Below are positions 1 to 52,472 of a stretch of 52,472 nucleotides of DNA, piece by piece. The notes under the pieces are model-generated. The model had not been told where the DNA came from and searched no databases. It saw only the letters and a list, made by a program, of their open reading frames with translations. Source of the stretch: Erysipelotrichaceae bacterium RD49 (lineage in GTDB: Bacteria > Bacillota_I > Bacilli_A > Erysipelotrichales > Erysipelotrichaceae); NCBI GenBank assembly GCA_015233825.1, contig JADGIS010000002.1:1-52472 (forward strand), given 5' to 3'. The position numbers and the translations under genes are program-made. The first letter of the stretch is position 1. Every line of letters starts with the position of its first letter.

Positions 1-172
1 TATTTCACCGACCAAACAATATGGTAATTCATGTTGTACACAGTGGTTCTACCATGCACCAGATTGTTTTTCTTCATGCATATAGTATATCATAAATATG
101 ATTAAATATGCTTAAATAAAATAAAAAGATATAACATCCAGTAATGCATCTTTATGCACCGGTCGCTTTCAT

Positions 173-193
173 CTCGGTCATTGAATGGCCGAG
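173..193. repeat. 21-bp near-palindrome, left copy
   Basis: An imperfect palindrome with CTCGG at one end and CCGAG at the other, and CATT/AATG inside. The same 21 bases recur in the same orientation at 51387-51407. Both copies lie within a few hundred bases of transposase sequence. It may be a transposon target, a subterminal end sequence or a repeated extragenic palindrome. Confidence 0.75.
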
Positions 194-298
194 GATTCCC
201 GCTCCATGTCCTAAACTCAATTTTTGGTTTCAGCCGATCGGCATGTCAGGCAGCTGCTTCATTTCTCCATTCGAGAGACTGAGTGCCAGCTTGTTTGT

Positions 299-739
299 TT
301 ATTCTTTGTTTTCAACATCAGCTTCTGTGTTTGCAGCCTGGCGATGGCCATGGATCTGGTCTTTGAGGCGCTGGACACGTTCTTCACGAAACTGTTTGCG
401 GGTCACATAGCTTTTAAACGAGTTGTAGCAGTTGAATGGATTGTCTTCTAAATCGGCATATTTATCTTGGAAATAACGAAAACTGGAAGCCATGGTGATC
501 CCGTAGGTCACCAGCTGGTCTCTGATTTCTTCTTCATAAGGATCGAACTGTGAACGTTTCGGTTTACGCTCTCTTCCATTTGGATCTGGATTGCTCCAGA
601 TTTTGGCGACTGTCTGTCTTGTAATGCCATATTCTTTGGCTAACGCACTGAAATTGGGTTTGATGGGGGGTGTGCTGTTTTTCATCTCGAGAATCACTTC
701 CCGAACCTGATCCATCATTTCTTTGGTGGCTCGATACAT
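299..739 (-). CDS. IS21 IstA-like N-terminal fragment (HTH protein)
   Basis: A 146-residue protein resembling the N-terminal DNA-binding part of IS21-family transposase IstA. Residues about 30-50 (FSALAKEYGITRQTVAKIW) read as a helix-turn-helix, and residues about 65-115 match the second IstA helical segment (FDPYEEEI ... SFKSYV). The DDE catalytic domain that should follow is absent. The protein ends in a charged tail and no IstB gene is visible in the remaining 298 bases to the window edge, which are AT-rich and otherwise featureless. The start is well supported: AAGGAGC lies six bases before ATG. It is either a truncated transposase or a domesticated DNA-binding protein; the sequence cannot decide. 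Confidence 0.6.
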   Translation of the reverse strand: MYRATKEMMDQVREVILEMKNSTPPIKPNFSALAKEYGITRQTVAKIWSNPDPNGRERKPKRSQFDPYEEEIRDQLVTYGITMASSFRYFQDKYADLEDNPFNCYNSFKSYVTRKQFREERVQRLKDQIHGHRQAANTEADVENKE

Positions 740-950
740 GAATGCTCCTTACCATAACGGCAGCTTCTTTCTTTTTTGACGAGGGCAGTTAGCAGGCTTG
801 ACCACGATGAAAGGAAAGGAAACCGTCTGTTTATTCGAACTATTAAAGTAATTATGTATGATTTGAACAGCGATGTGTCAGTTAATTTGATATTCTTCAA
901 AAGATTTGGTGTTTTTATGGGTTATTTGCCAATAATTGAGAACAGTAGTC

Positions 951-989
951 AAAAAAAGCCGCGGCATTTTCTTGCCGCGGCGATTTTTT
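951..989. terminator. bidirectional rho-independent terminator
   Basis: A perfect 9-bp stem (GCCGCGGCA at 958-966 with TGCCGCGGC at 973-981) and a 6-base loop. It has a T run on both strands (984-989 on plus, complement of 951-957 on minus). It sits just past the stop codon of nifJ and would end that transcript. Confidence 0.9.
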
Positions 990-1021
990 GAGTTAGAAAT
1001 CAGAAGATTTCAATTTTTGGT

Positions 1022-4000
1022 TTAGAGTCCTTCTTTTTCGATAGCTTTTAGACGGTCTCTGCGTTTCTTAGCATCTGCTGCTGCTTTTTCAAACATAGCA
1101 TCAGATTCTTCTTTGCCTTTGAGTTTCACCAGCTGAGCGTAACGAGCTTCTTTGAGCATGAAGTCTTTCATCTTGCTGTAGTCTGGTTCTTTCTTGTTAT
1201 CGATTGTTAAAGGCTGTTCCTTGTTGTCCGGGTTGTAGCGATACAGGTCAACATAACCGCATTCAACGGCTTCTCTTTGAACCTGCTGATGGTTGCCTAA
1301 ACCGCCTTTGATACCGTGTTCAGCACATGGTGCATAAGCGATGATTAAGGATGGGCCATCATAAGCTTCAGCTTCGCGGAATGCTTTCAGAGTCTGGTTC
1401 TTGTCAGCACCCATGCAGACAGAAGCAACATAGACATGACCATAAGTCATCGCAATCTGGCCGAGGTCTTTTTTGGCAGTTGTCTTACCACCCGCAGCGA
1501 ACTTCGCGATAGAAGATCTCTGGGAAGATTTGGAAGACTGTCCACCAGTGTTGGAGTAAACTTCAGTATCCAGTACGAGAACGTTTACGTTTACGTTGTT
1601 GGCCAGTACATGGTCAAGTCCGCCGTAACCGATATCGTAAGCCCATCCGTCACCACCAACAATCCAGTTGGATTTGTCAACGAGGTCATAGCCAGCAAGG
1701 GTCTTAACGTCTTCGTCGTAGTCAGCTTCAGCCACCAGGCGTTTGATTTCTGGTTCGAGAGCTCTTTGTTTGTCGCGGTCGTTGCCAGCGGCAATGTATT
1801 CTTCCATTTTTTCTTTCAGTTCAGGAGCAACTTTATCAAGGTTGTCTTCCATGATCTTCAGAATCTTAGCCTTGTTCAGGTTGTTGGCAAGAGCCATACC
1901 ATAGCCGTATTCAGCGTTGTCTTCGAATAAGGAGTTAGCCCAAGCGGTTCCGTTTCCGTCTTTATCTTTAACGAATGGAGTCGATGGGTTGGCACCGCAG
2001 TAGATGGAAGAACATCCAGTAGCGTTGGCAATCTGCATGTCTTTACCAAACAGCTGAGAAGCAAGTCTGTAGTATGGAGTTTCACCGCATCCTGGGCAGG
2101 AGCCTGGAACTTCGAAGTAAGGCATCTGCAGCTGAGATCCTTTGATTGTGGATTTCGGGAACAGATCCGATTTGTATTCAGTTTGTTTGAACAAGTAGTC
2201 AGCTAAAGGATCAAGGTAGAGCTGAGAGTTAACATCAACCATCTTGAGGGCTTTTTCGCCTTTTTTACCTGGGCATTCAGATACGCACAATCCGCATCCA
2301 ACGCAGTTGGTTGGGGAAACCTGTACGCGCCATCTGAGGTCAGTATCTTTTTTACCCATTAATGGAAGAGTAGCAAATTCCATTGGGGCTTTTTCGATTT
2401 CTTCTGGAGTTAAAGCAAAGGTACGGATTGTAGCATGTGGGCAGACGAAGGAGCAGAAACCGCATTGGATACAGTTGTCTGGATTCCATTCTGGTACATG
2501 AACAGCAATAGTACGTTTTTCATTGAAAGCAGCGTTGTTCTGCATGGTACCATCCAGAACGCCGTGTTTCAAGAAAGAGGAAACTGGCATGTTGTAGCCT
2601 TCCAGGCCGTTGATGCGGGCAGCATATTCGTCCCAGTAAGCATTGCCGGTAGGCTTGCGCAGGTCGCTGACTGGCAGGTTGGACCAGTCTTTGTCAACTT
2701 CTACTTCTACCAGACCGTCTTTACCCATATCGATGGCTTTGTAGTTGAGCTGAACGATATCGTCACCCTTTTTGCCATAGGATTTCTTCGCAGCTTTTTT
2801 CATCAGGTCAACTGCTTCGTCATAAGGCAGGATCTGTGGGTTCAAAGCGAAGAATGCAGACTGCAGGATGGTGTTGGTGCGGCGGCCCATACCGATTTCA
2901 TCAGCGATTTTGTTTGCGTCGATGATATAGAACTTAGCCTCTTTGTCAGCCAGTTCTTTTTTCAGACGGTTAGGCATGTGCTTAACGATTTCATCTTTGT
3001 CAAAGGAGGTGTTCAGTAAGAAAGTACCGCCTTTTTTCAGGTTATTCGCCAGATCGTATTTGAACATGTAGCTGTCCAGAGATACGGAGATGAAGTTGGC
3101 GTTGTTGATGTAGTAAGTTTTGTGGATTGGTTCAGAACCGAAACGTAAGTGAGAACGTGTTACACCACCGGCTTTTTTGGAGTCGTAAGCGTAGTAGCCC
3201 TGTGCATACATATCCGTGTTGTCACCAATGATCTTGATGGAAGACTTGTTTGCAGAAACAGTACCATCAGATCCAAGACCCCAGAACAGACATTCTGTTG
3301 TTTTGCCATCGTCAATGATGAAAGAATCATCAACTGGTAAAGAGGTATTGGTTACGTCATCTTGGATACCGATTGTGAACTGGTCTTTTGGCTGATCAGC
3401 TTTCAGGTTATCGAATACCGATTTAATGTGTTTTGGAGCAGTGTCATGGCTTCCTAAACCATAACGTCCACCGACGATCTGCAGTCCTTTGTCGCGAAGA
3501 GCTGCAACCACATCGAGGTACAGAGGCTCGCCTAAAGCGCCGCCTTCTTTGGAACGGTCAAGAACAGCGATTTTCTTCACTGTCTCAGGCAGTACGTCAA
3601 GCAGGTATTTTGTGGAGAAAGGACGGAACAGGTGAACTTTGATCATTCCGACTTTTTCACCGTTTTTGTTGAGTTCATCAATGGTTTCTTTCGCAGTTTC
3701 AGTTACAGAACCCATTGCGATAATGATGTTTTCAGCATCAGGAGCACCGTAGTAAGTGAATGGTTTGTATTCACGGCCAGTGATCTCGCTGATTTTTGCC
3801 ATGTAGTCATTTACAATATCTGGTACAACTTCGTAGTGTTTGTTGCGCGCTTCAACACCCTGAAAGAAGATGTCATCATTTTCGTTAGCACCACGAGTTA
3901 CAGGATTTGTATGTGGCTGCATCGCATTTTTCTTGAATTCGGCAAGAGCTTCATAGTCGATCAGATCTTTGTATTTATCAACGTCGAATACTTCGATCTT

Positions 4001-4555
4001 ATCTACTTCATGAGAAGTTCTGAATCCATCAAAGAAGTGCAGGAATGGTACGTGTGCTTTGATTGCTGCTAAGTGAGCAACACCAGCCAGGTCCATAACT
4101 TCCTGAACGGAGTGGGATGCGAGCATTGGGATGCCAGTCTGACGAACTGCATAAACGTCGGAATGGTCACCGAAAATATTCAAAGAGCGGCTTGCAAGAG
4201 ATCTGGCTGCAACGTGCAGTACAACTGGAAGGTTTTCACCAACCCATTTGTAGATGTTTGGAATCATCAGCAGCAGACCCTGTGATGCTGTAAAGGTCGT
4301 GGGCAGGACACCAGCCTGTGCAGCACCATGGACGGCACCAGAAGCACCAGCTTCAGACTGAAGTTCAGCGATTTTTACGATTTCATCGTAAGCATTTTTA
4401 CGGCCCTGAGTTGCCCAGGTATCCATGACTTCAGCCATCGGAGAAGATGGTGTGATTGGGTAAATACAGCTCATCTCGGTTAACGCATAGGCATTATGAG
4501 CAGCCGCAGTATTACCATCCATGGACTGGAAAGTTTTTGTTGCGTTTTCTACCAT
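1022..4555 (-). CDS. nifJ: pyruvate:ferredoxin (flavodoxin) oxidoreductase
   Basis: A full-length 1177-residue one-polypeptide enzyme that oxidatively decarboxylates pyruvate to acetyl-CoA and CO2 and passes electrons to ferredoxin or flavodoxin in the cytoplasm. It is a central enzyme of anaerobic metabolism. Domain order matches the family: N-terminal pyrimidine-binding domain (from YPITPSSPMAE), domain II, gamma domain, EKR linker, then two 4Fe-4S motifs (CIQCGFCSFVCPH near residue 697 and CVGCGLCVSECPG near 751). The thiamine pyrophosphate domain follows, with CPGCGETPYY near 820 and GDGWAYDIGYGG near 970. AAAGGAGG lies upstream of the ATG. It is monocistronic, with its own promoter and terminator. 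Confidence 0.97.
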   Translation of the reverse strand: MVENATKTFQSMDGNTAAAHNAYALTEMSCIYPITPSSPMAEVMDTWATQGRKNAYDEIVKIAELQSEAGASGAVHGAAQAGVLPTTFTASQGLLLMIPNIYKWVGENLPVVLHVAARSLASRSLNIFGDHSDVYAVRQTGIPMLASHSVQEVMDLAGVAHLAAIKAHVPFLHFFDGFRTSHEVDKIEVFDVDKYKDLIDYEALAEFKKNAMQPHTNPVTRGANENDDIFFQGVEARNKHYEVVPDIVNDYMAKISEITGREYKPFTYYGAPDAENIIIAMGSVTETAKETIDELNKNGEKVGMIKVHLFRPFSTKYLLDVLPETVKKIAVLDRSKEGGALGEPLYLDVVAALRDKGLQIVGGRYGLGSHDTAPKHIKSVFDNLKADQPKDQFTIGIQDDVTNTSLPVDDSFIIDDGKTTECLFWGLGSDGTVSANKSSIKIIGDNTDMYAQGYYAYDSKKAGGVTRSHLRFGSEPIHKTYYINNANFISVSLDSYMFKYDLANNLKKGGTFLLNTSFDKDEIVKHMPNRLKKELADKEAKFYIIDANKIADEIGMGRRTNTILQSAFFALNPQILPYDEAVDLMKKAAKKSYGKKGDDIVQLNYKAIDMGKDGLVEVEVDKDWSNLPVSDLRKPTGNAYWDEYAARINGLEGYNMPVSSFLKHGVLDGTMQNNAAFNEKRTIAVHVPEWNPDNCIQCGFCSFVCPHATIRTFALTPEEIEKAPMEFATLPLMGKKDTDLRWRVQVSPTNCVGCGLCVSECPGKKGEKALKMVDVNSQLYLDPLADYLFKQTEYKSDLFPKSTIKGSQLQMPYFEVPGSCPGCGETPYYRLASQLFGKDMQIANATGCSSIYCGANPSTPFVKDKDGNGTAWANSLFEDNAEYGYGMALANNLNKAKILKIMEDNLDKVAPELKEKMEEYIAAGNDRDKQRALEPEIKRLVAEADYDEDVKTLAGYDLVDKSNWIVGGDGWAYDIGYGGLDHVLANNVNVNVLVLDTEVYSNTGGQSSKSSQRSSIAKFAAGGKTTAKKDLGQIAMTYGHVYVASVCMGADKNQTLKAFREAEAYDGPSLIIAYAPCAEHGIKGGLGNHQQVQREAVECGYVDLYRYNPDNKEQPLTIDNKKEPDYSKMKDFMLKEARYAQLVKLKGKEESDAMFEKAAADAKKRRDRLKAIEKEGL

Positions 4556-4600
4556 GTAGAATAGTTCCTCCTTTAAATTTTGAACCTACATTCGGTATTC

Positions 4601-4629
4601 ATTATATTCGGATTACATAGGGTTTGAAA
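4601..4629 (-). promoter_or_regulatory. nifJ promoter
   Basis: On the minus strand, TTTCAA (4624-4629) and a perfect TATAAT (4601-4606) are separated by 17 bases. Transcription would start near 4594 and give a leader of about 40 bases. Confidence 0.65.
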
Positions 4630-5505
4630 GAGATTTATGAGCCGTGGACGTCTTCAAGCAGTTAGCCACAAATAACTAGAACATGATTTTTCCCACATGC
4701 ATCGCATATGACCGAACGAATTTGAAACCACTTCATCATCAGAATTCTCGGCAGAAAATGTACAAAAAATGGATTTTTCCATTTTGTGGATTTTTCACAC
4801 TTTCCTTCGACCTGATGCCTCCTGGTTTGCCGAAGCAGAGTCAACCTTTGACGACTGTATTATGCACCTTTCAGGATAAATTCCAAAGGGTGATCAAAGA
4901 GTCAGGCAATTTCCTTTTTCTTTACGTCCCTGTGACTTAGAATTTCACATTCTTTTCGGCATGATGTTGCGTTGGCAATCCATTTGTTGAATTGATCTTC
5001 GAATGCAGATCTTTTAACAAATCTGGTTCCAGCGCTCTTTTGGGGCAGCGTGAAAAGTTCTGTTCTTCCTTTGTCGTTCAAATTGTTACCTGCGCAATTC
5101 CTGTCTCTTACAGAAACCGATTTTTCTTGCATTCTTCTAGCGGCTAGATCTTTTCATTTTCCGGCTTTTCAATCAAGCAGCGGCCTTGAGGCAGACAGAA
5201 TGGAAAAACAGAGTCCAAAAACAGCCACCAACAGATCAGGATAGAAAATAAATGCAGCTGAACCGCCAAATCCAGCAAAGATTTATGTTGGTTTCAACCT
5301 TTTTTTCTTTTTCAAAACGAATTTCAAACCAAAATATCTTCAAGCTGTCAAAACCAGGGACTTGTAGTCGATAATATACAGTTGAATGTCAGGCATTACA
5401 GCTTTGATTTTCAAAGTTCTTGGCGAACTGGCTGTTTCCAGTCCATGCCCTCCTAATTGTGAAAAACAATAGTCTTTGTTTTTGCTGCTTCAAAGCCCGA
5501 CACGC
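4630..5505. other. intergenic stretch, no gene recognised
   Basis: About 875 bases between the nifJ promoter and the SseB gene. Short open frames on both strands lack ribosome binding sites and family resemblance. A weak AT hairpin at 4766-4785 is the only structure seen. It may be a decayed gene, but nothing identifiable remains. Confidence 0.5.
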
Positions 5506-5536
5506 TTGACAACCCAAACCAGAAAATATGTATAAA
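5506..5536 (+). promoter_or_regulatory. possible promoter of the SseB-type gene
   Basis: A perfect TTGACA at 5506-5511 is followed by TATAAA at 5531-5536 (19-base spacer) or TATGTA at 5527-5532 (15-base spacer). Neither spacer is ideal, and the start site would fall very close to the ribosome binding site. Confidence 0.35.
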
Positions 5537-5555
5537 TGTTTAAGGAGAATAAAGT

Positions 5556-6821
5556 ATGGCTCAACCCAATCCAAACGCAAAAAAACTGCGTGAAAAATTA
5601 AAGGAAATCCGGGCAGGCAAATCGGATGAAGAATCGAAGCAGGCTCTCAATGAGGCAGTCGAGCTGATGATGTCGACGCCGCTCATTCTGCCGGTTGCCA
5701 GCCAAAAAGAGAGCAATCCCAATGACGAAACATTGCAGGCCGATACTGCCCCGAAGCTTTCCCCATTTACTGTAACCAACAAGAAAGGCCTAAAGCTCTT
5801 TCCATTCTTTACCAGCGTTGAATTGATGCAGAAGTTCTTTGACTTTCCTGTCCAGACCTTTCTGACTTTAAGCATCGGTGAATATCTGCCTTTGCTGAAA
5901 CAGGCACAGGACGTGGCAGGACTTGTCATTGACCCTTCCGAAGCAAGCTATCCGTTTCCAACGTCTTTTCTTGATGCGCTCTACCAGCGCATGACAAAAC
6001 AGGCCGAACCTCAAAAGACAACCCAGAATGCTGACTCACCTTCCAAAAGCCCGGCGAATGACGATCAGGAAAATGCCCGGAAGCTTCAGCAGGCCCTCGC
6101 TGGTTTTCGTAAACAACAGGATCAGGATTCCTATTTAAAAGCGGCTGCAGCCTTGATGAACGCTGCCGTTTTCGTTCCGGTCTATCCACCTGAAAACCAA
6201 GAAGTCAATCCCGAACCTGGCCAGACACAGCAGATGCGGCCGATGCTTGTTGCAGGGAAAGGACAGGACGAACGGCTCTTCGTCTTCTTTACGGACTACC
6301 AGCAGCTAACGAACTTTACTAAAAACGCTCCCGTTCTTCCCTTAAAAATGAAATTTACGGACTTGATCCCCATGCTTGAAAATACGATGAAAGCGGTCAA
6401 AGGCTTTGTGATCGATCCACTGGGCGTCAATCTCGTTTTTGATACCCGCTTTATCAAGCAGTTCAATCAAGCCTACGGCAAGCAAAGCGGCCTGCAGATG
6501 AAAGAATCCAAAGATCTGTTAGGGACGCTGAGTGATCCAGCCGAGCATAACCAGGATTTGGAAGCGGCTTTGATCAGCGGGGGATTCCACATTCCTGAAA
6601 TCAGCAAAATGTTTTTAAAAGAGCAGACCGATTCCAAAACCGGGCAGGTCAGCTGGTTTGTCCTGGTCGAAAGCGACAAACATGATCCCGCTCTTTTTAG
6701 CGAGCTGGCCAAAACGCTTGGCAAAACCGCAGGCAATCGTGAAGTTGGCTTCATGTTTATCACGCCCCAGCAGTCTGCGATGTATGCCAAAGAGGCAATG
6801 CCCCTCTACGCCCGCATGTAA
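5556..6821 (+). CDS. SseB-domain protein, tandem N-terminal domains
   Basis: A 421-residue soluble protein with two copies of an SseB-like domain: residues about 32-140 (LILPVAS ... LFPFFTSVELMQKF ... VIDP) and about 200-310 (VFVPVYP ... LFVFFTDYQQLTNF ... VIDP). An SseB C-terminal-like segment follows (about 330-421, FHIPEISKMFLKE ... FVLVES). SseB-type domains occur in proteins of poorly understood role in Bacillota. The charged linker between the two domains is rich in K, Q and S. Start chosen at ATG 5556 with AAGGAG about nine bases before it. It stands alone between its own promoter candidate and a strong terminator. Molecular function is unknown. Confidence 0.75.
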   Translation: MAQPNPNAKKLREKLKEIRAGKSDEESKQALNEAVELMMSTPLILPVASQKESNPNDETLQADTAPKLSPFTVTNKKGLKLFPFFTSVELMQKFFDFPVQTFLTLSIGEYLPLLKQAQDVAGLVIDPSEASYPFPTSFLDALYQRMTKQAEPQKTTQNADSPSKSPANDDQENARKLQQALAGFRKQQDQDSYLKAAAALMNAAVFVPVYPPENQEVNPEPGQTQQMRPMLVAGKGQDERLFVFFTDYQQLTNFTKNAPVLPLKMKFTDLIPMLENTMKAVKGFVIDPLGVNLVFDTRFIKQFNQAYGKQSGLQMKESKDLLGTLSDPAEHNQDLEAALISGGFHIPEISKMFLKEQTDSKTGQVSWFVLVESDKHDPALFSELAKTLGKTAGNREVGFMFITPQQSAMYAKEAMPLYARM

Positions 6822-6885
6822 ACGTTGTGCGCTATCTTTCCCTTTTCGCATTTTGAATCTTGCCCTGCAGTCCCTGGCTTTCTTC

Positions 6886-6908
6886 AACCGGCTTTCGGCC
6901 GGTTTTTT
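6886..6908 (+). terminator. rho-independent terminator after the SseB-type gene
   Basis: AACCGGC (6886-6892) pairs with GCCGGTT (6898-6904) around TTTCG, followed by a T run. Confidence 0.88.
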
Positions 6909-7162
6909 CTTGTCCTCTTTTTGCTCTTGTCTTTCCTGATGCCTTTCACACTGTATTCTGAATTCTTGTTTCGTTTTTTCTTTTTAGAGGTGTTTAAAAC
7001 CGGTGTCTATTTTTGCGATTTGCCAGCTTAGCAAGCCAAAAAAGACAGCCAAATTTTGCTGAATCCACCAGGCGTTTTTCTTAGTGGATTGAAACCTCCT
7101 CAAAGAAAACAGTCACTGGATATCCCATTTTGTAAAATGAGTGGTGAAGAAAGAGAGTGATG

Positions 7163-7173
7163 TAACATTGTTA
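7163..7173. promoter_or_regulatory. TetR-type operator, upstream copy
   Basis: TAACATTGTTA differs by one base from the TAACAGTGTTA at 7263-7273. Both are (near-)palindromes and lie exactly 100 bp apart in front of the tetR gene, as expected for two sites of one dimeric repressor. Confidence 0.55.
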
Positions 7174-7234
7174 TATTTTTAGGGATAAACCGGATGATCC
7201 ACAAAAAAAACTTGCCAAGACTTACCAGACAGGC

Positions 7235-7274
7235 TTGAAAATAAAGTTTGTCCGGACTAATATAACAGTGTTAT
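7235..7274 (+). promoter_or_regulatory. tetR promoter with overlapping operator
   Basis: TTGAAA (7235-7240), a 17-base spacer and TAATAT (7258-7263). The perfect palindrome ATAACAGTGTTAT at 7262-7274 overlaps the -10 and start region, so a bound dimer would block transcription. This suggests autorepression of the TetR protein. Confidence 0.7.
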
Positions 7275-7285
7275 CGACAACAAAT

Positions 7286-7903
7286 ATGTCTCGACCATTG
7301 ACGAAAACCCAGCAAAAAATTTTGGAAGCCGGTATTGATGAATTCCTGGCAAAGGGATTTCCAGCCGCTTCCCTTCGCCAAATCGCTTCGAAAGCAGGCG
7401 TTACAACCGGAGCCTTTTATGGCTGTTTTCCCAGCAAGGACGCTCTGTTTGCAGCGATTGTTGAACCTTGTTACAGCCAGATTATTGATCGGTTTATCCA
7501 AATGCAAGAGCAGTTTACCAAACTGCCTGAATCAAAACAGCCAAGCCATATGGGAGTTGAATCCACTCAATACATCTTGTGGATGATTGATTATATCTAT
7601 GATCACTACATTCCCTGTAAACTTCTGATCTGCTGTTCCCAATCCACCCGTTATGCGGGATTTATCAACGAAATGGTGGAAATCGAAGAGGAATATACCG
7701 ATCGGTATATGAATGTCCTGCGCTCGCTTGGCCATGAAGTCCGTGAAATCGATCCGCAGACCATTCATTTGATTGTCAGCGCCTTGTTCGAAGGAATTTT
7801 TGAAATTCTGCGCCATGACTATCTAAAAGATCATGCCCGCAAAGCGGTTTTACAGTTCATGGAATTTTATCAAGCAGGCTGGAACAAGATAATGGAGCCT
7901 TAG
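7286..7903 (+). CDS. TetR/AcrR-family transcriptional regulator
   Basis: A 205-residue repressor. The N-terminal helix-turn-helix spans residues about 8-55 (ILEAGIDEFLAKGFPAASLRQI ... GVTTGAFYGCFPSKDALF), followed by an all-helical ligand-binding and dimerisation domain. ATG 7286 is preferred because the frame's upstream TTG at 7235 is itself the -35 box. No clear Shine-Dalgarno precedes ATG 7286 and the untranslated leader would be only about 15 bases, which is odd for this genome. The gene lies directly upstream of an ABC half-transporter in the same orientation, so control of that transporter in response to a small molecule is a reasonable guess; the effector is unknown. Confidence 0.9.
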   Translation: MSRPLTKTQQKILEAGIDEFLAKGFPAASLRQIASKAGVTTGAFYGCFPSKDALFAAIVEPCYSQIIDRFIQMQEQFTKLPESKQPSHMGVESTQYILWMIDYIYDHYIPCKLLICCSQSTRYAGFINEMVEIEEEYTDRYMNVLRSLGHEVREIDPQTIHLIVSALFEGIFEILRHDYLKDHARKAVLQFMEFYQAGWNKIMEP

Positions 7904-7917
7904 CGCTCTATTCTTTT

Positions 7918-7950
7918 TTGGTTATGAAGTTAGTATTAACTAACTATATA
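7918..7950 (+). promoter_or_regulatory. promoter/operator of the ABC transporter
   Basis: AGTTAG (7928-7933) and CTAACT (7940-7945) form an 18-bp inverted repeat around TATTAA. It sits between a TTGGTT box (7918-7923) and AT-rich -10 candidates (TAACTA or TATATA). The sequence differs from the TAACA...TGTTA sites in front of tetR, so it may bind another regulator. Confidence 0.5.
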
Positions 7951-8021
7951 CCCGGAGTTTCTGCATCGTCTGGGCGAGATTTAAATTGTGTTTACTATTG
8001 ATGATTCAAGGAGGTAGTCGT

Positions 8022-9718
8022 TTGGAAAAGCAATCCAACTTTTCCGAACTGATGACTTACGCTGGCAAGCGTAAATACTTGACGTATGCATCTCTTGTTT
8101 TATCAGGGATCAGTTCGGTGCTCTCTGTCTTTCCCTTTGTCTTTTTATACCGGAGAATTCAAGAAGTTTTATCCGTTGCTCCTGATTTTGCGAACGCCAC
8201 TCATGTAGTTTTCAACGGCCGGCTGTTGGCTTTGCCTTGCTTGACATGGCCGTCAATATCTGCGCCCTGATGTGCTCGCATTTAGCCGCTTTTCGCATTG
8301 CGACCAATATTCGCCAAGAACTGGTAGACCATATGGCCATCATACCCGATGGTTTTGTTGAACAAACAGGCAGCGGCAAACTGCGCCGGATTATCATCGA
8401 TTCTTCCGCAGCGACTGAAACATATCTGGCCCATATGCTTCCCGACATGGTGAATTTTTATGTCACGCCGATCTGTTTGTTTGTGCTATTGTTTGTCTTT
8501 GACTGGCGTTTTGACCTGGCCAGTCTGATCCCGCTGGCTTTGGGATTTTGGACTATGTTTAAAATGGCAGGCCCCAGCATGGCTCAAGATATGAAACAGT
8601 ACCAGGATGCGCTGGAGGGCATGAACAATGAGGCTGTGGAACATGTCCGTGGCATTCCGGTTGTCAAAACCTTTGGTCAGACTATCCACTCCTTTCATAA
8701 CTTCAAAGCAGCCATCGACAACGACTACTCGTTTTGTGTCGAGTATTGCCGAAAATGCCGTACACCGATGGTGTTGTATACCTTGCTTTCCAATAGTGTA
8801 TTCGCTTTTTTGATTCTTGCTGCTTTGTTTTTAACCGGAAATGGGGCTGTAGACCGTACTGTGCTGTCCAACTTGATTTTCTACTCGGTTTTCACACCAG
8901 CCATTACAACTGCCATGTCAAAGGTGCTGTTTGCTTCTGAAAACAATATGGTCATTAACGATGCCCTTAACCGCATTCATTTCATTTTGGATACAAAAGG
9001 TCTTCCAGTTGCTGCCATTGCACGAAGACTAGCGGATGCGTCAGTCAAGCTTCAAGATGTTTCTTTTGCTTATCCTAAAACCACACACCCAGCCCTCAGC
9101 CATGTCTCTCTCAATGCCCCGGCGGATTCAATGATTGCTTTGGTTGGACCTTCAGGATCCGGTAAGTCGACCATTGCTTCCCTCATTGCACGCTTTTGGG
9201 ATGTAGATGCCGGTGTGATTGAAATTGGCGGTGTCAATGTCAAAGAAATTGATCCCAGCACCTTGGCCGATTGGGTCTGCTCTGTCTTTCAAGACAGCCA
9301 TTTACTCAAGACATCGATCTTAGAAAATGTAAAGATGGGAAAACCGGAGGCCAGCCGGGAAGATATCGCTGCTGCGTTACACGCCGCCCAGTGCGATGAA
9401 ATTTTAGCCAAGTTTCCTGATGGCATGGATACCGTGATCGGGACCAAAGGCATTTATTTATCCGGTGGCGAGCAGCAGTGCATCGCCATTGCCAGAGCGA
9501 TGCTCAAAAATGCTCCGATTCTAGTCCTTGATGAAGCAACTGCATTTGCAGATCCCGAAAATGAGGTTCTCGTCCAAAAAGCTTTTCGCAAACTGGCCAA
9601 AGGCAAGACGGTCATCATGATCGCACACCGGCTGACTACCATTCAAAGCGTCGATCAAATCTATGTCCTTGATGATGGCCAGGTGGTCGAACATGGATCC
9701 CACCGGATTTTTCAGTGA
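8022..9718 (+). pseudogene. ABC transporter permease/ATPase (half-transporter), frameshifted
   Basis: A fused membrane-domain plus ATPase exporter subunit of about 565 residues, broken by a one-base deletion near 8218. The first part starts at TTG 8022, with AAGGAGG seven bases before it, and runs through VVFNG. The correct frame resumes as AVGFALLDMAVN and continues to the stop at 9718. The ATPase half is complete: Walker A GPSGSGKST, signature LSGGEQQCIAIARA (Cys where Arg is usual), Walker B ILVLDEATAF and H-loop IAHRLTT. The C terminus stops at EHGSHRIFQ, roughly 20 residues short of typical relatives. Such half-transporters usually come in pairs, but no partner gene is present. An assembly error could mimic the shift. 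Confidence 0.85.
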
Positions 9719-9724
9719 GCAAAA

Positions 9725-9766
9725 AAAACGACCGATCTCTGTCTGGTTCAGTTGATCGATCGTTTT
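9725..9766 (+). terminator. terminator after the ABC transporter
   Basis: AAAACGA-C-CGATC (9725-9737) pairs with GATCG-A-TCGTTTT (9754-9766), with one internal mismatch and a 16-base loop, ending in four T. Confidence 0.65.
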
Positions 9767-9930
9767 AACTCGAAATTCAGATATCAGATATAGTCGTTCA
9801 ATGGATTTCAAGCAGTTGTTACTGGAATCAGAATCAAGCAGCCGATAAGTCTGGTGACTCTTTGCTCAGTTCAAATTCATCCCGCTAGGCAAGGATACTC
9901 TATCCAAATTGCTAAGCAGGTTGGGTGGGG

Positions 9931-10779
9931 TCATTGACTTTCAAACAACGCATTGGCTTGAAGAAGTTTTTGGTAGTATTCACGATAGGAATTGCTCAGT
10001 TCTCTCATAGCTGGAATGAAAATATCATTATAGCCATTTTCTTGATTGAACTGGGTAAGCAGATTTTGAAGCTTATTTGCAGGGCTGTTCTGGTATTCAT
10101 CGGTTTTTTTATAAGCTTCATATCGGATAAGCATTTCCCTGTTTCTCTCGAGATATTGAGCGGGTTTTTCTAAAAGCTCAGCTATATTCTCTTCAGCCTG
10201 TTTTTGAATCTTTGCAAAATCTAAATTTTGGGTCGCTTCATCCAAATATTCTTTCAAATCCTCCGGAATTTCGATCTCTACACGATCCAGAAATTGAACG
10301 ATTGTCTCAAATGCCTTTTGCTGGTTTGACGTTTGGCAAGGTTCATTAAGATAAGGTCCGAAATGAACCGCAAGCATTTTTCCATAAGAACCTGGAAACT
10401 GGTTCATCAGCTTGGAAAGAATAGTCTGCTTCTTTTCAAGGATTGCGAGTTGTTCTTTGGTTTCCTTCCAATCCTGGTCTGCAGCAAGTTTTTCCAGCAG
10501 CTTTTGTCTTGCCCGAAGGTTGGATAGTTCCAATTCTTTTTGGTTCAAAATTCTTTGGAGTGCTGTCCATCCATCCTGATCTAAAACGGTTTTGATCTCG
10601 GATACCGATAGCCCAAGTTGGCGTAGTGTGGCAATTTTTCTTAATCGTTTCACATCTGCATCGGAAAATTTTCGATAGCCATTTTCCATTGCTTCTGGGC
10701 AGATCAATCCCTGCCGCTCATAATATTCAATTGCCTTTTTTGTCACTTTGCATTTCTTGCATACTTCATTGATCAGCAT
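9931..10779 (-). CDS. MerR-family transcriptional regulator
   Basis: A 282-residue regulator. Residues 1-70 form the winged helix typical of MerR (LINEVCKKCKVTKKAIEYYERQ ... YRKFSDADVKRLRKI). Residues about 75-125 form the dimerisation coiled coil, and a long helical C-terminal domain of unknown ligand follows. The N-terminal Cys pair (CKKC) lies in the DNA-binding domain and is unlikely to be a metal sensor. The start is supported by AGGAGG just upstream. Its promoter has the over-long 19-base spacer and central dyad that MerR proteins untwist, suggesting self-regulation. No obvious target gene shares the transcript. Confidence 0.92.
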   Translation of the reverse strand: MLINEVCKKCKVTKKAIEYYERQGLICPEAMENGYRKFSDADVKRLRKIATLRQLGLSVSEIKTVLDQDGWTALQRILNQKELELSNLRARQKLLEKLAADQDWKETKEQLAILEKKQTILSKLMNQFPGSYGKMLAVHFGPYLNEPCQTSNQQKAFETIVQFLDRVEIEIPEDLKEYLDEATQNLDFAKIQKQAEENIAELLEKPAQYLERNREMLIRYEAYKKTDEYQNSPANKLQNLLTQFNQENGYNDIFIPAMRELSNSYREYYQKLLQANALFESQ

Positions 10780-10793
10780 ATTTTCCTCCTCTA

Positions 10794-10829
10794 CTTGCAG
10801 GTTAAGCTAACCTCCAAGGGAAGAGTCAA
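10794..10829 (-). promoter_or_regulatory. MerR-type promoter with 19-bp spacer and dyad operator
   Basis: On the minus strand TTGACT (10824-10829) and TAACCT (10799-10804) are separated by 19 bases. A 25-bp imperfect dyad at 10794-10818 (outer CTTG/CAAG, inner AGGTTA/TAACCT, one mismatch pair) lies in and around the spacer. This is the classic architecture of MerR-activated promoters. Confidence 0.75.
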
Positions 10830-10954
10830 GAAGATGTTTGGACTTTTCTTTATCTGCCATCCATGTGTTTTGCTTTCGAAAGAGCAATCCAATCGCCTTT
10901 GTCTCCATATCGATAAGCAACGAGTACTCACTCCTGGGCGAAATTTTCACCCGC

Positions 10955-11704
10955 TCATTCTTTGACAGATCTTGTGGCAAAAAAAGTCGGTATGTTTAAT
11001 TCATGCAGTCTGCCAGCGCCAGCCGTATCTTCGTAAAGGGCTGTCAATTTAAAGCCGGCTTCCAACTGTCCACCGATCTGTTCTTCAAGCGAATGCGAAA
11101 ATTGAACGCCTGCATCTTCCCTTTGAAGCTGTTCCATCTGATCTTTGTTTCGAAGTGGATTAAATGGCATCTGGTTGATAATCGTCTTTTCCTCTTCGTC
11201 TACCATATAGATAATGGAGTGATTCATTCCCGAAATCAGGACGCCGCCTTTTTTGAGCACTCGCCAGCATTCCTTCCAAATCGGTTTGACGTCCTTTGCA
11301 TAGCAATTGGAAACCGGATGAAAAACCAAGTCAAATTCTTCATCTTCAAAAGGAAGCCTCCTGGTCATATCCCCGCGAACAATTCGAATCGAGTAGCCTT
11401 CCCTTTTGGCTACCAGGCTTTCACTTTCCAGCTGCTTAGGCGAATAATCCAATACCGTACACTCGGCCCCTAAAGCCGCAAAAACAGGCATCTGCTGCCC
11501 GCCGCCGCTGGCAAGCCCGAGCACCTTTTTTCCTTTTAGATCGCCAAACCATTCATACGGAACTGGTTTGGTCGGCGTCAGCACGACAGTCCAGCACCCT
11601 TGCATGGTTGCTTTAAACTGCTCATGTGAGATGGGAATTCCCCATTGCCATCCATCCTGCACCCAGCGGTCGATCGTCTGCGCATTGATCTCTTGGTAAT
11701 CCAT
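10955..11704 (-). CDS. class I SAM-dependent methyltransferase
   Basis: A 249-residue cytoplasmic methyltransferase of the UbiE/Methyltransf_11 type. Motif I is VLGLASGGGQQ (residues about 60-70), the acidic residue binding the SAM ribose is in LDYSPKQLE (about 84-92), and motif II/III are GDMTRRLPFEDEEFDLVF and the post-motif LKKGGVLISG. The substrate is unknown; the conserved N-terminal block (IDRWVQDGWQWGIPISHEQF) is seen in a common Bacillota subfamily of unassigned substrate. GGGGAGG lies before the ATG. The gene is followed by the separately promoted MerR gene on the same strand. Confidence 0.88.
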   Translation of the reverse strand: MDYQEINAQTIDRWVQDGWQWGIPISHEQFKATMQGCWTVVLTPTKPVPYEWFGDLKGKKVLGLASGGGQQMPVFAALGAECTVLDYSPKQLESESLVAKREGYSIRIVRGDMTRRLPFEDEEFDLVFHPVSNCYAKDVKPIWKECWRVLKKGGVLISGMNHSIIYMVDEEEKTIINQMPFNPLRNKDQMEQLQREDAGVQFSHSLEEQIGGQLEAGFKLTALYEDTAGAGRLHELNIPTFFATRSVKE

Positions 11705-11838
11705 TTTCTTTTTTCCTCCCCTGTATTATCCTAATCGCTACTATTCTATCAACCAGAAGCGGATTATTAATATCTTCAATCCTTACAATTTTTGGAAGTT
11801 CTTTCCTCTCCTGATCCGCTCCATTTTCATTGCTGAAC

Positions 11839-11872
11839 GCAAAAAGCCGCTGGAAATCCAGCGGCTTTTTGC
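11839..11872. terminator. strong bidirectional terminator
   Basis: A perfect 15-bp stem (11839-11853 with 11858-11872) around AAAT, with five T on the 3' arm of either strand. It ends the pgi transcript, which reads leftwards from 13189 to 11915. Confidence 0.9.
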
Positions 11873-11914
11873 GTGATGATTCATGATTGTGTTAGAGAGT
11901 AACGACAATGTATT

Positions 11915-13189
11915 TTATTCTTTACCGAGCAGCTTGAACATATTCTTCTTGTAGATTTCAACCCCTGGCTGATTGAACGGGTTAGATCCGTTGAGCAGGG
12001 TTGTCATGGCAATCGCTTTAAAGAAGAAAGCACACATATTACCAAAATCATAAGCGGTCATGCCAGGCATGGTCATAACGATGTTTGGAACGCCACCGGT
12101 TACTTCATGAGCTTCCAGTGTTCCCTTGGCAGCCATCTTATTGACCCAGTCAATGTTCTTGCCAGCAAGGTAGTTCATGTTGTCCAGGTTTTCATCATCA
12201 GAGGGGAATGGGAAATCTACTGGCGGCTGGTCGACATACAGGTTGGTTTCGAACAGAACTTTTTTACCATCCTGGATGAACTGGCCTAAAGAGTGCAGGT
12301 CAGTCGAGAAGACAGCGGAATCAGGCAGGATGCCCAGACCATCTTTTCCTTCGGATTCACCAAACAGCTGTTTCCACCATTCAGCAACTTTCTGCATCTG
12401 TGGTTCATATTCAACGAACATTTCCACATCATAGCCCTGGTTTTGCAGGATTCTTCTGGCTACTGCATACTGGTAAGCTGGGTTTTCGTCCACATCTGCG
12501 CTGCCATATTCTTTCATGCCATCGGCAAGACCTTTCATCAGATCTTCAATGGAGATGCCGGCAACAGCAATTGGAAGCAGACCAACTGGCGTAATTCCAG
12601 AGAAGCGGCCGCCAATATCATCAGGGATAACGAAAGTTTCATAGCCTTCTTTATCCGCCAATGCTTTTAAAGTACCTCTCGCTCTATCTGTCGTTGCAAT
12701 AATACGGTCTTTCGCTTCATCGCCATATTTATCTTCCATGAACTGTTTCAGAATACGGAAGGCGATCGCAGTTTCTGTTGTGGTTCCGGATTTCGAGATA
12801 ACGTTGACAGTAACACGTTTATCTTTGATATACTCCATCACCTGGTTGATATAAGTTGAGGAGAACGTATTGCCCGTGTAGATGACTTCAACTTTCTGGT
12901 TCATTGGATATAAACCATTAACCATTTCGATGCAGGCACGAGGACCTAAGTAGCTTCCGCCAATGCCGCAAACGACAAGCACATCACTGTTCTCCTGGAT
13001 CTTTTTAGCGGCAGTCAGAATCCGGGCAAACTCTTCCTTGTCATAATCCTGGGCCCAGGTCATCCAGCCTGTAAAGTCACTGCCCTTGCAGGTTTTGTTG
13101 ACGAGCTGTTGATCGAGTTCGGCAACTTTGTCTTTCCATACACTTGGAGACTCATTGAGTTTTGCATGGGATAAATCAAGTTTGATCAA
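11915..13189 (-). CDS. pgi: glucose-6-phosphate isomerase
   Basis: A 424-residue enzyme interconverting glucose 6-phosphate and fructose 6-phosphate in glycolysis. Family signatures are present: GIGGSYLGPRACIE, the phosphate-binding SKSGTTTETA loop, GGRFSGITPVGLLP, and the C-terminal TAYDFGNMCAFFFKAIA with NPFNQPGVE. The start is TTG at 13189 (protein begins MIKLDLSHAK), because AGGAGG lies eight bases before it; the longer open frame upstream to 13471 has no family similarity. Length is close to the 420-450 residues of Gram-positive relatives. It is a single-gene unit with a terminator downstream. Confidence 0.96.
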   Translation of the reverse strand: MIKLDLSHAKLNESPSVWKDKVAELDQQLVNKTCKGSDFTGWMTWAQDYDKEEFARILTAAKKIQENSDVLVVCGIGGSYLGPRACIEMVNGLYPMNQKVEVIYTGNTFSSTYINQVMEYIKDKRVTVNVISKSGTTTETAIAFRILKQFMEDKYGDEAKDRIIATTDRARGTLKALADKEGYETFVIPDDIGGRFSGITPVGLLPIAVAGISIEDLMKGLADGMKEYGSADVDENPAYQYAVARRILQNQGYDVEMFVEYEPQMQKVAEWWKQLFGESEGKDGLGILPDSAVFSTDLHSLGQFIQDGKKVLFETNLYVDQPPVDFPFPSDDENLDNMNYLAGKNIDWVNKMAAKGTLEAHEVTGGVPNIVMTMPGMTAYDFGNMCAFFFKAIAMTTLLNGSNPFNQPGVEIYKKNMFKLLGKE

Positions 13190-13516
13190 AATTTTTTCCT
13201 CCTGAATCTTTGCTACGGCTATTATACCATCGCTCTTGTTTTCGGATGCAATCCACTCGAAAACGGGCACAGGAATTTGAAAACAGCCTTTGACTGAAAA
13301 GAACTGAAATGCAAATCCACTTCTAAGACCGATCCCAGGCCTGGCCAGACAGGCCAAATCCAGAGGCACCAGAAGCAATATCCTTGGTCCTGATGACGCA
13401 GTTCTGCGTACAACTTCGGATACTGGAAGGTTGATGGAGGCATTTTCTGCCCGGGAATCTGTGCCTGGCAATTGGCTGATTGTGAAAGCCGATTCAAGAA
13501 TTGGGCAGTGCTATAC
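13190..13516. other. intergenic stretch, no gene recognised
   Basis: Upstream region of pgi. No convincing reading frame. The open frame extending upstream from pgi has no ribosome binding site and no recognisable content. Confidence 0.5.
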
Positions 13517-13660
13517 TTGAAGAGAATGAGCAGGAATTTTATTTTTTAAATCATTAAAAAGCAATTCCATTTCATTGAAGCATAGACTCTTTAAGAAAGA
13601 GCGGCTCTTTTTTAGACTGCTTCTTACAAGCAGCAGTCCTCTTTCTTTCAGCCAGGATTT
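13517..13660 (+). promoter_or_regulatory. promoter and attenuator-like leader of the PAP2-like/Nfu pair
   Basis: A possible promoter (TTGAAG 13517-13522, 17 bases, TATTTT 13540-13545) precedes a leader with competing pairings. AAAGAG (13596-13601) can pair with CTCTTT (13605-13610) to form a short terminator-like hairpin with a T run. Alternatively AAGAAAGAG (13593-13601) can pair with CTCTTTCTT (13639-13647), enclosing GACTGCT/AGCAGTC. The two folds exclude each other, as in transcription attenuators. No known riboswitch class was recognised. Confidence 0.35.
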
Positions 13661-13676
13661 ATCCTGAATTCAGGAT
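13661..13676. repeat. perfect 16-bp palindrome upstream of the PAP2-like gene
   Basis: ATCCTGAATTCAGGAT is a perfect palindrome 25 bases before the start codon. Its 12-base core CCTGAATTCAGG recurs at 16855-16866 in front of another gene, so it may be a shared operator. Confidence 0.6.
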
Positions 13677-13700
13677 GAAATGATTTTGTAAGGAGGGCGA

Positions 13701-14162
13701 ATGTTTCCATCTTCACTATATCCATTATTGACTTCATTATTTGCTGCTGTTCTTGCCCAGGTTTTTAAGATTCCGGTGTATTATTATCAGACTGGCAAAT
13801 GGGAGCCGCGCTGGGCGCTGGCTTCCGGCGGATTTCCTTCCAGTCACTCTTCAACCGTGACCGCTTTGTCGATGGCAATCGGGATTCAAGAAGGCTTTGA
13901 TTCTGCCTTGTTTGCGGTAACAGCCGTCTTTTCTTTGATTGTGATGTACGACGCTTGTCATGTCCGTCTTTATGCCGGCAAGAGCATTGCACTGACTCAG
14001 GAGCTGATTAAGGATATCCGTACCTCTGGAACTGTTAAACTCGACAGTCCTTTATACTCAGAAAAACTCAAAACCGTCCTCGGTCATAAAACAGTCGAAG
14101 TTCTAGGCGGCTTTATTGTCGGCTTGGTTCTTCCCTTTCTTATGGCCCCGGTATTTGCATAA
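13701..14162 (+). CDS. divergent PAP2 family (DUF212/YuiD-like) membrane protein
   Basis: A 153-residue membrane protein of the DUF212 family, distantly related to PAP2 phosphatases. The conserved GGFPSSHSSTVTAL block (residues about 48-61) corresponds to the SxxxH phosphatase motif, and YDACHVRLYAG (about 93-103) to the family's second motif. Hydrophobic segments lie at about 5-22, 52-92 and 130-152. Substrate and role are unassigned; related proteins are assumed to act on lipid phosphates. GGAGG precedes the ATG. The gene is followed after 17 bases by the Nfu-like gene, so they probably share a transcript. Confidence 0.88.
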   Translation: MFPSSLYPLLTSLFAAVLAQVFKIPVYYYQTGKWEPRWALASGGFPSSHSSTVTALSMAIGIQEGFDSALFAVTAVFSLIVMYDACHVRLYAGKSIALTQELIKDIRTSGTVKLDSPLYSEKLKTVLGHKTVEVLGGFIVGLVLPFLMAPVFA

Positions 14163-14179
14163 GAAAGGAAGTCTTAACG

Positions 14180-14557
14180 ATGTCTGAAAAAGAAAACACA
14201 GTAAACGAAACGCCAGAAGAAAAGATCGAACCTGTTCCAGCCACGATCGATCCGGAAGGCGAAGCTGAAAATACCGAAATCAAGCCGCTCGCACCTGGGG
14301 AAAAGCTGACCCGTGCCCAGCGCGATGCCTGGGAAATCAAAGCCAACGACATCATCGATAAAATCCGTCCCTATATCCAGCATGATGGCGGCGATGTTGA
14401 ACTGCTCGGTATCGACGAAGATGGTATCGCTTATGTTACCTTCTTAGGCGCTTGCGCCGGCTGCATGATGGCTGGTGAAGATTTCTCAACCGGTATTCGT
14501 CTGCTTTTGCTGGATGAATTTCCTGAACTGCGGGAAGTTGTCCTGGTTGGCGCTTAA
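14180..14557 (+). CDS. NifU C-terminal-domain (Nfu-like) iron-sulfur scaffold
   Basis: A 125-residue protein whose C-terminal 75 residues form the Nfu domain that binds a 4Fe-4S cluster and passes it to client enzymes. Diagnostic segments are IRPYIQHDGGDVELLGI and GACAGCMMAGEDFSTGI, the latter holding the CxxC cluster ligands. The first 50 residues are an acidic, proline- and glutamate-rich extension that is probably disordered. AAAGGAAG lies upstream of the ATG. It follows the PAP2-like gene and ends in a clear terminator. Confidence 0.92.
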   Translation: MSEKENTVNETPEEKIEPVPATIDPEGEAENTEIKPLAPGEKLTRAQRDAWEIKANDIIDKIRPYIQHDGGDVELLGIDEDGIAYVTFLGACAGCMMAGEDFSTGIRLLLLDEFPELREVVLVGA

Positions 14558-14584
14558 CCCATTTTTCAATTCGGATTCTATCTT

Positions 14585-14612
14585 AAAGCCTTCTCTTTGG
14601 AAGGCTTTTTCT
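14585..14612 (+). terminator. terminator after the Nfu-like gene
   Basis: AAAGCCTTC (14585-14593) pairs with GAAGGCTTT (14600-14608), then T-rich sequence. Confidence 0.88.
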
Positions 14613-14706
14613 TTTCAGGGGCACATACAAAAAGCAGATCTTTGAACCCGACAGATTCAGGGGTCAAAGACCTGATTTGAACGTTAAAGATCGCTGGAAA
14701 ACTGCT

Positions 14707-16644
14707 TCACTCAGCTTTTTTAAGCATTATTGCGGCCAGATTTTCGTTGAGGCTGTTCAGCTTTGTTTGAAGGACTCTGTCATCGAGCTTTGGATTGACA
14801 CTTTGCGCCTTTGCAATCATCCACTCCTGCAGCGGCTGGGGCATTCGGACAAACGTCTGCCACGAATACGGAAGAACACCATACGGATATTGAGCTTCCA
14901 GGCGATCGATGGCACTCAGGCTCATGCCGCCAGCTAAGTTTGTATTCAGCCAGTCCACTGGAATTCCATTCATCACCATCTGGTGAATGCGTTTCATGGC
15001 GGATAAGGACAGATTGGGTTTGAGCAGCATCGCCCGCTCCGCCGCAAAATGGCGGCGGTCTAAAAAGCGCTGAACTTTGCTTGAAAACAAGTAGGAACGC
15101 ACCAGGCTGTAAAATGGAGTGCGGCTTCGCGAAAGATAGCTTTCCGCTTTGGCTTTTGATAATCCAGCTGCCAAGCAGGAAGCCAGCAGCCGGGTTTCCT
15201 GTGCATTGAGAAGATGACGGGTTAAGAATTCAAGGTCTTCTTTCTCGAGCGAATCTTGGACATCTTCATGAAACCAGCAAGTTCCTGATACTTTGGAAAC
15301 GGGCGGATAGGTATAGTTTCGAGCGGTCTGAGGCAGCCTTTTAAAAAGCTGCTCATGCTCTTTTTCCAGATCGTAAAGAGGCAGAAAACGATTGTTTTCG
15401 ATGGACCACTTCCGAATTTCTCCAAACAGAGGACCCTCGATATAGAGTTTTGGAATCGGGTAGCTTTGGCTGATCCGCTCCAAAAATGGCTCCAGCTGGT
15501 CGACAGGCATTTCAACACACTGCGCCCGGCTGTTTTCAATCTCCAGGCCAAGATTCAAATCAGCAAGCAGACACTCGGGCTGGGTAGTCGATACAATTTT
15601 CAAGGTATCTTGATCGCGCCTGAGATAAAGGGACTCTTTATCCTTGCCAGTAAACTCGGGATTGTCCATCCAGGCATCAAGAATGGCTCTAATCTTGTCT
15701 TTCCAGTCTTCTTTCTGGATCTTTGTTTTGGCTGGATCTAATAAGGAGACAAAACGACTGGCATAACAATCTGCCAGCAAGTCGAAATCTTCTTTTGGAA
15801 ACGGGCGTTCCGCTTTCTTCTGACTGGCTTTAATCGTCTCGTATTGTGCCTCCAAACGACCAGGGTTGCTGGTTAAAATCAATTCTTTGTATTCAGGTTC
15901 ACCCGCTAAGTCGGCCGCTTTTGAAAGAAATGAAGGGCTGACCTTCTTTTTAAGCCACTTCTCAAAACCACCCTGACTCACCAGTTCAGGAATGTTTTCA
16001 AATAAGACTTTAACATCCTCTTTGCTTGCAGGATCCACCATGGCTAAATAAAGATCTGCTGCATGAGCAAGCTTCCATTTTCGAGCCATCAGGCTCTGCG
16101 CCCGAACCTTGGCATAAAGCGGCTGGAGCAGCTCTTGCTCCGGCCGCTCACAAAAGGCGCCCATCAAACGGGCCGTTTCCAGACCAATGGCAGCTTCAGT
16201 ATCTGTTGGGTCTTGAATAGCAGCCAGCTGGTTTTTCCGAATCCAGGTCGTGATGATGGAAGGGCGTATTTTGCGCTCATCATAACGGATGACAAATTCA
16301 CATCCCGGATATTGTTCTTTTAAAAATGCAGCGATTAAACATAAAACTTTGGCCTCAAGCTGGCCGGCTTTGGGAGGAATTGATGCTCCAAAACCGCTCA
16401 GATCGGCAATTCGATAGACGGTATCCAGATACTCTTCGACAAATGGAAACGTCCCTGCATCCAGTTTTGAAGGATCAAGATGATCCAGCCGGCTGCCTTT
16501 TACTTTTTTGATGCTGGCAGCCTGAAGTCTGTTTTCGACGTCTTTAATTCGGGCATACGGGCAGGCAAGAACAAAAAACTGTTTCTGATCCCCCTTATCC
16601 GCCTGTGAAAACCAGACGATGACCTGGTCTTTTTTCAATGCCAT
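14707..16644 (-). CDS. large uncharacterised protein (645 aa)
   Basis: A 645-residue, mostly helical, soluble-looking protein that I cannot assign to a family. It has no signal peptide, no membrane segment, no Cys cluster and no nucleotide-binding P-loop. Charged helices dominate throughout, and the C-terminal third is Leu- and Arg-rich. The start was moved to ATG 16644 (MALKKDQVIVWFSQADKG), because AAAGGATG lies seven bases before it; the next upstream ATG (16677) lacks a ribosome binding site. A promoter (TTGCAT-N17-TATATA) lies about 85 bases upstream. It stands alone and is convergent with the Nfu-like gene. Codon usage looks like its neighbours. Confidence 0.8.
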   Translation of the reverse strand: MALKKDQVIVWFSQADKGDQKQFFVLACPYARIKDVENRLQAASIKKVKGSRLDHLDPSKLDAGTFPFVEEYLDTVYRIADLSGFGASIPPKAGQLEAKVLCLIAAFLKEQYPGCEFVIRYDERKIRPSIITTWIRKNQLAAIQDPTDTEAAIGLETARLMGAFCERPEQELLQPLYAKVRAQSLMARKWKLAHAADLYLAMVDPASKEDVKVLFENIPELVSQGGFEKWLKKKVSPSFLSKAADLAGEPEYKELILTSNPGRLEAQYETIKASQKKAERPFPKEDFDLLADCYASRFVSLLDPAKTKIQKEDWKDKIRAILDAWMDNPEFTGKDKESLYLRRDQDTLKIVSTTQPECLLADLNLGLEIENSRAQCVEMPVDQLEPFLERISQSYPIPKLYIEGPLFGEIRKWSIENNRFLPLYDLEKEHEQLFKRLPQTARNYTYPPVSKVSGTCWFHEDVQDSLEKEDLEFLTRHLLNAQETRLLASCLAAGLSKAKAESYLSRSRTPFYSLVRSYLFSSKVQRFLDRRHFAAERAMLLKPNLSLSAMKRIHQMVMNGIPVDWLNTNLAGGMSLSAIDRLEAQYPYGVLPYSWQTFVRMPQPLQEWMIAKAQSVNPKLDDRVLQTKLNSLNENLAAIMLKKAE

Positions 16645-16726
16645 GTCCCAAACATCCTTTCTAAAAACAAGATCCATCCAAATGGATCCGCAAACTTTAA
16701 ATCTGTGATTTTTCGCAATTCATATC

Positions 16727-16755
16727 TATATATAATGATCCAGCAAATGATGCAA
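16727..16755 (-). promoter_or_regulatory. promoter of the 645-aa protein gene
   Basis: On the minus strand TTGCAT (16750-16755), 17 bases, then TATATA (16727-16732). Confidence 0.5.
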
Positions 16756-16854
16756 GTGCAGGATCAAGGCTTTGATGCTTACAAATCTGATCTTTATGAC
16801 ATTTCGTCAAATCGAGCACAGACAGCAATTGCTAGACATTGAGTATCATTTTAG

Positions 16855-16866
16855 CCTGAATTCAGG
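16855..16866. repeat. CCTGAATTCAGG palindrome, second copy
   Basis: A perfect 12-bp palindrome identical to the core of the 16-bp palindrome at 13661-13676. It lies about 100 bases upstream of the promoter of the 645-residue protein gene. Confidence 0.55.
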
Positions 16867-17392
16867 TTGAAAAAACTCTTCACTTCTTATTTTAACCGAT
16901 TCTTGAATTTCTCTTCTAACAAGATGGTTTGATTTTACAATGCAATACCTGGACGGAGAGGATAGATGGATTCACTTGGTCAATAAGCCGGCAAAGATCA
17001 AAGACCTTAGCCAGAGGTCGTGAGCCCAGAGTCAAAAGCAGTTGCCTTTTCGAAGCCAGAACAAAATTTGAGCAGCCGCTCAAGATTGATTGTACTCGTA
17101 TTCCAAAACAAATTTCTTTTCATCGATTGATTCTGGCTGCAAATCAAAGGCCGCTATCTTTCAAAACGCCTCTGGAGAAAATTTTACCGCACCTTTTGTA
17201 AGATCGCCTGAAGTCTGTTGGAATCTGATCAAGAAAGAACAAGCTTTGGTGAATTGCAGCGTTTTATCAGCAATCCTGTTCATTTTTTTTGGAAGACCAC
17301 ATCTTCATAAATATCTGTGATAACATATAAAAATCTAATAAAGCATATTTTCATGCTGATCGGTTCAGCTGATCAAGAAAGGAAAAACAGTC
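16867..17392. other. intergenic stretch upstream of the XRE-cupin gene
   Basis: About 525 bases. Short open frames on the plus strand have no ribosome binding site or recognisable content. An AT-rich region near 17310-17345 probably holds the promoter of the downstream regulator, but no clear -35/-10 pair could be chosen. Confidence 0.45.
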
Positions 17393-17947
17393 ATGGAACT
17401 TGAACAGATCAATATCGGCAAGCAGCTTTCTATCCTTCGCAGCCAGCTCAATCTGACTTTGGAAGACACCGCAGCCTTAACTGGGGTCAGCAAGCCTATG
17501 CTTTCACAGATTGAACATGGAAAGTCGATTCCAACCATCACGATCCTTTGGAAAATCGCAACCGGCCTTAAAACGCCCTTTTCCTATTTTCTCGATTCCC
17601 CCAAAGCAGACTATATGATCGGCCGCCCTGATCAGGGCTGCATGGTCAGCGCAGAAGAGGGAAAAATGAAGGCTTTTACACTCTTTCCCTATGATCCGCT
17701 GCGATCTCAGGAGACATTTTTTATTGAATTTGAGCCTGGCTGCCTGCATCATTCCCCAAACCATAACCCAGGTGTTGAGGAGACGGTTTTAGTCATTGAT
17801 GGAACTTTGGACATGATTTTAGAGGGCAAAACCATTGAAGTGAGTAAAACCCAAGCCCTGCGCTTTCGTGCAGACTGCAGCCATACTTACCACAATAAAT
17901 CCAATAAGCCATGCAGAATTTACAACATCATCCATTATCCGGGTTGA
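17393..17947 (+). CDS. XRE-family regulator with C-terminal cupin domain
   Basis: A 184-residue DNA-binding regulator. Residues about 8-62 form a Cro/CI-type helix-turn-helix (LTLEDTAALTGVSKPMLSQIEHGKSIPTI). Residues about 108-184 form a small-molecule-sensing cupin barrel (FEPGCLHHSPNHNPGVEETVLVIDGTLDMIL ... FRADCSHTYHN). This arrangement is common in regulators of amine, amino-acid and drug-transport genes. AAAGGA lies before the ATG. The MBL-fold hydrolase gene follows 157 bases later on the same strand and could be its target, but no operator was identified. Confidence 0.92.
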   Translation: MELEQINIGKQLSILRSQLNLTLEDTAALTGVSKPMLSQIEHGKSIPTITILWKIATGLKTPFSYFLDSPKADYMIGRPDQGCMVSAEEGKMKAFTLFPYDPLRSQETFFIEFEPGCLHHSPNHNPGVEETVLVIDGTLDMILEGKTIEVSKTQALRFRADCSHTYHNKSNKPCRIYNIIHYPG

Positions 17948-18104
17948 TTTCCATCCATGATCATCATCCTAAGACCATCAAATCTTCAACCAGATGCACT
18001 CTTCAAAAAGCAGGCGTTTTATTGCTTTTGCTTGATCCTTCAATGGATAGAGTCTGTCTGATGGTCTGAAAACTCTCCATTATCTTAAAAAAGCGAGGCA
18101 ATTT

Positions 18105-18983
18105 ATGTACGAACTTCATCAAGTTTCAGATCACTGCTATTTCATTCAATCGCCGGCCAAAATCGGTCTGGTCCAGATCAACGACAAAGAAGTTATTCTG
18201 ATCGACAGCGGCAATGACCAGGAGGCGGGACGAAAAGTCCGCAAGCTGCTCGATGCCAAGGGCTGGACGCTCAAAGCGATCTACAATACCCATTCGAACG
18301 CCGACCATATTGGTGGAAATAAATATTTGCATACCCAGACTAACTGTGACATTTATGCGCCGGGAATCGAACAAGCCTTTACGGCTTTTCCTCTGCTGGA
18401 GCCTTCATTTTTGTATGGCGGTTATCCGCCAAAAGAGCTGCGTCATAAGTTTTTGATGGCCAAACCAAGTCCTGCCAAGCTGCTCAGCCAAAAGAGTCTG
18501 CCAGAGCAGCTGGAACTCATCCCGCTTCCTGGCCATTTCTTTGACATGGTCGGCTTTAAAACCGATGAGCAGATCATCTATCTGGCAGATTGCCTTTCCA
18601 GCAAAGAAACATTAGCCAAATACCAGATTGGCTTTATCTATGATGTGGCCGCCTACCTGGATACGCTTGAAAAAGTCAAAACCCTCAAAGCCAAACTCTT
18701 TATCCCTGCCCACGCTGCACCAACCGACAACATCGAAGAACTCGCCCAATATAATATCGACCAAGTCAACAAAATTGCTGATCATATCGTTGAACTTTGC
18801 CAGACGCCCAAGACCTTTGAAACCTTGCTTGGCCAGCTTTTTACCGACTATGATCTGATCATGAATTTTGAGCAATACGCTCTGGTAGGCAGCACTGTGC
18901 GTTCTTACCTTTCCTGGCTCCAGGCGTGCGGCAGAATCCAGGCTGCTTTTGAAAACAACCAGCTGCTGTATAGAACGATTTGA
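18105..18983 (+). CDS. MBL-fold metallo-hydrolase
   Basis: A 292-residue metallo-beta-lactamase-fold hydrolase, probably cytoplasmic, substrate unknown. The metal-binding motif reads THSNADHIGG (residues about 65-74), where the second His of the usual HxHxDH is Asn. Later ligands are visible in LPGHFFDMVGF (His), YLADCLS (Asp) and FIPAHAAP (His). The first 190 residues cover the MBL core; the C-terminal 90 residues are helical and may resemble a winged-helix tail. A GAGG ribosome binding site lies about seven bases before the ATG. It follows the XRE-cupin regulator gene. Confidence 0.88.
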   Translation: MYELHQVSDHCYFIQSPAKIGLVQINDKEVILIDSGNDQEAGRKVRKLLDAKGWTLKAIYNTHSNADHIGGNKYLHTQTNCDIYAPGIEQAFTAFPLLEPSFLYGGYPPKELRHKFLMAKPSPAKLLSQKSLPEQLELIPLPGHFFDMVGFKTDEQIIYLADCLSSKETLAKYQIGFIYDVAAYLDTLEKVKTLKAKLFIPAHAAPTDNIEELAQYNIDQVNKIADHIVELCQTPKTFETLLGQLFTDYDLIMNFEQYALVGSTVRSYLSWLQACGRIQAAFENNQLLYRTI

Positions 18984-19347
18984 TTGGTTTGGGACCCCGT
19001 TTTGAGAATCAAATCCTTGAAAACAAATCGAGTTCACCTACAAAACGTCCGAATGCAATCATGGAAGGTAAAAGCTCAGCTTTGAAATCCATTCGACATT
19101 GTCGAAAAACAATCAAATTTGCTTTGGATCCAATACCAATGGACTGTGCATTTCCTGGTTTAAATTCGATCGAAAGCGTTTGCGTTTACTGTATTGAGAT
19201 GACTATTTTTTATCTTTTGCTAAGAGCGGATCCATAAAAAGCGGCCTCTTTTGCCATGATTTGCGCAATTCCCGCCATCGACATCCGGATTTTCTTTTAA
19301 AAATACGCCAATTTCCACCTCTCAATCTCCAGAAGAGCAATCTGTCT
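18984..19347. other. intergenic stretch before the small RNA gene
   Basis: About 360 bases between the MBL gene and the promoter at 19348. No gene or clear terminator was recognised. Confidence 0.45.
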
Positions 19348-19375
19348 TTGTCAAGAATTTGTTTCGTTATATAAT
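19348..19375 (+). promoter_or_regulatory. promoter of the small RNA gene
   Basis: TTGTCA (19348-19353), 16 bases, perfect TATAAT (19370-19375). It is among the best-matching promoters in the window, yet no open reading frame follows it. Confidence 0.75.
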
Positions 19376-19381
19376 GATTCT

Positions 19382-19504
19382 GCCCGGGTAACCGGACAAA
19401 CCTCCTTTCTATTTTTTATGCTGAACCGCCGCTGATCATAAATGGCGGAGAAAGGTCATAAGACTTTTCGGAAAAAGGCACTGTGACGTCCAGTGTCTTT
19501 TTTT
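19382..19504 (+). ncRNA. candidate small regulatory RNA with anti-Shine-Dalgarno segment
   Basis: A predicted transcript of about 123 bases between a strong promoter and a terminator, with no coding frame. Structures in order: CCGG-GTAA-CCGG at the 5' end; the pyrimidine stretch ACCTCCTTTCTA (19400-19411), identical to the 3' end of Bacillota 16S rRNA; hairpin CCGCC/GGCGG (19426-19430/19444-19448); hairpin GAAAGGTC/GACTTTTC (19450-19457/19462-19469). The terminator is GGCACTG/CAGTGTC (19477-19483/19491-19497) with a T run. CCTTTCT could also pair with AGAAAGG (19449-19455), giving an alternative fold that hides the anti-SD segment. It does not match 6S, SRP or tmRNA features that I know. The 5' end is inferred. 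Confidence 0.6.
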
Positions 19505-19572
19505 CTTGCCCAAGTAAACTCGTCAATGGGCAGCCCATCCCTTTCTTCCAGGTCCTGCTTTACCACAATTTA

Positions 19573-19595
19573 AAAGGCCGCACCGAAGTGCGGCC
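19573..19595 (-). terminator. terminator of the esterase gene
   Basis: GGCCGCAC (19576-19583) pairs with GTGCGGCC (19588-19595) around CGAA; four T follow on the minus strand. It lies 56 bases past the stop of the 247-residue hydrolase gene. Confidence 0.8.
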
Positions 19596-19650
19596 AAGAA
19601 TTCGTCTGCCCAATAGACCGGGGGCTGATTGGAAATGTGGGATCAATCCC

Positions 19651-20394
19651 TTAAACCATCTCTGGCAAGTAGGTCATGATCTGCTTTTCCCAGCTTGGCC
19701 AGTCATGCGGCGTATCCTCACCCCAGAAGTAGGTAGGAATCTGAATTCCTTTTTGATAGAACAAATCCGCCAGACGGCGCAGGTCATGGGCCGTTTCGTT
19801 TTCCCAAGCCCCTAAGCCAACAACAAGCCTGGCATCATTGGCATTGTACTTTTGAATATAGGGATGATTGGGATCCATATTGGGAAGATAAGCCAATGGG
19901 CTGTTTTGATAGAAATTGCCATCAAAGTTATTGTCGTAAATATAAGGGGACATATCGTAAACCCCGGACAAAGCAAGCAGCTTGGTAAAGCGGTCTGGAA
20001 AGCGTAAAAAGAAATTCAAAGCGTGGGTAGCACCCATGCTTGCACCCATAATCATCATCGGCTCATCATTGGGTTTTCCAGCTTTCGCCAATGCCGAAGG
20101 GATGAGTTCATTCATCACATAGTTGACCCAGTTTTCCTGCTGCGCCATGCGCCAGTCGCTGCGCCCATGAGACGACCAGGTTTCTTTGTCCACCGTGTCG
20201 ACAACTACAAACTGAATGCGACCTTGGTCAATCAGATCCTGCATCAGTTCAAACATTTTGCGGTCTTCCCACTCAAAGAAACGGCCATCCTGACAAGGAA
20301 CAATCAAACAGAGAATTCCATCATGACCATACATTTTGAACTCCATATCTCGATTGAGATATTGAGAATACTCTTTAAAATAACGTCCTTCCAT
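19651..20394 (-). CDS. esterase-D-like alpha/beta hydrolase
   Basis: A 247-residue alpha/beta hydrolase of the putative-esterase family. The nucleophile elbow is GASMGATHAL (Ser near residue 118), and the catalytic His is in DTPHDWPSW near the C terminus. Typical family segments are WNYVMNEL-like helices after the active-site loop and FLRFPDRFTKLLALSGVYDM. No signal peptide is present, so it is probably cytoplasmic. The substrate is not predictable. GGAAAGG precedes the ATG. It is a single gene with its own terminator, divergent from typA. Confidence 0.85.
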   Translation of the reverse strand: MEGRYFKEYSQYLNRDMEFKMYGHDGILCLIVPCQDGRFFEWEDRKMFELMQDLIDQGRIQFVVVDTVDKETWSSHGRSDWRMAQQENWVNYVMNELIPSALAKAGKPNDEPMMIMGASMGATHALNFFLRFPDRFTKLLALSGVYDMSPYIYDNNFDGNFYQNSPLAYLPNMDPNHPYIQKYNANDARLVVGLGAWENETAHDLRRLADLFYQKGIQIPTYFWGEDTPHDWPSWEKQIMTYLPEMV

Positions 20395-20509
20395 AAGTCA
20401 AACCTTTCCTTTCCTTGAAACTTTTTCTATTTTGTCACATTTTGTCAAAGAAAAAAATTCGCCATCCTGGATTCGTAAGAGTTTACCGGGATTTGTCGTG
20501 TCTAGTGGT

Positions 20510-20538
20510 TTGAATTTAGCGGGGGTCAAGACTATAAT
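20510..20538 (+). promoter_or_regulatory. typA promoter
   Basis: TTGAAT (20510-20515), 17 bases, perfect TATAAT (20533-20538), 30 bases before the typA start codon. Confidence 0.7.
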
Positions 20539-20568
20539 TCCCTTGACTTTGAATGAAATGAGGTTCCA

Positions 20569-22413
20569 ATGTCAGATAAAGAAAAGATTGTCAATATCGC
20601 AGTAATCGCCCATGTTGATGCGGGAAAGAGCACCTTGGTAGACGCTTTTTTAAGACAGAGTGATGTCTTTCGCGACAACGAAGAAGTCGTTGACTGCGTC
20701 ATGGATTCCAATGATCTTGAACGAGAACGCGGAATCACGATTTACTCCAAGAACTGTTCCGTCATCCACGATGGCGTAAAAATTAACATTGTCGATACAC
20801 CGGGCCACGCTGACTTCTCAAGTGAAGTCGAGCGGATCATGGGCACGGTGGATACCGTTATTCTTTTGGTCGATGCCAGTGAAGGTCCAATGCCGCAGAC
20901 ACGTTTTGTCTTGTCCAAAGCCCTTGAAATTGGTTTGAAGCCCATTCTCCTGATTAACAAAATCGACAAAAAAGACCAGCGCGCTCAGGAAGTGGTTGAT
21001 GAAGTCTACGATTTATTCCTGGATTTGAACGCGACCGATGAGCAGCTGGATTTCCCGATTTTGTATGGAATTGCCCGCGAAGGCATCGTTCAATATGATC
21101 TGGATACACCTTCCAATAACATTGAGCCGCTGTTCCAGACGATTTTAGACCGCACTGAACCGTACCCGGATCTGGACGATGAACCAGCCCAGATGCAGGT
21201 TTCCGCCCTGGCTTACGATGATTATATTGGCCGTTTGGGAATCGGCCGCATTAAACGCGGCGTATTGCGCAAAGGCGACAGCTATATCCGCACCAACAAT
21301 GATGGACTGGAGAAAAAAGAAACTATCTCCAATTTATTCGTTTATAAAGGACTTTCCCGCACACCTGTTAAAGAGGCGCATAGCGGGGATATCGTTGTAG
21401 TAGCAGGTATGCCGGATGTCTCTATTGGAGATACGATTTGCGATCCTGAATGCATTGAAGCACTGCCTCATATTCCGATTGAAGAACCAACTTTGTCGAT
21501 GAACTTCCACGTCAACAAATCACCGTTTGCCGGCCGCTCTGGTAAATATGTCACCAGCCGCAACATCAAAGAACGGTTAGAAAAAGAGCTGGAAGTCAAT
21601 GTTGGTTTAAAAGTTGAACCAACAGAAAGCGCCGACTGCTTTAAGGTTTCCGGCCGCGGTGAACTTCATATTTCGATCCTGATCGAAAATATGCGCCGTG
21701 AAGGCTATGAACTTGCGATTTCCAAGCCAGAAGTCATTTTGCACCGCGATGAAAACGGCCAGAAGGTTGAACCTGTGGAAGAAGTTGTCTGCATTGCCCC
21801 CGAACAGTATTCCGGCACGATCATCAATAAACTGACTTTGCGCAAAGGCACCATGATCAACATGGATGAAGAAAACGGCTACGTCAAACTGACCTATACT
21901 GCCCCAACCCGCGGCTTGCTTGGCTTCCGTAATGAATTCATCAATGATACCCATGGTGAAGGAACCCTGCTGCGCCGTGTATCCGGCTATACGCCTTATA
22001 CCGGTGAAATTCCCCAGCGTATGTTAGGGGCTATGATTTCAACGGAAACCGGAAGTGCGATGACTTATGCGTTATGGAATCTGCAGGAACGGGGTTCTTT
22101 ATTCATTTCCCCGCAGACTGATGTCTATGAAGGCATGATCATCGGTGAATCTGCCCGCAACATCGATATGGATGTCAACCCGCTTAAAAACAAGAAACTG
22201 ACGGCCATCCGTTCTTCCGGTCGTGATGAAGCCATGCTGCTTACCCCGCCCCGCATCTTCTCGTTAGAAGAAGCTTTGGAATGGATCAATGATGATGAAC
22301 TGGTTGAAGTGACCCCTGAAACCATCCGCCTGCGCAAAAAAGGTCTGACACCACAGGACCGCCGGGCACTGTACCGCGAAAAGATGTCCGCAGCTGCCAA
22401 AGAAAACGACTAA
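20569..22413 (+). CDS. typA: translational GTPase TypA/BipA
   Basis: A 614-residue ribosome-associated GTPase of the EF-G/LepA superfamily, involved in ribosome assembly and stress or low-temperature growth in other bacteria. G-domain motifs are intact: AHVDAGKST (P-loop, residues about 14-22), RERGITI (switch I), DTPGHADF (switch II) and NKIDKKD. A beta-barrel domain follows (about 200-300), then EF-G-like domains III and V and the BipA-specific C-terminal domain ([10 protein letters not shown] ... [26 protein letters not shown]). The ribosome binding site is weak (ATGAGG). It is a single gene bounded by a clear promoter and terminator. Confidence 0.97.
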
Positions 22414-22422
22414 CGATTTTCT

Positions 22423-22449
22423 GCCTCATTCCCTTGAATGGGGCTTTTT
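22423..22449 (+). terminator. typA terminator
   Basis: A 9-bp stem (22423-22431 with 22436-22444, one G-T pair) around CCTT, followed by five T. Confidence 0.85.
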
Positions 22450-22707
22450 GCCTGTCTGCTGGCCGAGCTGGACTGCACAGGCTTGAAAAAGGGTGAAAAG
22501 CAAGTTTTGCAATCAAGTCAACTGGAGTGATGCTCTATTCACTCATTCTTGGCTGCTATACTCTTTTCGAATCTTACTGGTATTCTTTATTTTGTTTCAG
22601 TCAATCGATGTGAAATCCATTCTGCAAGAAAACAAGATCGACAGAACAATATCCAAACAGATTGAATTGAATCCATTCAATTATTGAAAGCGAGAACAAA
22701 CCGTATC

Positions 22708-23788
22708 ATGAATTACAATTTTCACCAGCATACCTTCCGCTGTAAGCATGCCGAACTTTGTTCGGATGAGGAATTTGTCAAAGCCTATTTAGTATTTGCT
22801 GATCAAATCATTTCGGCTTTATCTATCGTTGAAATCAGGATATTTGAAGTGATAAAGTGCAAGGGAAAAACCGGTTTTTGCCGAAAAAGCTTGCACTTTC
22901 AAAGATGATGCCGACCACCTGTTATATGGTGAAAATATGAATTTTGTATTTGTTTTTTAAAATTAAAATTCTTATATTGCTTTAGGTAAAGCGTTTATTC
23001 GTTTGGCGCTTTGGCATTACTATTGCGAAATTTACTCTTTTTAAACGATCTGACGAGTTTTCGAATTGATCAGCAAATACTATTTAGACAATGGGTTTGA
23101 AACCATTGCCTTTACCGATCACACTCCGCAAAATCACGTCATTGATCCCCGCCAGACTATCCGCATGGATTCTGACCAGCTCGAAGACTATCTGACAAGC
23201 ATTCATCATCTCAAAGATCAGTACAAAGACCAGATCAAGATTCATGTTGGCCTGGAAGTTGAATACCTGCCTGAACTCATGGGCTTTTATGACCGCATCA
23301 AAGACAGGCTGGATTTGATGATTCTTGGCCAGCATTTTGTTCGTCGGCCGGATGGCGAATTGATTGTTATGGGCAGTGAGAAGCTGACAGACCAGGATGT
23401 AGACCTCTATGCTGATCTGGTCGTTCAAGCTATGGATTTGGGCCTGGTTCGAATCGTGGCTCATCCGGATTACTATATGCTCAACCGAACGACCTTTGGT
23501 CCAGCCCAGCAAAAAGCTGCCCGCAAAATCTGTGAAGCTTCTTTACGCACTGGTATTCCTTTAGAAGTCAACCTGCTGCCGCCTTTTAAGCTCAACCATG
23601 GAAAGCTCAACCAAGTCACGTATCCTTGCAAAGCTTTCTGGCAGATCGCCGGCGAATATGGGGTGCCGGCGGTATACGGGCTGGACACCCACCACCTGCC
23701 GCAGATTGATGACGTTCAAGCCTCTATCCAAACCGCCCGCGAACTGCTTGGAACAGAGAATCTGGACAGGCTTCACTTTGTCTGCTGA
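22708..23788 (+). pseudogene. hisK: PHP-domain histidinol-phosphatase, interrupted by a MITE-like insertion
   Basis: A PHP-fold phosphoesterase, probably histidinol-phosphatase of histidine biosynthesis, split by a 289-bp insertion. The 5' part (MNYNFHQHTFRCKHA ... EEFVKAYL) ends at the left target duplication. The remainder (DNGFETIAFTDHTP ...) resumes after the right duplication. Removing the insert and one TATTTA restores a single in-frame protein of about 261 residues, normal for the family. Metal-site motifs are visible: HQH near the N terminus, TDHT, GLEVEY, GQHF, AHPDYY, EVN and GLDTHH. The 3' fragment has no ribosome binding site of its own, so function is probably lost. No other his genes are in the window. 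Confidence 0.88.
22792..23080. mobile_element. MITE-like non-autonomous transposable element
   Basis: A 289-bp element bounded by perfect 15-bp terminal inverted repeats, GTATTTGCTGATCAA (22792-22806) and its complement (23066-23080). It is flanked by a 6-bp direct repeat, TATTTA, at 22786-22791 and 23081-23086. It encodes no protein. Internally it has a 10-bp hairpin (AAAGTGCAAG 22854-22863 with CTTGCACTTT 22890-22899) enclosing the palindrome AAAAACCGGTTTTT (22866-22879). It must be mobilised by a transposase elsewhere; the parent family was not identified. Its position inside a conserved gene shows a recent insertion. Confidence 0.88.
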
Positions 23789-23864
23789 TTGAGAACGTTC
23801 ATGTTCAGCTTCTTTTGCAGACTCTTGGTGGATCCTGCTTTCAATTGAATCAGGCCGTCCATGA

Positions 23865-23900
23865 AAAAAGCAGACGAAGCGGCTTGCTCGTCTGCTTTTT
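23865..23900. terminator. bidirectional terminator
   Basis: A perfect 13-bp stem (23865-23877 with 23888-23900) including five A and five T at the ends. It separates the convergent PHP gene and the small gene at 23918. Confidence 0.9.
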
Positions 23901-23917
23901 GGGTTGTCCAATGTGCT

Positions 23918-24268
23918 TTATTCGCCATCTTCTGTACAGATAGTTGTCGTTGACTCAATCACAGGTTTTCCCTGTTCTTCCAGCCTCTTGACATCTAATG
24001 TGACAGCATCAACAGCTTCTGGTCCCCAGATTACATAGAAAGAGGCAGAGTGCTGCTGGATAATTTCCAAAGTACTGGCAATTGCCTTCCAGTTCTCACT
24101 GGCTGCCGGCCAGTGGAAGACCTCCGTGACTCTGACTTCAGGATCCGCATATAAAAAGCGCTTGATCTCAGGAAGAGTCTGCTTTGGCAGGTCATAAAAT
24201 GAGCACAGAAAATCAGCTGGATCTTGGTCAGGATGAATGGTTTGGGCATCAAGAATATAGGTTTGCAT
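23918..24268 (-). CDS. small hypothetical protein (116 aa)
   Basis: A 116-residue acidic soluble protein that I do not recognise (MQTYILDAQTIHPDQDPADF ... ending ICTEDGE). The layout loosely recalls barstar-like inhibitors but without clear motif identity. The preferred start is ATG 24268; the frame also opens at TTG 24286. Neither has a Shine-Dalgarno sequence. A perfect TATAAT lies on the minus strand at 24275-24280, placing the transcription start at or next to the ATG, as in leaderless mRNAs, but a -35 box is lacking. It ends at the strong terminator shared with the PHP gene. Confidence 0.6.
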   Translation of the reverse strand: MQTYILDAQTIHPDQDPADFLCSFYDLPKQTLPEIKRFLYADPEVRVTEVFHWPAASENWKAIASTLEIIQQHSASFYVIWGPEAVDAVTLDVKRLEEQGKPVIESTTTICTEDGE

Positions 24269-24483
24269 GACTAGATTATAGTCCAACGAAGGATGGATTT
24301 TGCTGGCTGGACCATTAAATCCATCTTGAACTGATCGTTGAGTTTAATTTGGCCAATACGGCACGAATATTCTGGTTCTCCTGGCAGGCGTAGAGGACAG
24401 ATTCTTTTCTTAGAACAGAAGTTTCCAAAGCCAATCCGGCCTCCCTTTTCCTACGGTCTCTGTCAATAGGTCATCCTCTTTTC

Positions 24484-25341
24484 TCAAGACAAAGAATGAC
24501 AGGAACACAAGTCGCAAAGAACCATTTCAAAGGCAGTTCCCTCTTCTTGAGGAACATGAAGTTTCTGGGTCATTTCCAGCGCTTTGCGCACGAATTCTCC
24601 CGCCTGTAAAGCCGCTTGATCCAGCGGCTTATTTTGCAGCAAAGCGCCTGTCAAGACCGCACAGAATAAATCGCCAGTTCCAGAGCGCATCTGGGCATTC
24701 TTTTTTGCTTCAAGCCATGCCGGCCTGCCATCACGCTCTAATGTGCAATCACAAATCAATTGGCCGTCTTCAATTCCCGAAATCACCACCTGGTTTGCTC
24801 CAAGTTCAATCAGTTTCGCAGCAATCCTTTCAATTTCCGCTCTTGAAAACTGCTCTTTCCAAGCTGTCTTGGTCAGAATGCAGGCTTCCGTCAGATTCGG
24901 CAGCAAAACATCCGCTCTACTGGCAAGCTGATGCATTCCGTTTTGCAATTCAGGTGTAATTGTCGGATAGGGTTTTCCATGGTCACCCATCACCGGATCC
25001 ACCACCAGCAAAGTCTTTGGTGTTTGAAAAAGATCTAAAAACCGCAGGACATGATGAACCTGTTTCTGGCTGGATAAAAAGCCAGTGACGATGGCATCGA
25101 CTTCCACTTCCTGTTTTTGCCATTCATCCATCATGCCGTCGAGATCTTCGGTAAGGTCTTTGAGATAAAAAGATGGATAGCCGGTGTGGTTGGACAAAAT
25201 ACAGGTGGGAAGCAGCAGACATTCCACCTGCATGACAGAAAGCACTGGCAGCTGCACGCTGAGCGAACAACGCCCAAGCCCAGAAAGGTCATTGATCAAT
25301 GCAGCTTTCTTTTGACGACAGGGTTTACTCATTTGACTCAT
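24484..25341 (-). CDS. pyridoxal/pyridoxamine kinase (PdxK/PdxY type)
   Basis: A 285-residue ribokinase-fold kinase that phosphorylates pyridoxal, pyridoxamine or pyridoxine in vitamin B6 salvage. Recognisable segments are LINDLSGLGRCSLSVQLPVLS near the N terminus, VDPVMGDHGKPYPTI (residues about 118-132), LLPNLTEA and the anion-hole/catalytic loop RSGTGDLFCAVL with its Asp. Length fits the family. The ATG at 25341 has AAGG five bases upstream, and behind that two tandem copies of an 11-base unit each carrying GGAGG. Downstream no strong terminator was seen. Confidence 0.9.
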   Translation of the reverse strand: MSQMSKPCRQKKAALINDLSGLGRCSLSVQLPVLSVMQVECLLLPTCILSNHTGYPSFYLKDLTEDLDGMMDEWQKQEVEVDAIVTGFLSSQKQVHHVLRFLDLFQTPKTLLVVDPVMGDHGKPYPTITPELQNGMHQLASRADVLLPNLTEACILTKTAWKEQFSRAEIERIAAKLIELGANQVVISGIEDGQLICDCTLERDGRPAWLEAKKNAQMRSGTGDLFCAVLTGALLQNKPLDQAALQAGEFVRKALEMTQKLHVPQEEGTAFEMVLCDLCSCHSLS

Positions 25342-25350
25342 ATTTTCCTT

Positions 25351-25372
25351 ATAACCTCCAGATAACCTCCAG
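25351..25372 (-). repeat. tandem 11-bp repeat carrying duplicated GGAGG
   Basis: ATAACCTCCAG occurs twice head to tail (25351-25361, 25362-25372). On the minus strand each unit reads CTGGAGGTTAT, placing two strong anti-16S matches 10-30 bases before the pyridoxal kinase start. Confidence 0.8.
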
Positions 25373-25575
25373 CGGGGATCTGCGCAAACAGCCTTCGTCC
25401 TCTTTGCACATCCCTCTTTCTTGAATTCATTGGCAGTATTGGCAGTTGTTTCTTTTCAAAGGGTCAGTGCTATTTTAGGCCTGGATCTTACTAACCATTT
25501 CTTGAATGAACATCCATCTTCTGGTTCTTCTCATCTTCCTTGAATCTTCATCCAATTTCTTTTCAATCCTTCGAC

Positions 25576-25627
25576 AAAAAAGCCGCCGATCTCCAACTCT
25601 GGATACAAGTTGAGAATCTGCGGCTTT
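25576..25627 (-). terminator. valS terminator
   Basis: AAAGCCGC (25579-25586) pairs with GCGGCTTT (25620-25627), with additional inner pairing CAACT/AGTTG. T residues follow on the minus strand. It lies about 60 bases past the valS stop. Confidence 0.8.
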
Positions 25628-25683
25628 GGGACTCAATCCATCTGGATGAATCCGGCCAGAATGAAACGCACTTTCAAAACAGA

Positions 25684-28305
25684 CTACGCTTGTCGGGCTT
25701 TCATTTGAGTAAGCGAAATTTCGGTCTGTGCTTTGAGTGCTTTATTCTTTTCGAGTTTTGCCTTTTCCTGATCAATCTTGGCCTGCGGTGCTTTATTGAC
25801 AAATCCAGGATTGGACAGCATCTTTTCACCCCGTGCTACTTCTTTTTGCAGATGGGCAATTTCTTTTTCCATTTTGGCAATTTCGGCTTCAACATCAACC
25901 AGATCCGCCATAGCTGCATTGAGCTTGAAGCCTTCCAGATCGCGTACCAGCAGGTCTTCGCTTTCCAGGCGGTCAACCAGAGAAATTTTGGCCATGCCCT
26001 CTAACAAGGCCTTGCCCTCATTGGTCAGGCTGTAAGGATTCCCTTCGTTGTCCGTTAATAAGAGATTGATCTTTTCTTTAGGTTTTAAGCCATATTGTGT
26101 CTTGATTTCACGAACGGTTTCAATACCACGCAAAATCAAGTTCATATCGGCAACCGCCTTTTTTGAGATTTCCAGTTCCGGCACTTTTGGCCATTCTTCC
26201 AAGTTGATGCTTTCCTTGCCTAAGTTCAAAGCTGTGTAAATATGCTCCGTCACAAAGGGCATGAATGGTGAAAGCAGAATCAGGATCGATTTTAAAACAT
26301 AAACCAGAACAGCAATCGTATTTGAGCGGACTTCCTCATTGGAAGAATTCAAAGCAGCTTTGGACAGCTCAATATACCAGGAGCAGAAATCATCCCAGAC
26401 AAAGCTGTACAATTCGTTGCCAACCATCGCCAGTTCGTAGCGGTCGAGGTTTTTGGTTACATTTTGGATTGTTTCATCCAAGCGGCTTAAAATCCACATG
26501 TCCGCTTCGGAGAGTTTGCCAAAGTCAGGCTGGTAGGTATGGCTTTCTTCCATCTGCATCTGCACATAGCGAGCTGCATTCCAGATCTTGTTGATAAAGT
26601 TCCAGCTCGAATCCAGCTTGGTTTCATCAAAGCGCAGATCCATGCCAGGCGCGGAATTGGTCGTTAAGAAGAAGCGCAGAGCATCCGCCCCTTTGCTGTT
26701 GATGACGTCGATTGGATCGACCCCGTTGCCTAACGATTTGGACATCTTGCGGCCTTGCGAATCCCGGATCAATCCATGAATCAATACCTCCTTAAACGGG
26801 CGGTTATTGGTCATATGACGGCCCTGGAAAGCCATGCGGGCAACCCAGAAGAAGATGATATCGTAACCAGTTACCATCACATCGGTTGGATAATAGCGTT
26901 TGTAGTCGTCGGTGATTTCCGGCCAGCCTAATGTCGAGAACGGCCATAAAGCCGAAGAGAACCAGGTATCGAGCACATCTTCATCCTGAACCCAGTTTTC
27001 AATATCCTCTGGCGCGGTTTCACCCACGTAGATTTCACCGGTTTCTTTATGGAACCAGGCGGGGATCCGATGGCCCCACCACAGCTGCCGGGAAATACAC
27101 CAGTCTTCAATATTTTCCAGCCATTGATTGAAAGTATGTTCAAAGCGAGGCGGGATAAAGGCAATATGCTCATCGGTTTTCTGGGCATCCAATACAGCCC
27201 GGGCCAGTGGTTTCATGCGGACAAACCATTGTTTGGACAGATAAGGTTCGGCAATAACCCCGGTGCGTTCAGAATGGCCGACATTATGCGGATGGTCTTC
27301 GATGTGATCGACAACACCTGCTTCTTCAAAGTCTTTCAATAAGGCTTCGCGGCATTCAAAGCGGTCCATCCCTGCATATTTATGAGCCAGCTCGTTCATC
27401 GTGCCGTCTGGATTCATGCAGATCGGCATTTTCAAGCCATATTTTTTAGCCAATTCAAAGTCGTTAGGGTCATGGGCAGGTGTACATTTCATAACGGCTG
27501 TTCCAAAGTCCATATCGATATAAGAATCAGCCATAATCGGCAGGGATTCCCCATTCGCCGGGTTAATCGCATGCAGGCCGACAATCTCTTTATAGCGTTC
27601 ATCCTCTGGATGGACGAAGATAGCCTGGTCGGCAAACATCGTTTCCGGACGAGTTGTGGCGATGATCAGCTCTTTCCCGGTTTCTTCAACGATGTATTTG
27701 AAATAGTACATCTTGCCTGGAATTTCTTTATAAATAACTTCAATGTTGGACAGTGCCGTTTTGGCCTGCGGGTCCCAGTTGATGATGCGTTCACCCTGGT
27801 AAATCAAACCTTCGTTGTATAAGGTGCAAAAAACTTTATTGACGGCGCGGTTCAATCCTTCATCGAGCGTAAAGCGTTCGCGGGTGTAATCGAGTGAGAG
27901 CCCCATCGTTGCCCATTGTTTGCGGATAAAATCAGAATATTCACCTTTCCACTCCCAGGCGCGCTTCAAAAAGGCTTCCCGGCCTAAATCATAGCGGGAA
28001 ATGCCTTCAGACTGCAGTCTGGCATCGACTTTGGCTTGCGTAGCAATACCTGCATGATCCATGCCTGGCAGATAGAGAACGTCATAGCCGCGCAGTCTTT
28101 TATAGCGGGACAGAATATCCTGAAGAGTATTGTCCCAGGCATGCCCCAAATGCAGTTTTCCCGTTACGTTGGGTGGTGGAATCACGATGGTAAATGGAAT
28201 TTTGGACTGATCTCCTGCTGTGAAGTAGCCCTTATCAATCCAGTTCTGATACGTTTCTGGTGTCTCGACCAGCTTATGATCATACTTTTTGGAGAGTTCT
28301 TGCAT
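25684..28305 (-). CDS. valS: valyl-tRNA synthetase
   Basis: An 873-residue class I aminoacyl-tRNA synthetase that charges tRNA-Val. The ATP-binding HIGH motif appears as HLGH in PPPNVTGKLHLGHAWDNTL (residues about 44-60), and the KMSKS loop in GRKMSKSLGNGVDP. The CP1 editing domain (about 190-340), anticodon-binding helical domain (about 600-750) and the C-terminal coiled-coil tRNA-binding arm (about 805-873, Lys/Glu-rich) are all present. AAGGA lies seven bases before the ATG. A T-box leader with a Val specifier precedes it, so expression should rise when uncharged tRNA-Val accumulates. Confidence 0.98.
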   Translation of the reverse strand: MQELSKKYDHKLVETPETYQNWIDKGYFTAGDQSKIPFTIVIPPPNVTGKLHLGHAWDNTLQDILSRYKRLRGYDVLYLPGMDHAGIATQAKVDARLQSEGISRYDLGREAFLKRAWEWKGEYSDFIRKQWATMGLSLDYTRERFTLDEGLNRAVNKVFCTLYNEGLIYQGERIINWDPQAKTALSNIEVIYKEIPGKMYYFKYIVEETGKELIIATTRPETMFADQAIFVHPEDERYKEIVGLHAINPANGESLPIMADSYIDMDFGTAVMKCTPAHDPNDFELAKKYGLKMPICMNPDGTMNELAHKYAGMDRFECREALLKDFEEAGVVDHIEDHPHNVGHSERTGVIAEPYLSKQWFVRMKPLARAVLDAQKTDEHIAFIPPRFEHTFNQWLENIEDWCISRQLWWGHRIPAWFHKETGEIYVGETAPEDIENWVQDEDVLDTWFSSALWPFSTLGWPEITDDYKRYYPTDVMVTGYDIIFFWVARMAFQGRHMTNNRPFKEVLIHGLIRDSQGRKMSKSLGNGVDPIDVINSKGADALRFFLTTNSAPGMDLRFDETKLDSSWNFINKIWNAARYVQMQMEESHTYQPDFGKLSEADMWILSRLDETIQNVTKNLDRYELAMVGNELYSFVWDDFCSWYIELSKAALNSSNEEVRSNTIAVLVYVLKSILILLSPFMPFVTEHIYTALNLGKESINLEEWPKVPELEISKKAVADMNLILRGIETVREIKTQYGLKPKEKINLLLTDNEGNPYSLTNEGKALLEGMAKISLVDRLESEDLLVRDLEGFKLNAAMADLVDVEAEIAKMEKEIAHLQKEVARGEKMLSNPGFVNKAPQAKIDQEKAKLEKNKALKAQTEISLTQMKARQA

Positions 28306-28374
28306 AAAAATCCTTTCTTGAAAAATAGCAATGGAACTTGATGGCAGCGCTGCATCTCAGTCAAGAGCGGAAAA

Positions 28375-28655
28375 TAAAAAAGGGTTTTTCATCCTGATCT
28401 AGGACGAGAAACCCGCGGTGCCACCTAACTTGCTTTCAGTCCCGCTTTTTTCTGCTGCTCCGTCTCTTTTTAATGACAGGGCAAGGGTTGTACACTTGCG
28501 GGCTGAAAACCTCTTCGCTTAACGCTGCGTCGGCGTCAACTTCTACTTCATTCAAAGCCGCTGCTCCCAGACTACCTTCCCTGTTCTTTCTGGTTTCCTT
28601 GCACCAACCGGAAACTCTCTGCTGTCTAAATCCAGGTACTCCTTCTGTTCCTTGC
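28375..28655 (-). promoter_or_regulatory. T-box leader of valS (specifier GUA)
   Basis: The T-box bulge sequence AGGTGGCACCGCGG lies at 28413-28426. The terminator stem (28382-28394 with 28402-28414) is followed by T residues on the minus strand. In stem I, CCUG/CAGG above and CAGA/UCUG below frame a loop whose 3' strand reads GAAG-GUA-G. The codon at 28573-28575 (GUA, Val) is in the specifier position, with a purine after it. An AGAGAG motif and distal hairpin GTTTCC/GGAAAC are also visible. Confidence 0.92.
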
Positions 28656-29070
28656 ATTTATGTTCAGTTTAATCATTTTCTTTCAAAACTCAAGAATCGC
28701 GCTGGTTTGAGGGCAAAAAGTATCTCTGATTTGAACATTTCATTGGGCTGTCTTCTCATTTGAGCCAAATTATGAGTCAAGCAACTGATAGCCCGTAGTT
28801 TTTATCCATGCGGATTGGTTTTTAGATGGCTCTGGACTCATCCAGCCAGAGACTGACGAACAGAATGGCAATCTTTCAGTGCTATTTTTCCTTGCCTGAA
28901 CCGATTATCGGCTCGACAGCCATTTTGATTGATCCTCTAGCGCAGACATTTCCATTTTGCTTGAGTTTCGGCTATTTTTCCGCTCTCTTTTTCAGACATT
29001 TTCTTTCTTTTCGATCTACTCGGTATACTCATTAACAGTCAATTCTGAATTGAAAAGAGAAAGGATCTAT
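28656..29070. other. intergenic region between the divergent valS leader and NSS transporter
   Basis: About 415 bases with the two divergent promoters. On the minus strand TTGAGT and TTGAAA boxes near 28680-28695 could serve valS, but the -10 is ambiguous. No gene was recognised. Confidence 0.45.
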
Positions 29071-30435
29071 ATGCAGCGAGAAAAACTCGGCTCCCGTTTG
29101 GGCTTCATTCTGCTTTCAGCGGGATGTGCCATTGGGATTGGCAACGTCTGGAAGTTTCCATATGTAGCGGGCCAAAATGGTGGAGCCATCTTCATTTTGA
29201 TTTACCTCTTCTTTCTGGTCATCCTTGGACTGCCGGTTATGACCATGGAATTTGCGATCGGGCGGGCAGCCCAGAAAAGTCCAGCCTCCATCTATAAAAC
29301 CTTAGAGCCGCCAAAGACCAAGTGGCATTATCATACTTGGTTTGCAATTGCGGGCAACTATTTGCTGATGATGTTTTATACAACCGTCGCCGGCTGGATG
29401 CTGAAATATTTTGTCGATACGCTGATCGGCCGGTTTGAGGGCTTGAATCCAGAGGGCGTGGCCACCCAGTTCAGCGCTACGCTTGCCGATCCCATCAGTG
29501 AAGTTGGCTATATGGCCATAGTTGTTGGAGTTGGTTTTGCGATCTGTGCCATCGGCTTACAAAACGGCCTGGAGCGCATTACCAAAGTCATGATGACAGC
29601 GTTGCTGGTGCTGATGGTCGTGTTAGCCGGCAACTCCTTATTTTTAGAAGGGGCGGATGAAGGACTTCGCTATTTCCTGCTGCCCGACTGGAACCGCTTT
29701 TTAGAAATCGGCCCAATGAATGTCATTGTAGCCGCGATGAACCAGGCCTTCTTTACCTTGTCACTTGGCATCGGGGCGATGGCTATCTTTGGTTCCTATA
29801 TTGATAAAGACCGTGCTTTGCTTGGTGAATCGTTGAACATCTCCCTGCTGGATACTCTGGTAGCCATCTGTGCAGGTTTGATTATTATCCCCGCCTGCTT
29901 TGCATTTAAAGTGGACGTCACCTCCGGTCCCAGCCTGATCTTTATTACCCTGCCAAACATCTTTAACCAGATGCCATTAGGCCGGTTATGGGGAAGCTTG
30001 TTTTTCTTGTTTATGACCTTTGCAGCTTTTTCCACCGTCCTGGCCGTCTTTGAAAATATTCTGGCTTCCTGCATGGACGCTTTTGGCTGGAGCCGCAAAA
30101 AAGCGTGCCTGATCAATGCCATCCTGGTCTTCCTTCTTTCTCTTCCCTGCGCACTGGGGTACAACATCTTAGCTGGTATTCAGCCGCTGGGCGAAGGCAG
30201 TGCGATTTTGGATTTTGAAGACTTTTTGGTCTCGAATATCCTGCTTCCTGGCGGGTCGCTGATCTTTGTTTTATTCTGTACCTCCAAGCTTGGCTGGGGC
30301 TGGAAAAGCTTCACGAAAGAAGCCAATATGGGTAAGGGCTTAAAAGTGCCGGACTGGATTCATCCCTATTGCAAGTATGTTCTGCCCTTAGTCATCGCGG
30401 TGATTTTGGTCATCGGTCTGCTTCCCAAATCTTAA
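29071..30435 (+). CDS. sodium-dependent amino-acid transporter, NSS family
   Basis: A 454-residue integral membrane protein of the neurotransmitter:sodium symporter family (LeuT/MhsT-like), which imports amino acids with Na+. The family hallmark is at the N terminus: GSRLGFILLSAGCAIGIGNVWKFPYVAGQNGGAIFI is spread over residues 6-41, giving the unwound TM1 and its Na+ and substrate sites. About 11 hydrophobic segments follow, including the TM6 region NQAFFTLSLGIGAMAIFGSY and TM8 region FAAFSTVLAVFENIL. Start set at ATG 29071, with AGAAAGGA seven bases before it; the longer open frame upstream is untranslated leader. The adjacent downstream aminotransferase gene hints at amino-acid use, but a terminator separates them. 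Confidence 0.93.
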   Translation: MQREKLGSRLGFILLSAGCAIGIGNVWKFPYVAGQNGGAIFILIYLFFLVILGLPVMTMEFAIGRAAQKSPASIYKTLEPPKTKWHYHTWFAIAGNYLLMMFYTTVAGWMLKYFVDTLIGRFEGLNPEGVATQFSATLADPISEVGYMAIVVGVGFAICAIGLQNGLERITKVMMTALLVLMVVLAGNSLFLEGADEGLRYFLLPDWNRFLEIGPMNVIVAAMNQAFFTLSLGIGAMAIFGSYIDKDRALLGESLNISLLDTLVAICAGLIIIPACFAFKVDVTSGPSLIFITLPNIFNQMPLGRLWGSLFFLFMTFAAFSTVLAVFENILASCMDAFGWSRKKACLINAILVFLLSLPCALGYNILAGIQPLGEGSAILDFEDFLVSNILLPGGSLIFVLFCTSKLGWGWKSFTKEANMGKGLKVPDWIHPYCKYVLPLVIAVILVIGLLPKS

Positions 30436-30440
30436 ACACC

Positions 30441-30466
30441 AGAGAACCTTCGGGTTCTCTTTTATT
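30441..30466 (+). terminator. terminator after the NSS transporter
   Basis: AGAGAACC (30441-30448) pairs with GGTTCTCT (30453-30460) around a stable TTCG tetraloop; T-rich tail. Confidence 0.9.
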
Positions 30467-30676
30467 TTTTGGATGACCGAGTCAAAAATTTGAACATGCC
30501 TGATAAACGCTTGAATGCTGGCCTTAAACAGGCAAAATGTCAGCGAATGGAGAAAAAATAAAAGATTTGATTCAAGAACCGGTCGGTTTTCAATCCCCTT
30601 TGAGAAATAGCATTATAATACCTAAGAATTTTTCAAGTTGAATTCCATCCGTAAATAAAGAAAGTCAGGTATTTGT

Positions 30677-31846
30677 ATGAAATATGCTGCTCAACGTGTC
30701 AACAACATCAACGCGCCTTCTTTTTCTGATCTGGCCGCCTCGAAAACGGCCTATACCAACCGTACCGGTAAAGCGGTCATCGACTTTTCAGTCGGCTCTT
30801 CGAATATTCCACCCTGTCAGGAAGTCAAAGAGGCGATCGCTCAAGCTGCTTTAACTGACGAAAACTATCAATATACGCTTCAGCCCTCCAAAGCGATTTT
30901 AAAAGCTGTGCAGGACTGGTATTTAAACCGCTATAGTGTAGAACTCAGAGAGGAAGAAATTTTCCCTTTGAAAGGATCGCAGGAAGCTTTAAGCCATCTT
31001 CCGATGGCTTTATTGGATCCAGGCGATTTAATGCTGATTCCTGATCCCTGCTATCCGATTTACCGCACAGCACCCCTCCTTGCCGGAGCCGAAACGTACT
31101 TTATGCCGATGCGTAAAGAAAACAACTATCTCATTGACTTTGATGAAATCCCCAAAGATGTAGCCAAGAAAGCCAAGTTAATGCTTGTTTCCTACCCTTC
31201 CAACCCAACGGGAGCGATTGCAGGGGACGACTTTTATGAAAAGCTGATCGATTTTGCGACCAAAAATGAGATTCTAGTCATTCACGATAATGCCTACAGT
31301 GAATTGATCTTCAATGGCGAGCCTGGCCGCAGCTTTCTTTCCTATCCGGGGGCCAAAGAAATCGGTGTTGAACTCAACTCATTCTCTAAATCCTATTCAA
31401 TGGGTGGGGCTAGAATGGCTGTTTTAGTTGGTAATGCTGATCTGGTCGCTCCCTATTCCAAATTGATGAATACGATTGATTTCCAAAGCTTTGGTCCTGT
31501 TCATGCTGGTGCTATCGCCGCTTTAACGAAATCCGGTGACTTTGTAGCGTCCGTTCGCAACGAATACAAGCGCCGGGCTGACTTTCTGATCGATCAGTTT
31601 GCGAAAGCTGGCTGGCAGATTGATCCGGTAAAAGCGACCATGTTTGTCTGGGCCCAGATTCCTGATGGTTACGCCGATTCCTCTGAATTTATGAACGTGC
31701 TGTTAGAAAAGACAGGTGTCTTGACCAATCCTGGAACCAGCTTTGGCAAAGAAGGCGAACGGTTTGTGCGCTTAGCTTTAGTTCGCAGCGACGAAGAAGT
31801 GGCGGAAGCCGCTACGCGGATCGCTAAGTCCGGCTTATTTGCCTAA
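30677..31846 (+). CDS. class I/II PLP-dependent aminotransferase
   Basis: A 389-residue aminotransferase of fold type I using pyridoxal phosphate. The Schiff-base Lys is in ELNSFSKSYSMGGARMA. Other cofactor contacts are in VSYPSNPTGA (Asn), IHDNAYSELIFNGEP (Asp and Tyr) and the C-terminal FVRLALV Arg. The sequence is closest in feel to the aspartate/LL-diaminopimelate aminotransferase group, but substrate cannot be fixed from motifs alone. A TATAAT at 30614-30619 may be the -10 of its promoter; no good -35 was seen. The ribosome binding site is weak (TCAGG). Confidence 0.9.
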   Translation: MKYAAQRVNNINAPSFSDLAASKTAYTNRTGKAVIDFSVGSSNIPPCQEVKEAIAQAALTDENYQYTLQPSKAILKAVQDWYLNRYSVELREEEIFPLKGSQEALSHLPMALLDPGDLMLIPDPCYPIYRTAPLLAGAETYFMPMRKENNYLIDFDEIPKDVAKKAKLMLVSYPSNPTGAIAGDDFYEKLIDFATKNEILVIHDNAYSELIFNGEPGRSFLSYPGAKEIGVELNSFSKSYSMGGARMAVLVGNADLVAPYSKLMNTIDFQSFGPVHAGAIAALTKSGDFVASVRNEYKRRADFLIDQFAKAGWQIDPVKATMFVWAQIPDGYADSSEFMNVLLEKTGVLTNPGTSFGKEGERFVRLALVRSDEEVAEAATRIAKSGLFA

Positions 31847-32000
31847 CCAACCCATCGAAAAAGACGAAAAATTATTGTGCCGAATCTGCTCTTTGTAAAG
31901 GAGATCTGACATCCAAGCCATGTCTTTAGTACGGAGACCCGTAAAAACAGCCGAAATCATTCAAAACGATCCATTGTCAAAGCATCAAAAATAGATAAAA

Positions 32001-32047
32001 AAAGACCCAGCTTCATATCCCTTGTGTCTACAGGAAGCTGGGTCTTT
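32001..32047. terminator. long hairpin terminator, probably end of the trpXYZ transcript
   Basis: A perfect 14-bp stem (AAAGACCCAGCTTC at 32001-32014 with GAAGCTGGGTCTTT at 32034-32047) and a 19-base loop. On the minus strand it is followed by seven T, so it best fits transcripts coming leftward from the ABC operon. It could also act on the plus strand for the aminotransferase. Confidence 0.7.
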
Positions 32048-32464
32048 CAAAGTGGTGTTAAACGAAATGAACGTTTTGGTTTCGAAATAGGATTAGAAGG
32101 CAGATTTCATCCGTACATTAGAATAAAATCCATCAATCTTTTGAACAAGCAGAATCCTGGCGGATTGAATTCAATGAGCAAAGCCGGCTTCAGCTTGACC
32201 TTTCCCTCTGCTTTCTGGAATCTGCTTCTGACAATTGACTCAACGCAGTCGACGAAACAGCAAGTTGTTTTGGGTCTCATTTTTCTAAAGGACTTGTCCT
32301 TTCAATCGGGCTGTAAGGCAGATTTAAAAAGACTCTGCGTTCGCCGCTGTCTTTAACCACCTGTCAGTCATTTTTACTAGAAAACTGGCTTGATTCAAAA
32401 GTAAGGTAAATCAGTCTTGTAAAGAGTTCTATTCAACTGCTTTTTCATTGGATCGAAACCGCAA
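32048..32464. other. intergenic stretch, no gene recognised
   Basis: About 417 bases between the hairpin and the stop codon of the ABC ATPase gene. An open frame on the plus strand (32024-32356) overlaps the terminator, lacks a ribosome binding site and resembles nothing known to me. Confidence 0.45.
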
Positions 32465-33214
32465 TCAAACATCGTAGCAGTGAATTAAATCTTCTAAGGT
32501 GAGTTTCTGCTTTTCTTCGCCTTTAAAATCATGGGTGATCTTCCCATCCTGGAAGATCAATAAGCGGTCCCCATTCTCCAAAGCATCTTTCAAGTTATGG
32601 GTAATCATCAAAGCAGTGATCTGATTGCGGGCAATCAGCTTATTGGTCACTTCCAAAATCTTTTTGGCACTGACTGGATCCAAGGCAGCGGTATGTTCAT
32701 CCAATAAAAGCAGTTTGGGTGGATTGGCGACAGCCATCATGAGGGCAACCGCCTGGCGCTGTCCACCAGAAAGCAGACCGATCGGGGTTTTCAGCCGGTC
32801 CTCAAGCCCCATATCCAGCTCAGAGAGAATTTCTTTGAAAAGCTTTTCTTCTTTTTTGCGAACAGCAATCGCAAATGGCGAACGATTTGAAGAAATTGCC
32901 AGTCCCATATTTTCTTCGACAGTCATATGAGGGGCCGTTCCTTGAGAGGGATCCTGAAAGAGCCGGCCAAGAGTGCGGCTGCGAACATGTTCCGGCTGGT
33001 CGGTGATATCCTGGCCATCTAACAAAACGGTTCCTGATTTGACCTTGGCGCTTCCGGTAATGGTATTGAAAAAAGTTGACTTCCCTGCTCCATTGCTGCC
33101 TAAGATCGTCACAAATTCACCGGGATTGATGGTAACAGACACGTTATCGAGAGCTTTTTTTTCAAGGGTAGTTCCTTCGTTAAAAATGACGGTTACATCT
33201 TTAAGTTCAAGCAT
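32465..33214 (-). CDS. trpZ: ABC transporter ATP-binding protein (TrpZ-like)
   Basis: A 249-residue cytoplasmic ATPase that powers the importer encoded with the two upstream genes. It has Walker A GSNGAGKST (residues about 39-47), Q-loop LFQDPSQGTAPHM, signature LSGGQRQAVALMMA, Walker B LLLLDEHTAALDP and switch His in MITHNL. Its start overlaps the permease gene by eight bases, so translation is coupled. The gene symbol rests on the UGG-type T-box and the gene order; an importer for another amino acid or small molecule is possible. Confidence 0.8.
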   Translation of the reverse strand: MLELKDVTVIFNEGTTLEKKALDNVSVTINPGEFVTILGSNGAGKSTFFNTITGSAKVKSGTVLLDGQDITDQPEHVRSRTLGRLFQDPSQGTAPHMTVEENMGLAISSNRSPFAIAVRKKEEKLFKEILSELDMGLEDRLKTPIGLLSGGQRQAVALMMAVANPPKLLLLDEHTAALDPVSAKKILEVTNKLIARNQITALMITHNLKDALENGDRLLIFQDGKITHDFKGEEKQKLTLEDLIHCYDV

Positions 33215-34097
33215 TTTTCTTCCGTCCTTTCACGAGTTTCTGATCTTTCATCAGTTTCTGGATATAGGGAATGGAAATCGTGATCGCAACCAGGATTGAA
33301 GAAACCAAGTTCATATCGGCTGCCGCAAAACCAAGTCGTAAAGCCAGAGTGTACAGGATTCGATACAGCACCGCACCGACTGCGGCTGCAACCAGGCCCA
33401 TTCCAATATTCTTTGGTCTTAAAATCGCTTCACCGATAATGATGCCGGCAAGACCTAAAACCAGCATGCCTGTTCCGCCAGAAATATCGGCGAAGTTTTG
33501 AAACTGGGCCAATAGAGCGCCCGATAAGCCGACTAACGCATTGGAAAGAGCCAGGCCGAGAAATTTCATGTTATCCACGTTGATGGATGATGATTTAACC
33601 ATCATTTCGTTATCGCCGCTGGCCCGAAGCATCAGACCTAAATTGGTTTTAAAGAAGAAATACAACAGACCGATGATGACAATCACAATTGTCAGCAGAA
33701 CAAACAACCGGGTATCTGGATTGGATAAAATCGTCTGGGCTGGTTTGCCGCCAACGAATAAGTTGACAGTTGGAGAGTTATTCATAATGCGCAGGTTGAT
33801 GGAATACAAACCCGTCATCGTCAAAATTCCCGCCAGCAAAGGCTGGATCTTCATTTTTGTCTGTAAAAACGCGGTTGCAACACCACACAGGGCCCCGGCT
33901 AAAAGACTGGCCAGCAAGCCAAGATTTGGCATGCCTTGTAAAGTAAGCATGGCGCAGACCGCGGCACCGGTCACAAAAGAGCCATCAACCGTTAAGTCTG
34001 GAGAGTCCATCACATTGACGGTGATGTATTCGCCAATCGACAGCACAGCGAAAATCAAACCGAGCTGGATGGCATTTAAGAGTATGGTTCCGTTCAT
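33207..34097 (-). CDS. trpY: ABC transporter permease (TrpY-like)
   Basis: A 296-residue membrane permease of the branched-chain-amino-acid/BPD_transp_2 type, with about eight to nine hydrophobic segments beginning at residue 5. The early motif VMDSPDLTVDGSFVTGAAV and the EAA-like cytoplasmic loop around LGLMLRASGDNEMMVKSSSI are typical of permeases paired with PF04392-type binding proteins. AAAGGA lies before the ATG. It is separated from the binding-protein gene by a 189-base gap containing a terminator-like hairpin and overlaps the ATPase gene. Confidence 0.82.
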   Translation of the reverse strand: MNGTILLNAIQLGLIFAVLSIGEYITVNVMDSPDLTVDGSFVTGAAVCAMLTLQGMPNLGLLASLLAGALCGVATAFLQTKMKIQPLLAGILTMTGLYSINLRIMNNSPTVNLFVGGKPAQTILSNPDTRLFVLLTIVIVIIGLLYFFFKTNLGLMLRASGDNEMMVKSSSINVDNMKFLGLALSNALVGLSGALLAQFQNFADISGGTGMLVLGLAGIIIGEAILRPKNIGMGLVAAAVGAVLYRILYTLALRLGFAAADMNLVSSILVAITISIPYIQKLMKDQKLVKGRKKNA

Positions 34098-34228
34098 AAA
34101 ATCCTTTCTATTTCATTGGCCGGCAGACAAACTGCAGCCAGATCCAGTTTCAGGTCAAACAAGATCATCCCTTTAATTTCAAGAAAGGCAGCCGACCTTT
34201 TCAAGCAGTTGTGCCGGCTGTCTTTCTT

Positions 34229-34260
34229 GAAAAAGCGGTGAATCCGCAGAATCACCGCTT
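34229..34260 (-). terminator. intercistronic terminator between trpX and trpY
   Basis: AAGCGGTGA (34233-34241) pairs with TCACCGCTT (34252-34260) around a 10-base loop, followed by five T on the minus strand. Partial termination here would give more binding protein than permease. Confidence 0.75.
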
Positions 34261-34286
34261 GATGCCAGTGGTTCAATTCTGGCGGT

Positions 34287-35354
34287 TTATTCAGTTGTTG
34301 TCACTTTAATCACGTTTTCGTCTTCTTCCAGGCTGGCTGGAACTTCCACTTTGGTTTTGCCTTTGGATTCTAAGTCTTTCAATACATCTTCGTTGATATA
34401 AACATTCAGATCATCTTTGAATACTTTAACTGGAAGCGTTGCTGGATTGGCGCCATTAAGAACATCAATTGTCATTCTGGCACTTTCACGACCGAGATCT
34501 TCATAGTTGATGCCGACTGTCGCAAAACCACCGGTTTCAACCATGGAATCGGCACCTACATAGTAAGGAACGCCAGCATCCCGTGCAACCTGTCCTAAAG
34601 AAACCATACCCGTTGCCACGGTGTTGTCATTAGGTGAGAACATCGCATCGACACTATTGGCCAGTTCAACAGCAGCTTGCTGCATCGTTGTGTTATCCGT
34701 TCCTGTTTTTTCCGTTACGGTTAAGCCTTTAGATTCGGCGTATTCTTTGAAGCGGCTGGTTGTCGCGACGGAGTTGGCTTCGCCTGGGTTATAAAGCATG
34801 CCGACAGTTTTGATATCCGGTGTCAGTTCAAGCATTAAATCGACGATTTCATCGACCTGGATTTCATCACTGGTGCCGGTGATGTTTCCTCCTGGTTCTT
34901 CTAAAGATTCAACCAGACCGGCCTCAACAGGATCGGAAACAGCTGAGAAGATCACAGGCGCTTGGTCCGCATAGTTTTGGGCGGACATTGCGGTTGGTGT
35001 TGCAATGGCGATGATCGCATCAACCCCATCAGTCGCATAGCCGGACATGATGGAATCTAAGTTGGATGTTTTGCCTGCCGCATTCTGGTAGTTAATTTTC
35101 AGGTTTTCGCCATCAACGTAGCCTTCCTTTTTGAATTCATCAAGCATGGCATCGCGGATGGTATTTAAAGAAGGGTGGTCCACCAGCTGAGCCAGGCCGA
35201 TGGAATAAACCGTTTCACTGGTTGATCCTGCTGCAGCTGTTGAAGATCCAGCAGATGAAGCCGAAGATGGACTGGAACTTGAAGAGCAGCCTGCAAGCAT
35301 GGCAGCAGCAGCCAGAACAGCGAGTGTTTTTCTGAAGTGATTCATGGTTTTCAT
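34287..35354 (-). CDS. trpX: ABC transporter substrate-binding lipoprotein (TrpX-like)
   Basis: A 355-residue lipoprotein that captures substrate outside the membrane for the TrpY/TrpZ importer. The signal peptide ends in the lipobox LAGC (MKTMNHFRKTLAVLAAAAML-AGC), followed by a Ser/Ala-rich linker, then the ABC_sub_bind fold (IGLAQLVDHPSLNTIRDAM ... VDAIIAIATPTAMSAQ ... IFSAVSDPVEAGLV ... GMLYNPGEANSV). Start set at ATG 35354 with AGGAGG just upstream; the longer open frame reads through the T-box leader and is not translated. A T-box with a UGG specifier controls it, indicating tryptophan uptake under tRNA-Trp starvation. Confidence 0.85.
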   Translation of the reverse strand: MKTMNHFRKTLAVLAAAAMLAGCSSSSSPSSASSAGSSTAAAGSTSETVYSIGLAQLVDHPSLNTIRDAMLDEFKKEGYVDGENLKINYQNAAGKTSNLDSIMSGYATDGVDAIIAIATPTAMSAQNYADQAPVIFSAVSDPVEAGLVESLEEPGGNITGTSDEIQVDEIVDLMLELTPDIKTVGMLYNPGEANSVATTSRFKEYAESKGLTVTEKTGTDNTTMQQAAVELANSVDAMFSPNDNTVATGMVSLGQVARDAGVPYYVGADSMVETGGFATVGINYEDLGRESARMTIDVLNGANPATLPVKVFKDDLNVYINEDVLKDLESKGKTKVEVPASLEEDENVIKVTTTE

Positions 35355-35397
35355 AACGTTTCCTCCTGATTTCTGATAGTCAACTTTGAGCAAGGCC

Positions 35398-35645
35398 AAA
35401 AAAAATCCTGTTCCATTATAAATAACGGAACAGGACAGAATTTTCTCTGCGGTACCACCTGTATTGGCGTAAAGCGCCCACTCATCGAATGCTATCACAT
35501 TCTTCTTTCTATAACGGGAAAGGCCCGGCTTCGCTACTCAAAGTTCACGTCGCCCTTGGAAGTCCATTTGCAGAACGGTTATCATCCGGCTTCCACCCTC
35601 CCGGACTCGCTTCGATCCCTTTTTCTGTTTGATCTCTTCCGCATT
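35398..35645 (-). promoter_or_regulatory. T-box leader of trpXYZ (specifier UGG)
   Basis: The T-box sequence AGGTGGTACCGC lies at 35449-35460. The terminator is TCCTGTTCC/GGAACAGGA with eight T on the minus strand (35398-35435). In stem I, a base helix GGAAG/CUUCC (5' arm at 35636-35640) and an upper helix CAGAA/UUCUG frame a loop whose 3' strand reads CAAA-UGG-A. The codon at 35564-35566 (UGG, Trp) is in the specifier position. The AGCGAG motif and distal hairpin TCCGG/CCGGA are present. Confidence 0.88.
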
Positions 35646-36065
35646 GGTTTTGCAATACAAGTTGTTGATGGTTGAAATATAGTCGATTGTTGCAATGGTG
35701 TAAAGGCTAAGGTCCTACTTTTTTGAAAATCCATTGAAAATCACGGATTTTTTCTGAAAAACACCTGAAAAGCAGGCTAGCAAAGCTAAGATCCGGCTTT
35801 TTGGTCTCTTATTGTTTAGAAAATTGCAATTGGGAAGGGATGAACTTCTCTTTTCAAAGGCAAGCTTAGAAACAGTCACTTCATCACATGATCACTTATT
35901 TGAGTTGCTATGTCTATTCATTCAGAAACTGAAGAACTCGTTACACAAATCTATGATCGTTTGGAACCTTCCTTTTAAGAGAAATTCTAAAATGCCATAA
36001 AAAGAAAGCTTCAGAGTTCAGATGTTATCTTGCTTTAAATAATCAATTCATTAAGTGACTGATCC
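35646..36065. other. intergenic stretch upstream of the trp T-box
   Basis: About 420 bases, AT-rich. It should contain the promoter of the trpXYZ leader; no strong -35/-10 pair was resolved and no gene was recognised. Confidence 0.4.
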
Positions 36066-37058
36066 TTACCGATGGCGATAATCCATCCAGTAGCGGTATT
36101 GCCGGCCATTGGGCAAATCGGCCATCCGCTCCTTGACGGTTATCAAACCATCAATCAACTGAGGCATCCCCAGCGAAAACTTGAATTGCGCTGGATCTAA
36201 ATCCAAAGCCGAATACACCCGGTTGACAGGGCTGAATTCGGCTGCAAGACTCCAGTCTTTGGGGTTATACTGCCTGATTCCATAGACAGCTTGGCCTGAT
36301 TTAGGTTTGCGCGCTGGATGTTCTTTAGGGACAAGTTTGTTGAGCATTTGGCGCACCGTAGTAAATTCAACTTTTGTTCCTTCCTCAAGCGGAAACAACT
36401 CAGCCGCTTCGTCCCAGCCGATGGCCCGCGTCTGCAAACCAGCCGCGCACTCCTCCTTCGCTTTTTTTGTTTCCGGAAGCATATGGTCTTTTAAAAACCG
36501 CATGGAGACCGGTTCGATTCCTTGAAGCACCAGGAATTCTTCCTTCGAGATGCGGCGGACTTTCAAAATGGCTTGGGGATCGATTTGAATCGCATCAAAC
36601 AATCCTAAAAGCCATATGCCGACCACAAAGGATGCCTGGGAGTCATACGAATAAAAGCATGTGCGCCCCGTCAAAGCGACAAGAATGGACAGGGCTTCTT
36701 CTTTGGTTAATGCTTTAGAGTCAGTAAACAAAGCAATATGGTTTTCAATCCAGTCTTTTTCACTGGTGTTGCAATTGTTAATGGCCAGCTCACTTCGAGG
36801 CCGTAAAATTTTCCCTGGATAATAGCGGTAATATCCATACGAATGGACCTTGTCTAATTTTCTGATTGCATCCACATCGCTCGAGGACAATGGGATTTCG
36901 ACGTCAAAACTGTCCTCGTCCTCATCAGCAAACTTTTTCGTATAGAGCTGGCAGGCCAATTGCACTGCATCTTGAGAAATCTGCATCGGGCCAAGCATAA
37001 ATTCGATAAGCGGCTGATAGACAGGCTGGCCGTGGACTACATATTTTGCTTTTGCCAT
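36066..37058 (-). CDS. uncharacterised protein downstream of SNF2 helicase (330 aa)
   Basis: A 330-residue soluble protein that I do not recognise. It is acidic in the N-terminal third (KKFADEDEDSFDVEIP) and ends with an aromatic and basic tail (GRQYRYWMDYRHR). A central hydrophobic stretch (FVVGIWLLGLFDAIQI) is probably a buried helix rather than a membrane span. No catalytic motif, zinc site or HTH was seen. The ATG has no clear Shine-Dalgarno sequence. It lies 189 bases downstream of the SNF2 helicase gene on the same strand with no terminator between, so it may be a co-transcribed partner. Confidence 0.75.
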   Translation of the reverse strand: MAKAKYVVHGQPVYQPLIEFMLGPMQISQDAVQLACQLYTKKFADEDEDSFDVEIPLSSSDVDAIRKLDKVHSYGYYRYYPGKILRPRSELAINNCNTSEKDWIENHIALFTDSKALTKEEALSILVALTGRTCFYSYDSQASFVVGIWLLGLFDAIQIDPQAILKVRRISKEEFLVLQGIEPVSMRFLKDHMLPETKKAKEECAAGLQTRAIGWDEAAELFPLEEGTKVEFTTVRQMLNKLVPKEHPARKPKSGQAVYGIRQYNPKDWSLAAEFSPVNRVYSALDLDPAQFKFSLGMPQLIDGLITVKERMADLPNGRQYRYWMDYRHR

Positions 37059-37247
37059 AATTTATAAATCAGCAGACGGTCTTGCGCAATGACAGACGCT
37101 GCCGTTGCCTTCCTTTCCATTTACCATTTCGAGTCTTGATATCTCGTTGATCTCTTTTCTCTCTTTGCATCCGATTGCTGTCTTTACCTCTGGCAGGCGC
37201 GTGTTTGGCTTGGACAAGACAAAGAGAAACTATCGAACAAGCTCTGA

Positions 37248-39833
37248 TTACCCGCGCCATTGAATGGCTCTGAGCAATTCATCCGCCGACAGCTCGGTCA
37301 GTTTCTCAGAGTCAAGGTCATTGATCACCTGGTCGGCTAAATCCTGCTTTTGATGAAGCATAGTACTGATCACTTCTTCGATTGTATTGGTGGATACAAA
37401 TTTGTAAACGGTAACGTCATTTTTCTGACCAATTCGAAAAGCGCGATCGCTAGCCTGGTTTTCTACGGCTGGATTCCACCATCGGTCAAAGTGAATGACA
37501 TTTTGGGCAGCTGTTAAATTCAAGCCCACACCGGCTGTTTTCAAAGACAGCACCAAAAAAGGCAGTTTGCCATTTTGGAAATCTTCAACAATTTTCATGC
37601 GTGCTTTGGTAGTTGTGCTGCCATCGATGGAAGCACCGCTTTGCTTAAATTCTTTTTCAAGCAGCTTGACTAAAGCGGGGATAATCTGGGCAAACTGGGT
37701 AAAGACGATGACTTTCTGCTTGTTTTTCGCAATTGTTTGCGCAATATCTCGCAAAGCGCCAAATTTTCCCGAACGGGAGATGGAATAGTCACCCATTTTC
37801 TGGTATTGCGCGGGATGGTTGCAGATCTGCTTGAGTTTGGTAATCTCGGCCAAAATCAAGAATTTCGCTTTTCCTGGCTCGGCCTCTTTGAGTTCTCGTT
37901 CCAGTTTTTCGACTTCCTTGCGATACAAAACAATCTGTTCTTTGCTTAGATCAACATGAACTTCAATTTCATTTTTCTCGGGCAGATCTGAAATGATCGT
38001 ACGGTCCGTCTTCATGCGGCGCATGACAAAGGGAGCAATGATTTGTTTGAGCTGCTCCAAGCCTTCTTCATTGGATTTGAAATAGCTGAATTCATCGCGG
38101 GTGCCCAGAAGGCCAGGATTGATAAAGTCAAAAATCGACCACAATTCCCCCAGATTGTTTTCAATTGGCGTGCCCGTTAAAGCGACTTTAAAGTCAGCTT
38201 CCAAAGACTTTACCTTTTTGGTTTGCTGGGCTTGCGGGTTTTTGATCGCTTGGGCTTCATCCAAAATGATGCAGTCCCAATGCACGGTCTGGACATACTC
38301 TGATTTCAGGCACTTCTGGTACGTCACAAGTGTAATCAAGGAATGGACTTCGCCAGCTGGTGGTTCGTTTTTGCCATCCAGTACGGTATAGGTTATCCAT
38401 GGGGCAAATTTGCGAATCTCGGCAATCCAGTTTCCCACCAAAGTAGCAGGAACAACGATCAGGATCTTCTTTTTGCCATGGTTTCGCATATTTTCAATCT
38501 CAGACAAAATCTCAACCGTTTTGCCAAGCCCCATATCATCTGCCAAAATGACACCAAGCTGGTGCTGCTGCATGCGGTCCAGCCAGGTAAAGGCCTGTTT
38601 TTGGTAAGGCCGCAAAATCGGTTCGAATCCCGGCGGCAGAGGATTATCGGTAATCGGACGGTTCAATCCGCACCGCTGCGTAATCCAGTCTTCATAGCTG
38701 ATCTCCAATTCTGGCGCATCTTCCTCTTGTTCCCCTTCATTTTGCATCGCAAACAAGGTGCTTAACGACTGGCCGGATTTGCGCAGTTTCTGGAAACGGT
38801 CGAGCAGGGATTTCAGCTGGGTATGGCTGGCCTCTACCCATTTGCCATTGAGCTTTTGAAAGCCTTCGTCTTTTTTGAGCAGTTCTTCAGCTTCTTTCTC
38901 ACTGATCGGCTGGCCATGGTACATCATTTCCGGCACGTAAGAAAGCAAGGCATCCGAAGTGATCAGCCCCGGTTCGTCATCTGCTGACCAGGAAAATTGA
39001 AGTTTGATGGATTTGTTGTTCATCCATTCGGGAAGCATGCAGATAATGCCTAGTTTTTCAAATTTCGGAATATCCTGCATGAACTGGAGCGCTTCTTCAT
39101 CCGTCAGCCGCACCGGCTGTAAAATCAGCCGGGTTTGAACCAGCCGTTTGATGAACTCGCTTTCCATGGCAGCTTGATCGAGCATGGCTTCAATTCGGTC
39201 CGACAGGTAAGAATAAGAAGAGAACATGTGGCGATGCAGTTTTTTAAGTGCCTGAAAAACAGACAACCATTGCCACTGGCCATTTTTCACCGTTGGCACC
39301 ATCGCCAAAAAAGCAAAAGGATATTCGGGATTGTCAGGGACATCACTCAAAAAGAAGTAGAGCTGGTTGGCGATAATCGAGTATTTTTTCTCCCGCATCA
39401 GCCTGAGCAGATTGCCCTTGGAGCGGTTGGCAAACTGCCTGAGATCACGGGCAAAATCAAAAAAGAAAGCTTGCAGGTTATGAGGGTAAAAAAAGGATGA
39501 ATGCGTTCCATCATCTAATTTTTCCCCGATCTCTTCAGCCTGCTCTTGGGTCAAACCATAATAATTGCTAGCGTAGTAATAGCCATTAACGTCTTCTTCG
39601 CCAATATAACCAGGGCTACGGTTGATCACCTTGGCAAACTCTAGCGCAAGATTTTTAAGCAGTCTCATGTTGGGGGATGAAAGCGGCCCTTCAAACAACA
39701 GCAGCCGGCTTAAAAATGCCCCCTCGGATCGATGGAAGGCTTTAATCAGGTTTCGTTCTTTGACGCGTTTGGAAGCCCGCTTTTCATGAAGCAGTTTGAG
39801 ATCTTGTCCATCAATTTTTACATCTAATATCAT
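37248..39833 (-). CDS. SNF2-family DNA helicase/ATPase
   Basis: An 861-residue Swi2/Snf2-type ATPase that would translocate on double-stranded DNA. The C-terminal half (from about residue 400) is a complete two-lobe motor: DDMGLGKTVEIL (motif I, near 430), ILDEAQAIKN (motif II), LTGTPIENNLGELWS (motif III), and GVGLNLTAAQNVIHFDRWWNPAVENQASDRAFRIGQ, split here over motifs V and VI. The N-terminal 380 residues include a segment like the SNF2-associated DUF3670 (LTDEEALQFMQDIPKFEKLGI). GGAGG lies seven bases before the ATG. In many Bacillota this type of gene travels with a SWIM zinc-finger gene; none is present here. Confidence 0.93.
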   Translation of the reverse strand: MILDVKIDGQDLKLLHEKRASKRVKERNLIKAFHRSEGAFLSRLLLFEGPLSSPNMRLLKNLALEFAKVINRSPGYIGEEDVNGYYYASNYYGLTQEQAEEIGEKLDDGTHSSFFYPHNLQAFFFDFARDLRQFANRSKGNLLRLMREKKYSIIANQLYFFLSDVPDNPEYPFAFLAMVPTVKNGQWQWLSVFQALKKLHRHMFSSYSYLSDRIEAMLDQAAMESEFIKRLVQTRLILQPVRLTDEEALQFMQDIPKFEKLGIICMLPEWMNNKSIKLQFSWSADDEPGLITSDALLSYVPEMMYHGQPISEKEAEELLKKDEGFQKLNGKWVEASHTQLKSLLDRFQKLRKSGQSLSTLFAMQNEGEQEEDAPELEISYEDWITQRCGLNRPITDNPLPPGFEPILRPYQKQAFTWLDRMQQHQLGVILADDMGLGKTVEILSEIENMRNHGKKKILIVVPATLVGNWIAEIRKFAPWITYTVLDGKNEPPAGEVHSLITLVTYQKCLKSEYVQTVHWDCIILDEAQAIKNPQAQQTKKVKSLEADFKVALTGTPIENNLGELWSIFDFINPGLLGTRDEFSYFKSNEEGLEQLKQIIAPFVMRRMKTDRTIISDLPEKNEIEVHVDLSKEQIVLYRKEVEKLERELKEAEPGKAKFLILAEITKLKQICNHPAQYQKMGDYSISRSGKFGALRDIAQTIAKNKQKVIVFTQFAQIIPALVKLLEKEFKQSGASIDGSTTTKARMKIVEDFQNGKLPFLVLSLKTAGVGLNLTAAQNVIHFDRWWNPAVENQASDRAFRIGQKNDVTVYKFVSTNTIEEVISTMLHQKQDLADQVINDLDSEKLTELSADELLRAIQWRG

Positions 39834-39996
39834 TGCGCTCCCTCCAATTTCTTTTACCTTAAGCCTTTTTTCCCAAATCGCCTAGAGCTTTGGTTTTAAC
39901 TCTGTCTGTCTTAATTTCTTTGCTTAAGCCATTCCTTTAAACTTTATCCATTTCACTTCGCCTATTTTCGCACTCAACCCCCTTCTTGCCTACACA

Positions 39997-41147
39997 TTGG
40001 CTGAAATTGGCTTGCTAGAAAAGGGTAAACCTTCCAAAAAAAATGAAAAGCAAATTGGTGAACATGAAATTTTGGTAGATTTAAAAATCATGGATGCTGG
40101 ACAGTATGAAGCGGGGGAATCCTTTGAAGCAGGCGCCCAGATGACGACTGTGCTTGGGGTAAGCGATTTAGCTACCATTGCTGACTGTATCAAGTGTGCT
40201 GGTCAAGATCACGAAGTCTTTGTTGATTTGATCTGTGTCCAAGATCTGCCTAAACGAGTAGACCAGCTCAGACAAATCGGTGCCACGCCACTGAGGGTTC
40301 ATGTTGGCGTTGACCAGCAGGCTTTCGGTCTCACCACGCTGGCTGCTCTTCAAGAACTCAAAACCCTGGGGCCAGATATGACCATTTCCGTGGCTGGTGG
40401 TATCCATGAAACGCCCATTCAAGACTACATCCAGCTCAAGCCCGATATTGTGAGTGTCGGCAGTGGGATCACCCATGCTCCAGATCCTCAAAAAACTGCC
40501 CATGCTCTAGCCCAAGCCATTCGAAATGGAGATTGTACATGGAGAAAGCAAATGCCAAATCATACTTCTTGTTTCCATGACGTTCTGTCCGTTCAAACAA
40601 TCCTGGATTCAATTCTGGAAGAACTGGAAACCATGACCCAAGCCATTGATCCCAGTCAGCTCGAACAAGCACTCTCTTGCCTTCAAAATGTCTTTGATGA
40701 GCACAAGATTTTTCTAGCCGGAGCGGGCCGCTCGGGGTTGGTCGCTTCCCTATTTGCCAATCGGCTGGTTCATTTGGGCTTTCGGGTAAACCGCGTGGAT
40801 GAAATCACGGCTGGTCCCATTAGCAAAGATGACTTGTTGATTGTGATTTCGGGATCGGGAAAAACAACCTCTTTATTGGCCATGGTTGAAAACGCCAAAT
40901 TTGCTGGCGCCCATTTGCTGTTGATCACGCTCAATCTTGCAAGTCCCATGGCCCAAGAAGCGTCCTGCATCGTGCTGCCAGGAAGTACGAGTTGGATCAA
41001 GACCATGACTTCAAATCGCTCCAGCCGGTCGGTTCTTGCTTTGAGCAATTGGCCTTTCTGGTTTGTGAGGCGCTTGTCTGTGCTTTAAAAACACGGCTTG
41101 AACTTACTGATGAAGACCTGCTTGCCCGCCATGCCAATTTGGAATAG
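39997..41147 (+). pseudogene. fused 3-hexulose-6-phosphate synthase/6-phospho-3-hexuloisomerase, decayed
   Basis: A remnant of a two-domain ribulose-monophosphate pathway enzyme (HPS-PHI, HxlA-HxlB fusion). The HPS half is recognisable from LVDLKIMDAGQYEAGESFEAGA through SVAGGIHETPI and VSVGSGIT. The PHI sugar-isomerase half follows: IFLAGAGRSGLVASLFANRL ... LLIVISGSGKTTSLL. The first roughly 25-30 residues are missing or degenerate, with in-frame codons open only to 39928 and no ribosome binding site. Near 40990 a one-base deletion diverts the frame to a stop at 41088; in the correct frame the tail LDQDHDFKSLQPVGSCFEQ continues to TAG at 41147. Two independent lesions argue for true decay. 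Confidence 0.85.
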
Positions 41148-41223
41148 TCAAATAATCCTGTTCCGCCATAAAAACCACTCATCCTTCGCTAAGCAATCCT
41201 AAAACCATTGCCAAGCCCCATGC

Positions 41224-41268
41224 AAAAGCTCAGATCCAATCCCATAGATCTGGTAGATCTGGGCTTTT
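41224..41268. terminator. long hairpin between two convergent pseudogenes
   Basis: A 13-bp stem (41224-41236 with 41256-41268, one G-T pair), ending in four T on either strand. It would end transcription from both sides. Confidence 0.6.
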
Positions 41269-41319
41269 CAGGTTTTGAAAGATAAGCTTTAAAGGACAGT
41301 CAATTTTTGTCCAAATGCT

Positions 41320-41874
41320 TTACATTTGGTTTTTCTCTTTGATGGTCTGCCACATGTTGGAACTCATATAATTGATCACTTCATCACGGTATTCCCCTAA
41401 CAAGGGGACCGGGGCATTGGGAACCAGTCGGTCAAAGACAAAGCCGATTTTGGCTTGCGCTTTTGCTGATTTTTCATTGCCATCATAGTGGCCGCACCAG
41501 ACTTTGTTCATATGCAAATCTTCAAAGGCATGGCGCAGCAATACAAGGCTGGCTTCTTTGACATACCCATGACCCCAATAGGGCTTTCCAATCCAAAATC
41601 CAAGTTCACATTGTCCAGCTGGGTAGTTGGATCCATTTCTAGAATTCAGCAAAGAGATGGCTCCAATGACTGCATCATTTTCACGAAGACAAACGGCATA
41701 GGTTTCTGGGTCACTCAAAACAGTGGCAATGATCATGCGGCTTTCTTTGATCGTCTGATGGGGCTTTCAGCCCGCCGCCGGTCCGATTTCAGGATCACAA
41801 GCCAGCTCATAAAGTCTGCGCGTGTCCTGGTCATCCCAGGGACGCAAATAGATTCGTTTTCCGATTAACTGCAT
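41320..41874 (-). pseudogene. GNAT-family N-acetyltransferase with in-frame TGA
   Basis: An acetyl-CoA-dependent acetyltransferase of the RimJ/RimL type, about 184 residues if read through. The start ATG at 41874, with AAAGGAA upstream, gives MQLIGKRIYLRPWDDQD. Codon 36 is TGA (41767-41769), exactly where relatives have Trp in the conserved GPxAGWKPH segment. After it the frame continues with KPHQTIKESR, the acetyl-CoA binding region FWIGKPYWGHGYVKEA and the end at 41320. A single TGG-to-TGA change explains it. Other genes here use TGA as stop and TGG as Trp, so a recoded genetic code is unlikely; nonsense mutation or sequencing error is favoured. Confidence 0.85.
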
Positions 41875-42153
41875 ATTGATAGTTTTCCTTTCTCAAGATT
41901 GCATCAACTTTCCAGCTTCTCTTTTTGATTGCCTTTTCAATCGTTGTTTCATCCTTTATCTCATTTGTCATTTTATTTCTCTGTCAATGAAACGATCTTC
42001 AGTCTTAGGAACCACAGGAAAATAAGGTCCAATAGATAAGCCCCAATTTTACTGTATATAAAGTAGATAAATAGTCTGTTCAGCGGGACTTAATATTCAG
42101 GAGATCCTTATCTATTCTTTCACAACTACTTTAAATTGAAATCTGCATCATTG

Positions 42154-42184
42154 AAAAAGCACTTTGTCAAAAGCCAAAGTGCTT
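42154..42184 (-). terminator. terminator of the xpaC-telA operon
   Basis: AAGCACTTTG (42157-42166) pairs with CAAAGTGCTT (42175-42184); T residues follow on the minus strand. Confidence 0.85.
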
Positions 42185-42210
42185 AGAAATCAAAACAGAA
42201 TGAAACTGCG

Positions 42211-43392
42211 CTATTCAGGCAAGTGCGGCAGATTGCGAATCTCATCAGATTGCGCAATGCCATCACGATAAGCTTGAGCTGATTCAATTTTCTGGATTCG
42301 TCTTTCGCCTTCATCTGCCATTTCTTTAAATGCATCGAGCTGGTTTTTGAGCTGCGGCAGAGCTTTTTGTTTGTAGCTGTCAACCGCATCGAGTGCTTCA
42401 AAGGTATTTTTGAAGGCTTCTTTGAGCGTTTCAACGCTGATATTGGCTTCCATGGCCTGCTGCTGGATCGTGGATCCTTGCTGTTTGAGCATAACGGAAG
42501 TGGAGCGAATCAAGTTGTTGGTGGTATCATTGATCATCTTCACTTTATCAAGCACAATCTTCTGGTTATACAAAGCGGAAGCGACTGTTACAGCGGTACG
42601 TAAAGCCGATACGGTCACATGCTGAGCCCGTTCAACCGCCCGTATTAATTCTTTGTTATTGCGGCGGACAATTTCCATTGCAAAATAGCCCTGCTGGTTG
42701 ACCGCCTGCATCTGCTGGAGATCCATCACCTTCTGACGCAGGGGGAATAAAATTTCATCCTGTATATATTTAATCTTTTCAGGATCCTCGTTCGTGATCT
42801 GGGCCTGCTCCAAGGCTTTGGAGACTGCTTCATCCATCTGGGTGCCCAGTTCAACCTGCTTGCCCAGTTTGATCGTTAAATCACGCAACGAGGCCTGTTC
42901 GATTTCAAGCGTGGTGTTGTCATTGATTAAAGCGCGTTTACCCGCCTCGAGCGACTCCATGATTTCTTCAATCTGAGTGTCCGCTTTTTCGTATTTCTGG
43001 AAATAATTCTTGACTGGATTGAACATCTTGCCAAACAGGCTGTTGTTGTTGAAATTAATTCCGGTTGGGTCGAGTTCCTTCATTTCACGATTCAGTTTCG
43101 CCAGCGAATCAACGACCTGCCCGCCTTCTGATCCTGTCTTGGATAAATCGTTAAGCGTTTTTTCCAGCATTTTATTCTTCTCGCTGGACTTGACAACGAT
43201 GTCCTTGCCAAAGCTTTCGATCGTATTGGCAATATTCCGGCGTTCTTCTAAAGAATCCAAATTGATTCCCATCACTTCTTTTGCATTTTCTTCTGCCATA
43301 TTCGACAGCGCAGTTTTTTGCTGCGGCGTTGGATTTAAAGGTTCAGTAACCTTCTCCTTATCCAGCGCATCCACATCCATACTAAATGCCAT
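42211..43392 (-). CDS. TelA-family toxic anion resistance protein
   Basis: A 393-residue, almost entirely helical protein of the TelA family, first linked to tellurite resistance and found in Bacillota next to XpaC homologues (YaaN in Bacillus subtilis). Long amphipathic helices cover residues about 60-370, and the conserved core includes the segments QDEILFPLRQKVMDLQQM and YFAMEIVRRNNKELIRAVERA. No membrane segment or metal motif is seen; the molecular role is unsettled and has been tied to envelope stress. AAGGAG lies before the ATG. It is the second gene of a probable operon with the XpaC-like gene and ends at a terminator. Confidence 0.92.
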   Translation of the reverse strand: MAFSMDVDALDKEKVTEPLNPTPQQKTALSNMAEENAKEVMGINLDSLEERRNIANTIESFGKDIVVKSSEKNKMLEKTLNDLSKTGSEGGQVVDSLAKLNREMKELDPTGINFNNNSLFGKMFNPVKNYFQKYEKADTQIEEIMESLEAGKRALINDNTTLEIEQASLRDLTIKLGKQVELGTQMDEAVSKALEQAQITNEDPEKIKYIQDEILFPLRQKVMDLQQMQAVNQQGYFAMEIVRRNNKELIRAVERAQHVTVSALRTAVTVASALYNQKIVLDKVKMINDTTNNLIRSTSVMLKQQGSTIQQQAMEANISVETLKEAFKNTFEALDAVDSYKQKALPQLKNQLDAFKEMADEGERRIQKIESAQAYRDGIAQSDEIRNLPHLPE

Positions 43393-43625
43393 TCTTTTCT
43401 CCTTGAGCCTAAAGGCTGTTTCTTTTATTCTAGATGTCCTGCATCCTTCATTTTGAATGTTAATTTATCTTTGACTTTTCCTTTTCAAACAGGCATGAGG
43501 AAAGTCTACAGTGTTTATACCAAAGCTCACCTTACAAAAGGGCAGCATCTTTCTTACTTCAGCAATTGTTGATGAAATCTTCAGAAATGGTCTTTCAAAA
43601 GAATACAGTTCAATCTCGTTCGATT

Positions 43626-44351
43626 TTAATGCTGCTGACGATAGAGTTTGGTCTGGTCGATCAACTCTCCCAGCTCCTGCATGGCAGGCAGATCTTCTAA
43701 ATTTGCATTCGGATTGGAAAGGTTATTGACTTCCTGAAGCAGCCTGTCAAAGCGGGAGAGAATCTCCTCATTATTCTTCAAATCTGCACCAATCGCGTCA
43801 AATGTTTCCTGATACGGCTCGATTGCATCGGTATATTCTTGATGGGTTTTGAACAGGTGTTCGTATCCATCTTCATCAAAAATCGCAATCCGGTTGAGTA
43901 TCTGCGTTACATTTTCATCGAACAGATTCAAGCAGCGGTTAATCGTGCCTGCAAATTTTGCATAGCTGATCCGGGACCCGTCAAAATACGACTTCAAAGC
44001 CTGATCCAGCTGCTCGCTTTTCTTTTCCATACGCAGACATTGATTATCCAGTTCACGCATTTCCTTTTTAAAGACTTTCGGATTTGCTTTTTTGACTGCC
44101 TTTAAGGTTTGATTGAGCTGCTCTTCATCCAGCAGGCCGGCCATCTCCGGCGCTTTAGTGATCTTCTGCTTCTGGGCAAAAGATCGAATCAACAGCCATA
44201 GGCCAATTCCAAGTAAAACAACACCTCCCCAAAAGGATAAGACGCCATTTGAAAACAGACCATGCTTTACGCCACGGCCAACTAAAAATCCACCTGCCAG
44301 TGCCAGAGCGGCGGCGCCGGCAAGCAGGGTTGAAAATGATTTTTTCTTCAT
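43626..44351 (-). CDS. XpaC-like membrane-anchored protein
   Basis: A 241-residue protein related to XpaC (5-bromo-4-chloroindolyl phosphate hydrolysis protein). Two hydrophobic segments near the N terminus (residues about 8-27 and 37-58) anchor it. The rest is a cytoplasmic helical domain rich in Glu, Lys and Leu. Gene order xpaC then telA matches Bacillus subtilis xpaC-yaaN and supports both calls. The gap to telA is 233 bases. The ribosome binding site is a modest AAGGT. The original enzymatic name is historical and the true function is unknown. Confidence 0.82.
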   Translation of the reverse strand: MKKKSFSTLLAGAAALALAGGFLVGRGVKHGLFSNGVLSFWGGVVLLGIGLWLLIRSFAQKQKITKAPEMAGLLDEEQLNQTLKAVKKANPKVFKKEMRELDNQCLRMEKKSEQLDQALKSYFDGSRISYAKFAGTINRCLNLFDENVTQILNRIAIFDEDGYEHLFKTHQEYTDAIEPYQETFDAIGADLKNNEEILSRFDRLLQEVNNLSNPNANLEDLPAMQELGELIDQTKLYRQQH

Positions 44352-44512
44352 ATTTTTTTACCTTGTGATCAATATACCATGAATCAAGCTTTATGCTTCA
44401 TTGATTCCTTGCTGCTCTTTTCTTCGCTTTGTTTTCTTTCTTCCCTCCTTTTTATCATTTTGTGAAAGTAAATTCAGAACGCCCCGCATTTTGAAGTCGA
44501 TTTAAGGAAAGC

Positions 44513-44567
44513 AAAAAGTGAGATCGTTCAGGCTGTAAGGCTTGAACAATCTCATGAAAATTTTTTT
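44513..44567. terminator. bidirectional terminator after the giant surface-protein gene
   Basis: A hairpin with TGAGAT/ATCTCA (44519-44524/44549-44554) and GTTCA/TGAAC inner pairing. Five A precede it (T on minus) and seven T follow on the plus strand. It fits termination of the surface-protein mRNA on the minus strand. Confidence 0.8.
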
Positions 44568-44655
44568 GCTGCTTTGCGGTTCAAAAGACTGAGCCACTTA
44601 GAAAGCTAAGCGGGATCACCCGTTGGAGGAATCCAGGTTGTGTTTAGTCCTATTC

Positions 44656-47600
44656 TTACTTTTTGGTTTTTCTTTTCTTTGCCATTAAGAATGAGCAGGC
44701 CAGAACAAGCGAGCCGGCGGCCGTAATGGACCATGCGCCATACCGGGTATCCACCCCTGTCTTGACACTCGATGAAACCGAACGTGTATCCGTTATGGAT
44801 TGAGAAGGGCTGGTGGATCGAGTTTGAATCTGGGAAATTGGCGTTGTTGGAGCCGGAGCTGCCGATGGTGTTGTGGTTAGGGATGGCGTTGTTTTGTTTT
44901 CAATCACCGGCTGATTTGCCGCTGGAACTGGTGTGCGCTCCCGCGGCTGGGATGGGGTTTCTGGATTTGTTGGCGGCGTGCTCTTTTCTTTCGATCTGAC
45001 TGTGTTGCTGGGCGTTTTGGGTTCTTCATCAGAAGATATGGCAGCTGTATTGTCCCAGGTCGTCTCTTTCGTGACTTCTGGAACTTTTACATCAAAAGCC
45101 GCGATCGCTGATTCGCTTGGTTTGAGTTCATCAATCAGCCACTCAATTTCATGGGCTGTAACAGAAACATGGAAATCCTCTGCCTTCTTTGGGCTGAGGA
45201 AAACTGCACTGTTTTCGACGTAGTGCATCGAGGCATTCAAATCACCACTGACGGGCTGAATTGGAATGGATTCGGTGATTCGTACGTGATGCTGGGTGCT
45301 CATCCCCGTATTTTCCGCCTTGAGATAGTAGCGTACAGTGTCATTTTCTTGAACCGCCAGTGGGGACAGCGACGCTTGTGTTGCTGTCGCCATTTCTTGA
45401 ATTGAAGGACTTTCAGAACCTGGCACAAGCTGCCATTTTCCAAGGCTCAGCGAACCAGCTGGATCAGGTTTGTCCGGCGTTACAGGCTGAACGGACGGTG
45501 TTTTTTGGTTATAGACCGTATTGCTCCTCATAAGCCCAATCGTCTTTGAACGAACGGCTGCCTGATTAGACCAGATTGTCTTTTCTTTAGGTTGCAAAAG
45601 ATTGACATCAAAGGCGACAACCACAGATTCATACGGCTCAAGCGAGTCAATGGTCCAGGTCAGCTGCGAACTGGAAACCGTTATCTTGGCTTTATCTTCT
45701 GAAGCCGCACGGACTCGGCCTTCTTTATCTTCCAAGCCGATCAACTGGGCCGAGTCTTTGATATAGGTCTGGCTGAGATCCGATGATTGATTCGAATTGC
45801 CAAAGACAATGACAGGGATGGAATCTATAATGGTCACATCGTTTTGTATACTGCTGGTATTGTTTGTGGCTTTGATAAAATAGCGCAGCGTTTTAGACGT
45901 TCCAAGTTCCAATGGCTTTTGCAAGTCATCCATTGTCGAGTCTATATATCCAGACTCCTTGGCAAGATCTGCAAAACCAGAATCTTTCAAACCATCAGCA
46001 ATCGTCTGTGATTTTTCAAGAGTCAGTGGATGGGTTTTGGGATTCGGGTCAGGTCCGGGCTTAGGGGTGTGCTGAACCGATTTGACAGGGTTGCTAGGGG
46101 TTTTGGGCGTTTCATCCGAAACAATTTCAGCCACGTTTTTCCAGGTTGTTTCCTGGGTAACTTCCGGGACTTGAACATCAAAGGCAGCAACCATGGTCTG
46201 GCCAGGGAGCAGTTCGTCCATCTGCCAGGTGATTTCAGCCGGGCTGACGGATAGCTGTTGCCCTTCTTGAGAGGCCGGAGCGACAAACTTTGCGCTGTCA
46301 GGAATATACAGCATGGCTTCCTTTTGGTCCCCGCTGATCGGCATAATCGGGATCGAGTCACTGATTTTGACATGATGCTGAGTAGTTTTACCAGTATTGG
46401 TAGCTTTTAAATAGTAACGCAGCGTATCCTTAGCTTTCACAACCAGAGGGGGATCCATGGCCTTTTGGGCCTTGGCCATTTCAGTTGTCGAGGGCTGTTC
46501 CTCCGTCGTTATCAGTCTTGCTTTTTCAAGACTTAAGGCACCAGGAGTCACAGGAGCTTGGGAAGGTGTTTTCTTGTTGCAGACTGTATTGCTTGAAGTC
46601 AAAGGGACAGTATGAGACTTCATTGTGGCCTGATTGGACCAAAGAATCGGTTGATCAATGGGATCTGGAAGTTCCACATCAAAGGCGGCGATGATTGATT
46701 CTTTTGGCTTGAGGCTTTCGATTATCCAGTCTATTTCCGTATCCGTGACTACAATTCGATCTGCCGAACCAGCCGAACGAATCTTTCCATTTTCATCTTC
46801 AACTCCAATTATCTGGGCAGTATTTTTGACATAGTTTTGGACGGGCTGCTTCTGTCCGGTATCGTTATACGCCTGGACTGGAATCGTATCTGTAATTGTA
46901 ATGTCCTGCTCAGTCTGGTTGCCTACATTGGTGGCTTTCAAAAAATAGCGAAGTTTTTTGGCCTTGTTTAAAGACAAGGGAGCCTCAAGAGTATCCTTTG
47001 TTGACTCTTCAAAGCCGGAGCCGGTTAAATGATCTGCAATGGCCTGACTTTTTTCGAGCGTGAGTTCATGACGAACGGGTGGATTCGGCATAATCTCTGG
47101 CCGATAGGCATCGCCGCCGCATTTTCCGACTGGAATGGTGAAATTCATATAACAAGATGAACCCGATTCTCCTCGTTCTGTATAGAAGAAGGTCAGACGG
47201 TATTTCGTTCCGTATTCTGGAAGCTTTGGCTTGGATGAATCATCGCTCAAGACCATCGCCGCTGCTGCTTCTGGCAGGGTTTGGTGGCTTAAATCAAAAT
47301 CAATTCCATCTACTTCCTGATCCTGGCTGTTCTTGATGGTGATATCTTTGATCTCCATCTTCGGGGCGATTTCGCTATCTTGTCCAGCTGTACTTGAGGC
47401 AGTTGTAATGGTTACCGTATAAGACTGATCTGGAACCAGGCTGCCGTTGATGTATGGACAAAGTTGATAGGTATAGCTTCCCGGCTCATCGAACGAGAAG
47501 GTATTAAATGAAAAATACCCATTATCAGCCAGTGTTGAAGTTGCATAGACCGTTCCATCAATATTCACTGCATCCAAACCGTTTCGAGCACCAGGAAGTG

Positions 47601-50322
47601 GAGCATCATTTTGCGCAGCTAACGCAACTTGAACACCTGCAAGATCCTTTGCTTCTACCTGTCCATAAATCGAGGTACCAACTGGTCTGTTTTCGATTGC
47701 CTTCCAGATATTGGTATACAGGCCCAAAGAAGAATGAACGCCGCCAATATCGGCAATCTTTTTGGTGGTACTGTCAATCCTATTGCCGTTGTCATCAACC
47801 TTGGATAAGAAGACATACATATCATCGTCACCATAAAAGAAGTAGCGCAGCGGGGCACAATAATCAGGAACCAGAAAGAAATCAACATCAAAATTCATTC
47901 CAAAATAGGAGTTATGGTCCTGGGCTAATTCTTCATGGCCGCGCGGCCAGTCACTGCGCGGCAAGGCTATATTCGCTCCACCCACCGGCCCATATTTGCG
48001 GTTGTCGTACTGAAAACTTCCCCCGCATTTTAAATCATGGGTATCCTGACCAAAGGTTGGAGCGGCATCCATCGGCCAGAAGTTATTGGAAACCATCTTG
48101 GCGTTTCCCACCTGCTCCATTTCTTCAAAAGTATCGAGATGGCTGGCGGAATCAATGACGCTGCCCTGCTGATCAAGCACATCATGAATGGTATACGTAC
48201 CGCCTGTCCGAGAAAACTTAAGCTGGAACTCATTGCTGGTAAAATCCGTTTTCCCAACCAGTCCGTTATTCGGAGTGAACAAATCCGGTGCTGCAATGCC
48301 CTCATTCCATTGCAGACGCGTATGAGCCTGGCCATTTTCATCGGTTTCTGTTTTTAAACCATCCGCCAATCCAAAGGCTGCATTGCCAACCGTTCCCTCA
48401 TTAAATGCGTTAATCTTATTTCCCTTCCATACACTATTCCCAAGTCTGACTCCGGTATTGTTGTTGCCAAAACTAAGCCGGACATCTGTTGATGTTTCTG
48501 GATCAAAGCCTTTGTAGTTGGCCACGCTATTAATACCAAGCCCGCTGTAGGCTGGGGATTTACAAATTGGAACTGAATCCTCTTTGTTGATAATCGTTGT
48601 TAAGTGATTCATCAAAATTGGTGCGTCTTTTTTGCAGATGGGACAGAAATCAGCATCTAGACTGCAGTGGCAAATCAAAGATTGCATATCGCTGCTGGCA
48701 AAATCCTGAGCAAGCAGGCTGTAATCAAGGATTGTTGATCCATAGGAGCCTTCGCAATCCCGCGGTGGAATCTCTACGGATGACCAGGACATGGCAGCCG
48801 ATGCATCGGTACACTCCATTCCTTCTGGAATCTGGTTTTGGAGATCCATGCTCACCGGCTGGTCGGTATAGTTACGCAGTTCCAGCTGATAATCCACTGT
48901 CGCTCCTTCTTCTACAGAAAGTGAAGCGGTTGTATACTCGCTTTCAGAAGGCGTCTTTTGACTCTTGATAATCGCATATTCCGGGTCTCCAACCAACACC
49001 GTGTTCGATCCCGCAATCAAATCCTTCTTGCTTCCATCCTTGTAAGCTCTCGCCTGGAGGAAAAAACCAGTGCTGGAAGGCTTGGCTTGGGCCAGTACTC
49101 CTTGCTCAGGCTCATCTGGCTTTTCATAGTGAATGGTGATGGTGCTCTGCTGCGCATTGGCGACCATTGTCAGTTCGTGGTTGGAAAAATCCAATCCCCA
49201 GGCTCCGCTGATTTCACTCCAGATTTTCCCATTGCTTGTATCGATGGTCATTGAATCTGGGAATTGAATGGAAATCGTTGGCTGAAAATAAGCTGGCGCA
49301 TCCATTGTCAGGGTCAGGGTCTGGCAAGCCGGATTGTCTTGGAGTGCAAACGTACTGAACTGCTCTGCTTTAACAGAACGCTGACTCGAATCGAATCCGT
49401 CAGTCATTGCAACCACTGTTTTTCCTTGCTCAAGCAGGTCATTCGATGTGGAGGAAGGATATGAGAGACCCCAATCCGGTTCATTACCATCTTTGAGATA
49501 TACGTTTCCATCGGAAATATCGTAGTCAAAGAAATTCACATCCTGCTTTGTCGTTTCTCCTTCAGTCGGGCAGAACACCAAGCGGATTCGTGTATCTTGC
49601 TGGATTAAGACAGTCCAAATCCCCTGACTGAGGCTGATTGTATGGTTTGATCCTTCAAATGAACCTGTATATAAATCGGGGTTTTGAGGATCATTGGTAA
49701 AGCGGACCTGGTCGCTGCAGATTCCACTGGACGTATCACTGGCTAAAACAAAGGCATTGTCTTCGCTCATCGGATTAGCCACCGGCTTTGACGTTCCCGG
49801 CTGCTGAATCCAGATTTCGCAAAGTCGATAATGATCATTGGTAGGGGAGCCTTCTTTCTTTTGGCTTTCAGGAATATCAACCCTGCTCATCGAACGCAGT
49901 GTATTCTTCGTAAAATAATCAGCCTGGGTATCATCAAATACTTTTTCCAAACTGCTCTCTATCGGAATTTTATTGTCTTTGAGCCGGACATACATGTCAT
50001 AGCCGCTTCTGCCATTCAAATCCTCCCATTCATCTTTCTGAATTCCGGTTCCATCCACGACGATCAAATCATCACTGCCGGCATCATTTCCATGCTGGAA
50101 CTGCAGCTGGGGGTCGTAATAATACTGTTCAATCGTATAGATGGGGTTTTCATCTGAAACGTCCGCTTTTCGATCTGTTGAAAATTCTTCTGAATTCACT
50201 TCAGAAAAATCTTCTGCAAAAACCGGAAGCGGCTGGCAAGCAATTATTCCATACGCAAACAGCTGCGAAATGGTCATGCCTGCTGCTGTAAGGGCGGCAA
50301 TCAGCCTGTCTTGAATCTTCAT
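44656..50322 (-). CDS. giant surface protein with fibro-slime-like region and four DUF11-type repeats
   Basis: An 1888-residue exported protein, the largest gene here. A signal peptide (residues 1-36, ending PVFA) is followed by a beta-rich N-terminal region of about 500 residues. A Cys motif, CHCSLDADFCPIC, lies near residue 555. A fibro-slime-like module spans about 640-880 (HNSYFGMNFDVDFFLVPD, YFFYGDDDMYVFL), then a pilin-like Ig segment near 960 (FDEPGSYTYQL). Four repeats of about 170-190 residues, ordered A-B-A'-B' (about 1085-1785), each carry LRYFLKATN- or VRYYLKAEN-like openings and an AAFDV ending. A Pro/Thr/Ser-rich stalk, a membrane helix and KKRKTKK tail finish it. The sorting motif is not LPxTG; SVKTG stands in its place. 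Start at ATG 50322 with GGAGG eight bases upstream. Confidence 0.9.
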   Translation of the reverse strand: MKIQDRLIAALTAAGMTISQLFAYGIIACQPLPVFAEDFSEVNSEEFSTDRKADVSDENPIYTIEQYYYDPQLQFQHGNDAGSDDLIVVDGTGIQKDEWEDLNGRSGYDMYVRLKDNKIPIESSLEKVFDDTQADYFTKNTLRSMSRVDIPESQKKEGSPTNDHYRLCEIWIQQPGTSKPVANPMSEDNAFVLASDTSSGICSDQVRFTNDPQNPDLYTGSFEGSNHTISLSQGIWTVLIQQDTRIRLVFCPTEGETTKQDVNFFDYDISDGNVYLKDGNEPDWGLSYPSSTSNDLLEQGKTVVAMTDGFDSSQRSVKAEQFSTFALQDNPACQTLTLTMDAPAYFQPTISIQFPDSMTIDTSNGKIWSEISGAWGLDFSNHELTMVANAQQSTITIHYEKPDEPEQGVLAQAKPSSTGFFLQARAYKDGSKKDLIAGSNTVLVGDPEYAIIKSQKTPSESEYTTASLSVEEGATVDYQLELRNYTDQPVSMDLQNQIPEGMECTDASAAMSWSSVEIPPRDCEGSYGSTILDYSLLAQDFASSDMQSLICHCSLDADFCPICKKDAPILMNHLTTIINKEDSVPICKSPAYSGLGINSVANYKGFDPETSTDVRLSFGNNNTGVRLGNSVWKGNKINAFNEGTVGNAAFGLADGLKTETDENGQAHTRLQWNEGIAAPDLFTPNNGLVGKTDFTSNEFQLKFSRTGGTYTIHDVLDQQGSVIDSASHLDTFEEMEQVGNAKMVSNNFWPMDAAPTFGQDTHDLKCGGSFQYDNRKYGPVGGANIALPRSDWPRGHEELAQDHNSYFGMNFDVDFFLVPDYCAPLRYFFYGDDDMYVFLSKVDDNGNRIDSTTKKIADIGGVHSSLGLYTNIWKAIENRPVGTSIYGQVEAKDLAGVQVALAAQNDAPLPGARNGLDAVNIDGTVYATSTLADNGYFSFNTFSFDEPGSYTYQLCPYINGSLVPDQSYTVTITTASSTAGQDSEIAPKMEIKDITIKNSQDQEVDGIDFDLSHQTLPEAAAAMVLSDDSSKPKLPEYGTKYRLTFFYTERGESGSSCYMNFTIPVGKCGGDAYRPEIMPNPPVRHELTLEKSQAIADHLTGSGFEESTKDTLEAPLSLNKAKKLRYFLKATNVGNQTEQDITITDTIPVQAYNDTGQKQPVQNYVKNTAQIIGVEDENGKIRSAGSADRIVVTDTEIDWIIESLKPKESIIAAFDVELPDPIDQPILWSNQATMKSHTVPLTSSNTVCNKKTPSQAPVTPGALSLEKARLITTEEQPSTTEMAKAQKAMDPPLVVKAKDTLRYYLKATNTGKTTQHHVKISDSIPIMPISGDQKEAMLYIPDSAKFVAPASQEGQQLSVSPAEITWQMDELLPGQTMVAAFDVQVPEVTQETTWKNVAEIVSDETPKTPSNPVKSVQHTPKPGPDPNPKTHPLTLEKSQTIADGLKDSGFADLAKESGYIDSTMDDLQKPLELGTSKTLRYFIKATNNTSSIQNDVTIIDSIPVIVFGNSNQSSDLSQTYIKDSAQLIGLEDKEGRVRAASEDKAKITVSSSQLTWTIDSLEPYESVVVAFDVNLLQPKEKTIWSNQAAVRSKTIGLMRSNTVYNQKTPSVQPVTPDKPDPAGSLSLGKWQLVPGSESPSIQEMATATQASLSPLAVQENDTVRYYLKAENTGMSTQHHVRITESIPIQPVSGDLNASMHYVENSAVFLSPKKAEDFHVSVTAHEIEWLIDELKPSESAIAAFDVKVPEVTKETTWDNTAAISSDEEPKTPSNTVRSKEKSTPPTNPETPSQPRERTPVPAANQPVIENKTTPSLTTTPSAAPAPTTPISQIQTRSTSPSQSITDTRSVSSSVKTGVDTRYGAWSITAAGSLVLACSFLMAKKRKTKK

Positions 50323-50892
50323 TTTCTTTTCCTCCAAAAAGTGAAGGAGAGCCAATATCCACTTTCGATCTGAATCGGAGGGGTTCATAGAGGGGATTTG
50401 ATCAATTTTGCGCACTTGAATCACATTTTAAATCTTTTAATATCCCATAATTCAACTTGCAAATCGGTATAGCTGTCGCTTCATCTTTCAAAGATAATTT
50501 TATTATCTATTTAGAGTTTGTTATATATATTTTTAGATTTCAACCGAAACAATCAGGGATTATTACCCTTTGGTTTTCGTTCGATTGTGCTATATCGATT
50601 TGAGTTTCTATGCTCTGTTTTCCTGTTCCAATCCGATTCAGATTCATCTTCAATCCCTTATTATGCGATATTTGAATATTCTGTAAACCCATAATCAGGC
50701 TTATCAAGCCGTTCTGTTTGACACGAATCCAGCTTTTTAAAGTCGAATATTACAACTTTAAACACCAGATCAATTAGGTTTCACTCATTAATTTCATCCC
50801 GTGTTGTCTCGATACGCCTGATTATTATGTGAAATTATGGTTATGGTGTATTTCCCATACTCCTTCTCTTTTCTCTCTCTTTTTTTCCATTC
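50323..50892. other. AT-rich upstream region of the surface-protein gene
   Basis: About 570 bases without a recognisable gene. A small palindrome AGATAAT-AAA-ATTATCT lies near 50491-50507. It should hold the surface-protein promoter; no known riboswitch, including a c-di-GMP type, was recognised. Confidence 0.45.
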
Positions 50893-50932
50893 AAAAACGA
50901 GGAAATTCAGTCTCATTCGATGAATTTCCTCG
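50893..50932 (-). terminator. terminator downstream of the GH1 remnant
   Basis: A perfect 12-bp stem (50898-50909 with 50921-50932) with an 11-base loop, followed by five T on the minus strand. It is probably the original terminator of the broken 6-phospho-beta-glucosidase gene. Confidence 0.8.
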
Positions 50933-51103
50933 TCAAGATCATGTTTCATTAGCGAATTACGAAGATGGAGAACAGGCCGCCTGTTTCGAAAAGCTGTCTT
51001 ATTGCCAGGACAGACTGCTCAAAGAGTGCTTAGAGAAAACGGCCTCCGGATTTTGAACGATAGTCTCGTCCAATTTCAACCTGGATTGGATTCTTTTTCT
51101 CGT

Positions 51104-51390
51104 TTAAGCATCCAAATCATTTTGGGCAATTACATTCTGGTACCAGTAGAAGCTATCTTTAGGATAGCGCTTCATATCTTTCAGATCTGTTTCTGTGCGG
51201 TTGACATAGACAAAACCATATCGTTTTTTATAGCCTTGATGCGTGCTGACCAAGTCAATAAACGACCAAGGACAGTATCCAATCAGCTCTACTCCATCTT
51301 GAATCGTAAGTCCAGCCTGCTGGAAGTGGCGCTGCAAATAATCGATCCGGTAATCATCATGGACGGAGCCATCTTCTTGTGAACTACTCG
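51104..51390 (-). pseudogene. 6-phospho-beta-glucosidase (GH1) C-terminal remnant
   Basis: The last 85-95 residues of a glycoside hydrolase family 1 enzyme that cleaves phosphorylated beta-glucosides after PTS uptake. Diagnostic segments are HDDYRIDYLQRHF, GVELIGYCPWSFIDLVS, KKRYGFVYVNR and the phospho-sugar enzyme ending KRYPKDSFYWYQNVI. The frame meets a stop exactly where the 21-bp near-palindrome at 51387-51407 begins, and no upstream part of the gene is found before the transposase. The rest was lost or displaced by the insertion event. An intact terminator follows. Confidence 0.88.
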
Positions 51391-51407
51391 GTCATTGAAT
51401 GGCCGAG
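51387..51407. repeat. 21-bp near-palindrome, right copy
   Basis: Identical, in the same orientation, to 173-193. It forms the breakpoint of the GH1 remnant and lies 160 bases from the end of the transposase gene. Confidence 0.75.
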
Positions 51408-51567
51408 CATCTAAAGAAAAGCAGAAACTCGTACCATGAAAACCGCTATAACCGCTATATTGGAAAGACAAACCGTTTAATCCGATAGATGCGACAGACA
51501 AAAGTGAGTTTATGGCGATTTGAAGACCTAATTGTTCATCTGTCACGATCGTTTCTTCACTACAGTT

Positions 51568-52472
51568 TTAATCACTTTGTGAATTTAAATCAAAATTCAC
51601 AAGTATACCTGTAAACACCAGTTGAAAAATAGATTCCAATACCTTTTTCGCATCTTCTTGCGCATATCTCAGGGCTCTTCTTACATTGATAGCTGTGATA
51701 GCCAGGAAATAACCCATTTTTTTGCGCAAAAAGCCCCTGTACGGAAGATTATCAATTTTTTGATTTCTTCTCAGCTGGCTTGGAATTGCCTCTCCGCCAT
51801 TCCTGAACCGGTAGTTTTCTTCGAACTCATCACTTCTGATCGTTCGCTGGATTTCTGCTCTTTGAATCATCTTCCTGGAGATATTGCCAGACCGAACTCT
51901 TTTGTGTTCCTTAAAAGGACAATTGCCACAAGCCGCGAAGGGACAGCCTTTACAAGTGGTGTTCTTGAAGTAGGAGACATGGTAGGATTCTGTTCTTTCA
52001 GAATACACAGCACGGTCTGCCTTCTTTCCGTTTGGACAGATAACAGTCTGTTCATCATCATCAATCACAAAGTCAGCCACTAAGTCTGGAGTTTCTTTGC
52101 CAGCCATCGCGGTTCCAATCAACTTGATTCCGTGCTGAGCAGCCTCATTGACGTTGTCTATACCCGCATAAGCTCCATCAACACATAGAGAGGTTGTATC
52201 TCCAGCTTCAGCCATCTTCTGGATTTCGTCCTTACAAAATTGGGAATCACTGTAGATGTTTGGCTGAAAATCAGCAGAGTCGATGAACTTTCTGTTTGTA
52301 TCTGTATCCACAGTTTCTGCGAAGTTGCCAACGAAACCCTGGTGTGTTTCACCTGCCTTTTTTCGAATGGTAGAGTCAGGTTCTGCAGGGTTATTCAGAG
52401 TGGTAGAAGTCAGAGTCTTTCCATCTCTGACCGATTCAAACGATCCATCCGGATTCAAGATGACCTGTTCAG
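51568..52472 (-). CDS. IS1182-family transposase, C-terminal part (runs off the window)
   Basis: The C-terminal 300 or so residues of a DDE transposase; the 5' end lies beyond the window. Visible features are the catalytic-domain segments ETHQGFVGNFAETVDT and LCVDGAYAGIDN (an Asp within DGAY). A Cys-rich insertion follows with ICPNGKKA, CKGCPFAACGNCPF and the YRFRNGGEA segment, typical of the DDE_Tnp_1_6 part of IS1182 members. The stop at 51568 is followed by about 160 bases to the 21-bp near-palindrome, which may mark the element end. Confidence 0.88.
   Translation of the reverse strand, partial: EQVILNPDGSFESVRDGKTLTSTTLNNPAEPDSTIRKKAGETHQGFVGNFAETVDTDTNRKFIDSADFQPNIYSDSQFCKDEIQKMAEAGDTTSLCVDGAYAGIDNVNEAAQHGIKLIGTAMAGKETPDLVADFVIDDDEQTVICPNGKKADRAVYSERTESYHVSYFKNTTCKGCPFAACGNCPFKEHKRVRSGNISRKMIQRAEIQRTIRSDEFEENYRFRNGGEAIPSQLRRNQKIDNLPYRGFLRKKMGYFLAITAINVRRALRYAQEDAKKVLESIFQLVFTGILVNFDLNSQSD

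Follow-up and report, generated by a model that had tools for sequence, protein, structure and literature searches.

A 289-bp MITE with IS5-family ends and TANNTA target duplications, probably moved in trans, interrupts a HisJ-like PHP gene in Erysipelotrichaceae bacterium RD49

In Erysipelotrichaceae bacterium RD49 a gene encoding a HisJ-like PHP protein is interrupted by a 289-bp MITE, which lies in the stretch of 52,472 nucleotides analysed here (the window). The insertion is real and recent. The element lacks a transposase gene, and its ends are those of the IS5 family (NF033578 / ISAcma17-ISMae6-ISLrh3 group). We consider it highly likely that it depends for movement on a transposase from this group, with an insertion sequence (IS) resident in the same genome as the likeliest source. 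The family is cleanly documented: the genome that carries it also has a plausible driver, and at two disrupted genes the empty site can be reconstructed exactly.

The element occupies positions 22792 to 23080 of the forward strand. The consensus of its 13 full-length copies has 33% GC, its longest stop-free stretch is of 45 aa, and it contains no transposase gene. Its ends are perfect 15-bp terminal inverted repeats (TIRs; GTATTTGCTGATCAA / TTGATCAGCAAATAC, 15 of 15 bp matched), the left one at 22792-22806 on the forward strand and the right one at 23066-23080, where GTATTTGCTGATCAA is read on the reverse strand. These are adjoined by the target-site duplication TATTTA (22786-22791 on the left and 23081-23086 on the right), which was delimited by comparing the flanks of the copies and agrees with the family consensus TANNTA. 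Because an adjoining C and G match as well, the direct repeat of the window copy by itself could have a length of 6 to 8 bp (CTATTTAG being the 8-bp reading); comparison with the other copies sets the duplication at 6 bp. The earlier note had described a 289-bp non-coding element with perfect 15-bp TIRs, a TATTTA duplication and an internal palindrome, all of which are present. A length of less than 500 bp, TIRs, a target duplication, dispersed copies and ends matching those of an IS are the features by which we class the element as a MITE. The IS630/Tc1-mariner type of MITE, in which only TA is duplicated, was rejected, since the 2-bp model leaves the frame of the interrupted gene broken and the 6-bp model restores it. 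Folding of the complete element is far stronger than that of shuffled versions of it (z = -6.25), and a search of Rfam with the element matched no known RNA family.

The 5' part of the interrupted PHP gene (22708-22791, forward strand) comprises 28 codons, the HxH motif included, and the 3' part (23081-23788, forward strand) runs in frame for about 235 aa with no stop before the gene's own. Removal of the element together with one hexamer, as had been proposed from the sequence, yields a continuous reading frame of 261 aa (...EEFVKAY-LDNGFETIAF...), and the empty site would read GCCTATTTAGAC. The rejoined protein shows no gap at the join when two homologues are aligned with it. Its best matches among the PHP proteins of relatives are about 30-41% identical, and the locus is the sole match in the host genome at E <= 1e-15. 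The view that a MITE-like element was recently inserted into a gene, with an exact target duplication, is thus supported. The gene had been called a histidinol-phosphatase. It does encode a HisJ-like PHP protein, but the rejoined product stays below the HisJ cut-offs of TIGR01856 (76.1 vs 90.2 bits) and NF005996 (88.1 vs 133 bits), and 'HisJ-like PHP protein' is therefore the safer name. The HxH motif of PHP enzymes is metal-binding. Since this motif lies within the 28 codons that precede the insertion, what follows the element very probably has no activity by itself. Parted after codon 28 from its N-terminal HxH motif, the enzyme has, as far as can be judged from the sequence, very probably been lost.

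A search of the host genome for further copies, as the earlier note had advised, found 13 that are full-length and another five that are cut at contig ends. All full copies share these ends, are of 289 bp, 95-100% identical and without indels, and have unrelated flanks; each departs from the consensus at 4-10 of its 289 positions, and the closest pair has 3 differences. All 26 flanking hexamers of the full copies start with TA and 25 of the 26 end with TA, so that the features of the window element are no product of chance. The hexamers of the two sides are identical in 8 of the 13 copies, in each case as TANNTA, and unequal in the other 5, perhaps because copies have exchanged sequence or because short reads were misjoined. 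In the copy on contig C267, the right hexamer TATCTA has no match on the left but equals the one to the left of the cut copy of C139. A second gene is split by a copy on contig C3 (L008, G000:C3, positions 974-1262), namely that of an SLFN-g3 (DUF2075-like) helicase, which scores 351.6 bits with Pfam. Here too, removal of the element together with one hexamer restores the frame, which then has a length of 624-639 codons. The joined sites of 10 of the 13 full copies are crossed by no ORF of at least 70 aa, so most insertions look intergenic.

The host genome also holds a diverged subfamily of the MITE (contigs C71, C144, C81 and C286). It has nearly the same right terminal repeat as the main family, an internal hairpin of the same kind and a similar size (about 274-290 bp), with TANNTA flanks in the better-preserved copies. 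In contrast, its left end is GTATATGCTGATTAA or GTATATGCTGATTGA. Its copies are about 66-76% identical to the main family and partly degenerate, so this subfamily is older. The diverged copy on C286 is broken by an unrelated IS that starts with GTGAACTACTCGG.

Outside the host genome, no copy was found among 59 relatives (one genome per species), where only short AT-rich matches appeared. Searches of a plasmid collection and of a phage collection gave no copy of the MITE. The TIR pattern had 8 matches over the contigs of GTDB species, which is about the number estimated by chance, and none had a convincing partner end; one of the 8, in a Lachnospiraceae genome, lies near a contig end. Over viral contigs the pattern gave 9 stretches, judged to be likely chance matches. 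These searches covered one genome per species, in collections that exclude the window genome's own records. The family is apparently restricted to the species. It is previously undescribed, as far as searched, and belongs to a known kind, the IS5-family MITEs.

In addition to the MITE ends, the end-sequence pattern search of the host genome identified the ends of an IS at contig breaks, with left ends (GTATTTGCTGATTAA) on C82, C113 and C275 and right ends (GTATATGCTGATCAA) on C247 and C287. All five ends adjoin TATTTA or TAAATA. An element sharing the ends of the MITE, for which the earlier note had suggested a search, is present, though in pieces. On C113 and C275 the left end is followed by a hairpin and then by the first part of a reading frame (MYRKNLFPQLNLF...); on C82 the same left end is interrupted by another IS. 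Contig C247 encodes a 408-aa transposase fragment, truncated at the N-terminus, that scores above the curated IS5-family cut-off (NF033578, 299.6 vs 275 bits) and has candidate D, D and E residues at about 104, 314 and 363 of the fragment, in conserved alignment columns. An alignment with nine relatives identified the fragment on C113 as the matching transposase N-terminus, and about 46 codons between these pieces are absent from the assembly. The MITE and the resident IS have their terminal repeats and a similarly placed hairpin in common; their remaining sequence is unlike, and the MITE therefore did not arise from the resident IS by simple deletion. Homologues of the transposase were found, at E <= 1e-20, in only one other of 392 genomes of the phylum, and searches with it of viral contigs and of the PDB gave no match. 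Contigs C236 and C249 each encode an N-terminal piece of other IS5-like transposases (151 aa and 173 aa, respectively); both pieces score below the family cut-off and are probably decayed IS.

According to the earlier note, the 6-bp duplication appears not to fit a textbook IS. This is not supported, as TANNTA is seen at the resident IS5-family IS and at 9 of 12 distant relatives. The 12 elements surveyed lie on cyanobacterial and Bacillota plasmids and include ISAcma17, ISMae6 and ISLrh3, others being from Gloeothece, Nostoc, Enterococcus, Ruminococcus and Tetragenococcus. Their duplications, mostly adjoining GGGTTTGCTGA-type ends, are exact TANNTA in the nine, 7 bp long in two and lacking in one; the Tetragenococcus element has TATTTA repeats. 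Since TANNTA is common among the relatives of the group, the 6-bp duplication is no anomaly. The NF033578-type IS (ISAcma17, ISMae6, ISLrh3) resemble the MITE in their TIR pattern (GGGTTTGCTGA vs GTATTTGCTGA) and in their mostly 6-bp TANNTA duplications, and their DDE transposases are 34-45% identical to that of C247; unlike the window element, with its 289 bp and no transposase gene, they are about 1.6-1.7 kb long and encode a transposase. Moreover, a genome of the same genus (G003) has seven ends GTATTTGCTGAATAA, each after TANNTA, at contig breaks (C5, C68, C79, C106 and C120), which belong to a related multi-copy element. Among the papers searched, none names TANNTA as the target of an insertion sequence. 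A 6-bp TANNTA duplication that is common across this IS5-family group, from cyanobacteria to Bacillota, helps in the assignment of orphan MITEs so flanked, while the general picture is unchanged by the finding.

The internal palindrome of the window element (22854-22899, forward strand) forms a hairpin with a 10-bp stem (AAAGTGCAAG/CTTGCACTTT), which as RNA has a folding energy of -16.7 kcal/mol. The stem is nearly invariant among the 13 full copies, and a diverged copy preserves it through an A-T to G-C change that affects both sides. A similar hairpin is present in the left end of the IS resident in the genome; it too begins with GTGCAAGG, is followed by a T run and sits between the IS end and the ATG of the transposase. 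This suggests that the hairpin is a feature of the transposon, for instance a barrier to read-through transcription. A terminator scan found no site within its criteria, and the role of the hairpin is for this reason stated only as a suggestion. A further idea, that it is a terminator or attenuator which quiets the transposase and by which every MITE would also act as a portable switch on the transcription of nearby genes, is a rather doubtful one.

Taken together, these data suggest that the MITE probably owes its movement to an IS5-family transposase acting in trans. A transposase of the NF033578 group, most likely that of the resident IS, would recognise the GTATWTGCTGATYAA ends; the MITE would be inserted into TANNTA targets, where a 6-bp staggered cut would give rise to the duplication, and in the window the insertion split the HisJ-like PHP gene after codon 28. 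We infer from the sequences that the resident transposase may be mobilising the MITE in trans and may be active at the present day. The MITE could instead be driven by another transposase, such as that of one of two high-copy IS ('A' and 'B') or of an autonomous parent since lost. The resident IS is indeed low-copy and fragmented and has only the ends and the hairpin in common with the MITE, and the two unrelated IS are found at many contig ends in the host genome. However, the ends of IS A (starting near GGGTCTCTGAAAA) and of IS B are unlike those of the MITE, for which reason both were rejected as drivers, and each of them was found inserted within a member of the MITE family. The resident IS, in turn, matches the MITE in its ends and in its TANNTA flanks, and so do the distant relatives. 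A driver other than the resident NF033578-type transposase appears rather unlikely, though a more similar autonomous parent of the same group may have been lost.

Two further readings are to be weighed. One might suspect that a repeat was placed in the PHP gene by an assembly error, as the genome was assembled from short reads into a draft of 308 contigs, one adapter remnant included, and the 5 of 13 copies with unequal hexamers are what misjoins would be expected to give. Nevertheless both flanks of the window element come from one gene, are in frame on rejoining and show the duplication exactly. No chimeric join would give these features, and an artefact is very improbable. A repeat of the host that selection keeps for a regulatory function, as a mobile terminator or a barrier to transcription, would fit the near-invariant stem, its paired change in the diverged copy and the 10 of 13 full copies that have no ORF of at least 70 aa across the joined site. 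Against it are the empty terminator scan, the genes broken by at least two copies and the similar hairpin of the resident IS, which suggests that the structure belongs to the transposon; we regard such a role as unlikely.

Similar elements are known from other bacteria. The Correia element and the MITE of Microcystis (PMC10969869, PMC11448079) are likewise short, AT-rich, non-coding and multicopy, with TIRs, target duplications and the ends of a resident IS, and they sometimes split genes, but their sequences differ from that of the window MITE. The Microcystis element is of 187 bp, with ISL3-type ends and 8-bp repeats, whereas the window MITE has IS5-family ends and the 6-bp TANNTA duplication (PMC10969869, PMC11448079).

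The two unrelated IS mentioned above, starting near GGGTCTCTGAAAA and with GTGAACTACTCGG, are found for example at the ends of contigs C82, C91 and C282, and of C84, C118 and C251, and are probably the reason why the assembly is in large part so fragmented. In addition, contig C80 starts with an untrimmed Nextera-type adapter (AGATGTGTATAAGAGACAG) at positions 1-38.
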